64,000 nt of DNA. Origin: Opitutus terrae PB90-1. GTDB taxonomy: Bacteria; Verrucomicrobiota; Verrucomicrobiia; Opitutales; Opitutaceae. Positions 1 to 64,000 of this stretch are shown here, in pieces (within the stretch, counting starts at the first letter, position 1; the number at the start of each line of letters is the position of its first letter). The DNA is taken from assembly GCF_000019965.1 (NCBI RefSeq), contig NC_010571.1, forward strand, positions 4,845,001 through 4,909,000, given 5' to 3'. A program made the translations under genes and the position numbers. The notes under the pieces were generated by a model. The model was not told the DNA's origin, ran no database searches, and saw nothing but the letters and a program-made list of their open reading frames with translations.

Positions 1-1
1 C

Positions 2-1021
2 GTCGCCGTCTCGCGCCGGCTCAGCGTCAACAAGGTCAAGAGCGGCACCCTGCCCGGCATCGATCTCAGCCGTCCCTACGTGGCCGCGACTCCGATCTGG
101 GACTCGAATCTTTACGCGAACAACGTCGGCAACTTCACCAACTGGCAGGCCTACGTGAACGAGCGGCTCGGGTTCCTCGATGACCGCGTCCAGGCGACCG
201 GCGGCATCCTGCACTACGACACTTACACCTACGCGCGCAACGCCATCAACGCCACCAACGCCCCCAGCATCCTCGACGATGCGAAGAACGTCTGGATGGC
301 CAGCTTGCTGGTGAAGGTGCAACCCAACGCGTCGGTCTACTACAGCCACTCGACCAATTCCTCGCCCGTCATCGCCAACAACCAGCCGCTGTGGCGCGAC
401 GGCGTGCAGGACGAGGTCGGCTTCAAGACCGAGTGGTTCAACCAGCGGCTCGCGTTCAACGCCGCCTATTTCGAGATCTCGCAGACCAACGTCACGACGC
501 CCAATCCCGAACGGCAGACGAACCCAAGCGCGCCGGAGCAGATCGTGCAGGATCTGAACAATCACGGCTACGAGTTCGAACTCACCGGCGGCATCACCAA
601 CAACCTGTCGGTGCTCGCCGCCTATTCGCAGCTGAAGATGCGCGACTCGCTCGGCCGCCACGTGCGCGCCGTCGCGGATCGCAATGCCTCGATCTTGTTG
701 AACTACCGGTTTACCGAGGGCGCGCCAAAGGGCCTGTCGCTGAGCCTCGGCGTCAGCTACAGCGGCCGTCGCGCCGGCGACGCTCCGCCCGCCTACACGA
801 TCGCGAGCGTCCCCGCCAAAACGAGCTTCTTCCTGAAGCCGTATTACGTGACGAACTTCAGCGCGTCCTACACCTGGCACGATTACGTCTTCCGACTCTA
901 CGTCGACAACGTGCTCGATGATAGCGGCTACATCCAGCAGGCCGGCGGGCGCGTGTCCGGCACCGGTATCACCACCGCTCCCGGGATGAACGTGAAGTTC
1001 TCCACGACCTGGAACTTTTAG
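2..1021 (+). CDS. TonB-dependent outer-membrane receptor, C-terminal part (5' truncated by window edge)
   Basis: The reading frame is open from the first bases of the window, so the start lies upstream and only about the last 339 residues are present. They look like the C-terminal beta-barrel strands of a TonB-dependent receptor: alternating aromatic and polar segments, a VYYSHSTNSSP-type strand, an 'RLYVDNVLDD' penultimate strand and a terminal Phe in '..STTWNF', the usual outer-membrane sorting end. Such receptors import substrates too large or scarce for porins, using energy from TonB. The substrate cannot be told from this part. A strong intrinsic terminator follows 24 bases after the stop, so this gene ends its transcription unit. 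Confidence 0.85.
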   Translation, partial: VAVSRRLSVNKVKSGTLPGIDLSRPYVAATPIWDSNLYANNVGNFTNWQAYVNERLGFLDDRVQATGGILHYDTYTYARNAINATNAPSILDDAKNVWMASLLVKVQPNASVYYSHSTNSSPVIANNQPLWRDGVQDEVGFKTEWFNQRLAFNAAYFEISQTNVTTPNPERQTNPSAPEQIVQDLNNHGYEFELTGGITNNLSVLAAYSQLKMRDSLGRHVRAVADRNASILLNYRFTEGAPKGLSLSLGVSYSGRRAGDAPPAYTIASVPAKTSFFLKPYYVTNFSASYTWHDYVFRLYVDNVLDDSGYIQQAGGRVSGTGITTAPGMNVKFSTTWNF

Positions 1022-1045
1022 TTGGACTGGTAACTAGGGGTAAAC

Positions 1046-1077
1046 GTAGCGCGGGCCGCGGCCCGCGCTACTTTTTT
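1046..1077 (+). terminator. Intrinsic terminator of the TonB receptor gene
   Basis: A perfect 26-base palindrome (arms GTAGCGCGGGCCG and its complement) is followed directly by six T residues, 24 bases after the receptor stop codon. Its foot is GTAG, the same tetranucleotide that starts many of the dispersed hairpins in this window, so it may be a repeat element put to use as a terminator. Confidence 0.85.
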
Positions 1078-1143
1078 GGTCCACGTTGCCCCGATCGGGC
1101 CGAGTCCGTGGAGACGCGCCGCCCTCGTCGCGTCATTCGCGAT

Positions 1144-1332
1144 GTAGCCGGGCTCGCTGAGCCCGGCCCGATCCACCGAGGTCACCGACCTCGGCTACAT
1201 TGGCCGCCTGCCGCTTGCATGGGAGCGCGGCCGTCCCGGCCGCATGCATTGGTTGTAGGCCCGCTCGCTGAGCGGCCGCGCTCCCGGGCGCCCTGCCGCT
1301 GATCAATGGAGCCGCGACGCCCTCGTCGCGGC
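1144..1332. repeat. Cluster of REP-like hairpins (GTAG and GGAG feet)
   Basis: Most of the gap between the receptor and asnS is hairpins. A GTAG-footed hairpin (1144-1167) is followed by one in inverted orientation ending in CTAC (1175-1198), then a GGAG-footed hairpin (1222-1243), a GTAG-footed one (from 1255) and another GGAG-footed one (1308-1332, core GCGACGCCCTCGTCGC). The stretch from about 1195 to 1347 is repeated in diverged form at 3640-3781, with many differences in the arms being compensatory. The paired arrangement resembles BIMEs of enterobacteria. Confidence 0.7.
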
Positions 1333-1354
1333 TTTTCGTGCTTCGAATTTCCGT

Positions 1355-2743
1355 TCAGAACGCTGCATTCCCCGGCGTCCGCGCGAACGGGATCACATCG
1401 CGGATATTCGGCACTCCTGTGACGAACATCAGCATCCGCTCGAACCCGAGCCCAAACCCCGCGTGCGGCACGGTACCGTAGCGGCGCAGATCGAGATACC
1501 ACCCGTAGTCCTTCGGATCGACTCCGTGCCGGCGCATGTTCGCTTCGAGCACGTCGAGCCGCTCTTCACGCTGACTGCCGCCGACGATTTCGCCGATCCC
1601 CGGCACCAGCACGTCCATCGCCGTCACCGTTTTGTCGTCGTCGTTCAGCCGCATGTAGAACGGCTTTATCTCCTTCGGATAGTTGTAGACCGTCGTCGGA
1701 CATTTGAAGACGACTTCCGTCAGGTAACGCTCGTGCTCCGACTGCAGGTTCGTGCCATACTCGACGGGATACTCGAACTGCTTGCCGCTCTTCTTCAATA
1801 GCTCGATCGCCTCCGTGTAGCTCACGCGCTGAAACGGCCGCTCGAGCACGAAGTCCAGCCGCGCCAGCAGTTCCTTGTCGACGAACTTGGCAAACAGCTC
1901 GAGGTCCTCGGCGCAGTTCGTCCTCACCTCGCGGATCAGCGCCTTCACGAACTCCTCGGCGAGATCCATATTCCCCTGCAGGTCGCAGAACGCCACCTCG
2001 GGCTCGATCATCCAAAACTCATTCGCATGCCGCGAGGTGTTCGAATTCTCCGCCCGGAACGTCGGACCGAAGGTGTAGACCTTCCCCAGCGCGCAGGCGA
2101 AGGCCTCCGCCTCGAGTTGCCCGCTCACCGTGAGATACGTGCGCCGCGCGAAAAAGTCCTTCGCGTCGTCGATCAAGCCATCCTCGCGCTTCGGCGGATT
2201 CGCGAGGTCGTGCGTTGTCACCCGGAACAATTCGCCCGCCCCTTCGCAATCGCTGCCGGTGATGATCGGCGTGTGCACGTAGACGAATCCGCGCTCCTGG
2301 AAAAACCGGTGGATCGCAAACGCCAGCCGACTCCGCGTCCGGAACACCGCGCCGAACAGGTTCGACCGTGGCCGCAGGTGCGCGATCTCGCGCAGAAACT
2401 CCGGTGTGTGTCCTTTCTTCTGCAGTGGATAAGTCGCATCCGCCGTGCCGATCACGGTCACATCCTCCGCCGTGACCTCCCACTTTTGCCCCTGGCCCTG
2501 CGACGGCACCAGCTTACCGCGGACGGTCACGGACGCCCCGGTGGTCAGGTGTTGCACGTCCGTGTAGTTGGCCAGCGTCGCCGGCGCGATCACCTGCAGG
2601 TTTTTCAGGCACGAGCCGTCGTTGAGTTCGAGGAACGAAAACGTCTTGGCGTCACGCCGGGTCCGCACCCAGCCGTGAACGAGGATGGTGTCTTGGGCGG
2701 ACTCGCTGTGGAGCGCGTCCTTGACCGTGGTCGGTTTAAGCAT
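1355..2743 (-). CDS. asnS: Asparaginyl-tRNA synthetase
   Basis: A 462-residue protein, close to the usual length of AsnRS (about 466). It charges tRNA-Asn with asparagine using ATP in the cytoplasm. The N-terminal OB-fold anticodon-binding domain is visible ('[20 protein letters not shown]', residues about 18-40), followed by a class II catalytic core with motif 2 region '[20 protein letters not shown]' and motif 3 '[10 protein letters not shown]' near the C-terminus. The latter and the overall pattern separate it from AspRS. I chose the ATG at 2743; the open frame continues upstream but only through sequence antisense to thrH. It is transcribed away from thrH, so the 225-base gap between them should hold both promoters. 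Confidence 0.95.
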
Positions 2744-2968
2744 GCTGCGATGCAAACGCCCGCGCCCCCGCCCGCAAAGAAATTCTGGCCGACGTGAGCC
2801 CGGCGTCCCCACCGGGCTTCGCTTTCGTGGGGGCGCAGTCTTGCTGCGCCCGCGCCACTCCGTTTCGGTGATTCGGATTCGGGCTTCGGATTTCGAATTT
2901 CGCGCCGCTTCGCCGGGCTCTCCCGGCTTGCCTCGCGGCGCGAAGCTCTGGTTCACTCCGCCTCCCCC
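2744..2968. other. Divergent intergenic region with hairpins and TTCGG heptamers
   Basis: Between asnS and thrH there are two hairpins: GAGCCCGGCGTCC..CCGGGCTT (2796-2820) and GGGGCGCAGTCTTGCTGCGCCC (about 2829-2850). A short run of TTCGG-type units with a 6-7 base period follows (about 2866-2910). No clear promoter boxes are seen. Confidence 0.45.
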
Positions 2969-3571
2969 GTGAAACAAAGCATCGTCACCCTCGACATGGA
3001 AGGCGTTCTCACGCCCGAGATTTGGATCGCTGTCGCCGAACGCACCGGCATCCCCGAACTGCGTCGCACGACCCGTGACGAACCCGACTACGACAAACTC
3101 ATGCTCTACCGGATCGACATACTCGACCGGCACGGAATTACCCTCTCCAAGATTCAAGAGGTCATCGGCACCCTGCAACCACTCACCGGTGCCGTCGACT
3201 TCCTCAATGCGCTTCGCGGCCGCGTGCAATTCCTCATCCTTTCCGACACGTTTGAGCAATTCGCCGTGCCGCTGCTGCGCCAGCTTGGCTGGCCAACCTT
3301 GTTCTGCCACCGGCTCGTGGTGCAGAACGACCGGATCACCGGCTACCAGCTGCGCATGCCGGACCAGAAGAAACAGGCCGTGCAGGCGCTGCAGTCGCTC
3401 CGCTACAATGTCATCGCGGCCGGCGATTCGTTCAACGACACGTCCATGCTCTGCCAGGCCGACAGCGGGATCCTCTTCCACGCACCGGAGAACGTGATCA
3501 AGCAGTTTCCGCAGCTCCCGGCCGTCCACGACTACGCCGACCTACTGAAGCTGATCGAGTCCCGCCTGTAG
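2969..3571 (+). CDS. thrH: ThrH-type phosphoserine phosphatase / homoserine phosphotransferase
   Basis: A 200-residue HAD-superfamily protein. Motif I is '[11 protein letters not shown]' (nucleophile Asp9, with the ME following it that is typical of ThrH rather than SerB), motif II is '[10 protein letters not shown]' and motif IV is '[12 protein letters not shown]'. ThrH dephosphorylates phosphoserine and can pass the phosphate to homoserine, linking serine and threonine synthesis. Length matches the family (about 200-205). The start is a GTG at 2969; no in-frame ATG is available close by. It is a single gene divergent from asnS. Confidence 0.9.
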
Positions 3572-3661
3572 GGTAGCAGTCTTGCTGCACCTTCGTCCAT
3601 CCTGGAGACGCACGGTCGTAGTCAGCACCCTCGGCTAGATTAGGCGCACGCCGCTTGCGTG

Positions 3662-3769
3662 GGAGCGCGGGCGTCTCGCCCGCTCCGGTCCAAACTGCGG
3701 GCAAGATGACCGCGCTCCCGGGTGCCCTGCTGCGGCTGAGCAATGGAGCCGCGACGCCCTCGTCGCGGC
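3662..3769. repeat. REP-like hairpin pair, second copy of the 1.2-kb cluster
   Basis: GGAG-footed hairpins at 3662-3686 and 3745-3769 lie in the same order and spacing as those at 1222-1332, and the sequence between ('CGCGCTCCCGGGYGCCCTG') is almost the same. The first hairpin's arms differ (GGCC versus GGGC) but remain self-complementary. The last hairpin is identical to the copy ending at 1332. Confidence 0.7.
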
Positions 3770-3793
3770 TTTCGTGCTTCGGTTTTCCTTCGG

Positions 3794-6787
3794 CTATATT
3801 CCCCACACTCTCAGCGCCCACGCCCCCGTACTCGGTTTCACAATCACCGCTCCGGCCACCGTCGATCCGATCTTCGCCGGCTTCGTCTCGCCGTTCTTCG
3901 GATCAAACCACACGCCGCGCGTCGCACCACCGTCGCTTTTGTCAATCGCGCGATCGAGCCGGATGCTTTCTCCCGCCAAGGAATAAATCAGCACGTTCTC
4001 GCCGCGGTCGTCGGCCAGACACCAGGCCGTGTCCGGTTCCGCCACCCAGCCATCGCGCGGCGCCATCCGCATCAGCACGGCCGAGAGTTCGTCGCGCACC
4101 CAGCGATTAAACGCCGCATCGTCGCGCGCTCCGCCCTGCGATTGTCCCGCCGATGGATTCCGCATCAGCGCCTGCGCACCGCCCGCCATCAATACCGGAA
4201 TCGGCCCACAGCCGCCGTGCCACGCCACGATGGGTTTTTGCGGAAACCGGTCGCGATATTCCCGCACCGCGCGATACACGGCCAGCGGCGTGGTGTCCGG
4301 TGGCGTGTCGACGCCTTTGCCGAACAACACCGTGTTCTGCTCGCGAAACGCGAGGTTCACGTCTCCGCGCGGCGCCCACAGCGTCCCATCCGGCTGCCGC
4401 TGCCAGTAGCGCATATCAATCACGTCGATCTGCCGCGCGCGTACCGGATCCGCCAGGATCGCATCCGTGATGTCCTTGCTCGTGATCAGCTCGATCGTCA
4501 CCGACCGCCCGTGTTCGCGTTCCCACTCGGCCACGGTGTCGAGGAAGAACTCCTGGAACGCCAGCGGCCCCGCGAACTGAAACGCCAATGAAAGCACCAC
4601 GTTAGGCTGATCACCGAGTTGATCCAGCGTGTGAAAAATGTAAGCGCGGTGCAGCGCGCGTCGACCCGGGTGGTCCACGTTGTAGATCACGTCCGACCGG
4701 TGCACCGTCTCCTTCGGATCCAGCTTCACCGGCTCGGGCAGCCCGATGTCGTTGATGCAGTTCGCCGTCCGCCATGGGTATTCCACGTAGTGCGCAAACG
4801 TCTCGAGGATGTTGTGCGTGTTGTAGAGGTTGTAGTGCAGCACGAGCCCGTGCTCGCCGCACACCCGCGCGAACTCGCGCATCCGGCCAAAATACCACGG
4901 ATTGAATCGCGCCAGATCGTACTTGCTCAACCCATCCCACGCCACGCCCTGCCCGCTGCGCGCCCACGGCAGCTCGTAAAACGGCGCCCAGACGTTCCCG
5001 TCGGCCCGCGGAATTTTCAGGTGATCATCGCGCCGCCGGTCATACCACAGCCCCGGCCCGCCGGTGTAGAACGGCATGTCGCGCTCGATCATGTCGGCCG
5101 CGAGTTGCTCCAGATCTTCGGTGAGCCCGCGGCCGATCCGGCCCGGCATGAACCGGGTCACGCTCCGCCCGCTCGTCTCCGCCGCAATCGCTGGCGACTG
5201 CTGCCCTTTCCACCACGCCGAATTGAATTGCCCGCCCCACACCACGCGGCCGTCCACCACGAACCGTCCACCCACGATCTCCAGCGGGTGCACCGGCTTG
5301 GGCGCTTCCGGCGTCGGCTCAAACTGTAACTCCGACACCTCCGCGAGGTGGAGCGCGTTGCCCTCAACGCGCTGGTTCGGCGCAGCCCGCGTAGCCGCAT
5401 TACCCCGCCGCTTCGCGAGCTGACTCGCATACAGCGATTCCTCCGCCGTACGCTCGACCACCGGCGCGCCGTCCGGTCCCTGCACCTCGATCGCTTCAGC
5501 CCGACAATTCCACACGACAGAATTCCCTGCCGTCCAGCCGCCGCCCTGCGTACGCTGCATCTCCCGCGTTAGCCGCAGCGCCGCGCCTTCGATCGTCACG
5601 CGTTCGAACAACGTTCCCGCGTTCCAGCTTTCATACGCGCCGCTCGCACCTTTCGCCTCGCGCGCCACGCAGTCCAAAAAAACGTTCGGCCCCGCCGCGC
5701 AGAACCCCAGCCCGAACCCATTCACGCTCTGCTCGGCCGCGCAGCGCTGCACGAGCACCTGCTGGCCTTCCACATAAAAACTCAACCGCCGATAGCCGCC
5801 GATCTCCGACACCGGCTGCTCACTCCGGCAGTCCTCCACCGTCACGCGCCGCGCCCGCGGCCCCACGCGCACCGCCGAGCTCACGAAGTGCCGCGCTGTC
5901 ACCTTGCGCACCCACGCGTCCTCCGCGCTATCGATCGCCACCGCGATCCATGAATGCTCCTCATCCAGCGGCCGGTCCGCCGCAAACTCGCTCTCCAGCA
6001 CGAGCTGCTCGATCCCGACGTGTCGGACGATTCGCGCATCCGTCACCTTGGCCACCGAGCCACCGCCAAACCGCTGTTCCAGCGCCGCCGTGATCGGCGC
6101 GTTGAGCTCGAGCTCCTTCGCCGGCACGTCGATCGCCACGATCGTCCGATCCCACACCAGATTGCGCGAACCCGGTTTCCAGTGCGTCCGGTCCGCGACG
6201 AAATTTCCCTTGTCCGTGTTCATTCCGAGCGCCGCGATCCACTCCGCCGTACTCGGCCGTTCCACCACCACGCGATCGCCCGTCGCAAATCCGGTCACGT
6301 CATCCACGCGCAACCGCCGCGCACCCACCGCCGCATCCGCCATCACCGGCACGGCCCGCGCCGTAGCCGGCGCGCCTTGGTGACCAACCTGGATCAACGT
6401 TCGCCGCCCAACCCCCGTCGCGAGGACGACACTCGGTGACTGCGGATCGGTGCTTCCGCGCAGCACGACGCCATCCGCGCGCAGTTGCAGCGATCCGGAG
6501 ACGCGGAAGCGTCCTGGCTCCAGCAGGACCGCTCCGCGCCCACCATCGCCGCGCGCCGGCAACGCGCCGACATGATCGATCGCCGCCTGCAGCAGCGCGG
6601 TGTCATCGCCGCCGCTCGGTTTTACGCGCACCACTGACGGCACCTCTGGAATCGCGCCGTCGCCCCCGCGATAGCCTGCATGCGAAAAATCGATGGGCGG
6701 CAGCGTCGGTTCCTCCACGGCCGCCCGCAAACTCGCCGCGCCCATCGCGAGCCAAACTCCGCAAACCAACAGGCGTAATCGGATCAT
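3794..6787 (-). CDS. Exported two-domain protein: parallel beta-helix plus TIM-barrel hydrolase-like domain
   Basis: A 997-residue protein with a clear signal peptide (MIRLRLLVCGVWLAMGAASLRA, cleavage near residue 22). Residues about 50-470 look like a right-handed parallel beta-helix of the pectate-lyase kind: 'DDTALLQAAIDHV' at its start, then repeated short turns with 'VTVEDCRS..', 'VLVQRCAAEQ..' and 'VFLDCVAREA'. Residues about 480-990 resemble a glycoside-hydrolase TIM barrel ('FVVDGRVVWGG', 'HYNLYNTHNILETF', 'VDHPGRRALHRAYIFHTLDQ', 'VVLSLAFQFAGP'). This layout matches what I know as DUF6298 proteins, inferred from memory. A role in breaking down plant or algal polysaccharide outside the cytoplasm is likely but not shown. 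A GGAG-footed hairpin of the dispersed repeat family lies inside the gene at 5350-5373. Confidence 0.7.
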   Translation of the reverse strand: MIRLRLLVCGVWLAMGAASLRAAVEEPTLPPIDFSHAGYRGGDGAIPEVPSVVRVKPSGGDDTALLQAAIDHVGALPARGDGGRGAVLLEPGRFRVSGSLQLRADGVVLRGSTDPQSPSVVLATGVGRRTLIQVGHQGAPATARAVPVMADAAVGARRLRVDDVTGFATGDRVVVERPSTAEWIAALGMNTDKGNFVADRTHWKPGSRNLVWDRTIVAIDVPAKELELNAPITAALEQRFGGGSVAKVTDARIVRHVGIEQLVLESEFAADRPLDEEHSWIAVAIDSAEDAWVRKVTARHFVSSAVRVGPRARRVTVEDCRSEQPVSEIGGYRRLSFYVEGQQVLVQRCAAEQSVNGFGLGFCAAGPNVFLDCVAREAKGASGAYESWNAGTLFERVTIEGAALRLTREMQRTQGGGWTAGNSVVWNCRAEAIEVQGPDGAPVVERTAEESLYASQLAKRRGNAATRAAPNQRVEGNALHLAEVSELQFEPTPEAPKPVHPLEIVGGRFVVDGRVVWGGQFNSAWWKGQQSPAIAAETSGRSVTRFMPGRIGRGLTEDLEQLAADMIERDMPFYTGGPGLWYDRRRDDHLKIPRADGNVWAPFYELPWARSGQGVAWDGLSKYDLARFNPWYFGRMREFARVCGEHGLVLHYNLYNTHNILETFAHYVEYPWRTANCINDIGLPEPVKLDPKETVHRSDVIYNVDHPGRRALHRAYIFHTLDQLGDQPNVVLSLAFQFAGPLAFQEFFLDTVAEWEREHGRSVTIELITSKDITDAILADPVRARQIDVIDMRYWQRQPDGTLWAPRGDVNLAFREQNTVLFGKGVDTPPDTTPLAVYRAVREYRDRFPQKPIVAWHGGCGPIPVLMAGGAQALMRNPSAGQSQGGARDDAAFNRWVRDELSAVLMRMAPRDGWVAEPDTAWCLADDRGENVLIYSLAGESIRLDRAIDKSDGGATRGVWFDPKNGETKPAKIGSTVAGAVIVKPSTGAWALRVWGI
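5350..5373. repeat. GGAG-footed REP-like hairpin inside a coding sequence
   Basis: GGAGCGCGTT-GCCCTC-AACGCGCT keeps the foot and the GCCCTC loop of the intergenic GGAG hairpins with a different arm. A copy with almost the same arm is at 63675-63698. In the protein it is read as the stretch around 'NQRVEGNALHLAEV', between the two domains. Confidence 0.55.
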
Positions 6788-6926
6788 CTCGCCACGCTAC
6801 AGTCCGACGCCATCGCGGCCACCTCGAAGTCGGCGAACCGTCCACGTCCGCCCGCATCTCCCGGCCCATTGTTCGTAATACGAACATTGGTCCGCCGCCT
6901 ATCGGTGGTCGCTGATCTCCGTTTGA

Positions 6927-7895
6927 TCACTCCTCGTCCGGCGCGCCGCCGCCCGATGCAACGATGTCCTCCTGCTTCACCTTCTCCACGTTGAACCGCT
7001 CCACCTTCGTCCGGATCGTCTTCAGCAGATCGTCCAGCTCCGGCAACTCCTTCATGAACCGCAGGGGATTGGCGCGCGCGACCACGAAGCTCTTCAGATA
7101 CGGGCTGACGAAGCCGCGCGCCTTCAGCTTCTGCACGATCTCGCCGACTTTTTGATCGAGCTCCAACAGCATCGCCGCATGCCGCTCATGGCCTTTCAGC
7201 GCCTGTGCGAGCGCCACGTCGGAAAACGCCGTCAACCGCCGGACAAACGAGTGATAAACGCCGCCGCTGAAGCGCGCGTTCTGCTCGTAGCAAAGCCCCA
7301 TGATGATGAACGAGGGCTCCTCGAAATAGTAGCCGCATTCCTTTTCGGACTTGTCCACGCGCTCTTCCATCAAGTGCCGGGAGATGCGCAGCACCTCGAG
7401 CGACTTGTCCTTCAGGTTGTGCGCTTTTTCCGTATTCAACGCCAGGATCTGCCACGCCACCTCGCGCTTCGGCACCACCAGCGCCGTGATCGACTTCGCC
7501 CCGAGCCGCCGCATCGCCGCCAGTCGATGACCACCGTTCGGCGTCCAGAATCCGCTCGGCGCCCTGATGGCGATGATCGGATCGAGGAAAATGCCCGTGC
7601 GATCGAGCACGTCGGCGAGCCGTTTGTGATGCGCATCCGACACGTCGCGCTGAAAGGGCGTCGGCTCGACCTTCTCCAGCGGCAGCACCGCGACGAGCAG
7701 CGGCTGCCCGCCGAGCGGATCCAGATACTGCCCGGCTACCACGCCGCCGCAGCGCTCCACCGCCTCCTTGGCGGCCAGGCACTCGCCGGAGAGTTCCGGG
7801 AGCACCGTGTCCGACGGCACCGCACCACGCGTGCCCGCCTTCGCCTTCCGGGGGCGCTTCCGCGCCGGCATTCGCCTCATTGTCGCTTTCGCCAT
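6927..7895 (-). CDS. ParB N-terminal-domain protein (ParB/sulfiredoxin superfamily)
   Basis: A 322-residue protein from the ATG at 7895 (a GTG at 7916 would add seven residues). After a basic N-terminus (many Arg and Lys), residues about 60-150 contain a ParB-like fold: 'LPLEKVEPTPFQRDVSDAH' and the signature 'NGGHRLAAMRRLGA', equivalent to the GERR/GxHR nucleotide-binding box. No helix-turn-helix typical of chromosomal ParB is evident and no parA is nearby, so it is probably not the chromosome-partition ParB. Stand-alone proteins of this kind are common in Acidobacteria and Verrucomicrobia; their role is not established. The C-terminus is acidic. Confidence 0.7.
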   Translation of the reverse strand: MAKATMRRMPARKRPRKAKAGTRGAVPSDTVLPELSGECLAAKEAVERCGGVVAGQYLDPLGGQPLLVAVLPLEKVEPTPFQRDVSDAHHKRLADVLDRTGIFLDPIIAIRAPSGFWTPNGGHRLAAMRRLGAKSITALVVPKREVAWQILALNTEKAHNLKDKSLEVLRISRHLMEERVDKSEKECGYYFEEPSFIIMGLCYEQNARFSGGVYHSFVRRLTAFSDVALAQALKGHERHAAMLLELDQKVGEIVQKLKARGFVSPYLKSFVVARANPLRFMKELPELDDLLKTIRTKVERFNVEKVKQEDIVASGGGAPDEE

Positions 7896-8020
7896 AGGAA
7901 ACCCAGGATAGGCCACACCCCGCGGTCTTCAACCGCGACGGCGATGCTCCTCCACTCCGCAGCGAAACCGCTGCCCGCTGCCGGCCTGTGCGGGATCGCC
8001 GGGCCGCGCCGCAACGGAGA

Positions 8021-9511
8021 TCAAGTCGCGACGGCGGGTCGTGCAATTTCGGCGACGGGCGAGGCGAACGCCTGCGTGAACCTCTCCCGGATCCGGTCTT
8101 CGTCCGGAGCGTGCGCCAGCACGGTCACCTGATCCCAGCCCAGCAGCTGCGTCTCGCCTTTCGGGAGCACGACTTGGTCGCCCCGGGTGATGAGCGTGAT
8201 GACCGCGCCCTCGGGCAGCGCCAGGTCGCGGATCCGCGGACCGGGAGTGTCCTTCGGGCCTGGCAGGTCGATCGTCACCACGTCGTAATCGCTTTTCGCC
8301 ATGGTGATCATTTCGAGACTGAACAGCGCCTTGGGCCGCGCGGGTTGCGACAACCCGAGCCATTTCGCGACCAGGCCGAGCGTCGAACCCTGGATGAGGA
8401 TCGACAGGAGGACGGCGAAGAACACCAGATTGAAGACCCGATTGCCCAGCTCGAGGCCCGCGGCGGCGGGATACGTTGCCAGCACGATCGGCACCGCGCC
8501 GCGCAGCCCGGCCCACGCGGCGAAAATCTTCGGTTTAAGTCCGAGATTCATTCCGACCGTGCCGAGGAAAACGGCAACGGGTCGGGCAATGAACGTCAGC
8601 ACCAGGAACAGCAGCAGCCCCTGAATCCACAAATCCGACCATTCGCTCGGGAAGACGAGTAGCCCCATCAGCACGAACATGCCGATATTGACGATGGTCG
8701 AGAGCGCTTCGGAAAAATTCAGCACCCCCTGCCGGTGCACAAACGGCCGATTGCCCATGACGAACCCTGCCGTGAAGACGGCCAGCATGCCGCTCGCCTG
8801 CGCCAGTTCGGCCAGCCCATAGGTGAGCAGCACCAGTCCGACAAACAGGACGTAGTAGTAGCCCCGGTCCTGTGGCGTAAGCCGGTTGAACAGCCAGATG
8901 GAGATCCGGCCGATCACGTATCCGAAGATGGGACCGGCGCCGAATTTCCAAAAGAAGAGCAGCACGGTGAGGCCGCTGAACTGCTCTCCGGACGCCAGCG
9001 TCGCCACGGCCACGGTGGTCAGCAGGATCGCCATCGGGTCGTTCGCGGCGCTCTCGATCTCCACCGTCGACGACAGCTGCGTCGGCAGCGACTGCCGGCG
9101 CAAAATGGAAAAAATCGCCGCCGCATCCGTGGACGAGATGATCACGGCCAGCAGCATTGAAAGCTCCATCGACCAGCCGAGGACCCAGCGCAGCACGGCG
9201 AAGGTCACCGCTGCGGTCAGCAACACGCCCCAGGTGGCGAGGCCGCCAGCCGGCAGCGCGACGGCGCGGAAATCCGCCCGCTTCGTCACGAACCCGCCGT
9301 GAAAGAGGATGAATACGAGCGCGAGGTTGGCGACCTGGTTCGTGAGCGCCATGTCGTCGAAGTGCCACAATTTCAGCACGTCGCTGCCGAAAAGGATGCC
9401 CGTCCCGAGCGCCACGAGGATGACCGGCACGCTCCAGCGTTCGAGCCAGACGGAGGCAAGCACCACGGCGACCAGCAGAGCGGGAAGAATCAGGTAAAGC
9501 GCAGGCGACAT
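8021..9511 (-). CDS. CPA1-family cation/proton antiporter with TrkA-C domain (NhaP2-like)
   Basis: A 496-residue inner-membrane protein with about twelve hydrophobic segments in residues 1-390. The ion-exchange signature 'SSTDAAAIF' and the following 'VEIESAANDPMAI' carry the Asp pair typical of CPA1 transporters. Residues about 400-480 form a soluble RCK-C (TrkA-C) domain ('VVTIDLPGPKDTPGPRIRDL', 'VITLITRGDQVVLPKGETQL'), as in the K+/H+ antiporter NhaP2 (CvrA), where it senses ligand and gates transport. E. coli NhaP2 is 578 residues; this one is somewhat shorter. Role: potassium or sodium and pH homeostasis. Confidence 0.85.
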   Translation of the reverse strand: MSPALYLILPALLVAVVLASVWLERWSVPVILVALGTGILFGSDVLKLWHFDDMALTNQVANLALVFILFHGGFVTKRADFRAVALPAGGLATWGVLLTAAVTFAVLRWVLGWSMELSMLLAVIISSTDAAAIFSILRRQSLPTQLSSTVEIESAANDPMAILLTTVAVATLASGEQFSGLTVLLFFWKFGAGPIFGYVIGRISIWLFNRLTPQDRGYYYVLFVGLVLLTYGLAELAQASGMLAVFTAGFVMGNRPFVHRQGVLNFSEALSTIVNIGMFVLMGLLVFPSEWSDLWIQGLLLFLVLTFIARPVAVFLGTVGMNLGLKPKIFAAWAGLRGAVPIVLATYPAAAGLELGNRVFNLVFFAVLLSILIQGSTLGLVAKWLGLSQPARPKALFSLEMITMAKSDYDVVTIDLPGPKDTPGPRIRDLALPEGAVITLITRGDQVVLPKGETQLLGWDQVTVLAHAPDEDRIRERFTQAFASPVAEIARPAVAT

Positions 9512-9645
9512 GGGGAAGCTGTGCGCCCAACTGAATGCGCGCGTCCGCCGCGTGCAATTTTACAGTGAAAAAATACGCCTCGCCCGCGTCGGTCGCCGTA
9601 CCGCCGATGGCTCCGCCGCCGAGGCCGAGACCGCGGCGTCCAATA

Positions 9646-9667
9646 GCGGGGCGAGACCTCGCCCCGC
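9646..9667. repeat. Intergenic perfect palindrome
   Basis: GCGGGGCGAGACCTCGCCCCGC is a self-complementary hairpin with a small centre, in the gap between the antiporter and the AhpD-like gene. It has no GTAG foot, so membership of the main repeat family is uncertain. Confidence 0.45.
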
Positions 9668-9720
9668 CGGCTCGCGGCCTGCCGCTTACCCGCGCACGAT
9701 CTGGATCCCGCGCGAACCGA

Positions 9721-10209
9721 TCAGGCTTTCGCCGTGACGGCCGCGGGTGCTGTCGAGGGCGGCTGATACGAACCGGGCGTTTTCCGAAACGCGATGGCGA
9801 GCCGATTCCATCCGTTGATCGCGATGATTGCCAGCGTGAGGTCGACCAGATCCCGGTCGTTGAAGTGAGGTCTGACCTCCGCGTAAACCGCGTCGGGAAT
9901 GGGATGCTGCGGGTGGAGTTGCGTCACCGCCTCGGTCCAGGCGAGTGCCGCGCGTTCGCGCTCGTCGAAAAACGGCGTCTCCCGCCAGGCGGACAGCGCG
10001 TACAACCGCTGCTCGGTCTCGCCAGCGGCGCGGGCGTCCTTCGTGTGCATATCGAGGCAGAAAGCGCACCCATTCAGTTGCGACGCGCGCGTTTTCACGA
10101 GCTCCAACAACCGGTGTTCGAGGTTCGACTCCCGCACATGCCGCTCGAGTCCGAGTATGGCCTTGAATCCTTGGGGCGACGCCTCGGCGTAGTTCAGTCT
10201 TTCTTCCAT
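9721..10209 (-). CDS. Carboxymuconolactone decarboxylase / AhpD-like alkylhydroperoxidase family protein
   Basis: A 162-residue protein with the AhpD-type active-site motif 'LNGCAFCLDMHTKDAR' (CxxC and a downstream His, residues about 46-61). The helices around it ('LVKTRASQLNG', 'FFDERERAALAWTEAVTQL', 'LVDLTLAIIAINGWNRLAI') follow the pattern of the large carboxymuconolactone-decarboxylase-like family that reduces peroxides through the Cys pair. No peroxiredoxin gene is adjacent, so a general antioxidant or thiol-redox role is inferred. It starts at an ATG at 10209 and is transcribed alone. Confidence 0.85.
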   Translation of the reverse strand: MEERLNYAEASPQGFKAILGLERHVRESNLEHRLLELVKTRASQLNGCAFCLDMHTKDARAAGETEQRLYALSAWRETPFFDERERAALAWTEAVTQLHPQHPIPDAVYAEVRPHFNDRDLVDLTLAIIAINGWNRLAIAFRKTPGSYQPPSTAPAAVTAKA

Positions 10210-10320
10210 GGCGCACAGATGCCCCGCTTCGGTCCGCCGTCAATCGGCGGTGCGCTTCGTTTCCCAATCCGCGTTGGTCGCGGACGGCCCCTACGAATCG
10301 GGCGGCGCTACCGAGCTGTG

Positions 10321-10650
10321 CTACGACGGCTGAAACTGGTGCCAGGGGCCGGGATTGAACCGGCGACCAACCCCGACGCGTCGGGGCTGCTCTACTGTCC
10401 GCACCGAGCGCGTCGGTTGAGGTGCTCGACCGCTTTCGGGATTCTTCCAGCGCTTCAGCAGCCTCTCCATCATCGCGGCGGTAGCGCGATCCGGGAACTC
10501 ACAACGGGCCGCCACCTGCAAATCGCCGCCAAGCCGCGCTGTTGTGGGCGTATGGCCCCGCCGATGTTCAGCGAGCCGGCGCCCAAAATTGCCAGTCATG
10601 CCGATGTAGTGCCGGCCCGAACCACCACGAAGAATGTAAACACTAAACAC
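10321..10650 (-). CDS. Small GIY-YIG nuclease-domain protein (UPF0213/YhbQ-like)
   Basis: A 109-residue protein that opens with 'FSVYILRGGSGRHYIGMTGNFGRRLAEHRRG', a GIY-YIG domain (VYIL and HYIG as the two motif halves, Arg in the alpha helix). A Glu in 'MMERLLKRWK' is the likely metal ligand. It starts at a GTG only five bases beyond the 3' end of tRNA-Met on the same strand, with no visible ribosome-binding site, so it may be expressed from the tRNA transcript. Its last 20 or so residues are encoded by a decayed tRNA copy (10337-10397), so the natural C-terminus may have been lost. Substrate unknown. Confidence 0.75.
   Translation of the reverse strand: MFSVYILRGGSGRHYIGMTGNFGRRLAEHRRGHTPTTARLGGDLQVAARCEFPDRATAAMMERLLKRWKNPESGRAPQPTRSVRTVEQPRRVGVGRRFNPGPWHQFQPS
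10337..10397 (-). pseudogene. tRNA-Met remnant with altered anticodon arm (copy 1)
   Basis: The acceptor 3' strand, CCA end and T-arm match the intact tRNA-Met at 10655-10729 base for base over nearly 40 positions. The anticodon arm is replaced by the palindrome CCCCGACGCGTCGGGG, and the D-arm breaks off after 'CAGTAGAGC'. It overlaps the 3' end of the GIY-YIG gene. Confidence 0.75.
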
Positions 10651-10654
10651 GAAC

Positions 10655-10729
10655 TGGTGCCAGGGGCCGGGATTGAACCGGCGACCAAGGGCTTATGAGT
10701 CCCCTGCTCTACCACTGAGCTACCCTGGC
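10655..10729 (-). tRNA. tRNA-Met (anticodon CAT)
   Basis: A complete cloverleaf with encoded CCA: acceptor stem GCCAGGG/CCCTGGC, D-stem GCTC/GAGC, anticodon loop CTCATAA, T-loop TTCGAAT. The anticodon CAT could be elongator Met or the modified Ile tRNA that reads AUA; the loop context favours elongator Met. It is not the initiator, because the acceptor starts with a paired G-C. Confidence 0.93.
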
Positions 10730-10738
10730 GCTATTGAC

Positions 10739-10810
10739 TGGTGCCAAGCTCACTCACCGGCGACCAACCCCGACCGAGTCGGGGCTGCTCTACCACTGAG
10801 CTACCCTGGC
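10739..10810 (-). pseudogene. tRNA-Met remnant with altered anticodon arm (copy 2)
   Basis: The 5' acceptor strand and D-arm are identical to the neighbouring tRNA-Met, but the anticodon arm is CCCCGACCGAGTCGGGG and the T-arm is destroyed. Position 33 of the would-be anticodon loop is not T, so it cannot work as a tRNA. It is in the same orientation, nine bases upstream of the intact gene. Confidence 0.75.
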
Positions 10811-10966
10811 GCTAGGGAGCGGCTAACGTGCAGATTCCGTTTCGGAAATCCAACCTAAATTTCATCCGGCAAACCCTCCGCCTGGTCGTGGCACATTCGC
10901 GAAGGATTCGACGATTTTGCGGTGTTACCTCCGCTATCACCCGGCCATCGCCGGGCCGCTCTTCGA

Positions 10967-12451
10967 GTGAACACTTTGCGCGTCGGTCTCGTCTGCTGGT
11001 TTCTGACGGTCCCCACCCTGTCGATCGGCAATGGCAGCGCGGGACCGACCGCTTGGTCCGACTCTTCAGCGGAGTTGCGGCCAGACACCCTGACCGAGCG
11101 CGTGATTTGCGCTGATGATCACGAGCAGTCGTATGCGCTTTATCTGCCTTCAACCTACGCCACCGATCGCGCCTGGCCGGTGATCTACTGCTTCGATCCC
11201 GCCGGGCGGGGGAGCCGACCCGTCAAACTGCTGCAGGAAGCGGCCGAGCGGCATGGCTACGCCGTCGTCGGCTCGAACAATTCGCGCAACGGTCCGTGGC
11301 CGATCACCGCCGCCGCCGCGCGCGACATGATCGCCGACGTCGAAATGCGCTTCCGCATCGATCCGCGGCGGCGCTACGGCTGCGGGATGTCCGGCGGCGC
11401 GCGCGCCGCGTGCGCCGCGGCCGAAGATCACGGTTTCACCGCCGTGCTGGGTTGCGCCGCGGGATTTCCGAACAACGGTCTGCCGCGCACGGTTCAGTTC
11501 GGCTGGTTCGGCGCCGTCGGAGACGAGGATTTCAACTACACCGAGATGCGGGGCGTCGCCCGCGAGCTCGCAGAGCGCCGGATCCCGCACCGGCTCGCCC
11601 TCTTCGCCGGCGGACACGGCTGGCCGCCGGCGAGCATCGCCGATGACGCGCTGGCCTGGTTCGACCTGCAGGCGATGCGCGCCGGACTGCGCGTCCGCGA
11701 CGAACCGCTCATCGCTGAGTGGCTCCGCGTCCGGAGCGCCGCCGCCGCGGCACAGGCAAATCCTGGCGAAAGCTTCGCGGCCTATCAGCAGATTGTCGCC
11801 GATTTCGACGGCCTCGCGGACACCGCCGCCGCCGCGCAAGCGGCGGCCACGCTGAAGGATTCCAAGCCCGTCCGCCGCGCCGTCGCGGCGGAGAAAAAGC
11901 TCCGCCGGCAGGAATCCGAATGGTTGACCGAGCTCTACGCCGCGCTGGACTTCGCGCAGCATCCGCCCGCACGTGATGTCGCCGCGGAAGTGTTCAGCCA
12001 GATTCCCACTCTCGGCGAGCCTGCCATGGGACGTGATCGCGAAGGCTCGTCAGCCGGGTCGGATTTCGGCTCAAACCGGCACTCACCGGCACTTGAATTG
12101 CGCAGTCCGGCGGCGACCGATCGGTTCGCCGGCATACGCCGGCTTGCCGCCGAACTCCACCGCCAGCGACGCGACAACGTGGCCGCGCGCCGCGTGCTCA
12201 GCCACGGCCTCTCGTTGCTCGAACGGGCGCGTTGGGCGGCAACGGAAAACGATTTCGCCACCGCCGACACCTACCTCGAAGCCATCACGATCCTGCACTC
12301 GGATGCGCCGGAAGCGTATTTTGCATGGGCGCGCACCTGTCTGCTGGAGCAGGACAAGCCCCGCGCGCGCGAGCTGCTGCGCACCGCAGTCGCCAAGGGA
12401 TTCAACGACACGCCCCGCCTCGCCCAGCTCGAGCGCGAGTTGGCGGAGTGA
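10967..12451 (+). CDS. Exported alpha/beta-hydrolase-like protein with C-terminal helical-repeat region
   Basis: From the GTG at 10967 the protein has 494 residues and begins with a signal peptide (VNTLRVGLVCWFLTVPTLS). Residues about 50-230 form an alpha/beta-hydrolase fold of the dienelactone-hydrolase or phospholipase kind: 'YALYLPSTYATDRAWPVIY', nucleophile elbow 'GCGMSGGARAA' (Ser as nucleophile) and catalytic His in 'FAGGHGWPP'. The remaining 250 residues are Ala- and Arg-rich helices ending in TPR-like units ('ENDFATADTYLEAITILHSD', 'AYFAWARTCLLEQDKPRARE'). A secreted or periplasmic esterase is likely; the substrate is unknown. It is followed 75 bases later by a second exported protein gene. 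Confidence 0.65.
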   Translation: MNTLRVGLVCWFLTVPTLSIGNGSAGPTAWSDSSAELRPDTLTERVICADDHEQSYALYLPSTYATDRAWPVIYCFDPAGRGSRPVKLLQEAAERHGYAVVGSNNSRNGPWPITAAAARDMIADVEMRFRIDPRRRYGCGMSGGARAACAAAEDHGFTAVLGCAAGFPNNGLPRTVQFGWFGAVGDEDFNYTEMRGVARELAERRIPHRLALFAGGHGWPPASIADDALAWFDLQAMRAGLRVRDEPLIAEWLRVRSAAAAAQANPGESFAAYQQIVADFDGLADTAAAAQAAATLKDSKPVRRAVAAEKKLRRQESEWLTELYAALDFAQHPPARDVAAEVFSQIPTLGEPAMGRDREGSSAGSDFGSNRHSPALELRSPAATDRFAGIRRLAAELHRQRRDNVAARRVLSHGLSLLERARWAATENDFATADTYLEAITILHSDAPEAYFAWARTCLLEQDKPRARELLRTAVAKGFNDTPRLAQLERELAE

Positions 12452-12525
12452 CGAGCATCGCCCTGCGAGCACCGAATGCCTCGCCTACCTCCGTGTCCGC
12501 TTCGATGGACCTGATCGTCTCGAGC

Positions 12526-13014
12526 ATGAAGCCGCCGGCCCGTATTCTTCTGCTCGTTGGTCTCCTCTCGGCGTGGGACGCGATCGGCGCAGCTCACGCC
12601 CCCGCCATCCCGCCAATCCCACCCGACTCGATCGTGCGCTTGGATCCGCTGCGCGTGCGTTCACGGCCGATCACTTGCTTCGGGCTTGGCCTGAGGATTT
12701 ACGTGCATCCGCAAACCAAACAAGTCGTTCGGATCATCGTGGAGCAGGTCGCTGTAGACTCCGAGGCCGCGGCGAAGCGCATCGCCCCGGGCACGGAGAT
12801 TCTCAAGGCCAACGGCCGCGACGTGCGCACGCTCTGCGCGCCGTTCACCGCCGGCACCGAGTTCGCCCGACTCTTTTTGAACCGTCGGCGCGGCGATCGG
12901 ATCGCGCTAGAGTTGCTGATGTCCCCCAACGCGAAGCCGCGACAGGTCACGCTCACCCAAGGCATCGTGGCCTACGCGCCGCTACCCTGGGAGCACTGGG
13001 ACGATCAGCTCTGA
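12526..13014 (+). CDS. Small exported PDZ-like protein
   Basis: A 162-residue protein from the ATG at 12526 (another ATG at 12505 is in frame) with a signal peptide (MKPPARILLLVGLLSAWDAIGAAHA). The mature part resembles one PDZ domain: 'GLGLRIYVHPQTKQVVRIIV', 'VDSEAAAKRIAPGTEILKAN' and 'RRRGDRIALELLMSP'. No protease domain is attached. It probably binds a peptide tail or a partner in the periplasm; possibly co-transcribed with the hydrolase upstream. Confidence 0.55.
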   Translation: MKPPARILLLVGLLSAWDAIGAAHAPAIPPIPPDSIVRLDPLRVRSRPITCFGLGLRIYVHPQTKQVVRIIVEQVAVDSEAAAKRIAPGTEILKANGRDVRTLCAPFTAGTEFARLFLNRRRGDRIALELLMSPNAKPRQVTLTQGIVAYAPLPWEHWDDQL

Positions 13015-13075
13015 GCGTCGCGCGGCTGAGTTTCGGTTTCGAAGTTCGGTGTTCGGAGGTCGAAGTTCGATGTTC

Positions 13076-13143
13076 ACCGTCCACCGCCCACCGCCCACCG
13101 TTAGCGCCCTCATCCCTCAACCCTCAACTCTCATCTCTCAACT
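13076..13143. repeat. Heptamer tandem repeats (CCACCGC and CTCAWCY)
   Basis: Four units of a CCACCG heptamer (about 13073-13100) are followed by five units of CTCATCC, CTCAACC, CTCAACT, CTCATCT, CTCAACT (13109-13143). They fill the gap between the PDZ-like gene and the convergent pseudopilin operon. Confidence 0.7.
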
Positions 13144-13156
13144 TTACGCCCTCCCC

Positions 13157-14425
13157 TCACCCGTCCTCCGGCCCGAGCCAGCGAAAATACGTGATCGCGA
13201 ACCTCCGCTCATTTCCTTCCGGAGCGACTGGGGGCAGCCGCTGCACTACTGCCTCGCACCACGCTGTCGCTTCGACCTCGCCGTCGCGCTGCGGGTTGCG
13301 CGCTTCACCGTAGCCGCGAATCCGAAACGTGTCCGAGCGCACCGCCAGCGCCGGCGCGATCGCCGCCATGAATTCCTCCGGTGTGATCGGAGAAGGCAGA
13401 TGATCCGCCAGCAACTCGCTGGCGCCGAATGCCGCTGCGCTCGTGAAAGGTGCATGCGCGATTTTCCCCGAGGCGGAGTTCGCCAGTCCGCGAGCGATGG
13501 CTCTGCCCTCCGTAATCATGTCAGCCTCGGACCATCGCTCGACGCCCGGCACCGCGTTGTAGGTAGCCAGGATGCTCCGCCAGACGTGTACGGAACTGGT
13601 ATTCAGATTCACGACGCCGGAGCTGAGCGCCCCGTCGCGCACGACCAACGCGGTGAGCGTCACGTGGTGAAAATTGTCCTGCAGCGTCGACGGCGTGAGA
13701 GCCTTTGAGGGCAGAGGCAACTGCGCCAGCTGCGCGTAGCATGACGCGTCGACCAGCCGTGCATCATAGATTTCGACCGCGGTGCGCAGCCGGCCCTGGG
13801 CGGAGCTCGTCATTTCGCCCGCGAGCACCGGCCGCAGCCCGCCGGCCCCGAGCACCTCGCCCGGCGTGCGCACGCTCACCTTCACGCCTTCGTCCAGCAC
13901 GAGGTAAGCATACGCACCGATCGTCGCTGCATTGCCGGGCGTGCCCGCCGTCTCGGCCACGGTGATTGGGATCACGCCCGCGATCACGTGTTCCGAATCG
14001 GTGACGCTCTTGCCGACACTGCCTTCGCCCACGAGCGCGACGGTCGCGAGTCCCGGCAACACTGCGGCCGAGGACGATTGCGCGCCTGACGCCAGCCAGC
14101 CGAGAAAAACGCCCTCCCCACTCCACACGCCACACCAATGCCGTGTGGTCTGCGCACCGCCTTCCGGAATGCCGCTCACCCCCGCCATTGCGGTGACACG
14201 CGCATCCGGTCCGGCCAGACGCTGCAGCTCACCGAGCCCCATTCGCAACGCGATCAACGCGTGCTGCCGCGCCTGTTGCCGGTCTCCCGTCGCGGTCGTC
14301 ACCTGGGTTTGTACGCGAACGAGCACGCTGAGCGCATAGATCGCGAGCACCAGCAGCGCCAGCAACGTCACCACCAGGATGAGTGCAAACCCGCGCCGCG
14401 CATCGGCCTGCCGATCGTGGTTCAC
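13157..14425 (-). CDS. GspK-like minor pseudopilin
   Basis: A 422-residue protein from the GTG at 14425, which overlaps the upstream stop as GTGA. The N-terminus 'RRGFALILVVTLLALLVLAI' is a type IV prepilin signal: basic leader, Gly-Phe cleavage site and a hydrophobic helix. It lacks Glu at position +5, as is usual for GspK, which caps the pseudopilus tip. A long soluble domain follows, larger than typical GspK (about 300-330). It is the last of six overlapping genes. The GspK call rests on order, size and the missing Glu5, not on domain matches. Confidence 0.6.
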   Translation of the reverse strand: MNHDRQADARRGFALILVVTLLALLVLAIYALSVLVRVQTQVTTATGDRQQARQHALIALRMGLGELQRLAGPDARVTAMAGVSGIPEGGAQTTRHWCGVWSGEGVFLGWLASGAQSSSAAVLPGLATVALVGEGSVGKSVTDSEHVIAGVIPITVAETAGTPGNAATIGAYAYLVLDEGVKVSVRTPGEVLGAGGLRPVLAGEMTSSAQGRLRTAVEIYDARLVDASCYAQLAQLPLPSKALTPSTLQDNFHHVTLTALVVRDGALSSGVVNLNTSSVHVWRSILATYNAVPGVERWSEADMITEGRAIARGLANSASGKIAHAPFTSAAAFGASELLADHLPSPITPEEFMAAIAPALAVRSDTFRIRGYGEARNPQRDGEVEATAWCEAVVQRLPPVAPEGNERRFAITYFRWLGPEDG

Positions 14426-15390
14426 GGGACCTCCATCACAATCCGGATCCGCCGCACATAAACATGCGAGTGCATCTCGACCACGCTCCACCACCACGCC
14501 GCGTCGTCCGGTATTTCGCTCGGCCGCGACACCGCGCCGCGGCGGGATTCGATCGCGGCCAGCAACTGTGCACCTTCGTCGGTCAGCACCCGCAGCATCA
14601 CGTCGGCCGCCACTGGAAACTCGTTTTGCTGACGCGCGTGATGCGAGGTGTCAGTCGGCGTCGCCGGAAAGATCCTTCTCAATTTGCCTGACGACTCGCG
14701 CCCATAAAGCCAGACGCCGAAGTCCACCACGTTCGAAGCGAGCGCGTCGGCCGAACTCGGGTTCATCACTGAAGCCGGCGTCTGCATCGGGGGAAATCCC
14801 GCCGAAGTGCTGACATACGCCGGCGCCTCCAGGTTGAATCCACTGCTCCACGTTTTCTCGGCTGACACCGCGGAGCGGGCCAGCGCGTAGCGCACCGCCG
14901 CCGGATTCCCCGCGCCCACTGATCCGCTTACCGGCCGGCGCACGACTTGATACGACACCGCCGCCGGAAGCGCACCCGCGTCGGCGTCGAGGTTCGTGGT
15001 CATGAACCGCAGCCATGCGCCAGACAGCCCGAATCGCGCTCCGCCAATCGTATCGCCTGCTCCCGATTCAAGCGGACCGCCGGCTGGTTTCATCAGTCCG
15101 CCCAGCTGCCAGCCGTGGTTCAGCAGCGCATCGGGCGAGTTGATCACGTCCACGGCGAGCCACGTGCGGCCGTCGCCGCGAAACAGTGCCGCCTGCAGGT
15201 CGCGCTCCAAGAGATTCAGCGCGAGCGTGGCCTGCGTCTGCGTGGAAAACCGATCCTGCGTCCGCTGCCAGAGTCGCAGCGTGCTCGTGGTCACCGCCAG
15301 CACCGCGGCCGCCAGCCCGGCGGTGATCACCACCGCCAGCAGCAGCTCGATCAGGGTGAACCCTCGCGAGGATCGTGGAGCTGCGCTCAT
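14422..15390 (-). CDS. GspJ-like minor pseudopilin
   Basis: A 322-residue protein starting at the ATG at 15390 (ATGA overlap with the previous gene). The prepilin signal 'RSSRGFTLIELLLAVVITAG' carries Gly-Phe and Glu5. The next helix 'RLWQRTQDRFSTQTQATLALNLLERDLQAAL' resembles the GspJ or PilW family, in which the region after the helix has a conserved 'LERDLQ' stretch. It should be part of the tip complex of a type II secretion pseudopilus. Confidence 0.65.
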   Translation of the reverse strand: MSAAPRSSRGFTLIELLLAVVITAGLAAAVLAVTTSTLRLWQRTQDRFSTQTQATLALNLLERDLQAALFRGDGRTWLAVDVINSPDALLNHGWQLGGLMKPAGGPLESGAGDTIGGARFGLSGAWLRFMTTNLDADAGALPAAVSYQVVRRPVSGSVGAGNPAAVRYALARSAVSAEKTWSSGFNLEAPAYVSTSAGFPPMQTPASVMNPSSADALASNVVDFGVWLYGRESSGKLRRIFPATPTDTSHHARQQNEFPVAADVMLRVLTDEGAQLLAAIESRRGAVSRPSEIPDDAAWWWSVVEMHSHVYVRRIRIVMEVP

Positions 15391-15884
15391 GGATTCACCG
15401 CCAGCGCGAAACCAACCTGAGTTCGGTCGCTGCTTGCCACCGGGACGGCGACGCCCTTCAATCGGTGTGGCCACGACACACGCGCATAGAGCGGCAGCAC
15501 GGCGGAGCCCGGCGTGTGCGCCAGCGGGCCGGAGTTGAACCGCCAGACTTCCACGAGGAAGTAATCTTCCTCTGTGCTGGCCGCGCCCGCGCTCGGCCGC
15601 AACGGCACTCCACTCCGCGGCGCCACGAACGCCAGTCCACCCTCGAGCGGCGCACGCATCACCGGTGCGCTCGTGGCGAGCGCTCCCAGCCCGTCGCGGT
15701 CCACGATGATCTGCAACTCCACCGCGAGTCCATCGGCGAGGTGCTGCGCCGTGAGCTGATCCGCCGATTCCGCAGCCTGGCGGTTCAACGAGGGCAGCAG
15801 CCCGAGGATCGCCACGATCGCCACCGCCACCACGCCGACCGCGATCACCACTTCCACCAACGAGAACGCGCGTGACGAGACCAC
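15387..15884 (-). CDS. GspI-like minor pseudopilin
   Basis: A 165-residue protein from the GTG at 15884. The prepilin signal 'SSRAFSLVEVVIAVGVVAVA' has Ala rather than Gly before the cleavage site and Glu at position +5. The size and position between the GspH-like and GspJ-like genes fit GspI, the initiator of the pseudopilus tip. It ends in an ATGA overlap with the next gene, so translation is likely coupled. Confidence 0.65.
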   Translation of the reverse strand: MVSSRAFSLVEVVIAVGVVAVAIVAILGLLPSLNRQAAESADQLTAQHLADGLAVELQIIVDRDGLGALATSAPVMRAPLEGGLAFVAPRSGVPLRPSAGAASTEEDYFLVEVWRFNSGPLAHTPGSAVLPLYARVSWPHRLKGVAVPVASSDRTQVGFALAVNP

Positions 15885-15894
15885 GATGTTGCCC

Positions 15895-16605
15895 TCAAAA
15901 GCTCGCGCGATCGGGCACGCGCGTGACCAGGCCGTAGACGCTCAGCGTCACGCCGCAGGCTTGATCCGGCGTGATCAGCTGCACCGGCGGAACTCCCAGT
16001 TGCACGTTGCCGCGCGCGATCACGAGATCGCCCGTGTAGTTTGTCGTGCCCAGCGGAGAAAAAACGATCGCGGCCCAGTGCTCGATCGTGCCGCCGTTGA
16101 TCGCCGCGTCCAGCTCGGCTCCGGCGAATTCGCTGCCGCGCAGCGCCGACGATCGCAGACTGTCGCCGTCCGACGGCCGCGTCCACACCACGCCCGACTG
16201 CAACAATCCGTTCACGTTGGCCGGTTGGCGCGGCATCACGTAGGCGCCCGGAGGCAGCGAGGCGGTGGCGAGCGTCTGCCAGCCCGCCGCGTCCTCGCTC
16301 TGCACCACGAGGTATCGCAGGTAACGCTCACGTGCCTGCGGACTCCCCGCATCCGCGTGGATCAGCAACCGTGCGTGCCGGCCCGTGGCCATCGCACGGG
16401 TTCGCGTTGCGACGAGCAGATTCGTCAGCGTGGCCTCCGCCGAGCGCAGCGCCGCGGCCTTCGCTCCGCCGGCCAACGCGGTGAACAGCACGGCGGCGAG
16501 CGCCGCAATGAGCGCCGCGACGATGATCAGCTCGATCAGCGTGAACCCGGGCGACTGCGCTCGTGCCGTGGGTCCTTCGCCGCTGCGCTGCCCGGCCGTG
16601 CTCAT
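15895..16605 (-). CDS. GspH-like minor pseudopilin
   Basis: A 236-residue protein from the ATG at 16605 (ATGA overlap with the gene before). The prepilin signal 'AQSPGFTLIELIIVAALIAA' is followed by 'EATLTNLLVATRTRAMATGR', which matches the GspH/FimT pattern (helix followed by 'ARTRAMATGR..V'). Placed third in the operon. Expected role: connecting the tip complex with the main pseudopilus. Confidence 0.65.
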   Translation of the reverse strand: MSTAGQRSGEGPTARAQSPGFTLIELIIVAALIAALAAVLFTALAGGAKAAALRSAEATLTNLLVATRTRAMATGRHARLLIHADAGSPQARERYLRYLVVQSEDAAGWQTLATASLPPGAYVMPRQPANVNGLLQSGVVWTRPSDGDSLRSSALRGSEFAGAELDAAINGGTIEHWAAIVFSPLGTTNYTGDLVIARGNVQLGVPPVQLITPDQACGVTLSVYGLVTRVPDRASF

Positions 16606-17261
16606 TTCCAGCTCAACACGAACTCCGGTCGCTCGGCGGTCGCACCCGGCAGGGTCGCGTAGAACACCACGCCGGCGCGCACGCCCGCTGCCGGAAAAAC
16701 CGACTCGTCCGGCCGCAGCCCGCGCACCAACGGCAGCGTGCCGAAATCCGTCGCGTCGATCACGCCGTCGAGATTCCGGTCCACCAGCACCGCGATCTCG
16801 GTGTTGCCGAGGGGATCGCACAGCAACTGCGGCGCGTGCGCGTCGGGCGCGGCGAATTCCGCTTCGGGAAAACCGTGGAAGGCGATGCGTTTCGGGTTCT
16901 GCGCCAGCGCGGTACTGCCGCTCGTCAGCGGCGTGCCGTCGCGCCGGCGACCCGCGAGCGTATCGTGAAACACATGCTCCGCGCCGTCCGCGCCGGCGTT
17001 GACGAGGTTCGCCCCGGCGAACACCGGATAGTGTCCGTACTCGCTGCGAAACAGCTCGATCGCGGTGCTCCACTGGTTGAACTGCACGCGGGTCCTCGCC
17101 TTGTGCGCCGAAACGCGCGCCGCGTTCACCGTCGGAATCAGGATCGCGGCGAGCACGCCGATGATCGCCACGACCGCCAGCAGTTCAAGCAACGTAAATC
17201 CCTCCGCCGTCGCGCGCGATCGCGACGGCGCCCAACCGCAGACAGGGACAGCAACGGTCAT
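16602..17261 (-). CDS. GspG-like pseudopilin (second copy)
   Basis: A 219-residue protein from the ATG at 17261 (ATGA overlap). The prepilin signal 'AEGFTLLELLAVVAIIGVLA' is of the major pseudopilin type with Glu5. Later regions contain 'AIELFRSEYGHYPVF' and 'DPLGNTEIAVLVDRNLDGVI', reminiscent of the GspG calcium-binding loop ('D..G..Y' and an acidic D-N-D-G loop). Longer than canonical GspG (about 140). Confidence 0.65.
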   Translation of the reverse strand: MTVAVPVCGWAPSRSRATAEGFTLLELLAVVAIIGVLAAILIPTVNAARVSAHKARTRVQFNQWSTAIELFRSEYGHYPVFAGANLVNAGADGAEHVFHDTLAGRRRDGTPLTSGSTALAQNPKRIAFHGFPEAEFAAPDAHAPQLLCDPLGNTEIAVLVDRNLDGVIDATDFGTLPLVRGLRPDESVFPAAGVRAGVVFYATLPGATAERPEFVLSWK

Positions 17262-17791
17262 CGGCTCGCGTAAAGGTTGTCGGCGTTCGCCGGCGCCGTG
17301 GTGTTGGGAAACCCGTCCGCGTTCAGCGAGAGCTCGTGCGCCTGATCCGGTCCACGCGAATAGAGCACGTAGTCCGAATGGGCCCGAACCGTGGCCGGCG
17401 CGCGATAGACGTAAACGTAGCCTTGTTCCCACGGGTCGAGCAGCTGTGGCCGCACCGTCCCGTCCGCTCCCGTCGTGTTCGCCGTCCGAAACCAGGCTCG
17501 GTCGATGAACGCCCGCCCCGAGATCGCCGCGCCCGACGGCGCCCGCAACCCGAGCAACGCCTCCAGCAACTCTCCCGCATCGTCGGTCCGCGGATAGTCG
17601 CCATACTGGCTGTAGTAGGATTCCAACCCCGACGCGATCGCCGCGAGCTCCGCGTGCGCCTCGGCCATGCGGCCGGACTCGCTCACGCGACGCCCGGCGC
17701 CGAGCACGATCGCCGCCAAAAGCGCGATGATTGTCAGCACCGCGAGCAACTCGATCAGCGTAAAACCGCCAGGGCCATTCGTCCGCTTCAC
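17258..17791 (-). CDS. GspG-like pseudopilin (first copy)
   Basis: A 177-residue protein from the GTG at 17791, first gene of the operon. The prepilin signal 'GPGGFTLIELLAVLTIIALL' has Gly-Phe and Glu5. The following 'ELAAIASGLESYYSQYGDYP' and 'PQLLDPWEQGYVYVYRAP' strongly resemble GspG ('..ALDxYKLDNGxYP', 'DPWGxPYxY'). Two GspG-like genes in a row suggest distinct filament subunits. The other secretion genes seen here (exeA, gspB) are 12 kb away; the ATPase, secretin and platform are not in the window. Confidence 0.75.
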   Translation of the reverse strand: MKRTNGPGGFTLIELLAVLTIIALLAAIVLGAGRRVSESGRMAEAHAELAAIASGLESYYSQYGDYPRTDDAGELLEALLGLRAPSGAAISGRAFIDRAWFRTANTTGADGTVRPQLLDPWEQGYVYVYRAPATVRAHSDYVLYSRGPDQAHELSLNADGFPNTTAPANADNLYASR

Positions 17792-18290
17792 GGGATAGCC
17801 ATGCTCGCACACGTGATCCGGCCGCAGTCGCCCACCGCACGGACCCAAGGTGGTTCGAACACATCCGCTACTGGCAGCCGAGCTGGACTCCGGCATTTCG
17901 CAAGAAAACGGCGGCAGTCGTGCACTTTCAAATCCATTTTGCCAGAAAATGGCCGCAGCCTGGCGAGGTCGTCCCCCCTGGCCGGGCGAGTCACGCCTGG
18001 CTTTCCCGTCGTGCCGTTCCCGCTCGCGAAACCAGCGCCTCCCCGTTTTCACGACCATCGAACAGGATTTGGAAGGCGGGACCCGACCGCCGGGCGGGCC
18101 AAGACGACCAGCGAACATCGAGGGAAATCGCAGCCGGCCCGGCGTGGTCCCGTCCGCCCCCGGATTCCGCGCCAGCGACTCGACGGACAGGATGCCTCAA
18201 CACGAGAGCCGCGCTTGCGGCGTGCGTCATGCCGAGCAACTTTCCGCGCGCCATTCCGTCGAGCGGCGCTGTCCCCAACCCGAACCTTCG
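17792..18290. other. Divergent intergenic region, no gene seen
   Basis: About 500 bases separate the pseudopilin operon and the cupin gene. The frame ahead of the cupin gene stays open but its composition looks non-coding and it lacks a good start. The region should hold both promoters; I see no clear -35/-10 pair and no strong hairpin. Confidence 0.4.
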
Positions 18291-19136
18291 ATGACGTTCC
18301 CCTCGCTCCCCGCCCTTGCCCTGCTCCCGTTAATCGCGTGCGCCACACTTGCCGCAGAGAAGCCCGCCGCCGACAAGCCCATGCTCGGATCCAAAGTGTT
18401 CAAGTGGGAGGAACTGGTCGTGAAGCCCACCGAGGTCGGCGAGCGCCGCGACGTCGCCGCGAATCCCACGCCGACGATGACTGAGCTCGAGTGCCACATC
18501 AGCATGCTCAAATCCGGACTGACCTCGCATCCGCCGCACGTGCATCCGCAGGAGGAGCTGATCATCCTCACCGAGGGTGAACTCGAGGTTTACATCAACG
18601 GCGCGACCTCCCGCATTGGCCCGGGATCGCTGTTCTATTTTTCGTCCTGGGACGCCCACAACGTTCGCAGCGTCGGCGCCGTCCCCGCGCGCTATCACGT
18701 GTTCAATTTCCTGACGCCGAAGACGCGATCGAATCCGCCCTATCCCGCCGCTACGTCGGCCGCGCCAGCGATGATCCGCTCGCAGGTTTTTTCCTGGGAC
18801 AAACTTCCCGTCGAAAAAACGAAGGTCGGCTTTCGTCGCGAGGTGCTCGATGGCCCGACGCCGACTTACGAACGGATCCGCTGCCACGTGACGACGCTCA
18901 ACGCGCACGAAGCGCCGCATCCCGCGCACCACCACCCCGTCGAAGAGGTGATCATGGTCAAGGAGGGCGCCCTCGACGTGACAATCAACGGCCGAACCGA
19001 ACGAGCCAGCACTGGCTCGGTTTGCTTTTTCGCCTCCAACGACGAGCACGGGTTGAAAAATGCCGGTGACGCGCCGGTGACCTATTACGTGATTCGCGTC
19101 GACACGGAAGCGACGCCGAAAGCAGCCTCGCTATAG
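18291..19136 (+). CDS. Exported double-cupin protein
   Basis: A 281-residue protein from the ATG at 18291 with a signal peptide (MTFPSLPALALLPLIACATLAA). Two similar cupin domains follow: residues about 40-140 with 'SHPPHVHPQEELIILTEGEL' and about 165-270 with 'APHPAHHHPVEEVIMVKEGA'. Each has the His-x-His and Glu metal-binding motif and a second motif with His ('WDAHNVRS', 'NDEHGLKN'). The two halves share start motifs ('VFKWEEL', 'VFSWDKL'), so an internal duplication is likely. A periplasmic metal-dependent enzyme or sugar-binding protein is possible; the reaction is unknown. Confidence 0.75.
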   Translation: MTFPSLPALALLPLIACATLAAEKPAADKPMLGSKVFKWEELVVKPTEVGERRDVAANPTPTMTELECHISMLKSGLTSHPPHVHPQEELIILTEGELEVYINGATSRIGPGSLFYFSSWDAHNVRSVGAVPARYHVFNFLTPKTRSNPPYPAATSAAPAMIRSQVFSWDKLPVEKTKVGFRREVLDGPTPTYERIRCHVTTLNAHEAPHPAHHHPVEEVIMVKEGALDVTINGRTERASTGSVCFFASNDEHGLKNAGDAPVTYYVIRVDTEATPKAASL

Positions 19137-19181
19137 AGCGTCGAGACACCTCGGCCGCTCGACAGCTGCGGAACGCGATCT

Positions 19182-19287
19182 GTAGGGCTGCCGCTCGCCG
19201 GCAGCCGGGAAACACGTGATGCGCCGAAACGCATCCCCCGCCGACGGCGGCTTCGACAGGCTCACCGGCGGCGAGCGCCGGCCCTAC
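19182..19287. repeat. GTAGGGC...GCCCTAC element overlapping the front of the DTW gene
   Basis: A 106-base element bounded by GTAGGGC and its inverse, with an inner hairpin (CTGCCGCTCGCCGGCAG). It belongs with the elements at 20084, 34815 and 39054. It covers the possible early start (19216) of the next gene, which argues for the later start at 19330. Confidence 0.55.
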
Positions 19288-19329
19288 ACAGGATTGCACG
19301 GCCGATCGGATGCCGTCATCACCGGCCTG

Positions 19330-20055
19330 ATGCCTCGCGAAACCTGCTACCGCTGCTTCTGGCCCAAATCCCTTTGCTGGTGCGGCTCGATCACGCCGAT
19401 GGCAACGCGCACGCGGTTCGTGTTCCTGATGCATCCGAAGGAATACAAATACGAGAAGGCGGGCACGGGCCGGCTCACGCATCTTTGCCTCGCCCACAGC
19501 GAGGTGCACGTCGGCATCGGTTTCGACACCTGCGCGCCGGTCCAGGCGCTCCTGGACGACCCGGAGAACTATCCGGTGCTGCTTTATCCCGGGGAACAGG
19601 CGCACAATCTCTCCACCGGCGGGCTTGCCGCCGCGGACCTGGGCGGACGCCGGCTTGTGATCCTGCTGCTGGATGCCACGTGGAGCGGCGCGCGCAAGAT
19701 GCTCCGCTTGAGCCCGAGTCTGCAGCGGCTGCCGCGCGTGATGTTCACCCCGACGCACGTCAGCCGCTACGTGATTAAGCAGCAGCCTCAGGACGGCTGC
19801 CTGTCCACGCTCGAAGCGGTGCACGAAACCCTGCTCGCGCTGGCGCGCTGCGGGCTCGACGACTATCCGCTGCCCGCGCAACTGCTCGGGCTGTTCGAGC
19901 GCATGCAGACGTTTCAGATTCGCTGCGCGCTCGATCCCACGCGGGCGGGTTATCGTCGTCGGCCCTACAGTGAACCCGGTCAGCGCACCGCGCCGCATGG
20001 CCGCAGCGGCGCGCGCCGCAGCCGTTATCTGCGCGCGCCGGATGTGACGTACTGA
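19330..20055 (+). CDS. DTW-domain tRNA-uridine aminocarboxypropyltransferase (TapT-like)
   Basis: A 241-residue protein from the ATG at 19330. It opens with a four-Cys zinc-binding motif 'CYRCFWPKSLCWC'. The DTW signature is 'LLLDATWSGARKM' (D-A-T-W), followed by the family's 'LSTLEAVHETLLAL' helix. Proteins of this family (TapT/TuaA) make acp3U at position 47 of tRNA from S-adenosylmethionine. An ATG at 19216 would add 38 residues, but that stretch is a repeat element and precedes the normal first motif. The C-terminal 30 residues are Arg-rich and may be repeat-derived. Confidence 0.85.
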   Translation: MPRETCYRCFWPKSLCWCGSITPMATRTRFVFLMHPKEYKYEKAGTGRLTHLCLAHSEVHVGIGFDTCAPVQALLDDPENYPVLLYPGEQAHNLSTGGLAAADLGGRRLVILLLDATWSGARKMLRLSPSLQRLPRVMFTPTHVSRYVIKQQPQDGCLSTLEAVHETLLALARCGLDDYPLPAQLLGLFERMQTFQIRCALDPTRAGYRRRPYSEPGQRTAPHGRSGARRSRYLRAPDVTY

Positions 20056-20083
20056 AATTCCGGAAAGAAGTTGCGGAAACCAG

Positions 20084-20169
20084 GTAGGGCGCGTTCTGCT
20101 GGCCAGCAGAACGCTCCGCGCCGCGAGCACCTCTGGTCTGCGCGGCAGCGAGGGGACTCGCCGCCCTAC
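20084..20169. repeat. GTAGGGC...GCCCTAC composite hairpin element
   Basis: An 86-base element with terminal inverted repeats GTAGGGC/GCCCTAC and two inner hairpins (GCGTTCTGCTGGCCAGCAG and GCGAGGGGACTCGC). It lies between the convergent DTW and aminotransferase genes and shares 'GCGCCGCGA..AC' and the last 30 bases with the copy at 34815. Confidence 0.65.
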
Positions 20170-20176
20170 CTCGGCA

Positions 20177-21370
20177 TTACTTCTTCAGCGTCGCGCAGAA
20201 CCGCGCCAGCCGCTCGACCCCCTTGCGGATAATTTCGTCGCTCGTCGCGTAGCTGAGCCGCAGGTAACCCTCGGCGCCGAACGCACTGCCCGGCACCGCG
20301 GCGACCTTTTCCTGCTCCAGCAACCGCGCGCAGAAATCCTGATCCTTCAGCCCGAAGCTCGCGATGTTCGGGAACAGATAGAACGCCCCCTCGGCCAGCA
20401 GGCAGGTGACGCCCGAAATCTTGTTGAGCTCGCTGTGCAGGAACTTCCGCCGGCGATCGAAGGCGGCGAGCATCGTCTTCACCGCGGCAGCCGTTTTTTC
20501 CTTCTCCTTCAAGGCCGCGAGTGCGCCGTATTGCCCGAACGTGGTGACGTTCGAGGTCATCTGGCTTTGCAGCTCGCCGATCGCCTTCGCGATCGGCAGC
20601 GGCGCCACGGTCGTGCCGATCCGCCAGCCGGTCATCGCGTAGGTCTTGGAGAATCCGGCGACGGTGATCGTCCGCGCCTTCGCCTCTTCGCTCAGCGTGG
20701 CCACGCACGTCGGCTTCATGCCGTCGTAAATCAGATGCTCATACATCTCGTCCGAGAGAATGTAGAGGTTGTGCTTCACCGCGACGGCGACAATCGCCTC
20801 CAACTCCGCGCGACTGTACACCGCGCCGGTCGGATTCGACGGCGAATTGATGATCACCATCTTCGTCTTCGGCGTGATCGCCGCCTCGAGCATCTGCGGC
20901 GTCAGCCGGAACCCGGTTTTGTCGTCGGCGAGCACGAACTTCGGCACCGCGCCCGCGAGCTTCACCATTTCCGGATAGCTGACCCAGTAAGGCGCCGGGA
21001 CGATGACTTCGTCGCCCGGCGAACAGACTGCGACGACGCCGAGGTGACAGTTGAATTTTCCACCCGGCGAGACGACCACCTGCTCCGGCGTGACCGTGAA
21101 ACCGTATTCGACGGCGTAACGCTCCGCGATTGCCTTGCGCAGCTCCGGGATGCCGGGCGTCGGCGCGTATTTCGTCTTTCCCGCTTTCAGCGCCGCGATG
21201 GCGGCCTCCTTGATGTGCTCGGGGGTGTCGAAGTCGGGTTCACCGGCGGCGAAACCACAGACATCTTCACCGGCCGCGAGCAGCGCTTTCGCTTTCGCGT
21301 CGATCGCAAGGGTCGGCGATGGCGAGACGTTTTTGGCCCAGATGGACAGGGGGAGTGGCGAGGTCGACAT
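20177..21370 (-). CDS. Class I aspartate aminotransferase
   Basis: A 397-residue PLP enzyme of the aminotransferase class I/II family, subgroup Ib. The PLP lysine is in '[15 protein letters not shown]' (residue about 240). Other family marks are '[14 protein letters not shown]', '[16 protein letters not shown]', '[13 protein letters not shown]' and the C-terminal '[10 protein letters not shown]' substrate-binding Arg. It exchanges the amino group between aspartate and 2-oxoglutarate in the cytoplasm; many members of this subgroup also transaminate prephenate in the aromatic pathway. Single gene, convergent with the DTW gene. Confidence 0.88.
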
Positions 21371-21507
21371 GGGAGGAGAGGACGAGCACTAAAACGGCAG
21401 CCACCGGGCAAAAGCAAGGCCCGACACAGGTCGGGCCCACGGCAGTCGCAGACTGCGGCCGGCAGCACAGCGGCGGCGCCGCCGTGCCCGGCAAAAAGAG
21501 CGTCGGA

Positions 21508-21825
21508 TTACTTCCTGCCCTTGCCCGGCTTGACCGGGAGATCCTCGAGCGCGAGCCGCAGGAGCTCGCCCACGCTCGTGCCCTTCTTCTTCGCGTACCG
21601 CTTGAGCATCGCACGCTGGTCGGCCGTGATTCGCACCGAGATCTGGCGGTGCGGCACCGTGACGGGCTGGCATCTTTCGAAATCGAATTTGTCCATCGCC
21701 AGGCGGACAACTTCGCTGGCCGATGCGAGACCATGGCCATTGCGGATGGATTTGATCTTGGCGATCAGTTCGAGCGGCAGATCAAACGTGAGGGGAGCGG
21801 AACTTTTCTTGTTACGTGTTGCCAT
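21508..21825 (-). CDS. Ribbon-helix-helix DNA-binding protein
   Basis: A 105-residue basic protein from the ATG at 21825. It contains two ribbon-helix-helix-like segments: 'LTFDLPLELIAKIKSIRNGH..SASEVVRLAMDKF' (residues about 12-48) and 'RQISVRITADQRAMLKRYAKKKGTSVGELLRLALEDL' (about 58-95). CopG/MetJ-like proteins of this type bind DNA as dimers and often regulate their own operon or act as antitoxins. No toxin-like gene is next to it, so a regulator is the simpler reading. The frame continues upstream but without a better start. Confidence 0.65.
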   Translation of the reverse strand: MATRNKKSSAPLTFDLPLELIAKIKSIRNGHGLASASEVVRLAMDKFDFERCQPVTVPHRQISVRITADQRAMLKRYAKKKGTSVGELLRLALEDLPVKPGKGRK

Positions 21826-22241
21826 GGGTCGAAAGCTTGAGCGTTGAAATTCGGGTAGGGTCACCAAAACGCACACACATGCGTGGCGGAGCAACGATAT
21901 TTTTTCGGATTTGGCAACCGGGGTCACCGATTCGCGCGCTCGTCGGGCGCCCGGATGATGTATCAGCTCTGCCCCGATGTGGCCGGAAGCACCGTTCCGG
22001 CCATGTCGGCGCGGTACCAGCGGGCCGTATCAGCCGGGTTCCGCGTCATCAGGCGCAAGCGGATACGATGCGGCGGTAGGCCGAGGCGTCCTCCCCGAGC
22101 CGTTCGACAGGCTCACGACGGGCCGTTTCGACGAACTCTTCGACGAGGTCAGGGTCCCGAACAGGGTCGAGGGCCGCGACTCACCGGGACGGTTCGCCTA
22201 CCCGCCGAACCTCGTCGAAAAACTGGGATCTCGGGTAGCCT
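21826..22241. other. Intergenic region with TTCGACAGGCTCA-type repeats
   Basis: A 416-base gap. At 22098-22155 it has two near-copies of the 'CCGTTTCGACRRGCTC' motif that makes up the 24-base tandem repeat at 53790-53885. The rest shows no gene, and no strong terminator or promoter was recognised. Confidence 0.45.
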
Positions 22242-23144
22242 CTAGTCCTCGATCCGAGTCAACCGGTCCTCGGGCGGTGGCCGGACTGCCTCGGCCAGCT
22301 GCGCCGGCTCGAAGAGCGGCCCTGCAAACTCCAAACCGAGCGCGGCGGCCGTGACGCTCACGCGCGTCTTGTTGCGCGTCCGCTCGTCGCGAATGTCGAG
22401 CGTTTTGGGAATCCACTGGTCGTCGACCTTCTTCAGATCCACCAGGGAAAGCGTCTTCAACACCGCGCCGCGACGATCGAGGAGCTCGGTTTGCACCAGC
22501 GCATTGAACTGCGAATCCAAGTGTACCCGCACCCCGCCGATGTCGGGATGCCGCGCCGCGAATTCGGGCGGCGGCTGGAGCTCGATCACGTGCGCCGGCC
22601 GGCCGCGAAAACGGCGCAGCCCCTCGTAGGTGAACTGCTCCCAATAAACAAAGGGCATCTGCAGATCGAACGCCGTGAGCTCCGTGTCCGGGATGAGCGG
22701 ATCGAGCAGCGTTTCGATGCCGAGTTGTTCCGGCCCGCGGCCCGGCTGCCAGCGCCACACGCCCGACTCGCGGCCGTTCTGAATCAGCAACCGCTGCTCC
22801 CCACCCGCCCCGTCCTCCGGCGTCAGGCTGACACGGGTCAACGGTCCGATCTCGTTGCGACCGCCCCACAGACGGCCGAGCACGAACCGCTCGGCGCCAC
22901 GCCGCGGCATGATCCGCACCTGGAGTTCGAGATAGTAGTTGCCCGCGATCCCCTGCCGACGGAGTTGCTCCAGCGCCTTGCGCGCGTCGTCGGGATCGGG
23001 CTTGCCGATCGAAATCAGCGGCGGGCGGCTCGTCGTCCGGCTCGCCTGCGCCCACAGGGCCGGCGTGATCAGTCCCCCCGCCAGCGTTGCCAAGAGAAAC
23101 GCCCGCCAAAGCCTGGCGGGCGCGGCTCTGCCAGAAAATCGCAT
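22242..23144 (-). CDS. Exported LolA/outer-membrane lipoprotein-sorting-like protein
   Basis: A 300-residue protein from the ATG at 23144 with a signal peptide (residues 1-32, ending 'PALWAQA'). The mature part has alternating beta-strands such as 'NYYLELQVRIMPRRGAERFV', 'GVWRWQPGRGPEQLG', 'AHVIELQPPPEF' and 'VHLDSQFNALVQTELLDRRG', in the order seen in proteins annotated as outer-membrane lipoprotein-sorting (LolA/LolB-like fold, large hydrophobic-ligand-binding barrel). It begins five bases after secG ends, so the two form an operon. Role in carrying lipoprotein or lipid across the periplasm is inferred. Confidence 0.6.
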   Translation of the reverse strand: MRFSGRAAPARLWRAFLLATLAGGLITPALWAQASRTTSRPPLISIGKPDPDDARKALEQLRRQGIAGNYYLELQVRIMPRRGAERFVLGRLWGGRNEIGPLTRVSLTPEDGAGGEQRLLIQNGRESGVWRWQPGRGPEQLGIETLLDPLIPDTELTAFDLQMPFVYWEQFTYEGLRRFRGRPAHVIELQPPPEFAARHPDIGGVRVHLDSQFNALVQTELLDRRGAVLKTLSLVDLKKVDDQWIPKTLDIRDERTRNKTRVSVTAAALGLEFAGPLFEPAQLAEAVRPPPEDRLTRIED

Positions 23145-23149
23145 GAACC

Positions 23150-23581
23150 TCAGGGCTGCTTGCCCGAATCCGCCGGCGGCGGGGTGGTCTGCGGCGCCGT
23201 GGCCGGAGCGGCCGTCGGCTGCTGCTGCGGGTTGACTGAGGCCGGAGCGGTGGCACCCGGTAATGCGGGCGCAGGTGCGGGAGTCGCCGGAGCCGTGATG
23301 GTCGGCAGCGCATCGCCCGCCGCAGCTGTCGCTTGCGTGCGCTGATACAGCCGGCCGAGGTAGAGCACGAACGCGAGCACGAAGAACGCGATCGCAGCAT
23401 TGATGGTCGCCTTGCTGAGCACGTTGCTCGTGTCGGCGCCAAACGCCGCTTCGGCCATGCCCCCACCCATCGCCGCGCCCATGCCGCCGTCGTTCTTGGC
23501 CTTCTGCGCCAACACCACGAGGATCAGGAAAAGCGAGATGAGGATCAGGACAAACGTCAGGATCGCGAGGAGGATGTTCAT
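23150..23581 (-). CDS. secG: Preprotein translocase subunit SecG
   Basis: A 143-residue protein with two membrane helices: '[20 protein letters not shown]' and '[20 protein letters not shown]'. Between them is the SecG loop '[20 protein letters not shown]' (compare 'QxGKGAxxGxAFGG'). SecG aids SecYEG-mediated protein export through the inner membrane. The C-terminal 65 residues form an unusual Pro- and Ala-rich cytoplasmic or periplasmic tail not found in the E. coli protein (110 residues). First gene of a pair with the LolA-like gene. Confidence 0.88.
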
Positions 23582-23594
23582 CAGAAAGGGGCCA

Positions 23595-23623
23595 AAGCAT
23601 CCGGTCCGCCCGCGGTTTGTCAA
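23595..23623 (-). promoter_or_regulatory. Candidate promoter of secG
   Basis: On the minus strand TTGACA (23618-23623) and ATGCTT (23595-23600) are separated by 17 bases. The -10 match is partial. A transcript would begin a few bases ahead of the secG start, giving a very short leader. Confidence 0.35.
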
Positions 23624-23741
23624 CGATCCGGTGCAACACCACCCAGGAGGCCCGTTTCAGAGCCCGACATGGGCGGAATGCCCATCCCAGGTGGCCCGCT
23701 CGTCTTGCTCGTCGCAGAGTGAGCGGAGCCTGTCGCTCCGG

Positions 23742-25181
23742 CTAAATCGAGGCGATGGGGTCCTCCCCGAAAGGCAGCGCGACATAGAACGTCGCTCCTG
23801 CGTCCACCAGCCCCTCGGCCCACACCCGGCCGCCATGCCGGACAATGATCCGCTGCACGTTCGCCAGCCCGACCCCCGTGCCCTCGAATTCGCTCTCGGA
23901 GTGCAGTCGCTGGAACACGCCAAACAGCCGCTCGGTGTACTTCGGATTGAATCCCGCACCGTTGTCCCGCACGAACACGACGACTTCGCCGGACGCGCCC
24001 GGCTGGGTCCCCACTTCGATCACCGCCTCCGGGCGGCGCCGGGTGTACTTCACCGCGTTGCCGAGCAGATTCGCGAACACCTGCCGCAGCATCGCCACGT
24101 CTCCCATCACGTCCGGCAGCCGCGCCACCCGCCATTCGATGTTCCGGCCGACCGTTTCCGTCTGCAATCCTGCCCGGACTTCGCGCACGAGCTCGTCGAG
24201 CTTCACGACGCCGAATCGCAGCTCCGCGCGCCCGTTGCGCGAAAAGCTCAACAAATCGTCGATCAGCCGCCCCATCCGCTTCGCCGCGTCCGTGATCACC
24301 GTGAGGTAGCGCCGGCTCTGCTCGTCGAGGCTTTCCGCCGCATGCGCGGTGAGCATGCTCGCGAAGCCGTCGATGTGCCGCAGCGGCGCGCGCAGGTCGT
24401 GCGAGACGGAATAGGAAAACGACTCCAGCTCCTTGTTCGCGTGCTCGAGCTGCGCCGTTCGCGCCGCGACGCGCTGCTCCAGCTTCTGGGTCAGCGCCTG
24501 GATTTCGCTCAGCATGTCGTTGAATGCGTCGGTCAGAACCCCGATCTCGTCGTCGCTTTGTTTGACCGCCCGTACGGAATAGTCCCGGCGCCCGGTGACG
24601 ATCCGCGCGCTTTCGGCCAGATGAAGGATCGGTCGCGTAATCTGATCCTGGAGCGAACGGGACAAGAGGAACGACACCAGCAGCGAGCACCCCGCGACCA
24701 GCAGCACGAGCGCCGCATAAAGCTGGAAGCGCGACATCATCGTGCCGAGATCCGAGCGCAGGTACAGCGTGCCGAGTTGCGCGCCGTTCTGCGTCACCGG
24801 TTGGAAGATGGTGAGCGACGAAAAGGTGAACGTCGTCACCGGTTCCGCGACCGCCGGCGGGATGTCTTCGGCGGACAGCTTGGCCGGATAACGCGCGAAC
24901 ACGCTGCCGGTGGAGGTGTAGATGACGGCGGCCGCCACATCCGGCTCGGCGCGCAAGGCCCCGAGAATTTCGGCCGCCGCTTCCGGGTTGTCGAAGGCCA
25001 GTGCCGCGGTGCTGTTGATCGCGACCACTTCGCCCAGCGTGTTGAGCGTGCGCGCCGCCGTGCGCCGGTAGGTCAGCCACTCGTAGGCGAAGAACGAAGC
25101 GCAGGTGAACAGCAGCACCGCGGCGGTCGCCAGCAGGTTCATCCGCGTGAGCTTGTAGCGAATGGAAACGCTTCGCCGCAT
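23742..25181 (-). CDS. Membrane sensor histidine kinase
   Basis: A 479-residue protein from the ATG at 25181, sharing one base with the stop of the yfiR-like gene. Helix 1 (about 15-33) and helix 2 (about 152-172) flank a periplasmic sensor domain of about 120 residues that resembles CHASE8. A HAMP segment follows (173-230), then a coiled coil, HisKA with phospho-acceptor His261 ('[14 protein letters not shown]'), N-box '[10 protein letters not shown]' (371-380), G1 'DNGAG' (406-410) and G2 'GTGVGLA' (434-440). This is the bacteriophytochrome-like kinase class. No response regulator is adjacent. The YfiR partner suggests the sensor domain is controlled by that periplasmic protein. Confidence 0.88.
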
Positions 25182-25783
25182 CAGCGCATGCCCTCCGAGT
25201 CGGTGACGATTTCCGCGGTCCGCAACAGCTTGGAACTGATCACCAGCCCCGCCTGCCGCGCGGCATCGAGGTTGATCCGCAGCCGCACGCGTTGCTGATC
25301 CATCACAAGGTGGATCATCGCGCCGTGCCGGGCAAACGCGTTCGTGTCGCACACCGTCAGGATCGGCCGGGTGCGCAGGGCCTGCAGGATCGGCTCCGCG
25401 CGCTCACCTTCCGATCCACTCATGAACAGGACATGGCAACGATCAATCTCCGCGACGCTGCCGTACCGTTTCACCACCAACGCGTGGCCATTCACCTTCT
25501 GGCCCCGCAACACCTCGTCGAGGTAGAGCCCGAACGGGTCGGCCCCCAGCACACCAATCACCACCTCATCAGCCTGCGCGGCGACGTCCCGCGGCCACTC
25601 CACGAACCGCGCGAAGTTCGACAGAAACACCGCCTTGACCTGGAATTCCGGCGGCGCCTCGACGGCGGCGGCAACCTGCCCGCGGCCGAGCAACACGCTG
25701 CCGCACAACGACGCGAGGATGCGGAAAATCAACCCGCACAGCAGGGGCAAGCCGGGGCGCGGAAGTGCGCTGATGGACGCCAT
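25181..25783 (-). CDS. YfiR-family periplasmic protein (DUF4154)
   Basis: A 200-residue protein from the ATG at 25783 with a long hydrophobic N-terminus (signal peptide to about residue 39). The YfiR pattern is clear: '[17 protein letters not shown]', '[33 protein letters not shown]', '[10 protein letters not shown]', and '[24 protein letters not shown]'. In Pseudomonas YfiR represses the diguanylate cyclase YfiN from the periplasm. Here the partner encoded directly downstream is a histidine kinase instead, so YfiR probably regulates kinase output. Confidence 0.88.
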
Positions 25784-26031
25784 AAAGTTGTGCCTCACTG
25801 CTGCCGTTTTGACGGATTCGCCGCCACATCCAAACGCGTTTTCCCGGTAAATCCCCGGTAAACCGCTACCGGATAGCCTGACACTCCGCGCCTCGAATTG
25901 ATCCCCGGCGCAACGCTCCGCGATTCCGGCGGCGCCATCGGGCATTTACCGCGCGCCGGACGCGGACTTGCCGGCGAACCCGGCGCCGTAGCGCTTCGCC
26001 CCGACGACCGGCACGCGCCTGCGCGACGCCC

Positions 26032-27987
26032 TCAGCTCTCGGCACGCGCCTTCGCGTCGGCTTCGATCACCTGGCTCAGCGTGGCGAGCGTCGCCTTCAC
26101 CCGCGCTTTCACCGCGGCGAGTTCGCCGGCATTCGCCACCTGCTCGCGCGCGAAGAGATAGAACTTCATCTTCGGCTCCGTGCCGCTGCCGCGCGCCGCG
26201 AACGAGCAGCCGTTGCTCAGCGTCACGAAATAGAGGTCCTGCTTCGGGATCACCTCGCCGTCGGCGTCCCGTATCTCCTGCCGGCCGAAGTCCTCGAATT
26301 TCGTCACCGTCACGTCGCCGAACTTCGTCGGCGGGTTTGATCGATACGTTTCGAGAATCCGCCGGATCTTCGCATTCCCGCTCGCGCCCTCGTAGTAGAG
26401 GTTGATCGTGCCTTCGAGATAGAAGCCGTGCTTGAGGTACAGCTCGTCCAGATACTCCGGCACGGTGATCCCGCGGCCCTTCGCCGCCGCGCAGACTTCG
26501 GCAAACATCAGGCACGCCGCGTTGCCATCCTTGTCGCGGACGTAGTCGTTGGGCAGGTAACCATAGCTCTCCTCGCAGCCGAATGCGTAGAACGTGCTGT
26601 GCTGCTGCAGCAGTTTCACGCGTTTCTCGAAAGGGGTTTCGTCGTAGTCGAAATTCGCGCCCATCGCCTGCGTCAGCTGTTCCTCGTACCGGCGCATCTT
26701 GGCGGCGATCCACTTGAAGCCGGTCAGCGTCTTGATCACCTTCACGCCGTGGCTGTGGCCGATCGCGTCCTGCAGCTGCGAGGTCACGAAGGTGTTCACG
26801 ATGCACACGTTTTTCGAGCCGGCCGGCGGCACCCAACCGATCTGCTTAAACTTTTCCAGCCGGTAGGCCGTCAGCAACGCGCCGATCTGGTTGCCCGTCA
26901 GCAGCTCGAGCTTCCCCTCACGATTGCGCACCGCGCAGCCCATCCGATCCGCGTCGGGATCGGTCGCGAGCACCACGTCGGCGCCGTTCTTTTCCGCCAG
27001 CGCCATCGCCATCGCGAGCGCCGCCGGGTTTTCCGGATTCGGCGACTTCACCGTCGGGAACCGCGCGTCGAACTCGAGTTGCTCCGGCACGGTTTCCACC
27101 GCGCAGCCGGCGTGCAGCAAGAGCGGCAGCGTCTGCACCGCGCCCGTGCCATGAATGTTGGTGAACACGATCGACAACCTGCTCCGCCGGAACACGCCGG
27201 GATCCACCGCCGCCGTGCTGGCCACCGCGAGATAGCGGTCGTCCGCATCCCGGCCGAGCGTGGTCACGCCGGTGAGCTGCTTGTCGACGTAGTCGGCCAG
27301 CTGCTTCAGCGGCACGGCGTTCACCTCGCGGACGATCCCCGCATCGTGCGGCGGCACGACTTGCGCGCCGTCGTCGAAGTACGCTTTGAATCCGTTGTCG
27401 TGCGGCGGATTGTGGCTGGCGGTGATCACCACGCCAGCGTGCGCCTTCAACCACCGCACGCTGAAGCTCAGCTGCGGCGTCGAACGCGGCCCGTCGAAGA
27501 TGAATGCCTCGCCGCCGAGCCGCGTCCAGGTCGACGCCGCGAGTTCGCAGAAATGCCGCGAGAAATGCCGCACGTCATGCGCGATCACGAGCCGCGGCTT
27601 GGCGGTCACGCCGCGCGATTTCAGATACGAGCTCGTGTACCGGAACAGCCCGATCGTCGCACGGATCAGCGTGAAATCGTTCAGCACGTTCGTGCCGATC
27701 GCCGCGTGCTCCGGTGAACCGGTGCCGCCTGGCTGCGTGCGACCGAGTTCCGCCTTGGTCGACACTACGCCGATCGTCCGCCCACGCATGCCGCCGGTGC
27801 CAAACTCCAGGAAGCGATAAAACCGGTCGTTCAGCTCGCCCCACGCGCCTTGGGCGACGAGTTCCTCGATGCTCGCGTGCGCCCAGCCCGGCAGCGGCGC
27901 GGCGAGGAACGAGGCGATGTTGTCGACGGCGGCCGGCAGCAGCTGGCCATCGCGCCGGGCGTTTTGCAGACGATCGAGCGTTGTCAT
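26032..27987 (-). CDS. Phosphoglucomutase / phosphomannomutase (alpha-D-phosphohexomutase family)
   Basis: A 651-residue protein with all four family motifs: catalytic Ser in 'VITASHNPPHDNGFKAY' (residue about 190), metal-binding 'DPDADRMG' (about 345), sugar-binding 'GCEESYGYL' and phosphate-binding 'RGSGTEPKMKFY'. It converts hexose 1-phosphates and 6-phosphates through a phosphoserine. It is longer than the common 450-550 residues, with extra sequence in the N-terminal 60 residues and around residue 80-100 ('KAELGRTQPGGTGSPEHAAI'), as in the PgcA/PGM2-like group. Together with the UDP-sugar pyrophosphorylase next to it, it would supply nucleotide sugars. Confidence 0.9.
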   Translation of the reverse strand: MTTLDRLQNARRDGQLLPAAVDNIASFLAAPLPGWAHASIEELVAQGAWGELNDRFYRFLEFGTGGMRGRTIGVVSTKAELGRTQPGGTGSPEHAAIGTNVLNDFTLIRATIGLFRYTSSYLKSRGVTAKPRLVIAHDVRHFSRHFCELAASTWTRLGGEAFIFDGPRSTPQLSFSVRWLKAHAGVVITASHNPPHDNGFKAYFDDGAQVVPPHDAGIVREVNAVPLKQLADYVDKQLTGVTTLGRDADDRYLAVASTAAVDPGVFRRSRLSIVFTNIHGTGAVQTLPLLLHAGCAVETVPEQLEFDARFPTVKSPNPENPAALAMAMALAEKNGADVVLATDPDADRMGCAVRNREGKLELLTGNQIGALLTAYRLEKFKQIGWVPPAGSKNVCIVNTFVTSQLQDAIGHSHGVKVIKTLTGFKWIAAKMRRYEEQLTQAMGANFDYDETPFEKRVKLLQQHSTFYAFGCEESYGYLPNDYVRDKDGNAACLMFAEVCAAAKGRGITVPEYLDELYLKHGFYLEGTINLYYEGASGNAKIRRILETYRSNPPTKFGDVTVTKFEDFGRQEIRDADGEVIPKQDLYFVTLSNGCSFAARGSGTEPKMKFYLFAREQVANAGELAAVKARVKATLATLSQVIEADAKARAES

Positions 27988-28190
27988 GAGAGCAGTGAAG
28001 CTAAATTGGAACGATGCGAAATTGAGAGCTTGGCAGCCCTCGGAGTCTTTGACCGCGGATTACACGAACGATCACGGATCCTAAACGAGACACAGAAGAC
28101 CCCGCGGTCCAAGCCGAGAACATCCGCGTCGATCCATGGGAATCCGTGGTCGACCGGTAGGGAAAACAAGTTCCGTTCACGGGAGTCCGA

Positions 28191-29642
28191 CTATTCGAGA
28201 TAGAGTCCTTCACGCACTGCCGGCTTGGGCGACAATTTCTTCCACGCCTCCGCGAACGAGTCCTCGTCGTAGCCGAACAGCGGCGAAACCTCCATCGTGG
28301 TCGGCGGCAGCCCGGTGGCGTCCACCTCGACCGCGGCCCCGTTGGCAATCAACCAGCGCGCGAACTGCCGCAGCTGGTCCTTCCGGCACGTCTCCGGCGA
28401 ATCCACCCCCTCGGCGTTCTTCACGGGCGAGAAATCGTTCTCCCGCGCGGTCTCGATCACCACCGGGTTCTTCGCGAACGGCAGCGCATCGAACACGAAC
28501 ATCTCGAACTTCACGCCATTCGGCTTCTCCGGCTTCACCGGCTGGCCGTTCGCCGTCACGGTCGGAATCTTCTTGTCCGCGCGATGAAACGGCAGCGTGT
28601 CCGTGCTCGCCGCCGCGGCCCCGGCGGTCGCGTGCAGGTGGCCCGCCATCCGGCGCACGAATTCGCGATCGAGCACGTGGATCGCGATGCTGCCGGCGAT
28701 GTAGCGGAGGTGGCCCGCCGCATCCTTCTCGCGCTGCATCGCGAGCGGCATATCCGAATACTCGATCACCACGAGGCGGCCGTTCTGCTCGCAAAAATGT
28801 CCGACTTTCTCCTCGGGAAACGCCTTCGGCACCATCTTGCTCGACATCTCCGATCGGCGCAGCCGGTGCCAGCCGATGAACGCCGGGTCGATGCAGCGCA
28901 CCAGCGGATTATCGACCTGAAAATAGCTCAGCGTGTCGATGCCCTCGCGCTCCATCAAATCGAGCGAGCCGCTGCGCTCCAACGCGCGGAGCGAGCCGCC
29001 ATGGCCGTCGGGCGACATCGCGAGCCTGCCCGGCGACTCGAGCATGATCTTGCCGTCAAACGTCACCGCCGGCATCCGACCCTGCCGGAAGAAATGCACG
29101 CGACCGTGGTCGAGCCCGAAGAACGCGTGCTCCGTGAAAAACGATTCCGTCGCCTCGTGATTCTGGTGACTGGTCATGATGAACCAGTGCAGCGGCCGGC
29201 CGTAGCGCGTGCCGGCGGCGCGGATCTTTTCGGCAAAAACCTGGAACAGCGGCTTCTGCTTCAGCGGCGTGACCGGAAACGTGCCCTTCGGCCCGTTGTA
29301 GCCGAGCCGCGTGCCTTGCCCGCCCGCGACGGTGAACGCCGCTACGCGGCCCGCGCGCAACGCCTCCTCGCCGGCCGCCTTCGCTTTCGCCCACGCCGCC
29401 GCATCGCCGCCGTTTTTCGGCAGCGCCTCGTAGCGCGCCGGCTCGAGCCCGGTGAGATCCACGCCCGCCGCCGCGCCTTTGGCGAGCAGCGTGCGCGTGA
29501 GCCGCGCGATTTCCTCCAGATCGATCTCCGCCGCCTCGCTCAGCAGCCGGGCTTGCTCGTCGGCCGACAATCGGTCGAAGAAAGCGAACACCTGGCCTTG
29601 TCCGGCCTGTTGGAATTTTGCGATGAGAGGATGCTGAGCCAT
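28191..29642 (-). CDS. UDPGP-type UTP-sugar-1-phosphate uridylyltransferase (UAP1-like)
   Basis: A 483-residue protein from the ATG at 29642. The nucleotide-binding loop is 'FTVAGGQGTRLGYNGPKGTF' (residues about 101-120) and further family marks are 'GRPLHWFIMTSHQNHEAT', 'FFRQGRMPAV', 'SPDGHGGSLRAL' and 'FQVDNPLVRCIDPAFIGWH'. These match the eukaryotic-type UDP-N-acetylglucosamine / UDP-glucose pyrophosphorylases that occur in some Verrucomicrobiota. The product would feed cell wall or exopolysaccharide. It starts 11 bases after ftsB ends, so the two are co-transcribed. The exact sugar cannot be told by eye. Confidence 0.85.
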   Translation of the reverse strand: MAQHPLIAKFQQAGQGQVFAFFDRLSADEQARLLSEAAEIDLEEIARLTRTLLAKGAAAGVDLTGLEPARYEALPKNGGDAAAWAKAKAAGEEALRAGRVAAFTVAGGQGTRLGYNGPKGTFPVTPLKQKPLFQVFAEKIRAAGTRYGRPLHWFIMTSHQNHEATESFFTEHAFFGLDHGRVHFFRQGRMPAVTFDGKIMLESPGRLAMSPDGHGGSLRALERSGSLDLMEREGIDTLSYFQVDNPLVRCIDPAFIGWHRLRRSEMSSKMVPKAFPEEKVGHFCEQNGRLVVIEYSDMPLAMQREKDAAGHLRYIAGSIAIHVLDREFVRRMAGHLHATAGAAAASTDTLPFHRADKKIPTVTANGQPVKPEKPNGVKFEMFVFDALPFAKNPVVIETARENDFSPVKNAEGVDSPETCRKDQLRQFARWLIANGAAVEVDATGLPPTTMEVSPLFGYDEDSFAEAWKKLSPKPAVREGLYLE

Positions 29643-29653
29643 GCGGGAAAACG

Positions 29654-29974
29654 TTAATCTTCGAAACGAAAAATGTACTCCTCCGGCTTCGCGTATCCCA
29701 GCCGCCGGCGGATCACCTTTTCGACGTAGACCGGGTCGTTGCGCAGGCGTTCGAGGATTTTTTCCTGCTCCAGGAGCCGGGCTTCCAACTCGGCCAGCCG
29801 GCGCTGGCTTGCCGCCTCGAGCTGCCGCAACCGCGCATACTCCTCCCGCGCCTGCCAAAAATAGATCCCCGACGCCGCCCCGATTCCGAGGAAGAGCAAC
29901 AGGTAGAGGCTGACGATGATCCGGCGCAGGCTCACAAAATCGGCCGTGATCAAACGCGCCCGCGTTTCGGCCAC
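29654..29974 (-). CDS. FtsB/DivIC-like septum formation initiator
   Basis: A 106-residue protein from the GTG at 29974, preceded by GGAAAAG at a suitable distance (a longer start at 30025 is possible). One membrane helix 'IIVSLYLLLFLGIGAASGIYF' is followed by a coiled coil of Glu/Leu/Arg heptads ('QLEAASQRRLAELEARLLEQ') and the end 'DPVYVEKVIRRRLGYAKPEE', which matches the FtsB C-terminal motif ('..ExARExLGMVKPGE'). FtsB joins FtsL and FtsQ at the division site in the inner membrane. Confidence 0.85.
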   Translation of the reverse strand: MAETRARLITADFVSLRRIIVSLYLLLFLGIGAASGIYFWQAREEYARLRQLEAASQRRLAELEARLLEQEKILERLRNDPVYVEKVIRRRLGYAKPEEYIFRFED

Positions 29975-30195
29975 GCAAATCTTTTCCGGGCGACTGAACG
30001 CCCATCCGAGACTGTCGCCACCCAACGCCGAGCAGCGCCGGTGTTCGACCGGCGCACGCCCGAGCTCCGGGATCCCGCCTTGCCCGTACGACGAACCCGT
30101 CCTTTCGCCAAAAACATTTCAAAACTCCCCTTCCCTCCGCGAATTACCGGTTTAGGCGTGCGTTTTCCGGGCCGCCCGCCAGTTTCGGCCGAGCG

Positions 30196-31011
30196 ATGTA
30201 TCAGGAGTATTACGGGTTCAGGGAGATGCCCTTCAACATCACCCCGGACCCCCGCTTTCTCTACCTCAGCCCCACTCATCTCGAAGCGCTGCAGCATCTG
30301 AAATATGGTGTCGCCGAGAGGAAGGGGTTCATCGTCCTCGTCGGTGAGGTGGGCTGCGGCAAAACCACCCTGTGCCGCCGGTTCCTCAACGAACTCAATC
30401 CCGACCACTACGACACCGCCCTCATCCTCAACCCGCGCGTCACGGAGACGCAGATGCTCAAGGCCATCCTGACCGAGCTCGGCGAGACCAAGCTCGCTCG
30501 CAGCCAGGTGGACCTCGTCGCGCAGATGAACCGCGTGCTGCTCGATCGCATCGGCCGTGGCCGCGACATCGTCCTGATCATCGACGAGGCGCAGAACCTG
30601 AAGACCGATGTCCTCGAACAGATCCGGCTGCTCTCGAATCTCGAAACCGACAAGCAAAAGCTCCTGCAGATCGTGCTGATGGGTCAGCCCGAGTTGAAGG
30701 AAGTGCTCGCCCGCGAGGAACTCCGCCAACTCCGCCAGCGCATTCTCGTCCACTACGAGCTGCATCCGCTCTCCGCCAACGACGTGCGCCACTACATCCA
30801 GCATCGGATCACGCTCGCCGGCGGCACCGGCCGGCCGAACTTCACCAGCTGGGCGCTGCGCGCGATCCACCGCGGCAGCCAGGGCATTCCCCGCATCGTG
30901 AACAATCTCTGCGACCGCGCGCTGCTCGCGGCGTTCATCCGCGATTCCGACGAAGTCAATTACTGGGACGTCCGCCGGGCGCTCCGCGACATGACCAATC
31001 TCACCCGTTGA
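30196..31011 (+). CDS. ExeA/GspA-family AAA ATPase
   Basis: A 271-residue protein. 'MYQEYYGFREMPFNITPDPRF' is the classic ExeA opening. Walker A is 'GEVGCGKTT' (50-58), Walker B 'DIVLIIDEAQNL' (about 130-141), and the sensor region has 'QPELKEVL'. ExeA and ExeB help to assemble the type II secretion secretin through the peptidoglycan. Only the ATPase half is present; the C-terminal membrane and peptidoglycan-binding part found in Aeromonas ExeA (547 residues) is missing. It lies 46 bases upstream of the GspB-like gene. Confidence 0.88.
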   Translation: MYQEYYGFREMPFNITPDPRFLYLSPTHLEALQHLKYGVAERKGFIVLVGEVGCGKTTLCRRFLNELNPDHYDTALILNPRVTETQMLKAILTELGETKLARSQVDLVAQMNRVLLDRIGRGRDIVLIIDEAQNLKTDVLEQIRLLSNLETDKQKLLQIVLMGQPELKEVLAREELRQLRQRILVHYELHPLSANDVRHYIQHRITLAGGTGRPNFTSWALRAIHRGSQGIPRIVNNLCDRALLAAFIRDSDEVNYWDVRRALRDMTNLTR

Positions 31012-31057
31012 CCGCGGAGCCGTTCTACCCTCTAGCTCTTCACCGTTTCCCCGCCTC

Positions 31058-31879
31058 GTGAGCCTGATCAACGAAGCCCTCAAAAAAGCCCAGCGGGCCC
31101 GCCATCAACCGGCCGCGGATGCGCCCGCGGCTGAGGCGGGCACGCAACCGATCGCCAAACGCGCGGCGCCGATGCGCGCGCAGACGGTGCTCATCGGATT
31201 CGCGGCGGCGGCCGCGTTGATCGTGGTCTCGGTGGTGCTCACGGTTTATCTGGTCAATCGGCCAAGCCCGACACCGCCGGCGCCCACACCGGCACCGGTG
31301 AGCACACCGAACGTGGACCTCAACGCACCGAGTCCGGTGATCGTCGCACCGCCGATCGCCGCTCCGATCACCTCCGCGCAGCCGGACGCCACGTCGACGA
31401 CGGAACCCGTCACCCCGGCAACGACCGCTCCCGCCACCGCGGTGGCAGCCAAGCCTCCGAGCTCCGCGCCGGCAGCTGCATCCTCAACACCCGCGCGCGT
31501 CGAGCCCGCGCCGGTGACACCGAAGCCTCCGATCACCGCTCCCGCCACGGCTCCGACGTCCACTCCCACTTCGAACACCACCGTCGCGACCGCGACCGCC
31601 GCCCCCGCTCCTTCCGCCGCGGTACAGCGACCCGCCACTCGTCCGACCACGTCGCCGGCAGCGCCAAAGCCGGATCCGCAGATTCTGGCTTACATCGACA
31701 CGCTCAAGGTCACCGGCATCCGCTCCTCGGGCACGGACAGCAAGGTCTTGATGAACGACCGCGTTTACCGGGTGAACGACATCGTCGAGCGCACGCTGGG
31801 AATCAAGTTGATCAAGGTCGCGCCCGACGCGCTCACCTTCACCGACGCGAACGGCTTCGTCTACACGAAGAACTTCTGA
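31058..31879 (+). CDS. GspB/ExeB-like secretion assembly protein
   Basis: A 273-residue protein from the GTG at 31058 ('MSLINEALKKAQRARH', the typical start of GspB). A membrane helix spans residues about 43-65, then a Pro/Ala/Thr-rich linker of about 130 residues reaches into the periplasm. The end 'LKVTGIRSSGTDSKVLMNDR' plus '..RVNDIVERTLGIKLIKVA' matches the GspB C-terminal domain that contacts the secretin. It partners with the ExeA gene upstream. The linker is low complexity and likely to vary in length between strains. Confidence 0.85.
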   Translation: MSLINEALKKAQRARHQPAADAPAAEAGTQPIAKRAAPMRAQTVLIGFAAAAALIVVSVVLTVYLVNRPSPTPPAPTPAPVSTPNVDLNAPSPVIVAPPIAAPITSAQPDATSTTEPVTPATTAPATAVAAKPPSSAPAAASSTPARVEPAPVTPKPPITAPATAPTSTPTSNTTVATATAAPAPSAAVQRPATRPTTSPAAPKPDPQILAYIDTLKVTGIRSSGTDSKVLMNDRVYRVNDIVERTLGIKLIKVAPDALTFTDANGFVYTKNF

Positions 31880-31906
31880 GCCGGCGCCGCAGTGTCGCCA
31901 GCTGGT

Positions 31907-31933
31907 GGAGCCCGCCGTCCTGGCGGGCTTTTT
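31907..31933 (+). terminator. GGAG-footed hairpin acting as terminator after gspB
   Basis: GGAGCCCGCC-GTCCT-GGCGGGC is followed by CTTTTT, 27 bases after the gspB stop. It carries the foot and loop of the dispersed GGAG repeat family and would also work as an intrinsic terminator. Confidence 0.6.
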
Positions 31934-32035
31934 GTAGGGCCGGATCTCCCGATCCGGCCGTTTCCCCTTTCGTAGGGGCGCAGGCTTGCTGCCCAAGCCT
32001 CCCCCCCCGAGGGCGCAGCAAGCCTGCGCCCCTAC
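31934..32035. repeat. GTAG-footed hairpins, one with 21-base perfect arms
   Basis: A GTAG hairpin with arms GGCCGGATC (31934-31959) is followed by a long inverted repeat (31972-32035) whose arms start with GTAGGGGCGCAGGCTTGCTGC and are perfectly complementary around a 22-base centre with eight C in a row. Confidence 0.75.
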
Positions 32036-32059
32036 ACCGCCACCGCTCCGCTCCTCACT

Positions 32060-32124
32060 CTCAACTCTCAACCCTCAACTCTCAACTCAGCCCAACTCTC
32101 AACTCAGCCCAGCTCTCAGCTCTG
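32060..32124. repeat. CTCAACT heptamer repeat upstream of mutS
   Basis: Four perfect to near-perfect CTCAACY heptamers (32060-32087) are followed by further degenerate units up to about 32124. They end about 40 bases ahead of the mutS start, and the same heptamer recurs inside mutS at 33358-33385. Confidence 0.75.
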
Positions 32125-32165
32125 GACTCTCCTCCATTTCGTGCTTCCATCGCGCTCCATCCGTC

Positions 32166-34733
<2,568 letters not shown>

Positions 34734-35061
34734 TCGTATGAACCGACAAATGTAGGCCACCTCGGTGAGGTGGCTCCTTTATCGAGACTTACCGAGAGAA
34801 GTTTCCATTGGCGGGTAGGGCGCGGATTCCGCTCCGCGCCGTGAACACTTCCGGCAGTCGCGGCGGCGAGGGGACTCGCCGCCCTACCCCAGCGTCACTT
34901 CTTCGAAGAATACTCAATAGCGCGCCTGCCAGGCCACCGGCCTGGCCTACAGCGCAAGCGTATGCGAACCATGGCTCACCGCGTTACCGCTCCACAGCTT
35001 CACGGCTTCCTTGCCCTCCGTAGGCTCGGCGAAGGAGGGACCGCGTCACCGTATCACGGTT
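34734..35061. repeat. Intergenic repeat block between mutS and aroF
   Basis: This 328-base gap between convergent genes is almost all repeats: a GTAG hairpin (34752-34776, arms GGCCACCTC), a 73-base GTAGGGC...GCCCTAC composite element (34815-34887), an inverted GTAG hairpin (34928-34950) and octamer-like TTCACCG units (about 35043-35075) that run into the end of aroF. No gene is seen. Confidence 0.65.
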
Positions 35062-36111
35062 TCACCGCGCCACCGCCGGCTCCGGATGCCGCAACGCCCA
35101 GAGCGCTTTCGCGTCGGTAATCGTTTTCTTCAACGCGTCCGGCGTGAGAGCCTGCTTCGGATCGTCCCCGATGCCCTTCGCCGGCTCGACGTGCGCCTCG
35201 ATGCATAATCCGTCCGCGCCATACGCAATCGCCGCCAGCGCCGCCGCCGGCACATACGCGGCCTTGCCGACGGAGTGCGACGGGTCCACCACGACCGGCG
35301 CCCAGGTCTTTTCCTTCAGCAGCGGCGTGATGCTCTCGTCCGGCTGATTCCGATACCCGTCCAGCGCCGGCGACGTGCCACGCGGACACAGGATCACGTT
35401 CGGATTCCCAAAAGCCACGATGTATTCCGCCGCCGAGATGAACTCGCTCAGCGGGCCCATGTGGATGCTGCGCTTCAGCAATACCGCCGTCGGCCGGCCC
35501 GCGATCGCGCGACCGATCTGCCGGAGCAGCGAGTAGTTCAGCGCGTTGCGCGCGCCCACCTGCAAGGTCGCGACGCCGGCGTCCAGCGCCAGCTTGATCT
35601 GCGACTCCTCCATCACCTCGGTGTCGACCGGCAACCCCGTGCGCCGCGACGCTTCCATCAGGATGTCGAGCGACTTCACGTCGCCTTGGAACGTATACGG
35701 ATTCGTCCGCGGCTTCCACACACCGCCGCGCAGCGCGTTCGCGCCCGCCTCCTTCACCGCCACGGCCGTCTCATAAAAGTAGCTCGGATTCTTCGGGTCG
35801 ATGGTGCACGCGCCGGCGATGACCAGCAGTTCTTCGCCGAGCGTCACCCCACCGAGCTTGATCCGGTGCGAGGCGAGATCGGAGCGCTTGTCCATAAGCT
35901 TGAACGGAGACTGGATCCGGTCGATCCGCTCCACGTAATCGAGGCCCTCCAGCCGGTTGATCATCAGCTCGTCGCGCTCGTCGCCGACGATCGCGTAGAT
36001 CGTGCGCACGGCGCCAACGATCGGCTGAATCCGGCAGCCGAATTCTTCGACGATGCCGGTGACCTGGGCGAGTTGCTCGGCCGTGAGACGGTTGGATTTT
36101 GGGAGGATCAT
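35062..36111 (-). CDS. aroF: 3-deoxy-7-phosphoheptulonate (DAHP) synthase, type Ib
   Basis: A 349-residue enzyme that condenses phosphoenolpyruvate and erythrose 4-phosphate, the first step of aromatic amino acid synthesis. Residues 1-70 ('LAQVTGIVEEFGCRIQPIVG..') form the ferredoxin-like regulatory domain found in the Thermotoga-type enzyme, which mediates feedback inhibition. The barrel has 'LLVIAGACTIDPKN', 'LRGGVWKPRTNPYTFQG', 'VLLKRSIHMG', 'LCPRGTSPALDGYRNQPDES' and 'VVVDPSHSVGKAAYVPA' with the metal and substrate residues. A leader peptide rich in aromatic residues and an attenuator-like terminator lie immediately upstream (36125-36274), so expression is probably controlled by the aromatic amino acid supply. 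Confidence 0.95.
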   Translation of the reverse strand: MILPKSNRLTAEQLAQVTGIVEEFGCRIQPIVGAVRTIYAIVGDERDELMINRLEGLDYVERIDRIQSPFKLMDKRSDLASHRIKLGGVTLGEELLVIAGACTIDPKNPSYFYETAVAVKEAGANALRGGVWKPRTNPYTFQGDVKSLDILMEASRRTGLPVDTEVMEESQIKLALDAGVATLQVGARNALNYSLLRQIGRAIAGRPTAVLLKRSIHMGPLSEFISAAEYIVAFGNPNVILCPRGTSPALDGYRNQPDESITPLLKEKTWAPVVVDPSHSVGKAAYVPAAALAAIAYGADGLCIEAHVEPAKGIGDDPKQALTPDALKKTITDAKALWALRHPEPAVAR

Positions 36112-36126
36112 GGTGGAGGTGAGTTG

Positions 36127-36159
36127 GAAAAACAGAAAAGCCGCCTCGCGGGCGGCTTT
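36127..36159 (-). terminator. Attenuator (terminator) hairpin ahead of aroF
   Basis: On the minus strand AAAGCCGCC (36151-36159), a five-base loop and GGCGGCTTT (36137-36145) form a nine-base-pair stem followed by TTTTCTGTTTTT. It sits between the leader peptide stop and the aroF start, where an intrinsic terminator makes sense only if it can be bypassed. Confidence 0.85.
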
Positions 36160-36274
36160 GGGCGAAATTCAACTTGGGTTTTCAGCTCTAGTTGTCGCGA
36201 CAGCCGCCAGCATGTTGCCGGGTAAAGTAGCCCCAGAAACCAAAGCTGAAATAGTAGCCGACGGCGGCGTTCAT
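36137..36274 (-). promoter_or_regulatory. Transcription attenuator of aroF (four-segment leader RNA)
   Basis: Reading along the transcript, four segments alternate between GCCGCC and GGCGGC: segment 1 in leader codons 3-4 (36263-36268), segment 2 in codons 23-25 (36202-36208), segment 3 the 5' terminator arm (36151-36159), segment 4 the 3' arm (36137-36145). Pairing 1:2 and 3:4 gives termination; pairing 2:3 is an antiterminator. A ribosome stalled on the aromatic codons (7-17) would cover segment 1 and free segment 2. A ribosome at the stop codon (36188-36190) would mask segment 2 and allow termination. This is the trp-type mechanism, inferred here from sequence alone. Confidence 0.8.
36188..36274 (-). 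CDS. aroF leader peptide, 28 residues, aromatic-rich
   Basis: An ATG-initiated 28-codon frame ending in TAG, 76 bases upstream of aroF. Residues 7-17 are YYFSFGFWGYF: three Tyr, four Phe and one Trp in eleven codons. This covers all three end products of the pathway that aroF opens. The rest is unremarkable (start 'MNAAVG', end 'TRQHAGGCRDN'). No Shine-Dalgarno sequence is visible ahead of the ATG, and the candidate -35 box at 36306-36311 is close enough that the mRNA may be leaderless. It is far too short for ordinary gene callers. A comparable peptide attenuator for aroF has been described in Corynebacterium, to my recollection. Confidence 0.85.
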   Translation of the reverse strand: MNAAVGYYFSFGFWGYFTRQHAGGCRDN

Positions 36275-36282
36275 CGTGCGCA

Positions 36283-36311
36283 CAAATGGGCGCCGCCCGT
36301 TCGCTTGTCAA
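36283..36311 (-). promoter_or_regulatory. Candidate promoter of the aroF leader
   Basis: A perfect TTGACA box lies at 36306-36311 on the minus strand. At a 17-base spacing the -10 position reads CATTTG, a poor match. If used, transcription would begin within a few bases of the leader ATG. Confidence 0.35.
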
Positions 36312-36475
36312 TCCTGCGGTCCGTATTGTGAGTGGCACGGGCGTCTCGCCCGTGAGGATTGGCGGTGCAGTCGACCAAGTTGCCCGAGGTCCCATTTGCG
36401 TCCCGGCCCCAAAACTGTCCCGCGTCGGCTATCCACAACCCCGGTCCACGGGCAAGATGCCCGTGCCACACCCAT

Positions 36476-37243
36476 CTACCACACCTGTCCGAACTCCGCC
36501 GGCAGCGGCGCCTGCGCCGCGAACACGTGTGTACGGCCTTTCCAGGCATATTCGAAACGCGTCGCGAGCGAATGCAGGAACAGCCGCTTCTCGCCCGTGC
36601 GCTTCGCGAACTCCCGGTTGTGCCGGAAATCTCCATACGTCTGGTCGCCGACGATCGGCACATGCCGTTTCGCGCATTGCACGCGCAATTGGTGACTGCG
36701 GCCCGTCCGCGGTTCGAGTTGCAGCAGCGCCAGCGCACCCTCGCCGACGCCGCGCGAACGCACCACCGACATCCTGCACTCCGCCGGCACGCGCCCCGCC
36801 CCGGCCGTTGTGCGAATCTGTCCGCCTTGCTTCGTCACGGCGACGACGTCGCGCCAGAGCTCCACCGGCCGCGGCGGTTTGCCGAACACGAGCGCCTGAT
36901 AAACCTTCGTCACCTGCTTCCGCTTGAACTGCGCGCGGATTTCCCGCGCGAGTTCCTCATTGGCCGCGAGCAAAATCACGCCCGACGTCGCCGAATCGAG
37001 CCGGTTCAGCAACCACCAGCGCTGCGACGTCGCCGCACCTTCCGGCGTCCAGACGTAGCACTCGGCCACGGCGTCGAAATGGCACGTGAGCAGCGACCGC
37101 GGCTGGTCCTTGCCTTCGTTGGGATGCGACAGCACGCCCGCCGGTTTGCTCAGGGCGAGCAGGCCGTTCGGATCGCGTTCGAGGATTTCCACGCCGCGGC
37201 CCAGCGGCGCTGGCGATGACCCGTGCTCCGCGGCGGCGCTCAC
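36476..37243 (-). CDS. RluA-family RNA pseudouridine synthase
   Basis: A 255-residue protein from the GTG at 37243, overlapping the tonB-like stop as GTGA. The catalytic motif is 'LLNRLDSATSGVILLAAN' (Asp as nucleophile, in place of the HRLDxxTSG consensus the first residue is Asn). Other family marks are 'GLLALSKPAGVLSHPNEG', 'VTKVYQALVFG' and 'LEPRTGRSHQLRVQCAKRHV..GDQTYG'. It converts uridines in rRNA or tRNA to pseudouridine. No S4 domain is present. Last gene of the maf-tonB-rluA operon. Confidence 0.85.
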   Translation of the reverse strand: MSAAAEHGSSPAPLGRGVEILERDPNGLLALSKPAGVLSHPNEGKDQPRSLLTCHFDAVAECYVWTPEGAATSQRWWLLNRLDSATSGVILLAANEELAREIRAQFKRKQVTKVYQALVFGKPPRPVELWRDVVAVTKQGGQIRTTAGAGRVPAECRMSVVRSRGVGEGALALLQLEPRTGRSHQLRVQCAKRHVPIVGDQTYGDFRHNREFAKRTGEKRLFLHSLATRFEYAWKGRTHVFAAQAPLPAEFGQVW

Positions 37244-38361
37244 TGGTAGTAGAACGTGAACGTCAGCTCCTGCTCGGCGCCGAGCACGGCCTTCATGTCG
37301 TCCGTCCACTCCCCGTACGGCGCGCGCGCGGTGATCGCGCTCGTGCACGCCTTCTCGGCCTGATTGCCCGCGGTGCCCTCGACGTTCGCGATCCGCGCGA
37401 TCGCGCCTTGGTCGTTCATCACGAACACCACGCGCACGTGTGTGCCGGACACCGGATACACCCGGCTCTCGATCAAAATTCGCTCCCACTGGATCTGCAC
37501 CGTCTCGATCATCTTCTGCAGATACTGGCCGTAGTTGCTCCACTTGGCGTCGTAAGCGATCGCGCCGATGTTCTGCGTACCAAATTTGTTCTCCTGGAAA
37601 ATCGCCGGCCGCACCTGCTGCTGCCGGACCACCTGCGGCCGGGGCCGCGGCCGCTTCGGATCGATCGCCGGCTGCGCGCCGGTGGCACCCTGAATCAGCG
37701 GCGCGTCCTCCACGCCTTCGACTTCCTGGTCCACGGACTTCGCGCCTTCGGCAAACTTGGCGATGTTGCTCCCGTAGCTGCTCTCGTTCTCGCCTTCGGT
37801 CTTTTCAAAGCCCGGCAGCGGCACTTCCCGCCGGCGTGGCGCCTCGATGGTCGCCGCCGGTTGCTCCGGCACCGGCGCGGCCGCCGGCATCGCCTCCTGC
37901 GGCTGGGTCAACTGCCCACTGACGATCGCGGTCGACTGCACGTCCGCCTTGCCCTCGATCGCCGGCCGGTCGCTTTTGCCGTCCGGCGTCGGAGTCGGCT
38001 GCGCGACCTGTTGGTTCTGAGCCGCGAAATTGTTCGTATTGTCCGGCACGTTGTCCGGCGCGTTGGGATTCGCCTCGACGAAGTTCATCGGCGGCGGCGG
38101 CTTTTCCGCCGGCGTCTGCACGAAGGTGTCCGGCGCCAGCTCGATGTTGAACTCCCGCGCCGAGGAATGCGGCCGCAGCACGGAGTTCCCTGTCGGATCG
38201 TGCCGCAGCAGATGCGGTCCGATCAGGAACAGCAGCAGATGCACCAACAGCATGCCAAGCAGCCCGATGGTCACCGACCGCGCGTCGGGGTCGTCCCACC
38301 AGCGCGCCCATTTGCGGCGCACGGCATCCCAAGGGTTCGGCGGAACGTAGGTTTGGCTCAT
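37240..38361 (-). CDS. TonB-like energy transducer
   Basis: A 373-residue protein: short cytoplasmic N-terminus ('[18 protein letters not shown]'), a membrane helix at residues about 29-48 ('[20 protein letters not shown]'), a long Pro/Gln/Asn-rich periplasmic linker, then a C-terminal domain of about 100 residues ('[20 protein letters not shown]', '[20 protein letters not shown]') that has the TonB/TolA-C fold pattern. It would couple inner-membrane energy to the TonB-dependent receptors at both ends of this window. No exbB or exbD is adjacent. It overlaps maf and rluA by four bases each. Confidence 0.7.
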
Positions 38362-38996
38362 TTCGACGCGGCTGGCGGTTTCGAGTCAGCCAGAAGACCA
38401 ACCTGGGTCAAAATTTGTTTCGTTACTTCCATCGGCAGGCCCATGATGTTGGTGAACGAGCCGTTCCAGCGATCGATGATCAGTTCGCGGCCTTCCTGGA
38501 TTCCATACGCGCCGGCCTTGTCGAGCGGGTTCACCACCTGAAAATAGCGGTCGATCGTGGCGTCGTCGAACGCCTGAAACGTCACCTCGCTGGTCACACC
38601 TTCGTCGATCCGCACCCCGCGGTGCACATGCCGCAGCGCCACGCCGGTGAAAACCGTGTGCGTTCGGCCCGCGAGCCGGCGAAGCATCCGCCGCGCTTCG
38701 AGCAGCGACGCCGGCTTGTTCAACACGGTCGAATCGAGAAACACCGTCGTGTCCGCGCCGAGCACAAACGCCTCCGGATGCCGCGCCGCCACCCAATCCG
38801 CCTTCAGTGCGGCGTTGTGCGCCACCATCAGCCGCGGATCCGCATCCTCCGCCTCGTGTTCCGTCACGCCGGCGACGACGACCTCGAAGGGAATCCCCAG
38901 CCCGCCCAGCAGTTCCCGCCGCCGCGGCGAAGCGGACGCGAGGATCAGCCGGCTTGGCTCCGTCGTCTCAGAGGATGCACCTTCCACTCCAAACAT
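38358..38996 (-). CDS. maf: Maf-family nucleotide pyrophosphatase
   Basis: A 212-residue protein from the ATG at 38996. The family signature '[19 protein letters not shown]' is near the N-terminus, with '[20 protein letters not shown]' and '[32 protein letters not shown]' following. Maf proteins hydrolyse dTTP, UTP or modified nucleotides and affect septum formation when overproduced. The 'DKAGAYGIQ' motif fits the dTTP/UTP group (YhdE). First gene of the operon with tonB and rluA. Confidence 0.92.
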
Positions 38997-39053
38997 CCGC
39001 TCACGTTCCGCACGCCCGCGGCGAAACTCAACTTTCAAAATGCCAGTCCGAAG

Positions 39054-39126
39054 GTAGGGCGCTCACTCCGTGAGCGCCGCGAACATCCCAAGACCCTCCC
39101 GGCGGGCAGCGGAATGCCCGCCCTAC
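39054..39126. repeat. GTAGGGC...GCCCTAC composite hairpin element
   Basis: A 73-base element, the same length as the copy at 34815-34887, with terminal inverted repeats and two inner hairpins (GCTCACTCCGTGAGC and GCGGGCAGCGGAATGCCCGC). The inner stems differ from the other copies but stay complementary. It lies in the divergent gap between maf and nadE. Confidence 0.65.
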
Positions 39127-39203
39127 CCCACCTGTCGATTCGCGCGACTGCATCCAACCCCGGAGTTGTCACTCCTCAGCTTCCTGTTCACGGTGCGGGA
39201 CTC

Positions 39204-40925
39204 ATGCGCGTCGGTCTTGCTCAAATCAATCCCACCGTGGGCGATCTCGCCAGCAACCGCCGGCTGATCCTCGACGCCTACCAATCGCTGGTGGCCCAAG
39301 GCGCCGAGCTGGTCGCGTTTCCCGAACTCGCCGTCTGCGGCTATCCGCCGCGCGACCTGCTGTTCAAGCGCCGCTTCGTTCGCGACTGCGAGGACTCGCT
39401 CCAGCAAATCGCCGCGCAGATCGGCTCTGTGCCAGCGTTGATCGGAACGGTCACGCGCAACACGACCGGCTCCGGCCGGCCCACTTACAACGCGGCCGCT
39501 TTCTGCCGCGCCGGCCAGATCGTCGCCACCGCGCGCAAATGCCTGCTGCCGACCTACGACGTGTTCGACGAAGACCGCTATTTCGAACCGGCGTCCGCCC
39601 CGATCGTCGTCGAGCACGCCGGCGCCCGGATCGGCATCACCATTTGCGAGGACATTTGGACGCATCCGATGATCAGCACGCGCCAGCTCCATCGCGGCGC
39701 GGATCCCGTGCAGCAACTCGCCGCGCAGCACTGCGACCTGATGGTCAACGTGTCCGCCAGCCCATGGCACTTCGACAAGGACAATCTGCGCGAAACGCTG
39801 ATCGCCGACACGGCGCGCGCGCTGGGCTGCGCGACGGTGTATCTCAACGTCGTCGGCGGAAACGACGAGCTGATCTTCGACGGCCGCAGCCTCGCCTGCA
39901 CCGCCGACGGATCCGTGATCGAAAAACTGCCCGCGTTTCAGGACGCGCTGCGCGTGATCGACGTGCCGTCGACGCATGTGCCGCCCACCGCGCGCAAGGC
40001 CGCCGCGCCCGCCGCAACGTTACCCGCGCGTTTGCCGGCTGCGACCGGCTGCGTCGCGTCGGAGTGCGCCGACACCTTCGACGCGCTGGTGCTCGGGCTG
40101 CGCGACTACGCCCACAAGAGCGGATTCAAGCGCGCGCTGATCGCGCTGTCGGGTGGCATTGATTCCGCACTCGTTGCCGTGATCGCCACCGCCGCGCTGG
40201 GCGCCGAAAATGTCACCGGCGTTTCGCTGCCCTCGGCGATCTCCTCGCAACACTCGCGCGACGATGCCCGCCAGCTCGCGCAGAACCTCGGCATCCGTTT
40301 CGAAACGATCGCCATCGCGGAGCCTGTGGCCGCAACCGAGGCCGTTCTCGCGGACGCATTTCGCGGTCGGACGCGCGACGTCACGGAGGAAAACATCCAG
40401 GCCCGGATCCGCGGCGTGATCATGATGGCGCTCTCGAACAAATTTGGCGCGCTGCTCCTCACGACCGGCAACAAGAGCGAGATGGCCGTCGGCTACTGCA
40501 CGCTCTACGGCGACATGGCCGGCGGCCTCGCCGTGATTTCCGATCTCTACAAGACGCAGGTCTACTCCGTCGCACGCTGGATCAACCAGGTGTATGCCGC
40601 GCGGCTTGGGCGCACGGGCGAAATCATTCCGGCGAGCACGATCACGAAGCCGCCGTCCGCCGAACTGCGACCGGACCAGCTCGATCAGGACAGCCTGCCG
40701 CCCTACGACGTGCTCGACGCGATCCTGCGCTCCTACGTCGAGGAAGGGCACTCGCGCCGCGACATCGTTGCGCAGGGCTTCGCGGAAGCCGTCGTCAACG
40801 ACGTCGTGCGCAAGGTTGATCTCAACGAATACAAGCGGAAGCAAGCTGCGCCTGGTTTGAAGATCACGCCGCTCGCGTTCGGCGTCGGCCGGCGGATTCC
40901 GATCGTCCAAAAATACGTGAGCTAA
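39204..40925 (+). CDS. nadE: Glutamine-dependent NAD+ synthetase
   Basis: A 573-residue two-domain enzyme from the ATG at 39204. Residues 1-260 form a nitrilase-type glutaminase with Glu41 ('[13 protein letters not shown]'), Lys near 112 ('[14 protein letters not shown]') and Cys148 ('ITICEDIW'). Residues about 290-573 form the synthetase with the ATP loop '[20 protein letters not shown]' (about 315) and '[20 protein letters not shown]'. It makes NAD from deamido-NAD with ammonia from glutamine. The earlier open frame overlaps maf antisense and is not used. A small membrane gene follows one base later. Confidence 0.93.
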
Positions 40926-40926
40926 C

Positions 40927-41154
40927 GTGGGCCAGAAAATCCTGGGCGCCGGCCTGCTCGTCGCCGCGTTGATCCTCCGCTACCAGTTCGCCCGCGCCCG
41001 CCAGCGCGGTTACGTTGGTTCGCGTCGCCGGCCGATCACCCGCGAACGCCACCGCGCCCGATTTCATCTCACGCTCACCGGACACGCTCTCGGCGCGCTG
41101 ATCTGCTTCATCGCCGCCTTCCTCTGCCTCACCGGCGCGATCCATCGCGGGTGA
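40927..41154 (+). CDS. Small two-helix membrane protein, unknown function
   Basis: A 75-residue product from a GTG one base after the nadE stop, so probably translated by coupling. Two hydrophobic helices ('ILGAGLLVAALILRYQF' and 'LGALICFIAAFLCLTGAI') flank a very basic loop ('RARQRGYVGSRRRPITRERH'). I do not recognise it. The basic loop suggests it lies on the cytoplasmic side. It might be non-coding, but the helix-loop-helix pattern and tight spacing favour a gene. Confidence 0.5.
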   Translation: MGQKILGAGLLVAALILRYQFARARQRGYVGSRRRPITRERHRARFHLTLTGHALGALICFIAAFLCLTGAIHRG

Positions 41155-41215
41155 TCGCAGCGCGCTCCCGCGTTTTCTTTGGCGTTTTGGATCCTTGGCG
41201 TTTGGGATTTCCCCG

Positions 41216-42100
41216 ATGAGCTGGTTCGAGTTCCAACACGAGGCCATGGCCACCACGTTCGCCATCGCGATCGCGGACCAGTCCGAGGCTTACGCCAAGC
41301 AGGCGGCGACGGCGGCGTGGCGCGAAATCGACCGGCTCGAATCCGAGCTCAGCCGCTACGTGCAATCGAGCGATATCGCTCGCGCCAACCGGATCGCCCG
41401 CGGCGAGACGATCGCGATCGGCGAGGATGCGCTGCAGTGCCTGCTGCTCGCCGCCGAATTCACCGTCGCGACGCGCCACGCCTTCGATCCGGCCTACGCT
41501 TCGCGTCGCGCGGCGGCTGTAGCCGGGCTCGCTGAGGCCGACCCAGCACGAGCGCCCGCGCCTGCTTCAACGACTGCAGGCCAGGACTCTCCACCTTTCA
41601 CGCTCGACCCGGATGCGCACACGCTAACGTCACACATTGACCGGTTGCACCTCGACCTCGGTGCGATCGGCAAGGGCTACGCCCTCGATGGCATCGGTGC
41701 GCTGCTGCGTGAGTGGGAAATTCCCGCCGCATGCCTGCAGAGCGGCGGCAGCAGTGTGCTCGCGCTCGCCGCGCCGACCGGGCACGCCGGCTGGCCGATC
41801 GGACTCGGCGATGAACCGGCCCAACGTTCGCTGGCGCTGGCGGACAGCGCGCTCAGCGGCTCGGGCATCGCGGTCAAGGGCGTGCACCTGCAGAATCCGC
41901 GCACCGGCCGCTCCGCCGACCGCACGACGCGGGTCTGGGCGCTCGCGAACAGCGCTGCGGCTTCCGATGCGCTGTCGACCGCCTTCTTCGTGATGAGCAA
42001 TGCGGAAATCGCTGCGTTCTGCGCCGATCATCCCGAAATCGGCGCCGCCATCAGCACCGCCGACGGACAGCTGCTGGTTTACGGCAGACTGGCCGGGTAG
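41216..42100 (+). CDS. apbE: FAD:protein FMN transferase (ApbE family)
   Basis: A 294-residue protein from the ATG at 41216. The family marks are 'AMATTFAIAIAD' near the start, 'AAWREIDRLESELSRYVQSS', 'LHLDLGAIGKGYALD' and 'AACLQSGGSSVLAL' with the C-terminal 'AASDALSTAFFVM' (metal site). ApbE attaches FMN to Thr in Na+-translocating oxidoreductases and related proteins. No signal peptide is visible, unlike most family members. Residues about 100-125 contain an insertion read from a GTAG-footed hairpin (41519-41541), giving 'AVAGLAEADPARAPAPASTT' in place of the usual short link. Confidence 0.85.
   Translation: MSWFEFQHEAMATTFAIAIADQSEAYAKQAATAAWREIDRLESELSRYVQSSDIARANRIARGETIAIGEDALQCLLLAAEFTVATRHAFDPAYASRRAAAVAGLAEADPARAPAPASTTAGQDSPPFTLDPDAHTLTSHIDRLHLDLGAIGKGYALDGIGALLREWEIPAACLQSGGSSVLALAAPTGHAGWPIGLGDEPAQRSLALADSALSGSGIAVKGVHLQNPRTGRSADRTTRVWALANSAAASDALSTAFFVMSNAEIAAFCADHPEIGAAISTADGQLLVYGRLAG
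41519..41541 (+). repeat. GTAG-footed REP-like element inside apbE
   Basis: GTAGCCGGGCTCGCTGAG is identical over 18 bases to the intergenic hairpin at 1144, and then diverges in the returning arm. It is translated in frame as part of a Pro/Ala-rich loop of ApbE. Confidence 0.65.
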
Positions 42101-42112
42101 ATCGACGGCGCT

Positions 42113-42360
42113 GGGGACGCCGACGCCCTCGTCGCGTCTGCGGGCGAACGGAAACATCCGACCGCGGCGGGGGCGCCGCGGCTCCACCATCTTCTGTAGC
42201 CGGGGTCGGTGACCCCGGCCCCGGGCTCACCGAGCCCGGTGACATCCGATCACACCTCAGCCCATCTCCGGCTCTCAACCCTCATCCCTCTCAACTAGTC
42301 CGAGCTCTCCGCTCTGGATTCTCAGCACTAGACTCTCAGCTCTGGACTCTCAGCTCTCGC
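42113..42360. repeat. REP-like hairpins and heptamer repeats between apbE and the sigma factor gene
   Basis: A degenerate copy of the CGACGCCCTCGTCGCG hairpin (about 42119-42140) is followed by a GTAG hairpin (42196-42219, arms CCGGGGTC) and a mirror hairpin (42221-42243). From 42271 to 42360 there are CTCARCT-like heptamers, including a 14-base dimer GACTCTCAGCTCTG repeated twice. Confidence 0.65.
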
Positions 42361-42380
42361 CTATTCCGCTCCCATCCCCC

Positions 42381-43061
42381 TCACCGTCGCGAGATTTCCA
42401 GCACCCGGGCCATGACCCGCGCGGTGAACGGATTGCACAGCGGCGCCTTGAACGCGAACAACTCCGGCATCGCCGCGCTCTTCAGCAGTTGCGTCTTCAG
42501 CTGCTCGCGCGCGCGATGCAGCGTCACCTTCACGTTCTCCACCGAAAGTCCGAGGCATTCCGCCGTCTCCGCCGTGTTTAGCTGCTCGATCTCCCGCATC
42601 ACGTAAACCGTGCGGTAGTTTCCCGGCAGTTCGTTGATCGCGTGTTCCAGCAGCGTCTTCATTTCGTTGAGGCTTAGATTCTGTCCGGCCGGCGTCACCT
42701 GCTCGTCCGGGATCGCAGTGTGATCCTCCTCGAGCCACTCGTCCTCGCGCACGGTGTGCTGCTTGCGCAGGAGCATCCGGCATTCGTTGACCATGATCCG
42801 TGTCAACCAGGTCGCGAAGGCGGCCGACCTTCGGAATCGCGGCAGGTGCAGGAAAGCCTTCAGATACGCGTTCTGCATCGCATCCTCCACGAGCTCACGC
42901 CGGCCGAGGCAGGCCATGCCGACGCGGAACAGCCGCTGGTTGTGCCGGCGCACGAGCACCTCGAACATCTCGCGGTTGCCGCGCACCACCTCATCAATCA
43001 CCGCAAAGTCGCTGATCGTTTCGGGGCTTTCGATTGGAGTCGTCATCGTGTCAGGTTGCAT
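42381..43061 (-). CDS. ECF-type RNA polymerase sigma factor
   Basis: A 226-residue protein from the ATG at 43061 (a second ATG at 43046 is possible). Region 2 is 'VRRHNQRLFRVGMACLGRRE..AMQNAYLKAFLHLPRFRRSA..FATWLTRIMVNECRMLLRK' and region 4 'INELPGNYRTVYVMREIEQL' with 'LGLSVENVKVTLHRAREQLK' as the -35 recognition helix. This is an extracytoplasmic-function sigma factor. No anti-sigma gene with a membrane helix is adjacent on the same strand; the downstream side is repeats, so its control must be encoded elsewhere or differ. Confidence 0.88.
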   Translation of the reverse strand: MQPDTMTTPIESPETISDFAVIDEVVRGNREMFEVLVRRHNQRLFRVGMACLGRRELVEDAMQNAYLKAFLHLPRFRRSAAFATWLTRIMVNECRMLLRKQHTVREDEWLEEDHTAIPDEQVTPAGQNLSLNEMKTLLEHAINELPGNYRTVYVMREIEQLNTAETAECLGLSVENVKVTLHRAREQLKTQLLKSAAMPELFAFKAPLCNPFTARVMARVLEISRR

Positions 43062-43398
43062 CGACGGGATTGGATGCGCGCCGGCGCGTCGTGGTTACAG
43101 CATGGCGCATTTCCACCGAAGTGCCACCCGGGCGCGGGACTTGCCGTGCGTCCTGGTGGAGCCCGGCGTCCCGGCTGGCTATCTGTAGCCGGGAACTTCG
43201 CTCCACCGCTTCGGCGCCCGATCACTGACGTAACGAGCAAGCCCGGCAGCGACGCCGGGCTCCACTTTTCGCCGTTCCGGGGCCGACACAGCGGCCGTTC
43301 ATCTGCATCAACCCGTGTGCCGGCTGGTTAGGTGGATGGTGCCGCGTGCAGATTGACAGGATCGGCCCCCAGCCGGGTATGCTCCTGCCCTTTTTGCC
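43062..43398. repeat. Divergent intergenic region with REP-like hairpins
   Basis: Between the sigma factor and MATE genes there is a GGAG hairpin (43158-43180), a GTAG foot (43185-43188) with a poor arm, and an inverted GGAG hairpin (43241-43263, arms GCCCGGC). The first and third share the loop GTC. No gene is seen; the promoters of both genes must lie here. Confidence 0.6.
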
Positions 43399-44793
43399 GT
43401 GTCCTCCGCCGCACCTCGTGCTCAACCCAAGAACCTGCTGTCGATCGCCTGGCCGATCTTCATCGAGCAGGCGCTGCGCATCCTCGTCGGCACGGTCGAC
43501 GTGTTCATGGTCAGCCACATTTCCGACGGCGCCGTTGCCGCGCTTGGGGTGGCGCACCAGATCGTCATTCTGTTCCTGATCGTCTTCAACTTCATCGCCA
43601 TCGGCGCGAGCGTCGTGATCACGCATCACCTGGGCGCGCGGGATCGTGCCGGCGCCGATCACATCGCCACGACAGCGATCAGCGTGAACACCTGGATGGG
43701 CGTCGCGGTGAGTCTGTGCGTCTTTGCCTTCGCCGCGCCGATGCTGCGGCTGATGCAGCTGCCCGGCGACCTGATGCCCTTCGCGGTGCCCTTCCTCACG
43801 CTGATGGGCGGCACGCTGTTCATGGAGTCGATGAACATGTCGATCTCCGCCGTGCTCCGCGCGCACCATCACACCCGCGACGCCATGCTGGTAACGTTGG
43901 GGCAGAACATCATCAACTTCCTCGCCGTCTGCACCGCGCTGTTCGGTTGGTTTGGATTTCCCAAAATGGGCGTCCTCGGTGTCGCGCTCGCCAGCGTTTT
44001 CAGCCGCTGCTGCGCGTGCATCGCGCTCTGGATCCTGCTCGACTACCGCACGAAGCTCCGGCTGCGCGCACGCAACTTCCTCGAAATTTCCCGCCAGCGC
44101 GTGCGCCGGATCCTGCACATCGGACTGCCCGCCGCCGGCGAACACCTGAGTTACTGGCTCGCGTTGATGGTGGTGACTTCCTTCATCGCCCGGCTCGGCG
44201 GCGAGGCACTCGCGATTCAATCCTACACGCTGCAGGTGCAGCGGCTGGTGATGGTCTTCAGCGTGGCGCTCGGGCTCGGCACCGAGATTCTCATCGGCCA
44301 CATGGTCGGCGCCGGCGACTTCGAGCGCGCCTACCACGAGCTGCTCAAAAGCCTGCGGCTCGGGTTCACGATTGCGATCGGGGCCGCCATCGTCGTAGCG
44401 CTCGCCGCTCCCGCCATCGTGCACGTGTTCACACCCACCGCCGATATCATCGCGGGCGCGGCGCTGCTGCTGCGGTTATCCGTGCTGATCGAGCCGGGCC
44501 GGGTTTTCAATATTGTCGTGATCAACTCGCTGCGGGCGACCGGCGACGCGCGCTTCCCCGTGCAGATCGGCGCCGTGTGCATGTGGTTCATCTGGGTGCC
44601 ACTGGCTTGGCTGCTCGGACTGAAACTCGGTTTCGGGCTCGTCGGTTTCTGGATCTCCATGGCCGTCGACGAATGGTTGCGCGGGATCATCATGTATCGT
44701 CGCTGGAAGCTCCGGCAGTGGCTCCCGTTCGCGAAGCGCAGCCGCGCGCAGGCGCTGAGCGAGTCCGTCGGCGCCAACGCCGCCGCGGCGTAA
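43399..44793 (+). CDS. MATE-family efflux transporter
   Basis: A 464-residue inner-membrane protein from the GTG at 43399 with twelve hydrophobic segments in two similar halves. Typical MATE segments are 'IAWPIFIEQALRILVGTVDV' at the start, 'GVAHQIVILFLIVFNFIAIG', 'LGQNIINFLAVCTALFG' and 'INSLRATGDARFPVQIGA'. MATE proteins export drugs or metabolites by Na+ or H+ antiport. The Ala-rich C-terminus ('SVGANAAAA') is not conserved. Single gene. Confidence 0.9.
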   Translation: MSSAAPRAQPKNLLSIAWPIFIEQALRILVGTVDVFMVSHISDGAVAALGVAHQIVILFLIVFNFIAIGASVVITHHLGARDRAGADHIATTAISVNTWMGVAVSLCVFAFAAPMLRLMQLPGDLMPFAVPFLTLMGGTLFMESMNMSISAVLRAHHHTRDAMLVTLGQNIINFLAVCTALFGWFGFPKMGVLGVALASVFSRCCACIALWILLDYRTKLRLRARNFLEISRQRVRRILHIGLPAAGEHLSYWLALMVVTSFIARLGGEALAIQSYTLQVQRLVMVFSVALGLGTEILIGHMVGAGDFERAYHELLKSLRLGFTIAIGAAIVVALAAPAIVHVFTPTADIIAGAALLLRLSVLIEPGRVFNIVVINSLRATGDARFPVQIGAVCMWFIWVPLAWLLGLKLGFGLVGFWISMAVDEWLRGIIMYRRWKLRQWLPFAKRSRAQALSESVGANAAAA

Positions 44794-44803
44794 AAGCCGA
44801 ACA

Positions 44804-44843
44804 GTGAAACGGTGAGGCGGTGAAGCCGTGACGCCGTGAAACG
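44804..44843. repeat. Five GTGAAACG-type octamers, left flank of the four-helix-bundle gene
   Basis: The units are GTGAAACG, GTGAGGCG, GTGAAGCC, GTGACGCC, GTGAAACG. An inverted counterpart of five units lies at 45332-45371 on the other side of the gene. Confidence 0.65.
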
Positions 44844-44912
44844 GTCCGGCATTCCGTCGATGATGTTGCTCCCGGAGCTCGATCCGCCGCCGAGAGAAGC
44901 TTCGATCGGCGC

Positions 44913-45296
44913 GTGAAAGCACACTACGTGCAGGAGTTGGACGTATATCGCGAAGCATTCCACCTGCAGCAGGAGATCTTCGCCGTTTCTCAGAAATGGC
45001 CAAAAGAAGAAACCTATTCGCTCATCGATCAGGTCCGTCGATCATCGCGCTCGGTTGGGGCGAACCTATCGGAAGCTTGGGCGAAACGCCGCTACCCGGC
45101 ACATTTCCTCAGCAAGCTGACGGAGGCTGATGGCGAGCTTTCGGAAACCCGCCACTGGATCGCCACGGCACAAGCCTGCCGTTATTTGCAGGATAAAATC
45201 TCGGCTGCTTTGAGTTCGGATGCCGACCGTGTCGGCAAGCTGCTAGGCGCAATGATTCAAAAACACACGCTGTTCTGCCTTCCCTCAGCGGTCTGA
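44913..45296 (+). CDS. Four-helix-bundle protein (S23/IVP family)
   Basis: A 127-residue protein from the GTG at 44913. The pattern 'ELDVYREAFHLQQEIFAVSQKWPKEETYSLIDQVRRSSRSVGANLSEAWAK' (in part) and 'FLSKLTEADGELSETRHWIA' is characteristic of the small four-helix-bundle proteins first found as intervening sequences in 23S rRNA genes. Function unknown; they are often found singly in variable places. Base composition is visibly less GC-rich than in the neighbours, and inverted octamer repeats flank the gene, both consistent with gain by transfer. Confidence 0.85.
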   Translation: MKAHYVQELDVYREAFHLQQEIFAVSQKWPKEETYSLIDQVRRSSRSVGANLSEAWAKRRYPAHFLSKLTEADGELSETRHWIATAQACRYLQDKISAALSSDADRVGKLLGAMIQKHTLFCLPSAV

Positions 45297-45331
45297 CCGC
45301 ACCGCAGCGGCACGGCTTCGCAGCTTTACGG

Positions 45332-45371
45332 TTCACCGCTTCACCGCCTCACGGGTTCACCGCCTCACCGG
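45332..45371. repeat. Five TTCACCGC-type octamers, right flank
   Basis: The units are TTCACCGC, TTCACCGC, CTCACGGG, TTCACCGC, CTCACCGG, the inverse orientation of the units at 44804. The stop codon of the neighbouring hydrolase gene (45365-45367) lies inside the last unit. Confidence 0.65.
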
Positions 45372-46147
45372 TCGAGGGCGAAGCCCGAGACGCTGCGCAC
45401 AAAGGCCTCCCGCGCCTGCATGTGGGGATTGTGACCGGAGCCGGCAATCGTTTCGATCTCGGCGCGCGGGAAGAACCGTCGGATCTCGCCGCGGTCGTCC
45501 GGCGACACATACGTCGACCGCTCACCCACAATGAACTTCGCTGGTCCGTCGTAGCGGTCGTCCGCACGCAGCGGACTCCGTTCCAGCACGGGCAACGCAG
45601 CCGTGAGTACGGGCAGATTGATTGCCCAGCGCCAACCGCCGCCTTCGCCGCGCTCCAGGTTGGTCGCGAGAAATTTCCTCATCGCCCAGTCGTCCACCCG
45701 CGCCTCGAATCGCAGCTCGGCCTCCGCGCGTGACTTCAGGTGCGCGAGATCGAGCTCGGTCATGGCGGCAAACTCCGCGCGGTGCCCGACCCAGTGGTAG
45801 TTCTTCGGTGCGATGTCCACGATCACCAGCCGCTCCACGCGCTGCGGCTGCCGGCAAGCCAGCAGCATCGCCGTCTTCCCGCCCATGCTGTGACCGAGCA
45901 ACGTCGCCCGCTCGATCCCCTGCGCCTGCATCCAGCCGAGCACGTCGTCCCTCATCGCCTCGTAACTCATCTCGTCCGCATGCGGTGAGCTGCCGTGATT
46001 GCGCAGGTCCAGCGCGAACACATGAAAATACGCCGCTAGATCGCGCCCGGCCGTCTGCCAATTGCGCGACGAACCAAGCAGCCCGTGCAAAATCACCAGC
46101 GGCGGCTGACCCGCTCCGCCCAAGTCACGATGGAAGAGAGAAACCAC
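45365..46147 (-). CDS. Alpha/beta-fold esterase (YbfF-like)
   Basis: A 260-residue protein from the GTG at 46147, with GGTGAGGG just ahead (a TTG at 46159 is the alternative). It has the oxyanion motif 'VILHGLLGSSRNW', 'FALDLRNHGSSPHADEMSYE', the nucleophile elbow 'LLGHSMGGKTAML' (Ser), and the His in 'AGSGHNPHMQAREAF'. These match the E. coli YbfF esterase group, acting on short acyl esters in the cytoplasm. No operon partner. The end of the gene runs into the octamer repeat. Confidence 0.85.
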   Translation of the reverse strand: MVSLFHRDLGGAGQPPLVILHGLLGSSRNWQTAGRDLAAYFHVFALDLRNHGSSPHADEMSYEAMRDDVLGWMQAQGIERATLLGHSMGGKTAMLLACRQPQRVERLVIVDIAPKNYHWVGHRAEFAAMTELDLAHLKSRAEAELRFEARVDDWAMRKFLATNLERGEGGGWRWAINLPVLTAALPVLERSPLRADDRYDGPAKFIVGERSTYVSPDDRGEIRRFFPRAEIETIAGSGHNPHMQAREAFVRSVSGFALDR

Positions 46148-46205
46148 GCCCTCACCCAACGCGGGAACCCGCGCCGCTGCAACCGCGGCGGCGTCCGCCG
46201 CCGCA

Positions 46206-46260
46206 GTTTCGGGTTCAGGGTTTCGGGTTCCAGCTGTAGGTCCGCTCGGTAAGCGAGCGC
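46206..46260. repeat. TTTCGGG heptamers and GTAG hairpin
   Basis: TTTCGGG, TTCAGGG, TTTCGGG, TTCC units (about 46206-46231) are followed by a GTAG-footed hairpin with arms TCCGCTC (46235-46260) in the gap between the esterase and the sugar transferase gene. Confidence 0.5.
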
Positions 46261-46314
46261 CCGTCCGGTGGCCAGGCTTGCAACCCGAATTCCAAACCCT
46301 GAGAGGTCACGCAC

Positions 46315-47733
46315 TCAGTACGCCGTCTTCGGCGGAAACAGTACCTGGGCGAGCGTCCGCACGCTGATCTGCAGATCCAGCCAGAACGACCAGTGCGTGA
46401 TGTAGTGCACATCCCAGGAGTGCCGCCGGCTCAGCATCTCCTTTTCCAAAATCTCCCCGCGATAGCCCATGCTCTGCGCGAGCCCGGTGATCCCCGGCTT
46501 CACGAGATGCCGGGTCCGGTAGGCTTTCGTCTGCAACCGGAATTCCTCGTCGAGCATCGGCATGTACGGCCGCGGGCCGACCACGCTCATCTCGCCGCGC
46601 AGCACATTCCAGAACTGCGGGAACTCATCGAGACTTCGCCGCCGCAGGAAACGGCCAAACGGGAAAATCCGCTCGTCATCGGGTCGCGCCTGTCGCGATT
46701 CCGCGGCTTCGTCGCCGGTATCCACATACATCGAGCGGAATTTCAGCATCGCAAAGGTGTTTCCACGCATGCCTCGGCGCTGCCGCACGTGAAACAGCGG
46801 CCCCGGCGCCTGCAGCCGCTGCATCAGCGCCACCCACACGCAGAGCGGCGGCAGGACCAGCACCGCCACCGGCAGCGCGATCGCCAGATCGAAGCCCCGC
46901 TTCAACAGCCGGTTCACCGGATCTTCCAGCGGCTCCTCCTGCAGCGTGTAGAAATGACGCCCCTCCTCCGTGATCGGGACCAGCGGATGCGTGGTGCGCT
47001 CCTCGATATTATTGTGAATCAGCAGCCGGCAGCCACGTTCCTGGCATTGGTCGATGATCTCGCGCGCGGCCGCATCGGTCGCCGGAAACTCCAACAGCAC
47101 GAGCTGCGCAACGTCGCGTTCGCGCAGCATGCGCGACAGCTCCGCGACCCGGCCAAGCCACGGCACACCGCCCGGCGGCTCACCCGCAGGCGGATCGTCA
47201 TCGGAGAGGACGCCCACGGGATGGATACCGAGCGGCTCCTTGTGCACGATCCAGTCGTTCAGCCGCGACAGCGAGCTCAGCCGGCCGATGAACAGCGTCG
47301 GCAGCCGCTGGCCCTTCGCGAACATGATTCGGGCCAGCAGCTGCGGCAGCCGGGCGTTCAGCAGCGTCAGTCCGAGCCAGCTCCAGACCAGAAAACTGCC
47401 GAGAAACAGCCGGCTGATGCTGCGATCCTGCGTCGCGAACATCATCGTGAACGTCAGCAACGCCATCAGCGCCGTCTGCCGGCCCGCCAGCCGCGCCGCA
47501 TCGGTCCAGTTCAGCAAGTGAAACCGCGCCGCCAGCCGGGTGAGATCGCGCGAGGACAACAGCACGCCGCCAACCATGCAGAGGAAATACGGCAGCAGGT
47601 TGACCGAGCGGCTCAGCCGCACGAACGGCACGTGATAGATCACGTTCGCGTAGACCCAGAAAAACACGCCGATGAACAGCGTGATGGCGCCCGCGTGAAG
47701 ATTGGCCAGGCCGCGCGCCCGGGTCGTGATCAT
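46315..47733 (-). CDS. Polyprenyl-phosphate glycosylphosphotransferase (exopolysaccharide initiating enzyme)
   Basis: A 472-residue protein from the ATG at 47733. The N-terminal 140 residues hold about four membrane helices, residues about 150-260 a Rossmann-like domain ('TLFIGRLSSLSRLNDWIV', 'AQLVLLEFPATDAAAREII'), then a further helix and the bacterial sugar-transferase domain: 'KRGFDLAIALPVAVLVLPPL', 'PGPLFHVRQRRGMRGNTFAM', 'RSLDEFPQFWNVLRGEMSVV' and 'GPRPYMPMLDEE'. It transfers a sugar phosphate to undecaprenyl phosphate and starts polysaccharide repeat units. No other EPS gene is next to it. Such enzymes often occur with PEP-CTERM/exosortase systems, of which one substrate is at the window end. 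Confidence 0.88.
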   Translation of the reverse strand: MITTRARGLANLHAGAITLFIGVFFWVYANVIYHVPFVRLSRSVNLLPYFLCMVGGVLLSSRDLTRLAARFHLLNWTDAARLAGRQTALMALLTFTMMFATQDRSISRLFLGSFLVWSWLGLTLLNARLPQLLARIMFAKGQRLPTLFIGRLSSLSRLNDWIVHKEPLGIHPVGVLSDDDPPAGEPPGGVPWLGRVAELSRMLRERDVAQLVLLEFPATDAAAREIIDQCQERGCRLLIHNNIEERTTHPLVPITEEGRHFYTLQEEPLEDPVNRLLKRGFDLAIALPVAVLVLPPLCVWVALMQRLQAPGPLFHVRQRRGMRGNTFAMLKFRSMYVDTGDEAAESRQARPDDERIFPFGRFLRRRSLDEFPQFWNVLRGEMSVVGPRPYMPMLDEEFRLQTKAYRTRHLVKPGITGLAQSMGYRGEILEKEMLSRRHSWDVHYITHWSFWLDLQISVRTLAQVLFPPKTAY

Positions 47734-47820
47734 GCGCCTCGTTATGCGGTCCGGCCGCAACCCGCGCAAGCGTCCGCGATGCCGCCCGCTGGCGCTTCGG
47801 CGACGGACGGCGCTACGCGC

Positions 47821-47920
47821 GGTCCGCTGCTTGAGCGGACTACGTCTACCGACATGGAACCGCGACGCCCTCGTCGCGGTTCGACGTGCCACGATTGTAG
47901 CCGGGGTCGCTGACCCCGGC
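47821..47920. repeat. REP-like hairpin cluster
   Basis: Three hairpins: one ending in CTAC (47821-47843, arms GTCCGCT), a GGAA-footed copy of CGCGACGCCCTCGTCGCG (47856-47881), and a GTAG hairpin with arms CCGGGGTC and loop GCT (47897-47920). The second has changed both arms relative to the 1308 copy (GGAACCGCG..CGCGGTTC), a compensatory change. Confidence 0.7.
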
Positions 47921-47999
47921 GCGCGAACGCATCGCGCCCGCGACGCACCCTACTCCTTCACCGCAATCTCACGACTACATGAACCGACCCCAAAAAGAA

Positions 48000-48299
48000 T
48001 CAGGCGGCGTCCGCCGTGATTTCGTCGACCCGCTCCGCCAAACCGAGCTGCTCCAGGTGCAGGAAAAGCGTGCAGGCATAGCTGTTCGGCAGCAGTTCAA
48101 CGCCTTTCTCGCGCAGCTGACTCCAGAAACTCTTCTCGTCGCGCGCCGTCGTCACGGTATAGCGGCTCGGTCCGATTAGCTCGCACTCATGTGCCGCCTG
48201 GCCGACGGAACGCTTCTGCACGTGCCACTGGGCACCGCCGCAATCGAACTTGAACGGAAGATCGGCATGCAGGCGGTAGCGATACGCGGCAGGTCTCAT
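48000..48299 (-). CDS. Small hypothetical protein
   Basis: A 99-residue protein from the ATG at 48299, with GAGAG in a good ribosome-binding position. I do not recognise a family. It looks folded rather than spurious: mixed hydrophobic strands in the first half ('AAYRYRLHADLPFKFDCGGAQWHVQ') and a helical Leu-rich end ('YACTLFLHLEQLGLAERVDE'). Its N-terminal part resembles the product at 59905-60294 ('YRF..ATFPVRFDFLGEQWALQV'), so the two may be paralogues. A palindrome at 48346-48365 lies just upstream. Confidence 0.5.
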   Translation of the reverse strand: MRPAAYRYRLHADLPFKFDCGGAQWHVQKRSVGQAAHECELIGPSRYTVTTARDEKSFWSQLREKGVELLPNSYACTLFLHLEQLGLAERVDEITADAA

Positions 48300-48345
48300 T
48301 GCTCTCATATTCTCGACCGCAACCCGTTTTCGCTGAAACGCAGAA

Positions 48346-48365
48346 ACCGCGTAATTTTACGCGGT
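48346..48365. promoter_or_regulatory. Palindrome, possible operator, in a 409-base gap
   Basis: ACCGCGTAA-TT-TTACGCGGT has nine-base perfect arms and an AT-rich centre, unlike the GC-rich REP-like hairpins. It lies 47 bases ahead of the small hypothetical gene and 350 bases ahead of the XylR-type regulator. The rest of the gap (48309-48717) shows no gene. Confidence 0.4.
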
Positions 48366-48717
48366 CAGGCTGGCGACAAGGGCGGCTCTTGCTCTCCCCA
48401 CAGGCGGTTCCTCCCGGTCGCGCCCTCCGCGCCTTCAGACGTACACCGACCCGACGCCGATGCCATTCGCACCCGCATGATCTCTGACTAATGCGAAGCC
48501 GCGGAGACCCGCCGCACGAACCTGGCGGCGGATCTTGAGCAAATTTCGCCGCGTTCCGCGCGTCCGGCCGCACATGCGCGACAGTGGAACCGCTGATCTT
48601 CGCAGCCCTATTCTGCCGAGCGCGCAGAATGTGCGTGCAACCCCGCAGCATTCGCATTTGACATCGCCGCCCCGCGGCTCCCGGGTTGCCCCCCACGTCC
48701 CGCCCGCCCTTTCACGG

Positions 48718-49875
48718 ATGAAGCCCGAGGTTCTGCTGATCTTCCTGACACGGTTCCCCGAATGCACGCAGATGCTTGCCGGCATCACGCAATACCAGCG
48801 TTCGCAGGAGCTCTGGTCGGTGTTCCTTGATGACGAAGCACGCGCCGAGCGTGACCCTGCCTGGCTGCGCAGCAGGCGCTGGAAGGGTGTGATCAGCCGG
48901 CACACTACGCCCGTGCTCGCGAAAACCTGCGCGACGCTCGACATCCCCCTCGTCGACCTCAATGACTGTCCGCGTTTCCCCGGCGTGCCGAAGATCCGGC
49001 CCGACAACGTCACGATCGGTCATCTCGGCGCCGAGCATTTTCTCGAGCGCGGTTTCACTCACTTTGGCTTCTGCGGGTTCAGCGGCCAGGGCTGGGCCGA
49101 GGAACGCCGCGACGGTTTTCTCGAGGCCCTCCGCCTCGCGGGTCAAGACGCGGCCGTGTTGGAGGTGGACTACCCCGGCGAACTCACGCCGGCCTGGGAC
49201 GCCCGGCAGACGGCCCGCCTCGTCCAGTGGGTGCAGCATCTCCCGAAACCTGCAGCCGTCATGGCCTGCAACGATCTTCGTGCGATCCAGCTGGTCCGCG
49301 CCGCGCAAACGACCGGGCTGCTGGTTCCGGAGGAAATCGCCGTCCTCGGCGCCAACAACGGTGTCGCCCGCTGTGAACTCGTCTACCCGCCGCTCTCCAG
49401 CGTCGCCGCCAATCCGTTTCAGTCCGGTCTGCGCGCCGCCGAATGGCTCGCGCAATTGATGGCTGGCCACCCGCTCGCGCGCGACGACGAGCGCATCGAC
49501 CCCGTCGGCGTCGTCACCCGGCTGTCGACCGACATTCTCGCCATCAGCGACAAGCATGTGGCCGTGGCCTTGAGCTTCATCCGCGAGCACGCATGCCGCG
49601 GCATCACCGTGGACGAAGTGGTCACACACACGTTCGTGTCCCGCAGCTTGCTGGAGATGAAATTCCGACGGGTGCTGGGCCGGTCGCCGCAGGCGGAAAT
49701 CCGCCGCACGCAGATGGCGAAGATCCGGCAGCTGCTGGTCGAGACCGATCTCCCGCTCAAGCAAATCGCCGAGGTCACCGGCTTCGAGCACACCGAGTAT
49801 CTCTCAGTCGTGTTCAAGCGCTTTGCCGGCATCTCTCCCGGCGAATACCGCAAGCGCAGCCGGAGCGGCCGCTGA
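48718..49875 (+). CDS. XylR-type transcriptional regulator (LacI-like sensor, AraC DNA-binding domain)
   Basis: A 385-residue protein from the ATG at 48718. Residues 1-270 resemble a periplasmic-binding-protein-like sensor of the LacI family ('GVISRHTTPVLAKTCATLDI', 'FLERGFTHFGFCGFSGQGWA', 'PAAVMACNDLRAIQLVRAAQ', 'VPEEIAVLGANNGVARCELV'). Residues about 280-385 form an AraC-type double helix-turn-helix ('VTHTFVSRSLLEMKFRRVLG', 'LKQIAEVTGFEHTEYLSVVF'). This domain order is that of XylR, an activator responding to a sugar. The TonB receptor 145 bases downstream is the likely target. The frame is open upstream but the ATG fits the normal start of the fold. Confidence 0.88.
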   Translation: MKPEVLLIFLTRFPECTQMLAGITQYQRSQELWSVFLDDEARAERDPAWLRSRRWKGVISRHTTPVLAKTCATLDIPLVDLNDCPRFPGVPKIRPDNVTIGHLGAEHFLERGFTHFGFCGFSGQGWAEERRDGFLEALRLAGQDAAVLEVDYPGELTPAWDARQTARLVQWVQHLPKPAAVMACNDLRAIQLVRAAQTTGLLVPEEIAVLGANNGVARCELVYPPLSSVAANPFQSGLRAAEWLAQLMAGHPLARDDERIDPVGVVTRLSTDILAISDKHVAVALSFIREHACRGITVDEVVTHTFVSRSLLEMKFRRVLGRSPQAEIRRTQMAKIRQLLVETDLPLKQIAEVTGFEHTEYLSVVFKRFAGISPGEYRKRSRSGR

Positions 49876-50020
49876 GCGCGGCTCCGCCGCGTTGTTAAAA
49901 TCCTCAGTCGGGGCTGGAACAGAACTCATTGTTCCGCGCGGCAGCACGCGATAATCTGACGAGTGACCGGAGGGCACGATCGCCCTCTCTACTGACTACA
50001 AACTCCCGTTGCTCCCCACC

Positions 50021-53000
50021 GTGAAGACGTACCCCGTTCCACCGTCGCTGCGCGCTTTGGTCGCCGCGACCTTGCTCTCGACCAGCGGCTCGCTGGTCGC
50101 CCAATCCGCGCCCGGCACGTCCCCCGAAGTGGCCGACGACGAGCCTCTGGTGCTGTCGCCCTTTGTCGTGTCTTCCGAGCGCGACACGGGCTATCAGGCA
50201 TCCTCGACGCTCGCCGGCACCCGGTTGCGCACCGAGTTGCGTGACGTCGGCGCCGCCGTCTCGGTCGTCACCTCGCAGTTTCTCGCCGACACCCAGTCGA
50301 CCACGGCGAAGGACTTTCTCATCTATACCACCAACACCGAGGCCGGTGGCGCCGGCGGCAACTTCTCCGGCGTCTCATCCGGCAACTTCTCCAATCCGGA
50401 AGGCATGTTTGCATCGCCGCACCAGTCGACGCGCGTGCGCGGGCTGGCGGGCGCCGACCTGACGCGCGACTTCTTCCCCACGAACATCGCGATGGATTCC
50501 TACAACACCGAACGCGTCGACATCTCCCGCGGCGCGAATGCCATCCTGTTCGGCCTCGGCAGTCCCGCCGGCATCATCAACAACCAACTCAAGACCGCCG
50601 ATCTGCGGAAGCCCGCCTACACGGTGCAGAACTCCGTAGGCCGCTTCGATTCGCACCGCGAGCTCGTCGACCTCAACCAGCCGCTCGTGCCGGGCACGCT
50701 CGCCCTCCGGATCATCGGGCTGAACGATCTCCGCAATTACCAGCAGGACCCCGCGTATGAACGCGACCGGCGCCTGTTCGCCTCCGTGAAGTTCGAACCG
50801 AAATGGCTGAAGAGCGGCTCCACCGAGTTCCTCGTCAGCTACGAGATGGGCGACCAGGACTCGAATCGCCCACGCGTGAACCCACCGCAGGACGGCCTCA
50901 CCGTTTGGTATAGCGTGCTCGACAAGATCGCCCTCGACCCGACCGCCTACACCGTTCCCTCGGAGCCGCTCCTGGCCGCGCACCTCGCGCAGCCCGGCCG
51001 CTGGTATGGCCAGGTCGCCGCCGTCTTCACGGACCCGGCTTCCTCCGCGCAGGGCGGCAACGGCGTGCCAGCCTCCATGGTCAACAGCGTCAACACGGCC
51101 GGCGTGCCGTTCGGCACCTGGGTCGCCACCGGCGCCTACACTGCAATGGGCAACAATCCGAACTTTTTCCTGAACCGCCAGTATGCGCCCGCCGGACAGG
51201 CCTTCAGCGGACTCTGGAAGTACCAAGAAATCAGCGACCCGTCGATTTTCGACTTCTACAACCACCTCCTCGACGGCCCGAACAAATGGGAAGGCGCCGA
51301 CTTTCGGGCGTTCAACGCCGTTGCCCGCCAGACCTTCTTTCACGACCGCGTCGGCCTCGAGCTCGTCTACGACGAGCAGAACTACGACCGCCGCAACTTC
51401 AATACGATCAGCTACGACGCCGCTACGCTGCTCGTCGACATGCAGACGAAGCTGATCGACGGCTCGCCCAATCCCAACTTCGGCCGGCCTTACGTCGCCT
51501 CCGACTCGGTCGGCAACAATCTCGGCCACACCGCCCGCGAATCCTACCGCGCCACCGCGTTCGCGGTCGCCGACTTCCGGCAGAAGGAAAACTTCCTCCG
51601 CTACCTCGGCCGCCACGTGTTCACCGGCGTTTACAGCGATCTCGACGTCTACACCCTCAACCGCACCTACAGCGGCTATGGCTACGAGCGCGACCTCAAC
51701 GCCTACGCGAACAACAGCAGCGTGGTCACGTATCCGCAATACGCAGCCATCCACTACCTCGGGTCCTCCATCGCCGATCTGTCCTCCCCCGCCGGCGCTC
51801 ATATCCAGCCGCTCACCGCCGTGCACACGCCGCAGCCGACTGCGACCGCCCTCGTCTTCGATGCCCGCACCAACCAGTGGGCTCATCCCACGGTGACCGT
51901 GCTCAACTCCGAGCACGACATCGACAAGCTCTATTCGAACGCCTCCAAGCAGAGTAACCGCACCAAGAGCTACTCCGCCGTCTGGCAGGCCTATCTGCTG
52001 AAGGATCTGCTCGTCGGCACCGTCGGCTGGCGCGAAGACGAATTTGCGCTCCGCGACGCCGGCGGCGCCAAGACCGTCGCCCAAACCGGCCAGACCAATC
52101 CGTTCGATCCCGCCTGGGTCCTGCCCGACGCGCCCACCATCTACGCGAAAGACGACACCGTCAGCTGGAGCGTCGTCGCGCATTCGCCGGAGTTCATCAA
52201 CCGCCGGCTCCCTGCCGGCATGCGCGTGAGCCTCTCCTACAACGAATCGGAGAACTTCCGCCCGTCCGCCACGATCGCCGACGTCTATGGCCGCCCCTTC
52301 TCGCCGCCGTCCGGCTCGACCAAGGACTACGGCGTGACCTTCTCGTTCGCCGACAACAAATTCGTGCTGCGCGTCAACCGCTACGAAACCCGCCAAGCCA
52401 ACGACGCCGCCACGTTCTACAACACGTACTGGCCCGGCAACGACGTCGTCCGCGCCATGAACGGCCTCCGCAGCAACGTCGTCAACGAGCACATCATCAA
52501 CAAGTGGTTCGGCTTCCAGCCGGGCGATTCGCGCTACCTCCCCATCCGCGCGAGCCTCGACAACCCCGCGCAGGCGAACAATCCCAACCCCACGCTCACC
52601 GCCGCCGAGATCGCGTTTCGCAACGAATGGTTCAAGCAGCGCACCCGCGAGGAATGGCTGCGCCCTGTCGATCCCCTGCTCGCCAGCGCCTGGGACTTCA
52701 GGCAGCCGACCGCCGGCGGCAACTGGACCGCCACCCGCCCGCCAAACGTCGGCAACATCGCTGACACCGTGTCCCGCGGAATGGAGTTCGAGCTCACGTT
52801 CAATCCCCTGCGGAACTGGCGGATCACCGCCAATGCCGCGAAACAGGAGGCGCAGAAATCGAACGTCGGCGCCGATTTCCAGGAGTTCATCGCGGCCAAC
52901 CTCCCGCTCTGGACCGACGGCGACGGCGTCCTCGCCAAGAATACGCGTTCGATGAACGGCTTCGAGGATATCCCCTACTACAGCAGCTTCACGGGCGCGA

Positions 53001-53461
53001 TGCTCGGACGCGACGCGATCAACAACATGTATGTGCCCTATCTCAACGCACTCGCCGCCGAGGGCTCGCCCGTGCAGGAGATGCGCCGGTGGCGCTTCAA
53101 TCTCGTCACGAACTACGATTTCCGCGAAGGCCGCCTGAAGGGCTTTGCGATCGGCGGCGCCGCCCGCTGGGGCGATCGCATCGCGATCGGTTTCCCCGTC
53201 AAGCAGAACGAGGCCGGCAAGTGGGTCTACGACGTCTCGCATCCCTACTACGGCGGCGAGGAGCTGAACTTCGATGCGTGGCTCCGTTACGGTCGCCGCA
53301 TTCTGAACGGCAAAGTCGGCTGGTCGATCCAGCTCAATGTCCGCGATCTCTTCACGAGCAATGAACTGATCGCGATCTCGGCGCAGCCCTCCGGCATGAC
53401 CGCCTCCGCCCGCATCCCGCAACCCAACCGCTGGACGCTCACGAACACCTTCACCTTTTAG
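50021..53461 (+). CDS. TonB-dependent receptor, Opitutus-type, full length
   Basis: A 1146-residue outer-membrane receptor from the GTG at 50021 with a signal peptide (MKTYPVPPSLRALVAATLLS..SGSLVAQ). The mature start 'EPLVLSPFVVSSERDTGYQA' is the region with the TonB box, followed by the plug domain ('TRLRTELRDVGAAVSVVTSQ', 'ERVDISRGANAILFGLGSPA', 'GIINNQ') and a long beta-barrel that ends in 'RWTLTNTFTF'. The length is well above the 700-800 of siderophore receptors, as in receptors of Opitutaceae believed to import oligosaccharides. Regulator upstream and glycosidase-like gene downstream suggest a carbohydrate substrate. A strong terminator follows. Confidence 0.92.
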   Translation: MKTYPVPPSLRALVAATLLSTSGSLVAQSAPGTSPEVADDEPLVLSPFVVSSERDTGYQASSTLAGTRLRTELRDVGAAVSVVTSQFLADTQSTTAKDFLIYTTNTEAGGAGGNFSGVSSGNFSNPEGMFASPHQSTRVRGLAGADLTRDFFPTNIAMDSYNTERVDISRGANAILFGLGSPAGIINNQLKTADLRKPAYTVQNSVGRFDSHRELVDLNQPLVPGTLALRIIGLNDLRNYQQDPAYERDRRLFASVKFEPKWLKSGSTEFLVSYEMGDQDSNRPRVNPPQDGLTVWYSVLDKIALDPTAYTVPSEPLLAAHLAQPGRWYGQVAAVFTDPASSAQGGNGVPASMVNSVNTAGVPFGTWVATGAYTAMGNNPNFFLNRQYAPAGQAFSGLWKYQEISDPSIFDFYNHLLDGPNKWEGADFRAFNAVARQTFFHDRVGLELVYDEQNYDRRNFNTISYDAATLLVDMQTKLIDGSPNPNFGRPYVASDSVGNNLGHTARESYRATAFAVADFRQKENFLRYLGRHVFTGVYSDLDVYTLNRTYSGYGYERDLNAYANNSSVVTYPQYAAIHYLGSSIADLSSPAGAHIQPLTAVHTPQPTATALVFDARTNQWAHPTVTVLNSEHDIDKLYSNASKQSNRTKSYSAVWQAYLLKDLLVGTVGWREDEFALRDAGGAKTVAQTGQTNPFDPAWVLPDAPTIYAKDDTVSWSVVAHSPEFINRRLPAGMRVSLSYNESENFRPSATIADVYGRPFSPPSGSTKDYGVTFSFADNKFVLRVNRYETRQANDAATFYNTYWPGNDVVRAMNGLRSNVVNEHIINKWFGFQPGDSRYLPIRASLDNPAQANNPNPTLTAAEIAFRNEWFKQRTREEWLRPVDPLLASAWDFRQPTAGGNWTATRPPNVGNIADTVSRGMEFELTFNPLRNWRITANAAKQEAQKSNVGADFQEFIAANLPLWTDGDGVLAKNTRSMNGFEDIPYYSSFTGAMLGRDAINNMYVPYLNALAAEGSPVQEMRRWRFNLVTNYDFREGRLKGFAIGGAARWGDRIAIGFPVKQNEAGKWVYDVSHPYYGGEELNFDAWLRYGRRILNGKVGWSIQLNVRDLFTSNELIAISAQPSGMTASARIPQPNRWTLTNTFTF

Positions 53462-53478
53462 GGTGTTAGTTAGGACTG

Positions 53479-53516
53479 GGAGCCGCGGCCCCAAAGGCTG
53501 CGGCTCCTTTTTTTTT
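53479..53516 (+). terminator. Intrinsic terminator of the TonB receptor gene
   Basis: GGAGCCGCGGCC, a short loop, and GGCTGCGGCTCC form a twelve-pair stem (one G-U) followed by nine T. The foot is again GGAG. Confidence 0.88.
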
Positions 53517-53973
53517 GCGTGGCAGCGCCGTCGCGGGGGCTCGCCGAGCGAGCCTACCACCCGCAAGTCACGGCTACAGATTGTTGAAATGCTCCTGCCC
53601 GGATATTTCACCACCGCGCGACGTGCATTGTACATCCCATGCTCGAAGCGGCTTTGCGCCGCGATCCGGCGTCCGCGACATTTCCTCGCGGGGTAAAGCC
53701 GCTCCTACAGCGTCGCCCAATCGTCTGCGAAATACTCGCACCCGAGGCTGTCCGAAAACTCGGTTCCGGTGGGGCGGAGCGTCCTCGCCGAGCCGTTTCG
53801 ACAAGCTCAAGGCGAGCCGTTCCGATGAGCTTGAGGCGGACCGTTTCGACAGGCTCGAAGTGAGCCGTTCCGAAAGGAGGGACCGCGGGGCTGTCGAGGG
53901 CCGCGGCGCAGCAGGGACGGTTCGCCCGACTGCATCAGGTCCACACAACAGATCGCCCTTTTTTAAATGACCG
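53517..53973. repeat. Intergenic block with a 24-base tandem repeat
   Basis: The gap holds an inverted GTAG hairpin (53538-53557) and four units of a 24-base repeat at 53790-53885, consensus GAGCCGTTYCGAYRRGCTYR plus four bases. The last unit is partial. No gene is seen. Related units are at 22098-22155, and the core TTCGACAGGCTCA also occurs at 19250. Confidence 0.65.
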
Positions 53974-55611
53974 CTAGAACTTCGCCCGCACCGTTCCGCT
54001 CTCGGCCGGGTCGAACCGCACCTCGACGGGCCGCCCACCCGGCGGCACAAAGCGCACACGAAACTCCCGCCGGACGCGCTCCCCAGGGAACGGTTCGAAA
54101 CGATACTCCATCGTGATCTCTCGCGCGCTCGCGATCCGCGAACGCACCTTGACCGAAAGCGTGCCATAGGCGGTCGGAAAATTCTCCAGCACGATCTCCT
54201 GCCCTTCCGCGAACCACTCGCCCGGCACCGTCGGCAGCAGTACGAGCCCGCCGTCGGGCAATCCGAACTCGTCCCGCGTTTCCGCGAGCAGCGCCTGACG
54301 AACCATCGTCAGCGCCGCACCTGCGCCCGAGCCCAGTGGCTCGGTGAAAGAAATCTGGCCGTCGAGATAACGATAGGCGTCATACATGCCGAAGCTCCAC
54401 GGCGCCTCGCGCACGAGCTGCTCATACGCGCCGCGGTCCAGCCGGCCCGGGAAAAGCCCGGCAACCTCCGGGATCGCATGACTATTTCGGCTCGCCGCAT
54501 GCAGGAAATACGACTGCAGCGCCGCGAGCGCCTGCGGCCTCGCCTGCACATCCTGCGCCGAACGGTCCAGCAATTCGCTGATGTAGCCGATCGCATACGC
54601 CGCATCCAAGCCCGTGTAGAACCGCGGCAGACCGGCCCACAGCCCGCCATGCGTCTCGGCGTAGCCGAACAACCAACGATTCGGCACGCCCGCGCGATCC
54701 GGGCTGCTGAACCGCAGCTCGAGAAACGACGGCGCGAACAGATTCCAATAGTTGCCGAGGCGCGAGCCGGTGAGCTGGTCATACGGTCCTTCGTTTCGTC
54801 CGCCGAGCGACGGCAGCTCCAGCGCCAGCGGCACGAACGGCGGCTCCGTGCCGCGATCAGCCACCTCGGCGATCACGTCCCCGATTCGCTTTCGCAGCCG
54901 CGCCGCCGCCGCATCGAGCTCGCCCGCGTCCGCCGCCGTTTCCGGCGAACCGAAACGTCGGAAAACGTCCGCCGTCTCCACCATGCCGCGCCAGCAGGCT
55001 GCCGTCGCATACAGGCTCGTGGCCGGGTCGCGCACGTCACCACCATAAATGTGTGGCGGCAGCAACCCACGCGTGAGCGGCGAGCGCGTCGCCGCGTTCT
55101 CCTCGCGCACGCGCTCCGTCCAGCGCGCGCCCTCGAGCAGCGCCGGGGCCATCGATTCCAGCCAGCTCGCATCGCGCGTGTAGCGGACGATCGCCGCCGC
55201 CGCGATTGCCGCCGCACCGTTGCGCGATTGGTGGTGAACGTTGGTTTTGTCCAGGTTCTCCGGCTCGAGCATGATCGCCGCCTGCCGTTTCGCCTCCTCG
55301 CCCCGACCCCAGAGCGCCAGCGCCATCGGCGGCCAGGCTTCCTCGATTCCGAAGTAGGCCTGGTAAAAGTAGGCACCGTAGCTCAGCCGCTCGCGACCCT
55401 GGTAACGCACACGCGCGATCGCCTCGATCTGGCTCAGCCAGGTATCGACGCGTTCCGTCCACGCGAGCGACGGCAGTCGCACTTGGGCGCCCGCCATCAG
55501 CCGGGGCAGCCAACCTCGGCGGAACTCGTCGAAGGCCCGCCGAAATTCCGCCGCCCCGAAGCCTGCGTCCGCCGCCGCCGCGTCGGTTTGTGGAGTCTGA
55601 TGTGCACGCAT
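53974..55611 (-). CDS. Six-hairpin glycosidase-like protein, C-terminal part of a frame-split gene
   Basis: A 545-residue frame whose ATG at 55611 lies inside the preceding gene. The sequence has the long alternating helices of (alpha/alpha)6 glycosidases: 'YFGIEEAWPPMALALWGRGE', 'NGAAAIAAAAIVRYTRDASW', 'LWAGLPRFYTGLDAAYAIGY' and a C-terminal beta-domain ('GGLVLLPTVPGEWF'). It has no signal peptide of its own, and the first 20 residues continue naturally from the protein read in the other frame upstream. I therefore read it as the C-terminal part of one gene of about 870 codons, interrupted by a one-base shift near 55585-55600. Two separate genes are the alternative. Confidence 0.6.
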   Translation of the reverse strand: MRAHQTPQTDAAAADAGFGAAEFRRAFDEFRRGWLPRLMAGAQVRLPSLAWTERVDTWLSQIEAIARVRYQGRERLSYGAYFYQAYFGIEEAWPPMALALWGRGEEAKRQAAIMLEPENLDKTNVHHQSRNGAAAIAAAAIVRYTRDASWLESMAPALLEGARWTERVREENAATRSPLTRGLLPPHIYGGDVRDPATSLYATAACWRGMVETADVFRRFGSPETAADAGELDAAAARLRKRIGDVIAEVADRGTEPPFVPLALELPSLGGRNEGPYDQLTGSRLGNYWNLFAPSFLELRFSSPDRAGVPNRWLFGYAETHGGLWAGLPRFYTGLDAAYAIGYISELLDRSAQDVQARPQALAALQSYFLHAASRNSHAIPEVAGLFPGRLDRGAYEQLVREAPWSFGMYDAYRYLDGQISFTEPLGSGAGAALTMVRQALLAETRDEFGLPDGGLVLLPTVPGEWFAEGQEIVLENFPTAYGTLSVKVRSRIASAREITMEYRFEPFPGERVRREFRVRFVPPGGRPVEVRFDPAESGTVRAKF

Positions 55612-56885
55612 CCGGTTTCATCCGGCTCGAAGGTCGCGAGCATCTCCACCGGCCCGAGCGGCTGCAGCTCGAACCGTTGCGCCGAGGAAAAGACCTCGTG
55701 GCCCCACTCGTCCACCACCTGCGCGTCAGCCCTGCGATACCCTGGCGCGAGCACGAAGAACGGGATCGGCGTCCGCTCGCGCGTCCGGTCGTCCCAGTGA
55801 TGCACGTTCGGCCGGCGCCCCATCCCCAACGCGAGTCGCACGTCGTCGGACGCACCGCGCAGCTCGAAACGAACATGCACCCGCGCGACTGCATCCGCTC
55901 CGGCGCGCCACGAGAACAGCTGCTGCCGCACGACGATTTCGCCGCAGCGCCACTCGATCTCCCAGCACGGCAGCGTGCGACCATCGTCCGTCTTCAGGAA
56001 ACTCGTGCGAGCCGACAGCGGGGCGGGACGGATGAGCCGCTCGCCGATCAACAGCGCCGGCGCGAACCAATGGTCCTCCTTGCCGCCGCCGGCCGCCTCG
56101 CGGCTTGGCCACGTGGTCAACCACTGCCCGTTCTGATACGCAAAACCGGGACTCGAATCGTTGAAGCTCGCCAGAAGCACTTTTTGGAAATCGAGCGGGA
56201 ACGCCGCAGCCTCGAGTTCGGCCCACGACATTTCGCGCGCCAGGCCGGGCGGAATCACCGGGTCAACCAGGCTTTGCTGTTGGCGGCGAATCTCCGCGGG
56301 CGAAAACGAGATCGCGCGCACGTGTTCCGGCAGCGCAGCACCGAAATCGCCCGTCTCCACGAGACGGTATCTCGGGAGTTCGCCGAGTGCCTCGACGCGA
56401 ACGCCGAGGACCTGATCCCAGAACGCGTCGCGCGCTCGCGGCGATTCGACGCCCACTTTCGCACCGGCGAGTTCTTCCGGCAGGCGCCACGTGACGGCCC
56501 AGAGTTGCTGAAACGGCGCGACCAGCTGCGACTTTTTCCCCCGCAGCTCGATCGCTTGGCCGCTGAGCGTCGTCATCCGCGCCGGCTCGTAGGAGTGATC
56601 GCCGAATCGAAGAAACGACACCTCGCCGCCGGGCGGCACCTCGATCTCGCCGGCCTGCTCGGTCAGCGCTACGCGCTGCAGCCACTCGCTGCCGGCAACG
56701 CTCGCGACCGACATCACCGCCAAGACCGCCGCCAACAAGCGTGGGCAGATCCAACCAGTCGAAGCCGTGTGCCACCTGTCGGGCGGGGTGTCCCGCCCCC
56801 GCCGGAGGTCGGATGCGGCGGAGTCAGGAGACTCCGCCCTGCATTCGACTGCACAGACCCGGCCTGAACGTGAAGGTCTCCGCAC
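55497..56885 (-). CDS. Exported beta-rich N-terminal part of the same frame-split glycosidase-like gene
   Basis: A 462-residue frame with a hydrophobic stretch 'LLAAVLAVMSVASVAG' that looks like a signal sequence; the true start is unclear because the upstream 110 bases are repeat hairpins (about 56776-56842) and no good start codon is near. The mature part is a beta-rich domain ('EIEVPPGGEVSFLRFGDHSY', 'DGRTLPCWEIEWRCGEIVVR', 'AVARVHVRFELRGASDDVRL') like the N-terminal domain of bacterial six-hairpin enzymes. After 'TGCVHIRLHKP' the frame turns into Arg-rich, unlikely protein sequence. The frame of the downstream part resumes sensible sequence at that point. Confidence 0.6.
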   Translation of the reverse strand: MRRPSRSGRVCAVECRAESPDSAASDLRRGRDTPPDRWHTASTGWICPRLLAAVLAVMSVASVAGSEWLQRVALTEQAGEIEVPPGGEVSFLRFGDHSYEPARMTTLSGQAIELRGKKSQLVAPFQQLWAVTWRLPEELAGAKVGVESPRARDAFWDQVLGVRVEALGELPRYRLVETGDFGAALPEHVRAISFSPAEIRRQQQSLVDPVIPPGLAREMSWAELEAAAFPLDFQKVLLASFNDSSPGFAYQNGQWLTTWPSREAAGGGKEDHWFAPALLIGERLIRPAPLSARTSFLKTDDGRTLPCWEIEWRCGEIVVRQQLFSWRAGADAVARVHVRFELRGASDDVRLALGMGRRPNVHHWDDRTRERTPIPFFVLAPGYRRADAQVVDEWGHEVFSSAQRFELQPLGPVEMLATFEPDETGCVHIRLHKPTRRRRTQASGRRNFGGPSTSSAEVGCPG

Positions 56886-56936
56886 GGCTCTTCAGCTAAT
56901 TCGGAACAGGGAACACTGTCGACGCCGCACGCCCGG

Positions 56937-58433
56937 CTACGGCACAACGTTGAAATCGCTGAATACCGCCCCGGCGGGCGCGGTTTCGTAGCTCCACCGC
57001 TCGGCGTCGTGTACCCGCACCAGGATGTTGCCAACCTCGGGGGTAAGCAGCGTCTCCCGGCAGCGGCCGTCATGCGCCTTCAGGTAAGTTTCGACATCGC
57101 GCCTGAAATGATCGGCAAACGCTGCCCGCGCATACACCGCCGGATTGGCCGACACCAGAAACAGCACCGCATCGGTGCGCCGGAGGTAGTTCACATTCAC
57201 CGAACCGTGAAAATGATGGTTGGCATACACCACGTGGCTGCGGACGTGGTCGGGGAATCGTTCCATCATCGTGACCTGATTCTGGCCATAGGTGTCCGCT
57301 CCGTCGGTGTAGACGAAGCCGTGATAAGTGAGCTGCAGCGAAAGCGAGCGGGAGTTCTCCTCGTCACCAGACTCGTAGGCATTGAGGACGAACCAGGACA
57401 CGCCGCCGAGTTCGAAGCTCTCGCCGGCGTGATAGCTTTTGTAGTCGTGCTCCGCACCGATGGTCACTGCCTTCCGCAGCGCCTCAAGTCCGCCGACGTG
57501 ATCTTCGTGATAGTGCGTGATGAAGAGGTGATCGATGTGAGTAATGCCGTGCGCCGCCAGGAATGGAATGACGCGGGACACGCCGTATTCGGGCTTGCCG
57601 GCATCGATCATGGCAACCTGGCCGTCCGGCAGCCGGATGACCGTCGACTTGCCGTGATCCACGTCAAGCGTCGCGATGAGCAGCGGCGCGGCCAAGGAAT
57701 CTGCCGACGCCCGCACCGGCACCCGAATCTCCGCGCCATCGGGGAATTCCAGTTGCATGCGATGCACACCGGGTTTCAGCAGCGCAAACGCCCCAGCGGG
57801 AATTGTCAGCTGCATCGCATCGTCAACGAACGCATACGGCCGGGCCGAGGCGTCGAGCCTCCGGCCGTCGATGCTCACGGCCGGCGCAGCATGACCATTG
57901 CGCCGGAGCAGGAAAACCAGATCGCGGGGCCGACGCAGATCCACCCGAGCCTCGCGCGGGGAAATCACCGGCAGTTCATAACGCGGCCGGGGTTCGGCGT
58001 AGGGCTGCGAGGTGAAGCGCAGCCGGTCGAGCGTGACCTCCGCCTCGACCGCCTCGAATGCGAGGGTATTCGAGCCGGCGACGAGCGGCACGATGACCTG
58101 GCTTTCATACCAATCGCCAAACGTCGCCGCCAGGCCGATGCCACGAGACACGTTGTTCACCGCGAACTCCGCATAGGTCGAATTACGCTGGGTGCGATAG
58201 CCCAGGTTCAATTCGTAGCGCCCGGCCAGCGCCGACGTCACCGACCAGGTCACCCGCCCCTTCGGCATCACTCGGACGGCGTTGCCGCCGGCGGCGTTGG
58301 CGTCAGCGACGCACTCCGCCGGCCCGGCTACCTCACCCGTTTCCGCCTCGATCACGCGCGGCAATCCAGCGTCGTCGGCTTGGGCGCAGAACACATTCAC
58401 GATCATTGCGACGAGCGCCAATGGCCGCTTCAT
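56937..58433 (-). CDS. Exported metallo-beta-lactamase-fold protein with carbohydrate-binding-like N-terminus
   Basis: A 498-residue protein from the ATG at 58433 with a signal peptide (MKRPLALVAMIVNVFCAQA). Residues about 25-150 resemble a CBM35-type beta-sandwich ('RVIEAETGEVAGPAECVADA', 'YELNLGYRTQRNSTYAEFAV', 'NTLAFEAVEAEVTLDRLRF'). Residues about 245-480 form a metallo-beta-lactamase fold of the ComEC-like type: 'ATLDVDHGKSTVIRLPDGQV', 'MIDAGKPEYGVSRVIPFLAA' and the metal motif 'FITHYHEDHVGG' (HxHxDH). Such a combination suggests a secreted or periplasmic hydrolase acting at a carbohydrate surface; the substrate is unknown. It lies just downstream of nothing obvious and upstream of the glycosidase-like gene on the same strand. 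Confidence 0.7.
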   Translation of the reverse strand: MKRPLALVAMIVNVFCAQADDAGLPRVIEAETGEVAGPAECVADANAAGGNAVRVMPKGRVTWSVTSALAGRYELNLGYRTQRNSTYAEFAVNNVSRGIGLAATFGDWYESQVIVPLVAGSNTLAFEAVEAEVTLDRLRFTSQPYAEPRPRYELPVISPREARVDLRRPRDLVFLLRRNGHAAPAVSIDGRRLDASARPYAFVDDAMQLTIPAGAFALLKPGVHRMQLEFPDGAEIRVPVRASADSLAAPLLIATLDVDHGKSTVIRLPDGQVAMIDAGKPEYGVSRVIPFLAAHGITHIDHLFITHYHEDHVGGLEALRKAVTIGAEHDYKSYHAGESFELGGVSWFVLNAYESGDEENSRSLSLQLTYHGFVYTDGADTYGQNQVTMMERFPDHVRSHVVYANHHFHGSVNVNYLRRTDAVLFLVSANPAVYARAAFADHFRRDVETYLKAHDGRCRETLLTPEVGNILVRVHDAERWSYETAPAGAVFSDFNVVP

Positions 58434-59031
58434 GGGAACAGGACCCCGCTTTGGTGCCGCCGAGTGCAATCGCCCGGCCCGGCGACAGGCGGCAGGATCA
58501 TGCCGGAACGGAAACGCGAATTTTTCATAGGGAAGAGCGTCGAGAGTGATCGGAGGTGAAGACGAAGCCCCGTCTTCCGATCCGGCCGCGATGCCGAGGC
58601 GTTGTCAAACGGGTCGGGGACGAGAGGGAGAAGCGCCGTCACTGTGCCGCCAGTGTACGCGGCGCCCGCCGTCCTCGCGATGAGAACGAGATTTTCCGAG
58701 TTGAGACCTATTCCAACGCTGGCTCCGTGATCGGCCATCCGAGGAAAGGACGGGATCGAGTCGCCGCACCCCGGACTACGCCCGAAATGTCCGTAATGCG
58801 CCCGTTTGCCCATACGTCCCTTGTAATGCTTCGCACCACCTGCAGGGACAAGCCTCGCCCTAGCCCGGATCTTTCACGAACTTCGTGAAAGATCCGCCCT
58901 TCGGGCCGACTTTGTCGGGGCTAAATTGCCGCCCCGACAAGTCGGGGCTCCGCCGCAGGCGGACGGAAATTTCGAGCACATGAATACTCTCGTTCATGAA
59001 ATTTCCGGGCCAAGGACCGGGGTCCGGCGGC
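58434..59031. other. Intergenic region with three nested palindromes
   Basis: 598 bases without a convincing gene. Three inverted repeats lie in a row: GGATCTTTCACGAA and its complement (58867-58895), CCCCGACAAGTCGGGG with a neighbouring GTCGGGGC/GCCCCGAC pair (about 58914-58948), and GGAAATTTC...GAAATTTCC (58965-59006) enclosing ATGAATACTCTCGTTCAT. The CCCCGAC palindrome matches the one found in the two tRNA-Met remnants. Confidence 0.5.
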
Positions 59032-59868
59032 TCAGCGCGGGGCGGCGACCTCGGCAAACCAGCGGAGCGCTTGCTCGACGTGTTCGGGGCTGAGCTCGTG
59101 CCTCCCGGCGAAACGCTCGTGTCGCAGCCGCGTGAAGCCGCTGCTGCGGAGGCGCCAAGCGACGTCCTCGACCTGTTCGCGGGTGGCGATCGGATCGTCC
59201 CGGCCGCCGCTCAGGAAAACGGGGATGCTGAGAAACTGCGCTCGGGTGCGGTCGGTCCTGAAGAAGCGGAGCACCTCCGACATCGTGGCCTCGTTGCAGC
59301 CGCCCTGGAAAACGCCAATCGGCGGACGACCCAAGTCGGTGGCCATCGCAGCAAGCGTGGCGGAGCGTTTGGCGCCGCCGGAGAAGCCGCCGAAGGCGCG
59401 CGGCCATTCCGGAAGGTGCGCCCATTCCAACTGAAGTCGTCCGATCGCGGCGATGAGCAGCGCGTAGCGGAGCGTGTGCGTCTCTTCATCGCGGTCGCTG
59501 GTGGGATCGGCGGCGATGACGATCCAGCCGGCCTTGAGCGCCGGCGTCATGAACCGGCGCAACAGTCGGCGACTCGAGTTGTAGCCGGGATCGGACGTCG
59601 CGCTCACGAGCAGCACCGGCCACGGGCGATGCGGATCGAAATTCTCCGGTACGGCGACGGCGGCAAGCGCGCCAGTGGAAGCGCAGAGCTTCTTCTTGGA
59701 GCTCGCGAATTCGCGCAACTGGGGCGTGAACGGCGCGTCGAATTCGACGTAGCTTCCGGGAGTGATGATCAGAGGTGCTTCGCCGGCGACGAGGGGCACC
59801 AAGCCGAGGCCGAACGCGAAAAAGGCGACGGACGCGCGGCGCAGTCGAGGCCACAAGCTGAGGCTCAT
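59032..59868 (-). CDS. Exported alpha/beta hydrolase (esterase or PHB-depolymerase-like)
   Basis: A 278-residue protein from the ATG at 59868 with a signal peptide (about residues 1-29, ending 'VPLVAG'). The fold is shown by 'WPVLLVSATSDPGYNSSRRL', the nucleophile elbow 'GFSGGAKRSATL' (Ser), an Asp loop 'VFLSGGRDDPIATREQVEDV' and the His near 'RFAGRHELSPEHVEQAL'. This resembles small secreted esterases and poly(3-hydroxybutyrate) depolymerase-like proteins; the exact substrate cannot be told. It is similar in plan to the hydrolase at 10967. Confidence 0.7.
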   Translation of the reverse strand: MSLSLWPRLRRASVAFFAFGLGLVPLVAGEAPLIITPGSYVEFDAPFTPQLREFASSKKKLCASTGALAAVAVPENFDPHRPWPVLLVSATSDPGYNSSRRLLRRFMTPALKAGWIVIAADPTSDRDEETHTLRYALLIAAIGRLQLEWAHLPEWPRAFGGFSGGAKRSATLAAMATDLGRPPIGVFQGGCNEATMSEVLRFFRTDRTRAQFLSIPVFLSGGRDDPIATREQVEDVAWRLRSSGFTRLRHERFAGRHELSPEHVEQALRWFAEVAAPR

Positions 59869-59904
59869 GCCCGTGAAACACCGCGCTCAAGGACATCCCT
59901 CTCG

Positions 59905-60294
59905 TTACGCATTGCCGCAAAAACGCGCAGAAGGCGCAAAGACGACCTCATTCTCCGCGCGTTTTGTGCCACTATCCTTGAGAATGTCGGTCCCCTCCGT
60001 GCATTCGTTTCGACGAAGATCGCACAGGAGCGAGCAGAGGTAGCGGAGGAGCGTACTCATCTCAAAAAAACTCCGCTCCCTCTGCGGCCTTCTGTGGAAG
60101 GACGGTTCTGTAAGCAGCCACGCTGCGTCGCCCGCGTGAGACAGGTGCCAGCATTCTCGTCCGACGAACTGCGCGACCCAGAACGTGGCGTTCGTGATCG
60201 GCCTGACCTGCAGCGCCCACTGCTCTCCCAGAAAGTCGAACCGCACCGGGAACGTAGCGGCTGGAAACCGATAGATCAGCGTCGGGCGGTTCAT
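59905..60294 (-). pseudogene. Possible decayed paralogue of the small hypothetical protein at 48000
   Basis: A frame of 129 codons from 60294. The first 60 residues ('IYRFPAATFPVRFDFLGEQW' and on) look like a real protein and resemble the start of the 48000-48299 product in the spacing of FxxRFD/FKFD, GxQW and following residues. After about residue 66 the sequence becomes Arg- and Cys-rich and looks non-coding. I take it as a fragment; it could also be a coincidental frame. Confidence 0.3.
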
Positions 60295-60732
60295 ACGCCC
60301 ACGAGCCTACCACCCCCGGTGGGTCAACCGCCGTCCCACCGTCAGCGATTTCCGACCGTTCCGGCGCCCGGTAGGGCCGTGTTCGATGCCCGAGTGCGGC
60401 CGCATCAGCGGTCGGGAAACCTCCCATTGTTGAAACAAACGGGTCGACTCTGGAGTGCCACTGTTTACGAAACCTACTGTTTCAACCATTGGCTCACCAC
60501 TACTGGTAGCCGAAAGAAGAAATGCGTGCGGTCGCGATAAGGTGCGTTCGAGTCTATCAAGCTGCGGCGCCGTCGAGCTTACGGCGCTCGTGTCTTTTCA
60601 CGCCGAGTTGCTCCGACTACATGATTCAAGCGATCGAGAAGCGAGGCGTCGTGCGCGGAGTGGTTGCCGGCTTGCGGCGCGTGTGTCGCTGTCGTCAGCC
60701 GAATGGCGGAGTCGATTTTCCGTAGTCCAGCC
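60295..60732. other. Junction between host-like sequence and the lower-GC cassette region
   Basis: No convincing gene is seen in these 438 bases. The composition shifts from strongly GC-rich to mixed. I looked here for an integron integrase or an attI-like site ahead of the first cassette gene and saw neither. Confidence 0.35.
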
Positions 60733-60969
60733 ATGAAATACGAATACAAGGTCGTCCCGTTCATCGGGCGCATTCAGAGTGGCCAAGGGGCCGATATCGC
60801 TGCTCAGCAGCTTCAGTCAGTGATCTCCCAGCACGCGACCGGCGGATGGGAGCTCGTCCAACTCGGAGACGTGAACATCGAAGTTAAGCCCGGATGTTTG
60901 GCAGGCCTCTTCGGAAGTGGCGTCACCTATGTTAGGTTTGACCAGTTGATCTTTAGGCGTGCGTCCTGA
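60733..60969 (+). CDS. DUF4177-like small protein
   Basis: A 78-residue protein from the ATG at 60733. 'MKYEYKVVPFIGRI' followed by an amphipathic helix and 'ATGGWELVQLGDV' is the DUF4177 pattern (a small beta-helix-beta fold with a 'GWELV' motif). Function unknown. First of four co-oriented small genes with lower GC than the surroundings; an attC-like inverted repeat begins four bases after its stop. Confidence 0.7.
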   Translation: MKYEYKVVPFIGRIQSGQGADIAAQQLQSVISQHATGGWELVQLGDVNIEVKPGCLAGLFGSGVTYVRFDQLIFRRAS

Positions 60970-60973
60970 AACG

Positions 60974-61040
60974 GCTCAACCAGTAGGCACAGACAACGAC
61001 CGGGCTGCGCCCGCTCGTGTCTGACCTCAATCGTCTCGGC
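60974..61040 (+). other. attC-like inverted repeat A (degenerate)
   Basis: It begins with GCTCAAC, which fits the RYYYAAC core, four bases after the stop of the DUF4177 gene. Its centre is a strong stem AGACAACGACCGGGC/GCCCGCTCGTGTCT with bulges. The end 'CTGACCTCAATCGTCTCGGC' aligns with the 'CTGACCTCAACGTTCGGC' end of site C with small insertions, so the final core is damaged. The next start codon is nine bases beyond. Confidence 0.4.
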
Positions 61041-61048
61041 CAGAACTT

Positions 61049-61414
61049 ATGTCCCTCGATGTAATCTCTCTGTTTGCCGGGGCCGGAACCGGCGTGCTCG
61101 GCGCATTGGTTGGCGCGTGGGCAACGGTGCGCCTCGGATTTGGTTTTCAGCAGCGCCTTCAAGAAGATCAGCAGCAGTTCCAGAAGAAGTTGCTCGATGA
61201 GCAGCTGGCATTTCAGGCGAAGCTACTTGAGCAGCAGTTGGAATTCGAGAAAGGCTTATCGGCGCAAGGCGAAGAAGAGATGAAGAAGCGGCACGCGCAG
61301 ATGTCGGAGATAATTACGTACCTCCGGGACACGTTGAATACGAAGATTGGTTTCGTGAGCGGCCACCTCTCATCAATCGCCGCACGGCTGGACGAAATCG
61401 CTAAGAAAAAGTAG
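61049..61414 (+). CDS. Small membrane-anchored coiled-coil protein
   Basis: A 121-residue protein from the ATG at 61049. The first 30 residues contain a membrane helix ('SLFAGAGTGVLGALVGAWAT'), followed by a long Gln/Glu/Lys/Leu coiled coil ('QQFQKKLLDEQLAFQAKLLE') and a helical C-terminus. No known family is recognised. Located between two attC-like sites, eight bases after the first, as in an integron cassette. Confidence 0.65.
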   Translation: MSLDVISLFAGAGTGVLGALVGAWATVRLGFGFQQRLQEDQQQFQKKLLDEQLAFQAKLLEQQLEFEKGLSAQGEEEMKKRHAQMSEIITYLRDTLNTKIGFVSGHLSSIAARLDEIAKKK

Positions 61415-61426
61415 GGCGATGAGCCT

Positions 61427-61495
61427 GCCGAACCATCCGGCACAGCCGACGGCGTGGAGCGTCACGTATCCGGTGGTTCATCGTTAACGTTCGGC
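61427..61495 (+). other. attC-like site B (best example)
   Basis: A 69-base element bounded by the complementary cores GCCGAAC (61427-61433) and GTTCGGC (61489-61495). Inside, GAACCATCCGG (61430-61440) pairs with CCGGTGGTTC (61470-61479) except for one unpaired base at 61436, as expected for an extrahelical base in an attC stem. It starts 12 bases after one stop codon and ends seven bases before the next start codon, the position expected for a cassette recombination site. Confidence 0.65.
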
Positions 61496-61502
61496 AAAGA
61501 AG

Positions 61503-62075
61503 ATGACACCTGAAGAACTCGAAGACGCGCAACTGCTCTGGAAGGCCTCCTATGCAAGCGAGGTGTTTCGGAAGGTTCAGGCGACGTGTCAGCATGTGGT
61601 CGACAGCAAGATGGAGACTTCGAACCCTCTGTATTACCCGCTGATCGTCTCGATCTACGTCCTCTACGGTCGCCCATTCAAAAAGTCGCGTGATGTTGGG
61701 CGCATACCTGAAAATGTAGTTCCTGCGGATTTGATGGAGCTTCACCGTTCGCTCCTGCGGCACAGAGATACTGTTTTCGCGCACACAGATGCCGACGCAG
61801 ATCAGATCGACGGCTTGGGTGAGCTGAATCAGGTGCGTTTCTGGGTCACGCCTGAGCGAGTGCACATCTTCTCTACCGAGTTTCGCGCGAGACCACCGCT
61901 GTTGCCCGATATAATCAGGTTGGCGAAAATCCTCGAAGACAAGATGGAGTATCATACCAGTCGGCTAATGCGGAAGCACATCGATAGTGTTCCGAATCGC
62001 TTGGGTCAGTTTCGAATCAATGTGCGAGGCCTGGATCAGGAGTTCGTAACAGAAGTTCCTCCGCACATACCATGA
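61503..62075 (+). CDS. HEPN-like protein in a cassette position
   Basis: A 190-residue, mainly helical protein from the ATG at 61503. The segment 'HRSLLRHRDTVFAHTDADAD' contains R-x5-H (RDTVFAH), the metal-independent RNase motif of HEPN domains, in a context ('LHRxLLRHRDxxxAH') like AbiU2-type HEPN proteins. HEPN proteins act as toxins or phage-defence RNases. No antitoxin-like partner is adjacent. The rest ('EVFRKVQATCQHVVDSKM', 'LIVSIYVLYGRPFKKSRDVG') is helical. Function is inferred from one motif and is not certain. Confidence 0.6.
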   Translation: MTPEELEDAQLLWKASYASEVFRKVQATCQHVVDSKMETSNPLYYPLIVSIYVLYGRPFKKSRDVGRIPENVVPADLMELHRSLLRHRDTVFAHTDADADQIDGLGELNQVRFWVTPERVHIFSTEFRARPPLLPDIIRLAKILEDKMEYHTSRLMRKHIDSVPNRLGQFRINVRGLDQEFVTEVPPHIP

Positions 62076-62081
62076 AGAATC

Positions 62082-62185
62082 CAGCCGGCACACCCAACGC
62101 GGCCAGTCGTCCGTTCTGGCATAGCTGATTTCCATTCGTGCCCGCGCGCCTATTCCGGGCCGCGTGGCTGACCTCAACGTTCGGC
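62082..62185 (+). other. attC-like site C
   Basis: It ends in AACGTTCGGC (core GTTCGGC at 62179-62185), identical to site B over the last ten bases. ACCCAAC (62092-62098) fits RYYYAAC. The inner stem is CAGCC + ACGCGGCC paired with GGCCGCGT + GGCTG (62082-62104 and 62158-62170). The next gene starts eight bases after the site. Confidence 0.5.
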
Positions 62186-62193
62186 AGAATTTT

Positions 62194-62595
62194 ATGGGCG
62201 CTCTAAAAGATATCGTTGATTTGACCAAGGACCTCGAATCGCGTGCGAAGGATCGCCGCGATATGGAAATCATCCACAAGATTCAGTCGCTCGCGTTCTC
62301 GTTTCAGTCCAATTACGCGGACATGGTCGAGCGTGATGTTCAGCTCGTGCAGGAGAATGCGGAGCTCAAGAAGAAGTTGGCGGAAGCACAAGCAGAGGAG
62401 GTCAGGATTCATCGTTCGATCGAGTTCCGAAAAGGGCCTCGCACCGGCAACCGATGGGCCGCCTTTTGTCCGAAGTGCCACATGCCGGCCGACACGCCTT
62501 CCTTGGGTGTTTACATCGAGTGCACGGCGCAGTGCGGCTGGACTTCCAGTGTTAAGCACCTGGAATTCTCGCGAGTTTTGGCGGAACTCGGATGA
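62194..62595 (+). CDS. Coiled-coil protein with C-terminal zinc-ribbon-like motif
   Basis: A 133-residue protein from the ATG at 62194. Residues 1-75 are helical and likely coiled coil ('LVQENAELKKKLAEAQAEEV'). The C-terminal part has 'FCPKCHMPADT' and 'ECTAQCGWTS', two Cys pairs that fit a zinc ribbon. The pattern resembles small phage or mobile-element proteins of unknown function. Between site C and the GCCGAAC half-site D, so it would be the last cassette of the array. Confidence 0.65.
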   Translation: MGALKDIVDLTKDLESRAKDRRDMEIIHKIQSLAFSFQSNYADMVERDVQLVQENAELKKKLAEAQAEEVRIHRSIEFRKGPRTGNRWAAFCPKCHMPADTPSLGVYIECTAQCGWTSSVKHLEFSRVLAELG

Positions 62596-62602
62596 AAAAC
62601 GA

Positions 62603-62701
62603 GCCGAACAGGTCGGCAGGCCCGATGCCTTTCCCAAACCTTTGTCGTTGTCAGCATTTTGGGCTCGGCGCTTCTCAAATCCGCCGCTTCGCCTATTAGG
62701 C
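62603..62701 (+). other. attC-like site D (left half clear, right half weak)
   Basis: GCCGAAC (62603-62609) starts seven bases after the stop codon, as at site B. The right end may be ATTAGGC (62695-62701), close to the canonical GTTAGGC, but the inner arms pair poorly. Confidence 0.35.
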
Positions 62702-62794
62702 ACGCAACCGATTGATTTTCGGGCTCGTTAGCGCTGATCCGGGCAGTTTCGGCCATTTCTCAAACCTGCCGGCAATCATCATTTCTTCGAAAAA

Positions 62795-62884
62795 TGGCGG
62801 AGAGGGAGGGATTCGAACCCCCGGTGAGCTTGCGCCCACAGCGGTTTTCAAGACCGCCGCAATAGACCACTCTGCCACCTCTCC
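62795..62884 (-). tRNA. tRNA-Ser (anticodon TGA)
   Basis: A class II tRNA with a long variable arm and encoded CCA: acceptor GGAGAGG/CCTCTCC, anticodon loop CTTGAAA giving TGA (reads UCA), T-loop TTCGAAT. It directly follows the cassette region, and such genes are common integration sites, but no duplicated 3' end was seen on the other side. Confidence 0.93.
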
Positions 62885-63095
62885 GGCGGAATCGCCTTCC
62901 ACGGTCCGCGAATCCCCGCACGTGTCCAGCCCGGAGTGACGGCGACCGGGCGCGTCGCGCCCGGCCGCAAGTAACAAGGGACAAGGAGCAAGTAACAGGT
63001 TCTGACCGCGTCCTGTCCGTGTGTTCGGTGTGTTCCGTGGGCCAACGCTTCAGCAATTCAGCCGGTCGGTTCGGTTGCCTCGCGAGGGTCCACTC

Positions 63096-63303
63096 ACGCT
63101 CTCAACCCTCGACCTTTGCTTCGCTCGCCCTGCCCGCCGCTCCGCGCCGGGCTCTCAACACTCAACCTTCGCTTCGCTCCCCCTGCGGGCCAACTTCGCC
63201 GGGGCCCGCCGCTCCGCGTCGGGCTCTCAACACTCAACCTTCGCTTCGCTCCCCCTGCGGGCCGACTTCGTCGGGGCCCGCCGCTCCGCGTCGGGCTCTC
63301 AAC
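63096..63303 (+). repeat. 72-base tandem repeat
   Basis: Two near-identical 72-base units begin at 63151 and 63223 (GCTCTCAACACTCAACCTTC...), and a shorter diverged unit lies ahead of them from about 63096. The fourth start at 63295 runs into the end of the DUF2007 gene. Each unit contains the CTCAACA heptamer and a GGGCCCGCCGCTCCGCG segment. As 72 is a multiple of three, frames stay open through it. Confidence 0.75.
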
Positions 63304-63508
63304 TAATCTCATGCACCATCACATCGCGCGCTTTTTCGTAATCCACGTCAGCGACCTCGACGCGCACGCGACCAAACGTGTGCGCCGAAAACATGTTCAA
63401 CTCCACGCGCTGCTCGTCGTGCACAATCGCCTCGATGCCGCGATCGTGCAGCTCGTCGATCAGCACCTGGGCCTCAATGGGGGTTTCGAACGTCGCAAGG
63501 TTCTTCAT
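63299..63508 (-). CDS. DUF2007-family small protein
   Basis: A 69-residue protein from the ATG at 63508. 'MKNLATFETPIEAQVLIDEL' followed by 'HDRGIEAIVHDEQ' and 'VRVEVADVDYEKARDVM' is the DUF2007 ferredoxin-like pattern, sometimes labelled putative signal-transducing protein. Function unknown. Its end runs into the 72-base repeat region ('MVHEIS' stop at 63299). Confidence 0.75.
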   Translation of the reverse strand: MKNLATFETPIEAQVLIDELHDRGIEAIVHDEQRVELNMFSAHTFGRVRVEVADVDYEKARDVMVHEIS

Positions 63509-63674
63509 TCCGGAACTCGATGGTTGGTCCGATCGTAGCGCCGGTAGTTCCGGGAGCAAGCCCGGTGGCGCGCAGGTCCACACGCACGATGGCGGACGCC
63601 GGCAAGCGGCGTCCCTACGAGTGAGACGGCACGTGCTGACTGAGGCGCGACGGCTCCATGGCTTCCGCAGAAAG

Positions 63675-63698
63675 AGCGCGTTGAGGACAACGCGCTCC
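63675..63698. repeat. GGAG-footed hairpin (inverted)
   Basis: On the minus strand GGAGCGCGTTGTCCTCAACGCGCT, nearly the same as the element inside the gene at 5350-5373. It lies in the gap between the DUF2007 gene and the PEP-CTERM gene. Confidence 0.6.
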
Positions 63699-63742
63699 AC
63701 CTTTCTTTCGACAACGCCGCGAGGGCGAAATGCGCAGTTGCG

Positions 63743-64000
63743 CTACGCCCGCACCGCAACCGGCACGTTGCGACGCGTGCGACGCCACCACACGAGCCCG
63801 AGCAGCGCCGCCGCGGCGATCGCGCCGTACGTGCTCGGTTCCGGCACGGGCGTGATGCTGATCCGGAACAGCGGAGCATCCGTCAACGCCCGACCGATCG
63901 TCGTGCCCGCCGGCGTCTCGAGCCCGATCACGTTGTCCAGTCCGTCGAGCGGCTGCAGGTGAACCACGCCACCTTCGCTCGTCCCCAGCATCGCATCGAC
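63743..64000 (-). CDS. PEP-CTERM sorting-domain protein, C-terminal end (5' truncated by window edge)
   Basis: The frame is open to the window edge, leaving the last 85 or so residues. The end 'VPEPSTYGAIAAAALLGLVWWRRTRRN' in parts shows the PEP-CTERM signal: VPEPST, a hydrophobic helix and an Arg cluster. Proteins with this tail are exported and processed by an exosortase, often with exopolysaccharide production. The substrate domain lies outside the window, as does any exosortase. Confidence 0.85.
   Translation of the reverse strand, partial: VDAMLGTSEGGVVHLQPLDGLDNVIGLETPAGTTIGRALTDAPLFRISITPVPEPSTYGAIAAAALLGLVWWRRTRRNVPVAVRA

Follow-up and report, generated by a model that had tools for sequence, protein, structure and literature searches.

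The pheL-pheA and trpL-trpE attenuators of E. coli follow a four-segment plan, in which the leader peptide contains regulatory codons for products of the pathway. DAHP synthase is better known for allosteric and repressor control. Attenuation in front of a DAHP synthase gene is known from C. glutamicum, where the AroR-aroF transcript is said to be leaderless. According to the available portions of PMC11802643, which also mentions the two E. coli attenuators, the AroR leader of aroF is characterized by Phe-Tyr-Phe, and limitation of Phe leads to ribosome stalling and increased transcription, with no effect of Tyr availability. This paper and PMC7356990 credit the AroR-aroF attenuator to Neshat et al. 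(2014, J Biotechnol 190:55), and detection of the AroR leader is reported in an excerpt of PMC4046766. In S. meliloti, the trpL attenuator RNA (rnTrpL) is leaderless, with its 5′ end at the ATG of the leader ORF, as stated in the accessible section of PMC7298713. The authors of a 2010 paper wrote, in the passage available, that to their knowledge no leader-peptide systems had been shown outside Proteobacteria and Actinobacteria before their Firmicutes case (PMC2965389). Among the matches listed in a search of the open-access literature, none describes amino-acid leader-peptide attenuation in Verrucomicrobiota; the candidates on ermB in Akkermansia and on EF-P do not, in the portions available, deal with amino-acid attenuation in this phylum and were rejected.

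Here we analyse the aroF locus in a window of 64,000 nucleotides from the verrucomicrobial genome of Opitutus terrae PB90-1, in which aroF is very probably preceded by a ribosome-mediated transcription attenuator that tunes the gene to the supply of charged aromatic tRNA. An earlier note on this DNA had proposed such an arrangement from the sequence of the window; the aromatic leader observed there is real, and the comparative evidence supports the attenuator interpretation as largely right. The control is of a known type, in a phylum for which a search of open-access papers yielded no such description, and its geometry is unusually clear. The note was not aware of a description for Verrucomicrobiota; the same plan, which the note did not mention, is known for aroF of C. 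glutamicum.

The window locus resembles AroR-aroF in that a leader peptide with both Phe and Tyr codons is located directly upstream of the DAHP synthase gene. The two differ in phylum, and the 37 leaders found in the window's family contain six to nine aromatic codons each, with Trp codons in 20 of them. With pheL-pheA and trpL-trpE of E. coli, the window leader shares the four-segment plan and the product codons, whereas the gene behind it encodes the entry enzyme of the common pathway and several amino acids are represented in one peptide. In addition, unlike the E. coli attenuators, it has neither an SD-like motif nor a match to the Rfam family Phe_leader at the gathering score. Like the S. 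meliloti trpL RNA, the attenuator RNA would start at the leader ATG, a 5′ end that is known in S. meliloti and predicted here, whereas the S. meliloti attenuator belongs to trp operon genes in Alphaproteobacteria.

The aroF gene (35062-36111, minus strand) encodes a DAHP synthase with an N-terminal ferredoxin-like domain (Pfam PF00793, E 2.4e-40; PF18152, E 1.5e-9). The leader ORF of 28 codons (MNAAVGYYFSFGFWGYFTRQHAGGCRDN; 36188-36274, minus) is present where the earlier note had placed it, its stop codon separated by 76 nt from the aroF ATG (36111). Eight of the 28 codons are aromatic, and the stretch YYFSFGFWGYF (residues 7-17) is aromatic at 8 of 11 positions. Homologous frames exist at 36 other family loci, the ORF has no Pfam match at E 0.001, and a DNA search with the leader region against its own single-contig genome (5,957,605 bases) returned one match, itself. 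The -35 box TTGACA of the putative leaderless promoter (36306-36311, minus) has its first base 37 nt before the leader ATG.

The four alternating GCCGCC/GGCGGC segments that the note had listed are all present on the minus strand. Segment 1 (GCCGCC, 36263-36268) occupies leader codons 3-4 and is complementary to segment 2 (GGCGGC, 36203-36208), which occupies codons 23-24, provides the 5′ arm of the predicted antiterminator and is nearly invariant in a 28-sequence alignment. A hairpin, P1 (CTGGG/CCCGG, 36218-36236, minus), whose pairing in the window was assigned by eye, lies within the aromatic codons, the last of which, Phe17 (36224-36226, minus), ends 15 nt before segment 2. Segment 3 (AAAGCCGCC, 36151-36159, with GCCGCC at 36151-36156) serves both as the 5′ arm of the terminator and as the 3′ arm of the antiterminator, and segment 4 (GGCGGC, 36140-36145) together with the T tract forms the 3′ side of the terminator (36128-36145). 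Inside the outer antiterminator arms, GCGA (36195-36198, minus) pairs with TCGC (36162-36165, minus) in the predicted fold. The terminator-like stem AAAGCCGCC-CGCGA-GGCGGCTTT (36137-36159, minus) is followed by the T tract. This stem and T run, also named in the note, were recovered by a terminator scan over 701 bases, which returned two sites against a shuffle mean of 0.5, the other being a 5-pair stem inside the leader (36259-36276). In silico, the locus combines three features of an attenuator: a short ORF rich in product codons before a biosynthetic gene, a terminator between the two, and a predicted antiterminator, exclusive with the terminator, whose 5′ arm a stalled ribosome would leave free.

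Rfam matches to P9, RcsR1 and isrK, all below the gathering score, correspond to the terminator stem and were rejected. An inverted repeat (GCACGGGC...GCCCGTGC) was also noticed at 36330-36471 of the window, between the pseudouridine synthase gene and the leader promoter. An Rfam match to MIR1883 over the same positions (E 0.003, 30 of 128 bits) is this repeat and was rejected as well.

From the anatomy, conservation, geometry and compensating helices, all obtained in silico, we infer the start site, the stalling and the switching as follows. RNA polymerase would start at or within about 2 bases of the leader start codon, producing a leaderless transcript that would be translated at once. When Phe- or Tyr-tRNA is scarce (in the window possibly Trp-tRNA too), the ribosome would stall among codons 7-17, and even a stall at the last aromatic codon would leave segment 2, 15 nt downstream, uncovered. 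The free segment 2 would then pair with segment 3 (GGCGGCU...GCGA with UCGC...AGCCGCC), so that no terminator would form and aroF would be transcribed. When aromatic tRNAs are charged, the ribosome would reach the stop codon and cover segment 2, and the 3:4 terminator would form. If the leader is not translated, the 1:2 pairing would sequester segment 2, favouring termination.

Conservation was assessed in a family sample of 150 genomes, in which AroF was found in 130. Upstream DNA was read for 126 of these (30 loci and 96 regions), with four partial AroF matches (G072, G086, G087, G128) left out; two of the 126 loci are cut by contig ends (84 and 16 nt), leaving 124 informative. A leader was counted if an exact TTGACA lies 33-43 nt before the start codon of an ORF of 10-45 codons containing at least four aromatic residues that make up at least 17% of it. 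Such leaders are found at 37 of the 126 loci when 700 nt are considered and at 34 when 320 nt are considered. Dinucleotide-shuffled 320-nt regions gave a mean of 0.05 leaders per set with a maximum of 1 (20 sets), and the reverse complement gave none. The fold of the window's leader region beats its own shuffles moderately (z -1.87; 9 of 200 shuffles equally good); it is the comparative control that is convincing. The 37 leaders look homologous, as in VNRFSAYYFSFAFRGYFTRKNQGGCREN, VIRFAAYYFSFGFWAFYALKHLGGCREN, MLQSFAYFFFAFAGFFAPRTMGG and VNRFAASFSFTFAGYFSPQTAGGLSQRKP, and occur in 11 of the 45 sampled genera having AroF (genus g32 being represented by a truncated stretch only). The earlier note had stated that its reading would fall if relatives did not conserve the short frame or the stems; in these 11 genera the frame is conserved together with the -35 box, the terminator and the predicted antiterminator.

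The leader is lacking at 87 of the 124 informative family loci and at the 23 order-level loci read, from among 38 order-level genomes with AroF (L153 offers only 157 nt upstream). In one of the 87, L106, a divergent aromatic ORF and a terminator are present, but the -35 box is absent. Another locus, L055, passed a loose criterion only, with one mismatch in the -35 box and no terminator, and was dropped. In L077, L081, L087, L101 and L102, the leader stop is located 182-256 nt before aroF, with the terminator still close behind the leader; L081, L087 and L101 were missed at 320 nt and gained at 700 nt. The extra stretch in L077 and L087 contains a G+C-rich inverted repeat.

These observations bear on a simpler account, in which an ordinary intrinsic terminator between two genes ends upstream transcription, the aromatic ORF next to it is due to chance, and aroF is transcribed from a promoter of its own. 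Intergenic terminators are common, and in many relatives aroF lies behind the pseudouridine synthase gene without a leader, but the frame, the aromatic codons, the -35 spacing and the antiterminator arm recur together in 11 genera and hardly ever in shuffles. Moreover, the -35 box precedes both leader and terminator, which means that the terminator affects RNA made from the leader promoter, and we consider this account very unlikely compared with an attenuator. On an AroF tree of 90 rows, 13 of them with a leader, presence changes at least 8 times (shuffled mean 12.4), and well supported branches require at least 2 of the changes. The resemblance among the leaders hints at a common origin followed by losses; the tree itself fits one origin or several. 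In some relatives without the attenuator (L007, L009-L012, L015, L018, L029, L030), the stop codon of the pseudouridine synthase gene seems, by eye, to lie within a TTGACA (TTTGACAG) near aroF, suggesting that a direct aroF promoter may be used instead.

An exact TTGACA was a condition of the search and is therefore present in all 37 leaders. Its position is more informative, as its first base precedes the start codon by 35-38 nt in 36 leaders and by 41 nt in the remaining one, though 33-43 nt were allowed. With ordinary sigma-70 geometry, this spacing would put the start site at the leader start codon or within about 2 bases of it. The start codon is ATG in 19 leaders and GTG in 18, and none of the 34 leaders of the 320-nt set has an SD-like motif (GGAG, GAGG or AGGA) at -18 to -4. 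The -10 region is degenerate: counting from the first T of TTGACA, offset 23 is C in 34 of 34 leaders and offset 24 is A in 82%. No -10 box is recognisable, and a consensus scan of the window region returned no sigma-70-type promoter. Since aroF itself also has no obvious Shine-Dalgarno motif, the absence of this motif is a weak argument when taken alone, and the -35 spacing is the stronger one. The leader transcript is probably leaderless, as the note had suggested, with the start site deduced from the spacing and the missing motif. The locus would add classical ribosome-mediated attenuation, probably in a leaderless form, to Verrucomicrobiota.

Phe and Tyr codons are present in all 37 leaders. 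The idea that one peptide responds to Phe, Tyr and Trp fits the codons of the window, but it does not extend to the whole family: Trp is missing from 17 of the 37, so that Phe and Tyr appear to be the conserved input and Trp an optional one. Among the 15 leaders of exactly 28 codons, codons 11, 13, 16 and 17 are aromatic in 93-100%, and codon 14 is mainly Trp (TGG, 7 leaders) or Arg (CGG, 6 leaders). The aromatic stretch is kept by class, Phe and Tyr interchanging at several positions.

The distance between the regulatory codons and the antiterminator is conserved. In 34 of the 37 leaders (the exceptions being L084, L092 and L093), exactly 15 nt separate the end of an aromatic codon from segment 2, and in 32 this codon is the last aromatic one; this count rests partly on choice, the list of segment-2 spellings having been widened for L008, L022, L084 and genus 20, and, as the 37 leaders are related by descent, it does not represent 34 independent observations. 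The position of the stop codon, by comparison, is variable, with the first base of segment 2 ranging from 24 nt before to 3 nt after the first base of the stop codon. In five of the six genus-20 leaders, segment 2 lies just after the stop codon or overlaps it, and seven other leaders end in Gly-Gly-stop, the stop directly following the segment-2 glycines. In leaders with such early stops the downstream pairing bases persist untranslated, for example CGCGAAACC in L013 and L014. Because segment 2 and its flank persist although the stop has moved, this stretch is kept as RNA rather than as peptide. The constraint thus appears to act on the RNA and on how far the antiterminator lies from the regulatory codon, which is what would be expected of a switch operated by a stalled ribosome. 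Judged from the sizes of ribosome footprints, a ribosome stalled on the last aromatic codon would just leave segment 2 free. A ribosome at the stop codon would cover segment 2 in most variants, marginally so in genus 37 (-24 nt). Across the family, the place of the stop and the peptide thus vary from leader to leader at a constant distance between regulatory codon and antiterminator, a natural series on which ribosome-footprint models of attenuation can be tested directly.

The same leaders allow another explanation to be weighed, namely that the leader peptide itself stalls the ribosome by nascent-peptide arrest, or controls the translation of aroF by coupling, with no tRNA-limited stalling or termination. 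The C-terminus GGCREN/GGCRES, conserved in part of the family, could resemble an arrest peptide, yet its nucleotides persist in the seven leaders ending in Gly-Gly-stop and in the five genus-20 leaders that stop before or at segment 2; as they persist without translation, the C-terminal conservation looks like RNA pairing. The interchange of Phe and Tyr within a stretch conserved by class also counts against this explanation, as does the terminator found by pattern behind 36 of the 37 leaders. We regard this explanation as highly improbable, and the terminator-antiterminator switch of an attenuator is considered further.

The terminator pattern, GCCGCC-loop-GGCGG plus T tract, covers all leaders but L080, which has a stem with an interrupted T tract. 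Folds and shuffle tests were run on the 34 leaders of the 320-nt set. The outer antiterminator helix GGCGGC:GCCGCC, formed between segment 2 and the 5′ arm of the terminator, is mostly shared among the predicted folds. The inner helix is GCGA(A):TTCGC in 16 of the 34, GCAA(A):TTTGC or TTGC together with CC:GG in three genus-37 leaders, and GC.TAAACTG:CAG.TTTA.GC in six leaders of genera 40 and 27. L008 has a shifted inner helix, GGCTGCGGC:GCCGAAGCC, and L084, which pairs poorly, has the weakest predicted antiterminator. Compared with dinucleotide shuffles, the inner region has a z below 0 in 34 of 34 leaders (genus mean -1.44, with 11 of 11 genus means negative; window z -0.90). The predicted antiterminator is supported by these inner helices, which differ between clades while the pairing persists. 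The calculated stability of the antiterminator exceeds that of the terminator in 24 of 32 leaders and falls below it in 8, L008 and L022 being excluded since the script mis-picked their segment-2 positions; for the window, the values are -21.4 and -14.6 kcal/mol, respectively.

Synonymous shuffles were applied to the 29 leaders in which the ORF contains segment 2, which it does not in five genus-20 leaders. P1, which is seen in many predicted folds, is better than in the shuffles in 27 of the 29 (11 of 11 genus means negative; window z -0.8), and the 1:2 pairing is better in 25 (9 of 11 genus means negative; window z -0.8). When segment 2 is shuffled synonymously, the 2:3 duplex has only a slight advantage (z below 0 in 25 of 29, mean -0.70; 0.0 in the window), a weak preference that probably reflects the almost exclusive use of GGC for the segment-2 glycines. 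Taken by itself, the window gives a weak signal in all three tests. Of the mutually exclusive pairings proposed in the earlier note, 2:3 and 3:4 are seen in the predicted folds, but the 1:2 pairing is weak in the window and is retained in only 9 of the 11 genus means. RNAalifold on the 28-sequence MAFFT alignment of the main group returned the terminator only, both partners having changed in 2 of its 8 pairs; in our reading, the antiterminator is missed because the inner helices are out of register between clades. The six genus-20 leaders gave 23 pairs, 5 of them with changes on both sides.

A structured leader with terminator and antiterminator might also be expected of an RNA switch bound by a metabolite or a protein (a riboswitch or the target of an RNA-binding protein), in which the ORF would be incidental. 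An Rfam search of the leader region, however, gave no family at the gathering score, the best relevant match being Phe_leader (RF01859, 23 of 55 bits, E 0.22). Furthermore, conservation follows the codons, and the leaders of distant families combine dissimilar RNA with the same amino-acid make-up. Such a switch is extremely unlikely, the least probable of the alternatives, and the distant leaders are described below as putative attenuators.

In a phylum sample of 145 genomes, 71 have an AroF match, and 65 AroF sites outside the order were read (15 loci and 50 regions), four listed sites being left out; the AroF proteins at these sites are 35-46% identical to that of the window. An aromatic ORF followed by a hairpin was picked by eye at 14 of the 65 sites (L270, L274, L282, L284, L285, L286, L288, L289, L290, L293, L307, L309, L332, L334), which span seven family labels (f36, f38, f41, f46, f50, f52, f53). 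By eye, these leaders have no obvious sequence similarity to the window leader. A script found a terminator with T tract 19-37 nt after the stop, as well as a stretch complementary to it within the leader or immediately behind, in 13 of the 14; the site for which it found no terminator, L282, has a strong hairpin but lacks four consecutive T. Clear pairings are CGGACAC...CGGT with ACCGCGTGTCCG in L334 and GGGGCTTGC with GCAAGCTCC in L293, and a compensating change distinguishes AAGCGGGG:CCCCGCTG in L284 from AAGCAGGG:CCCTGCTG in L289. L309 and L288 are weaker cases, and L273 is a possible fifteenth, with strong complementarity between leader and hairpin and a poor T tract. Some distant leaders have an ordinary promoter and spacing, as in L274, where TTGACA-17-TATATT is located well upstream of the ATG; leaderlessness therefore looks like a trait of the window's family. 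Aromatic ORFs were also seen, outside the count and outside any formal test, at two order-level loci (L138, L147) and at L277, L306, L310, L312, L313, L319, L326, L328, L330 and L333.

Together, these comparisons suggest that DAHP synthase is a recurrent target of attenuation. On balance we think it probable that attenuation of aroF by aromatic leaders is widespread and has been repeatedly rebuilt in Verrucomicrobiota. The window's family would have a homologous leaderless form, which keeps the 15-nt spacing though the stop moves past the antiterminator arm, and dissimilar forms would occur under seven other family labels; as part of the same proposal, the window's family would also use a short leucine leader before 2-isopropylmalate synthase.

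The pentamer TTTAG was noticed in 13 of the 14 distant leaders (all but L270), where it mostly consists of the last Phe codon and an Arg or Ser codon starting with AG, shortly before the antiterminator arm.

At other loci of aromatic biosynthesis, the exact-TTGACA criterion applied to 30 trpE-type and 30 pheA loci yielded three short ORFs, none of them aromatic or followed by a terminator. A Trp-rich short ORF was seen upstream of trpE at 4 of 27 loci (L162, L169 with two adjacent Trp, L178 and L180), which may be due to chance or may represent a trp leader of another design.

A second short-leader control, of leucine type, is likely before 2-isopropylmalate synthase, judging from the upstream regions compared. 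In the genome of the window itself, a short conserved ORF, MRILGQALRLTSAHDL, precedes this gene at L249 (G000:C1:5402699-5403349), a locus with no match in Rfam. Similar ORFs are found in relatives (L204, L209, L210, L213, L245-L264). In most cases TTGACT or TTGACA precedes the ATG by about 36-41 nt, and most of these leaders are followed by a hairpin resembling CGCACGATC...GATCGTGCG. A short ORF containing LRL is present in 18 of 20 regions upstream of 2-isopropylmalate synthase.
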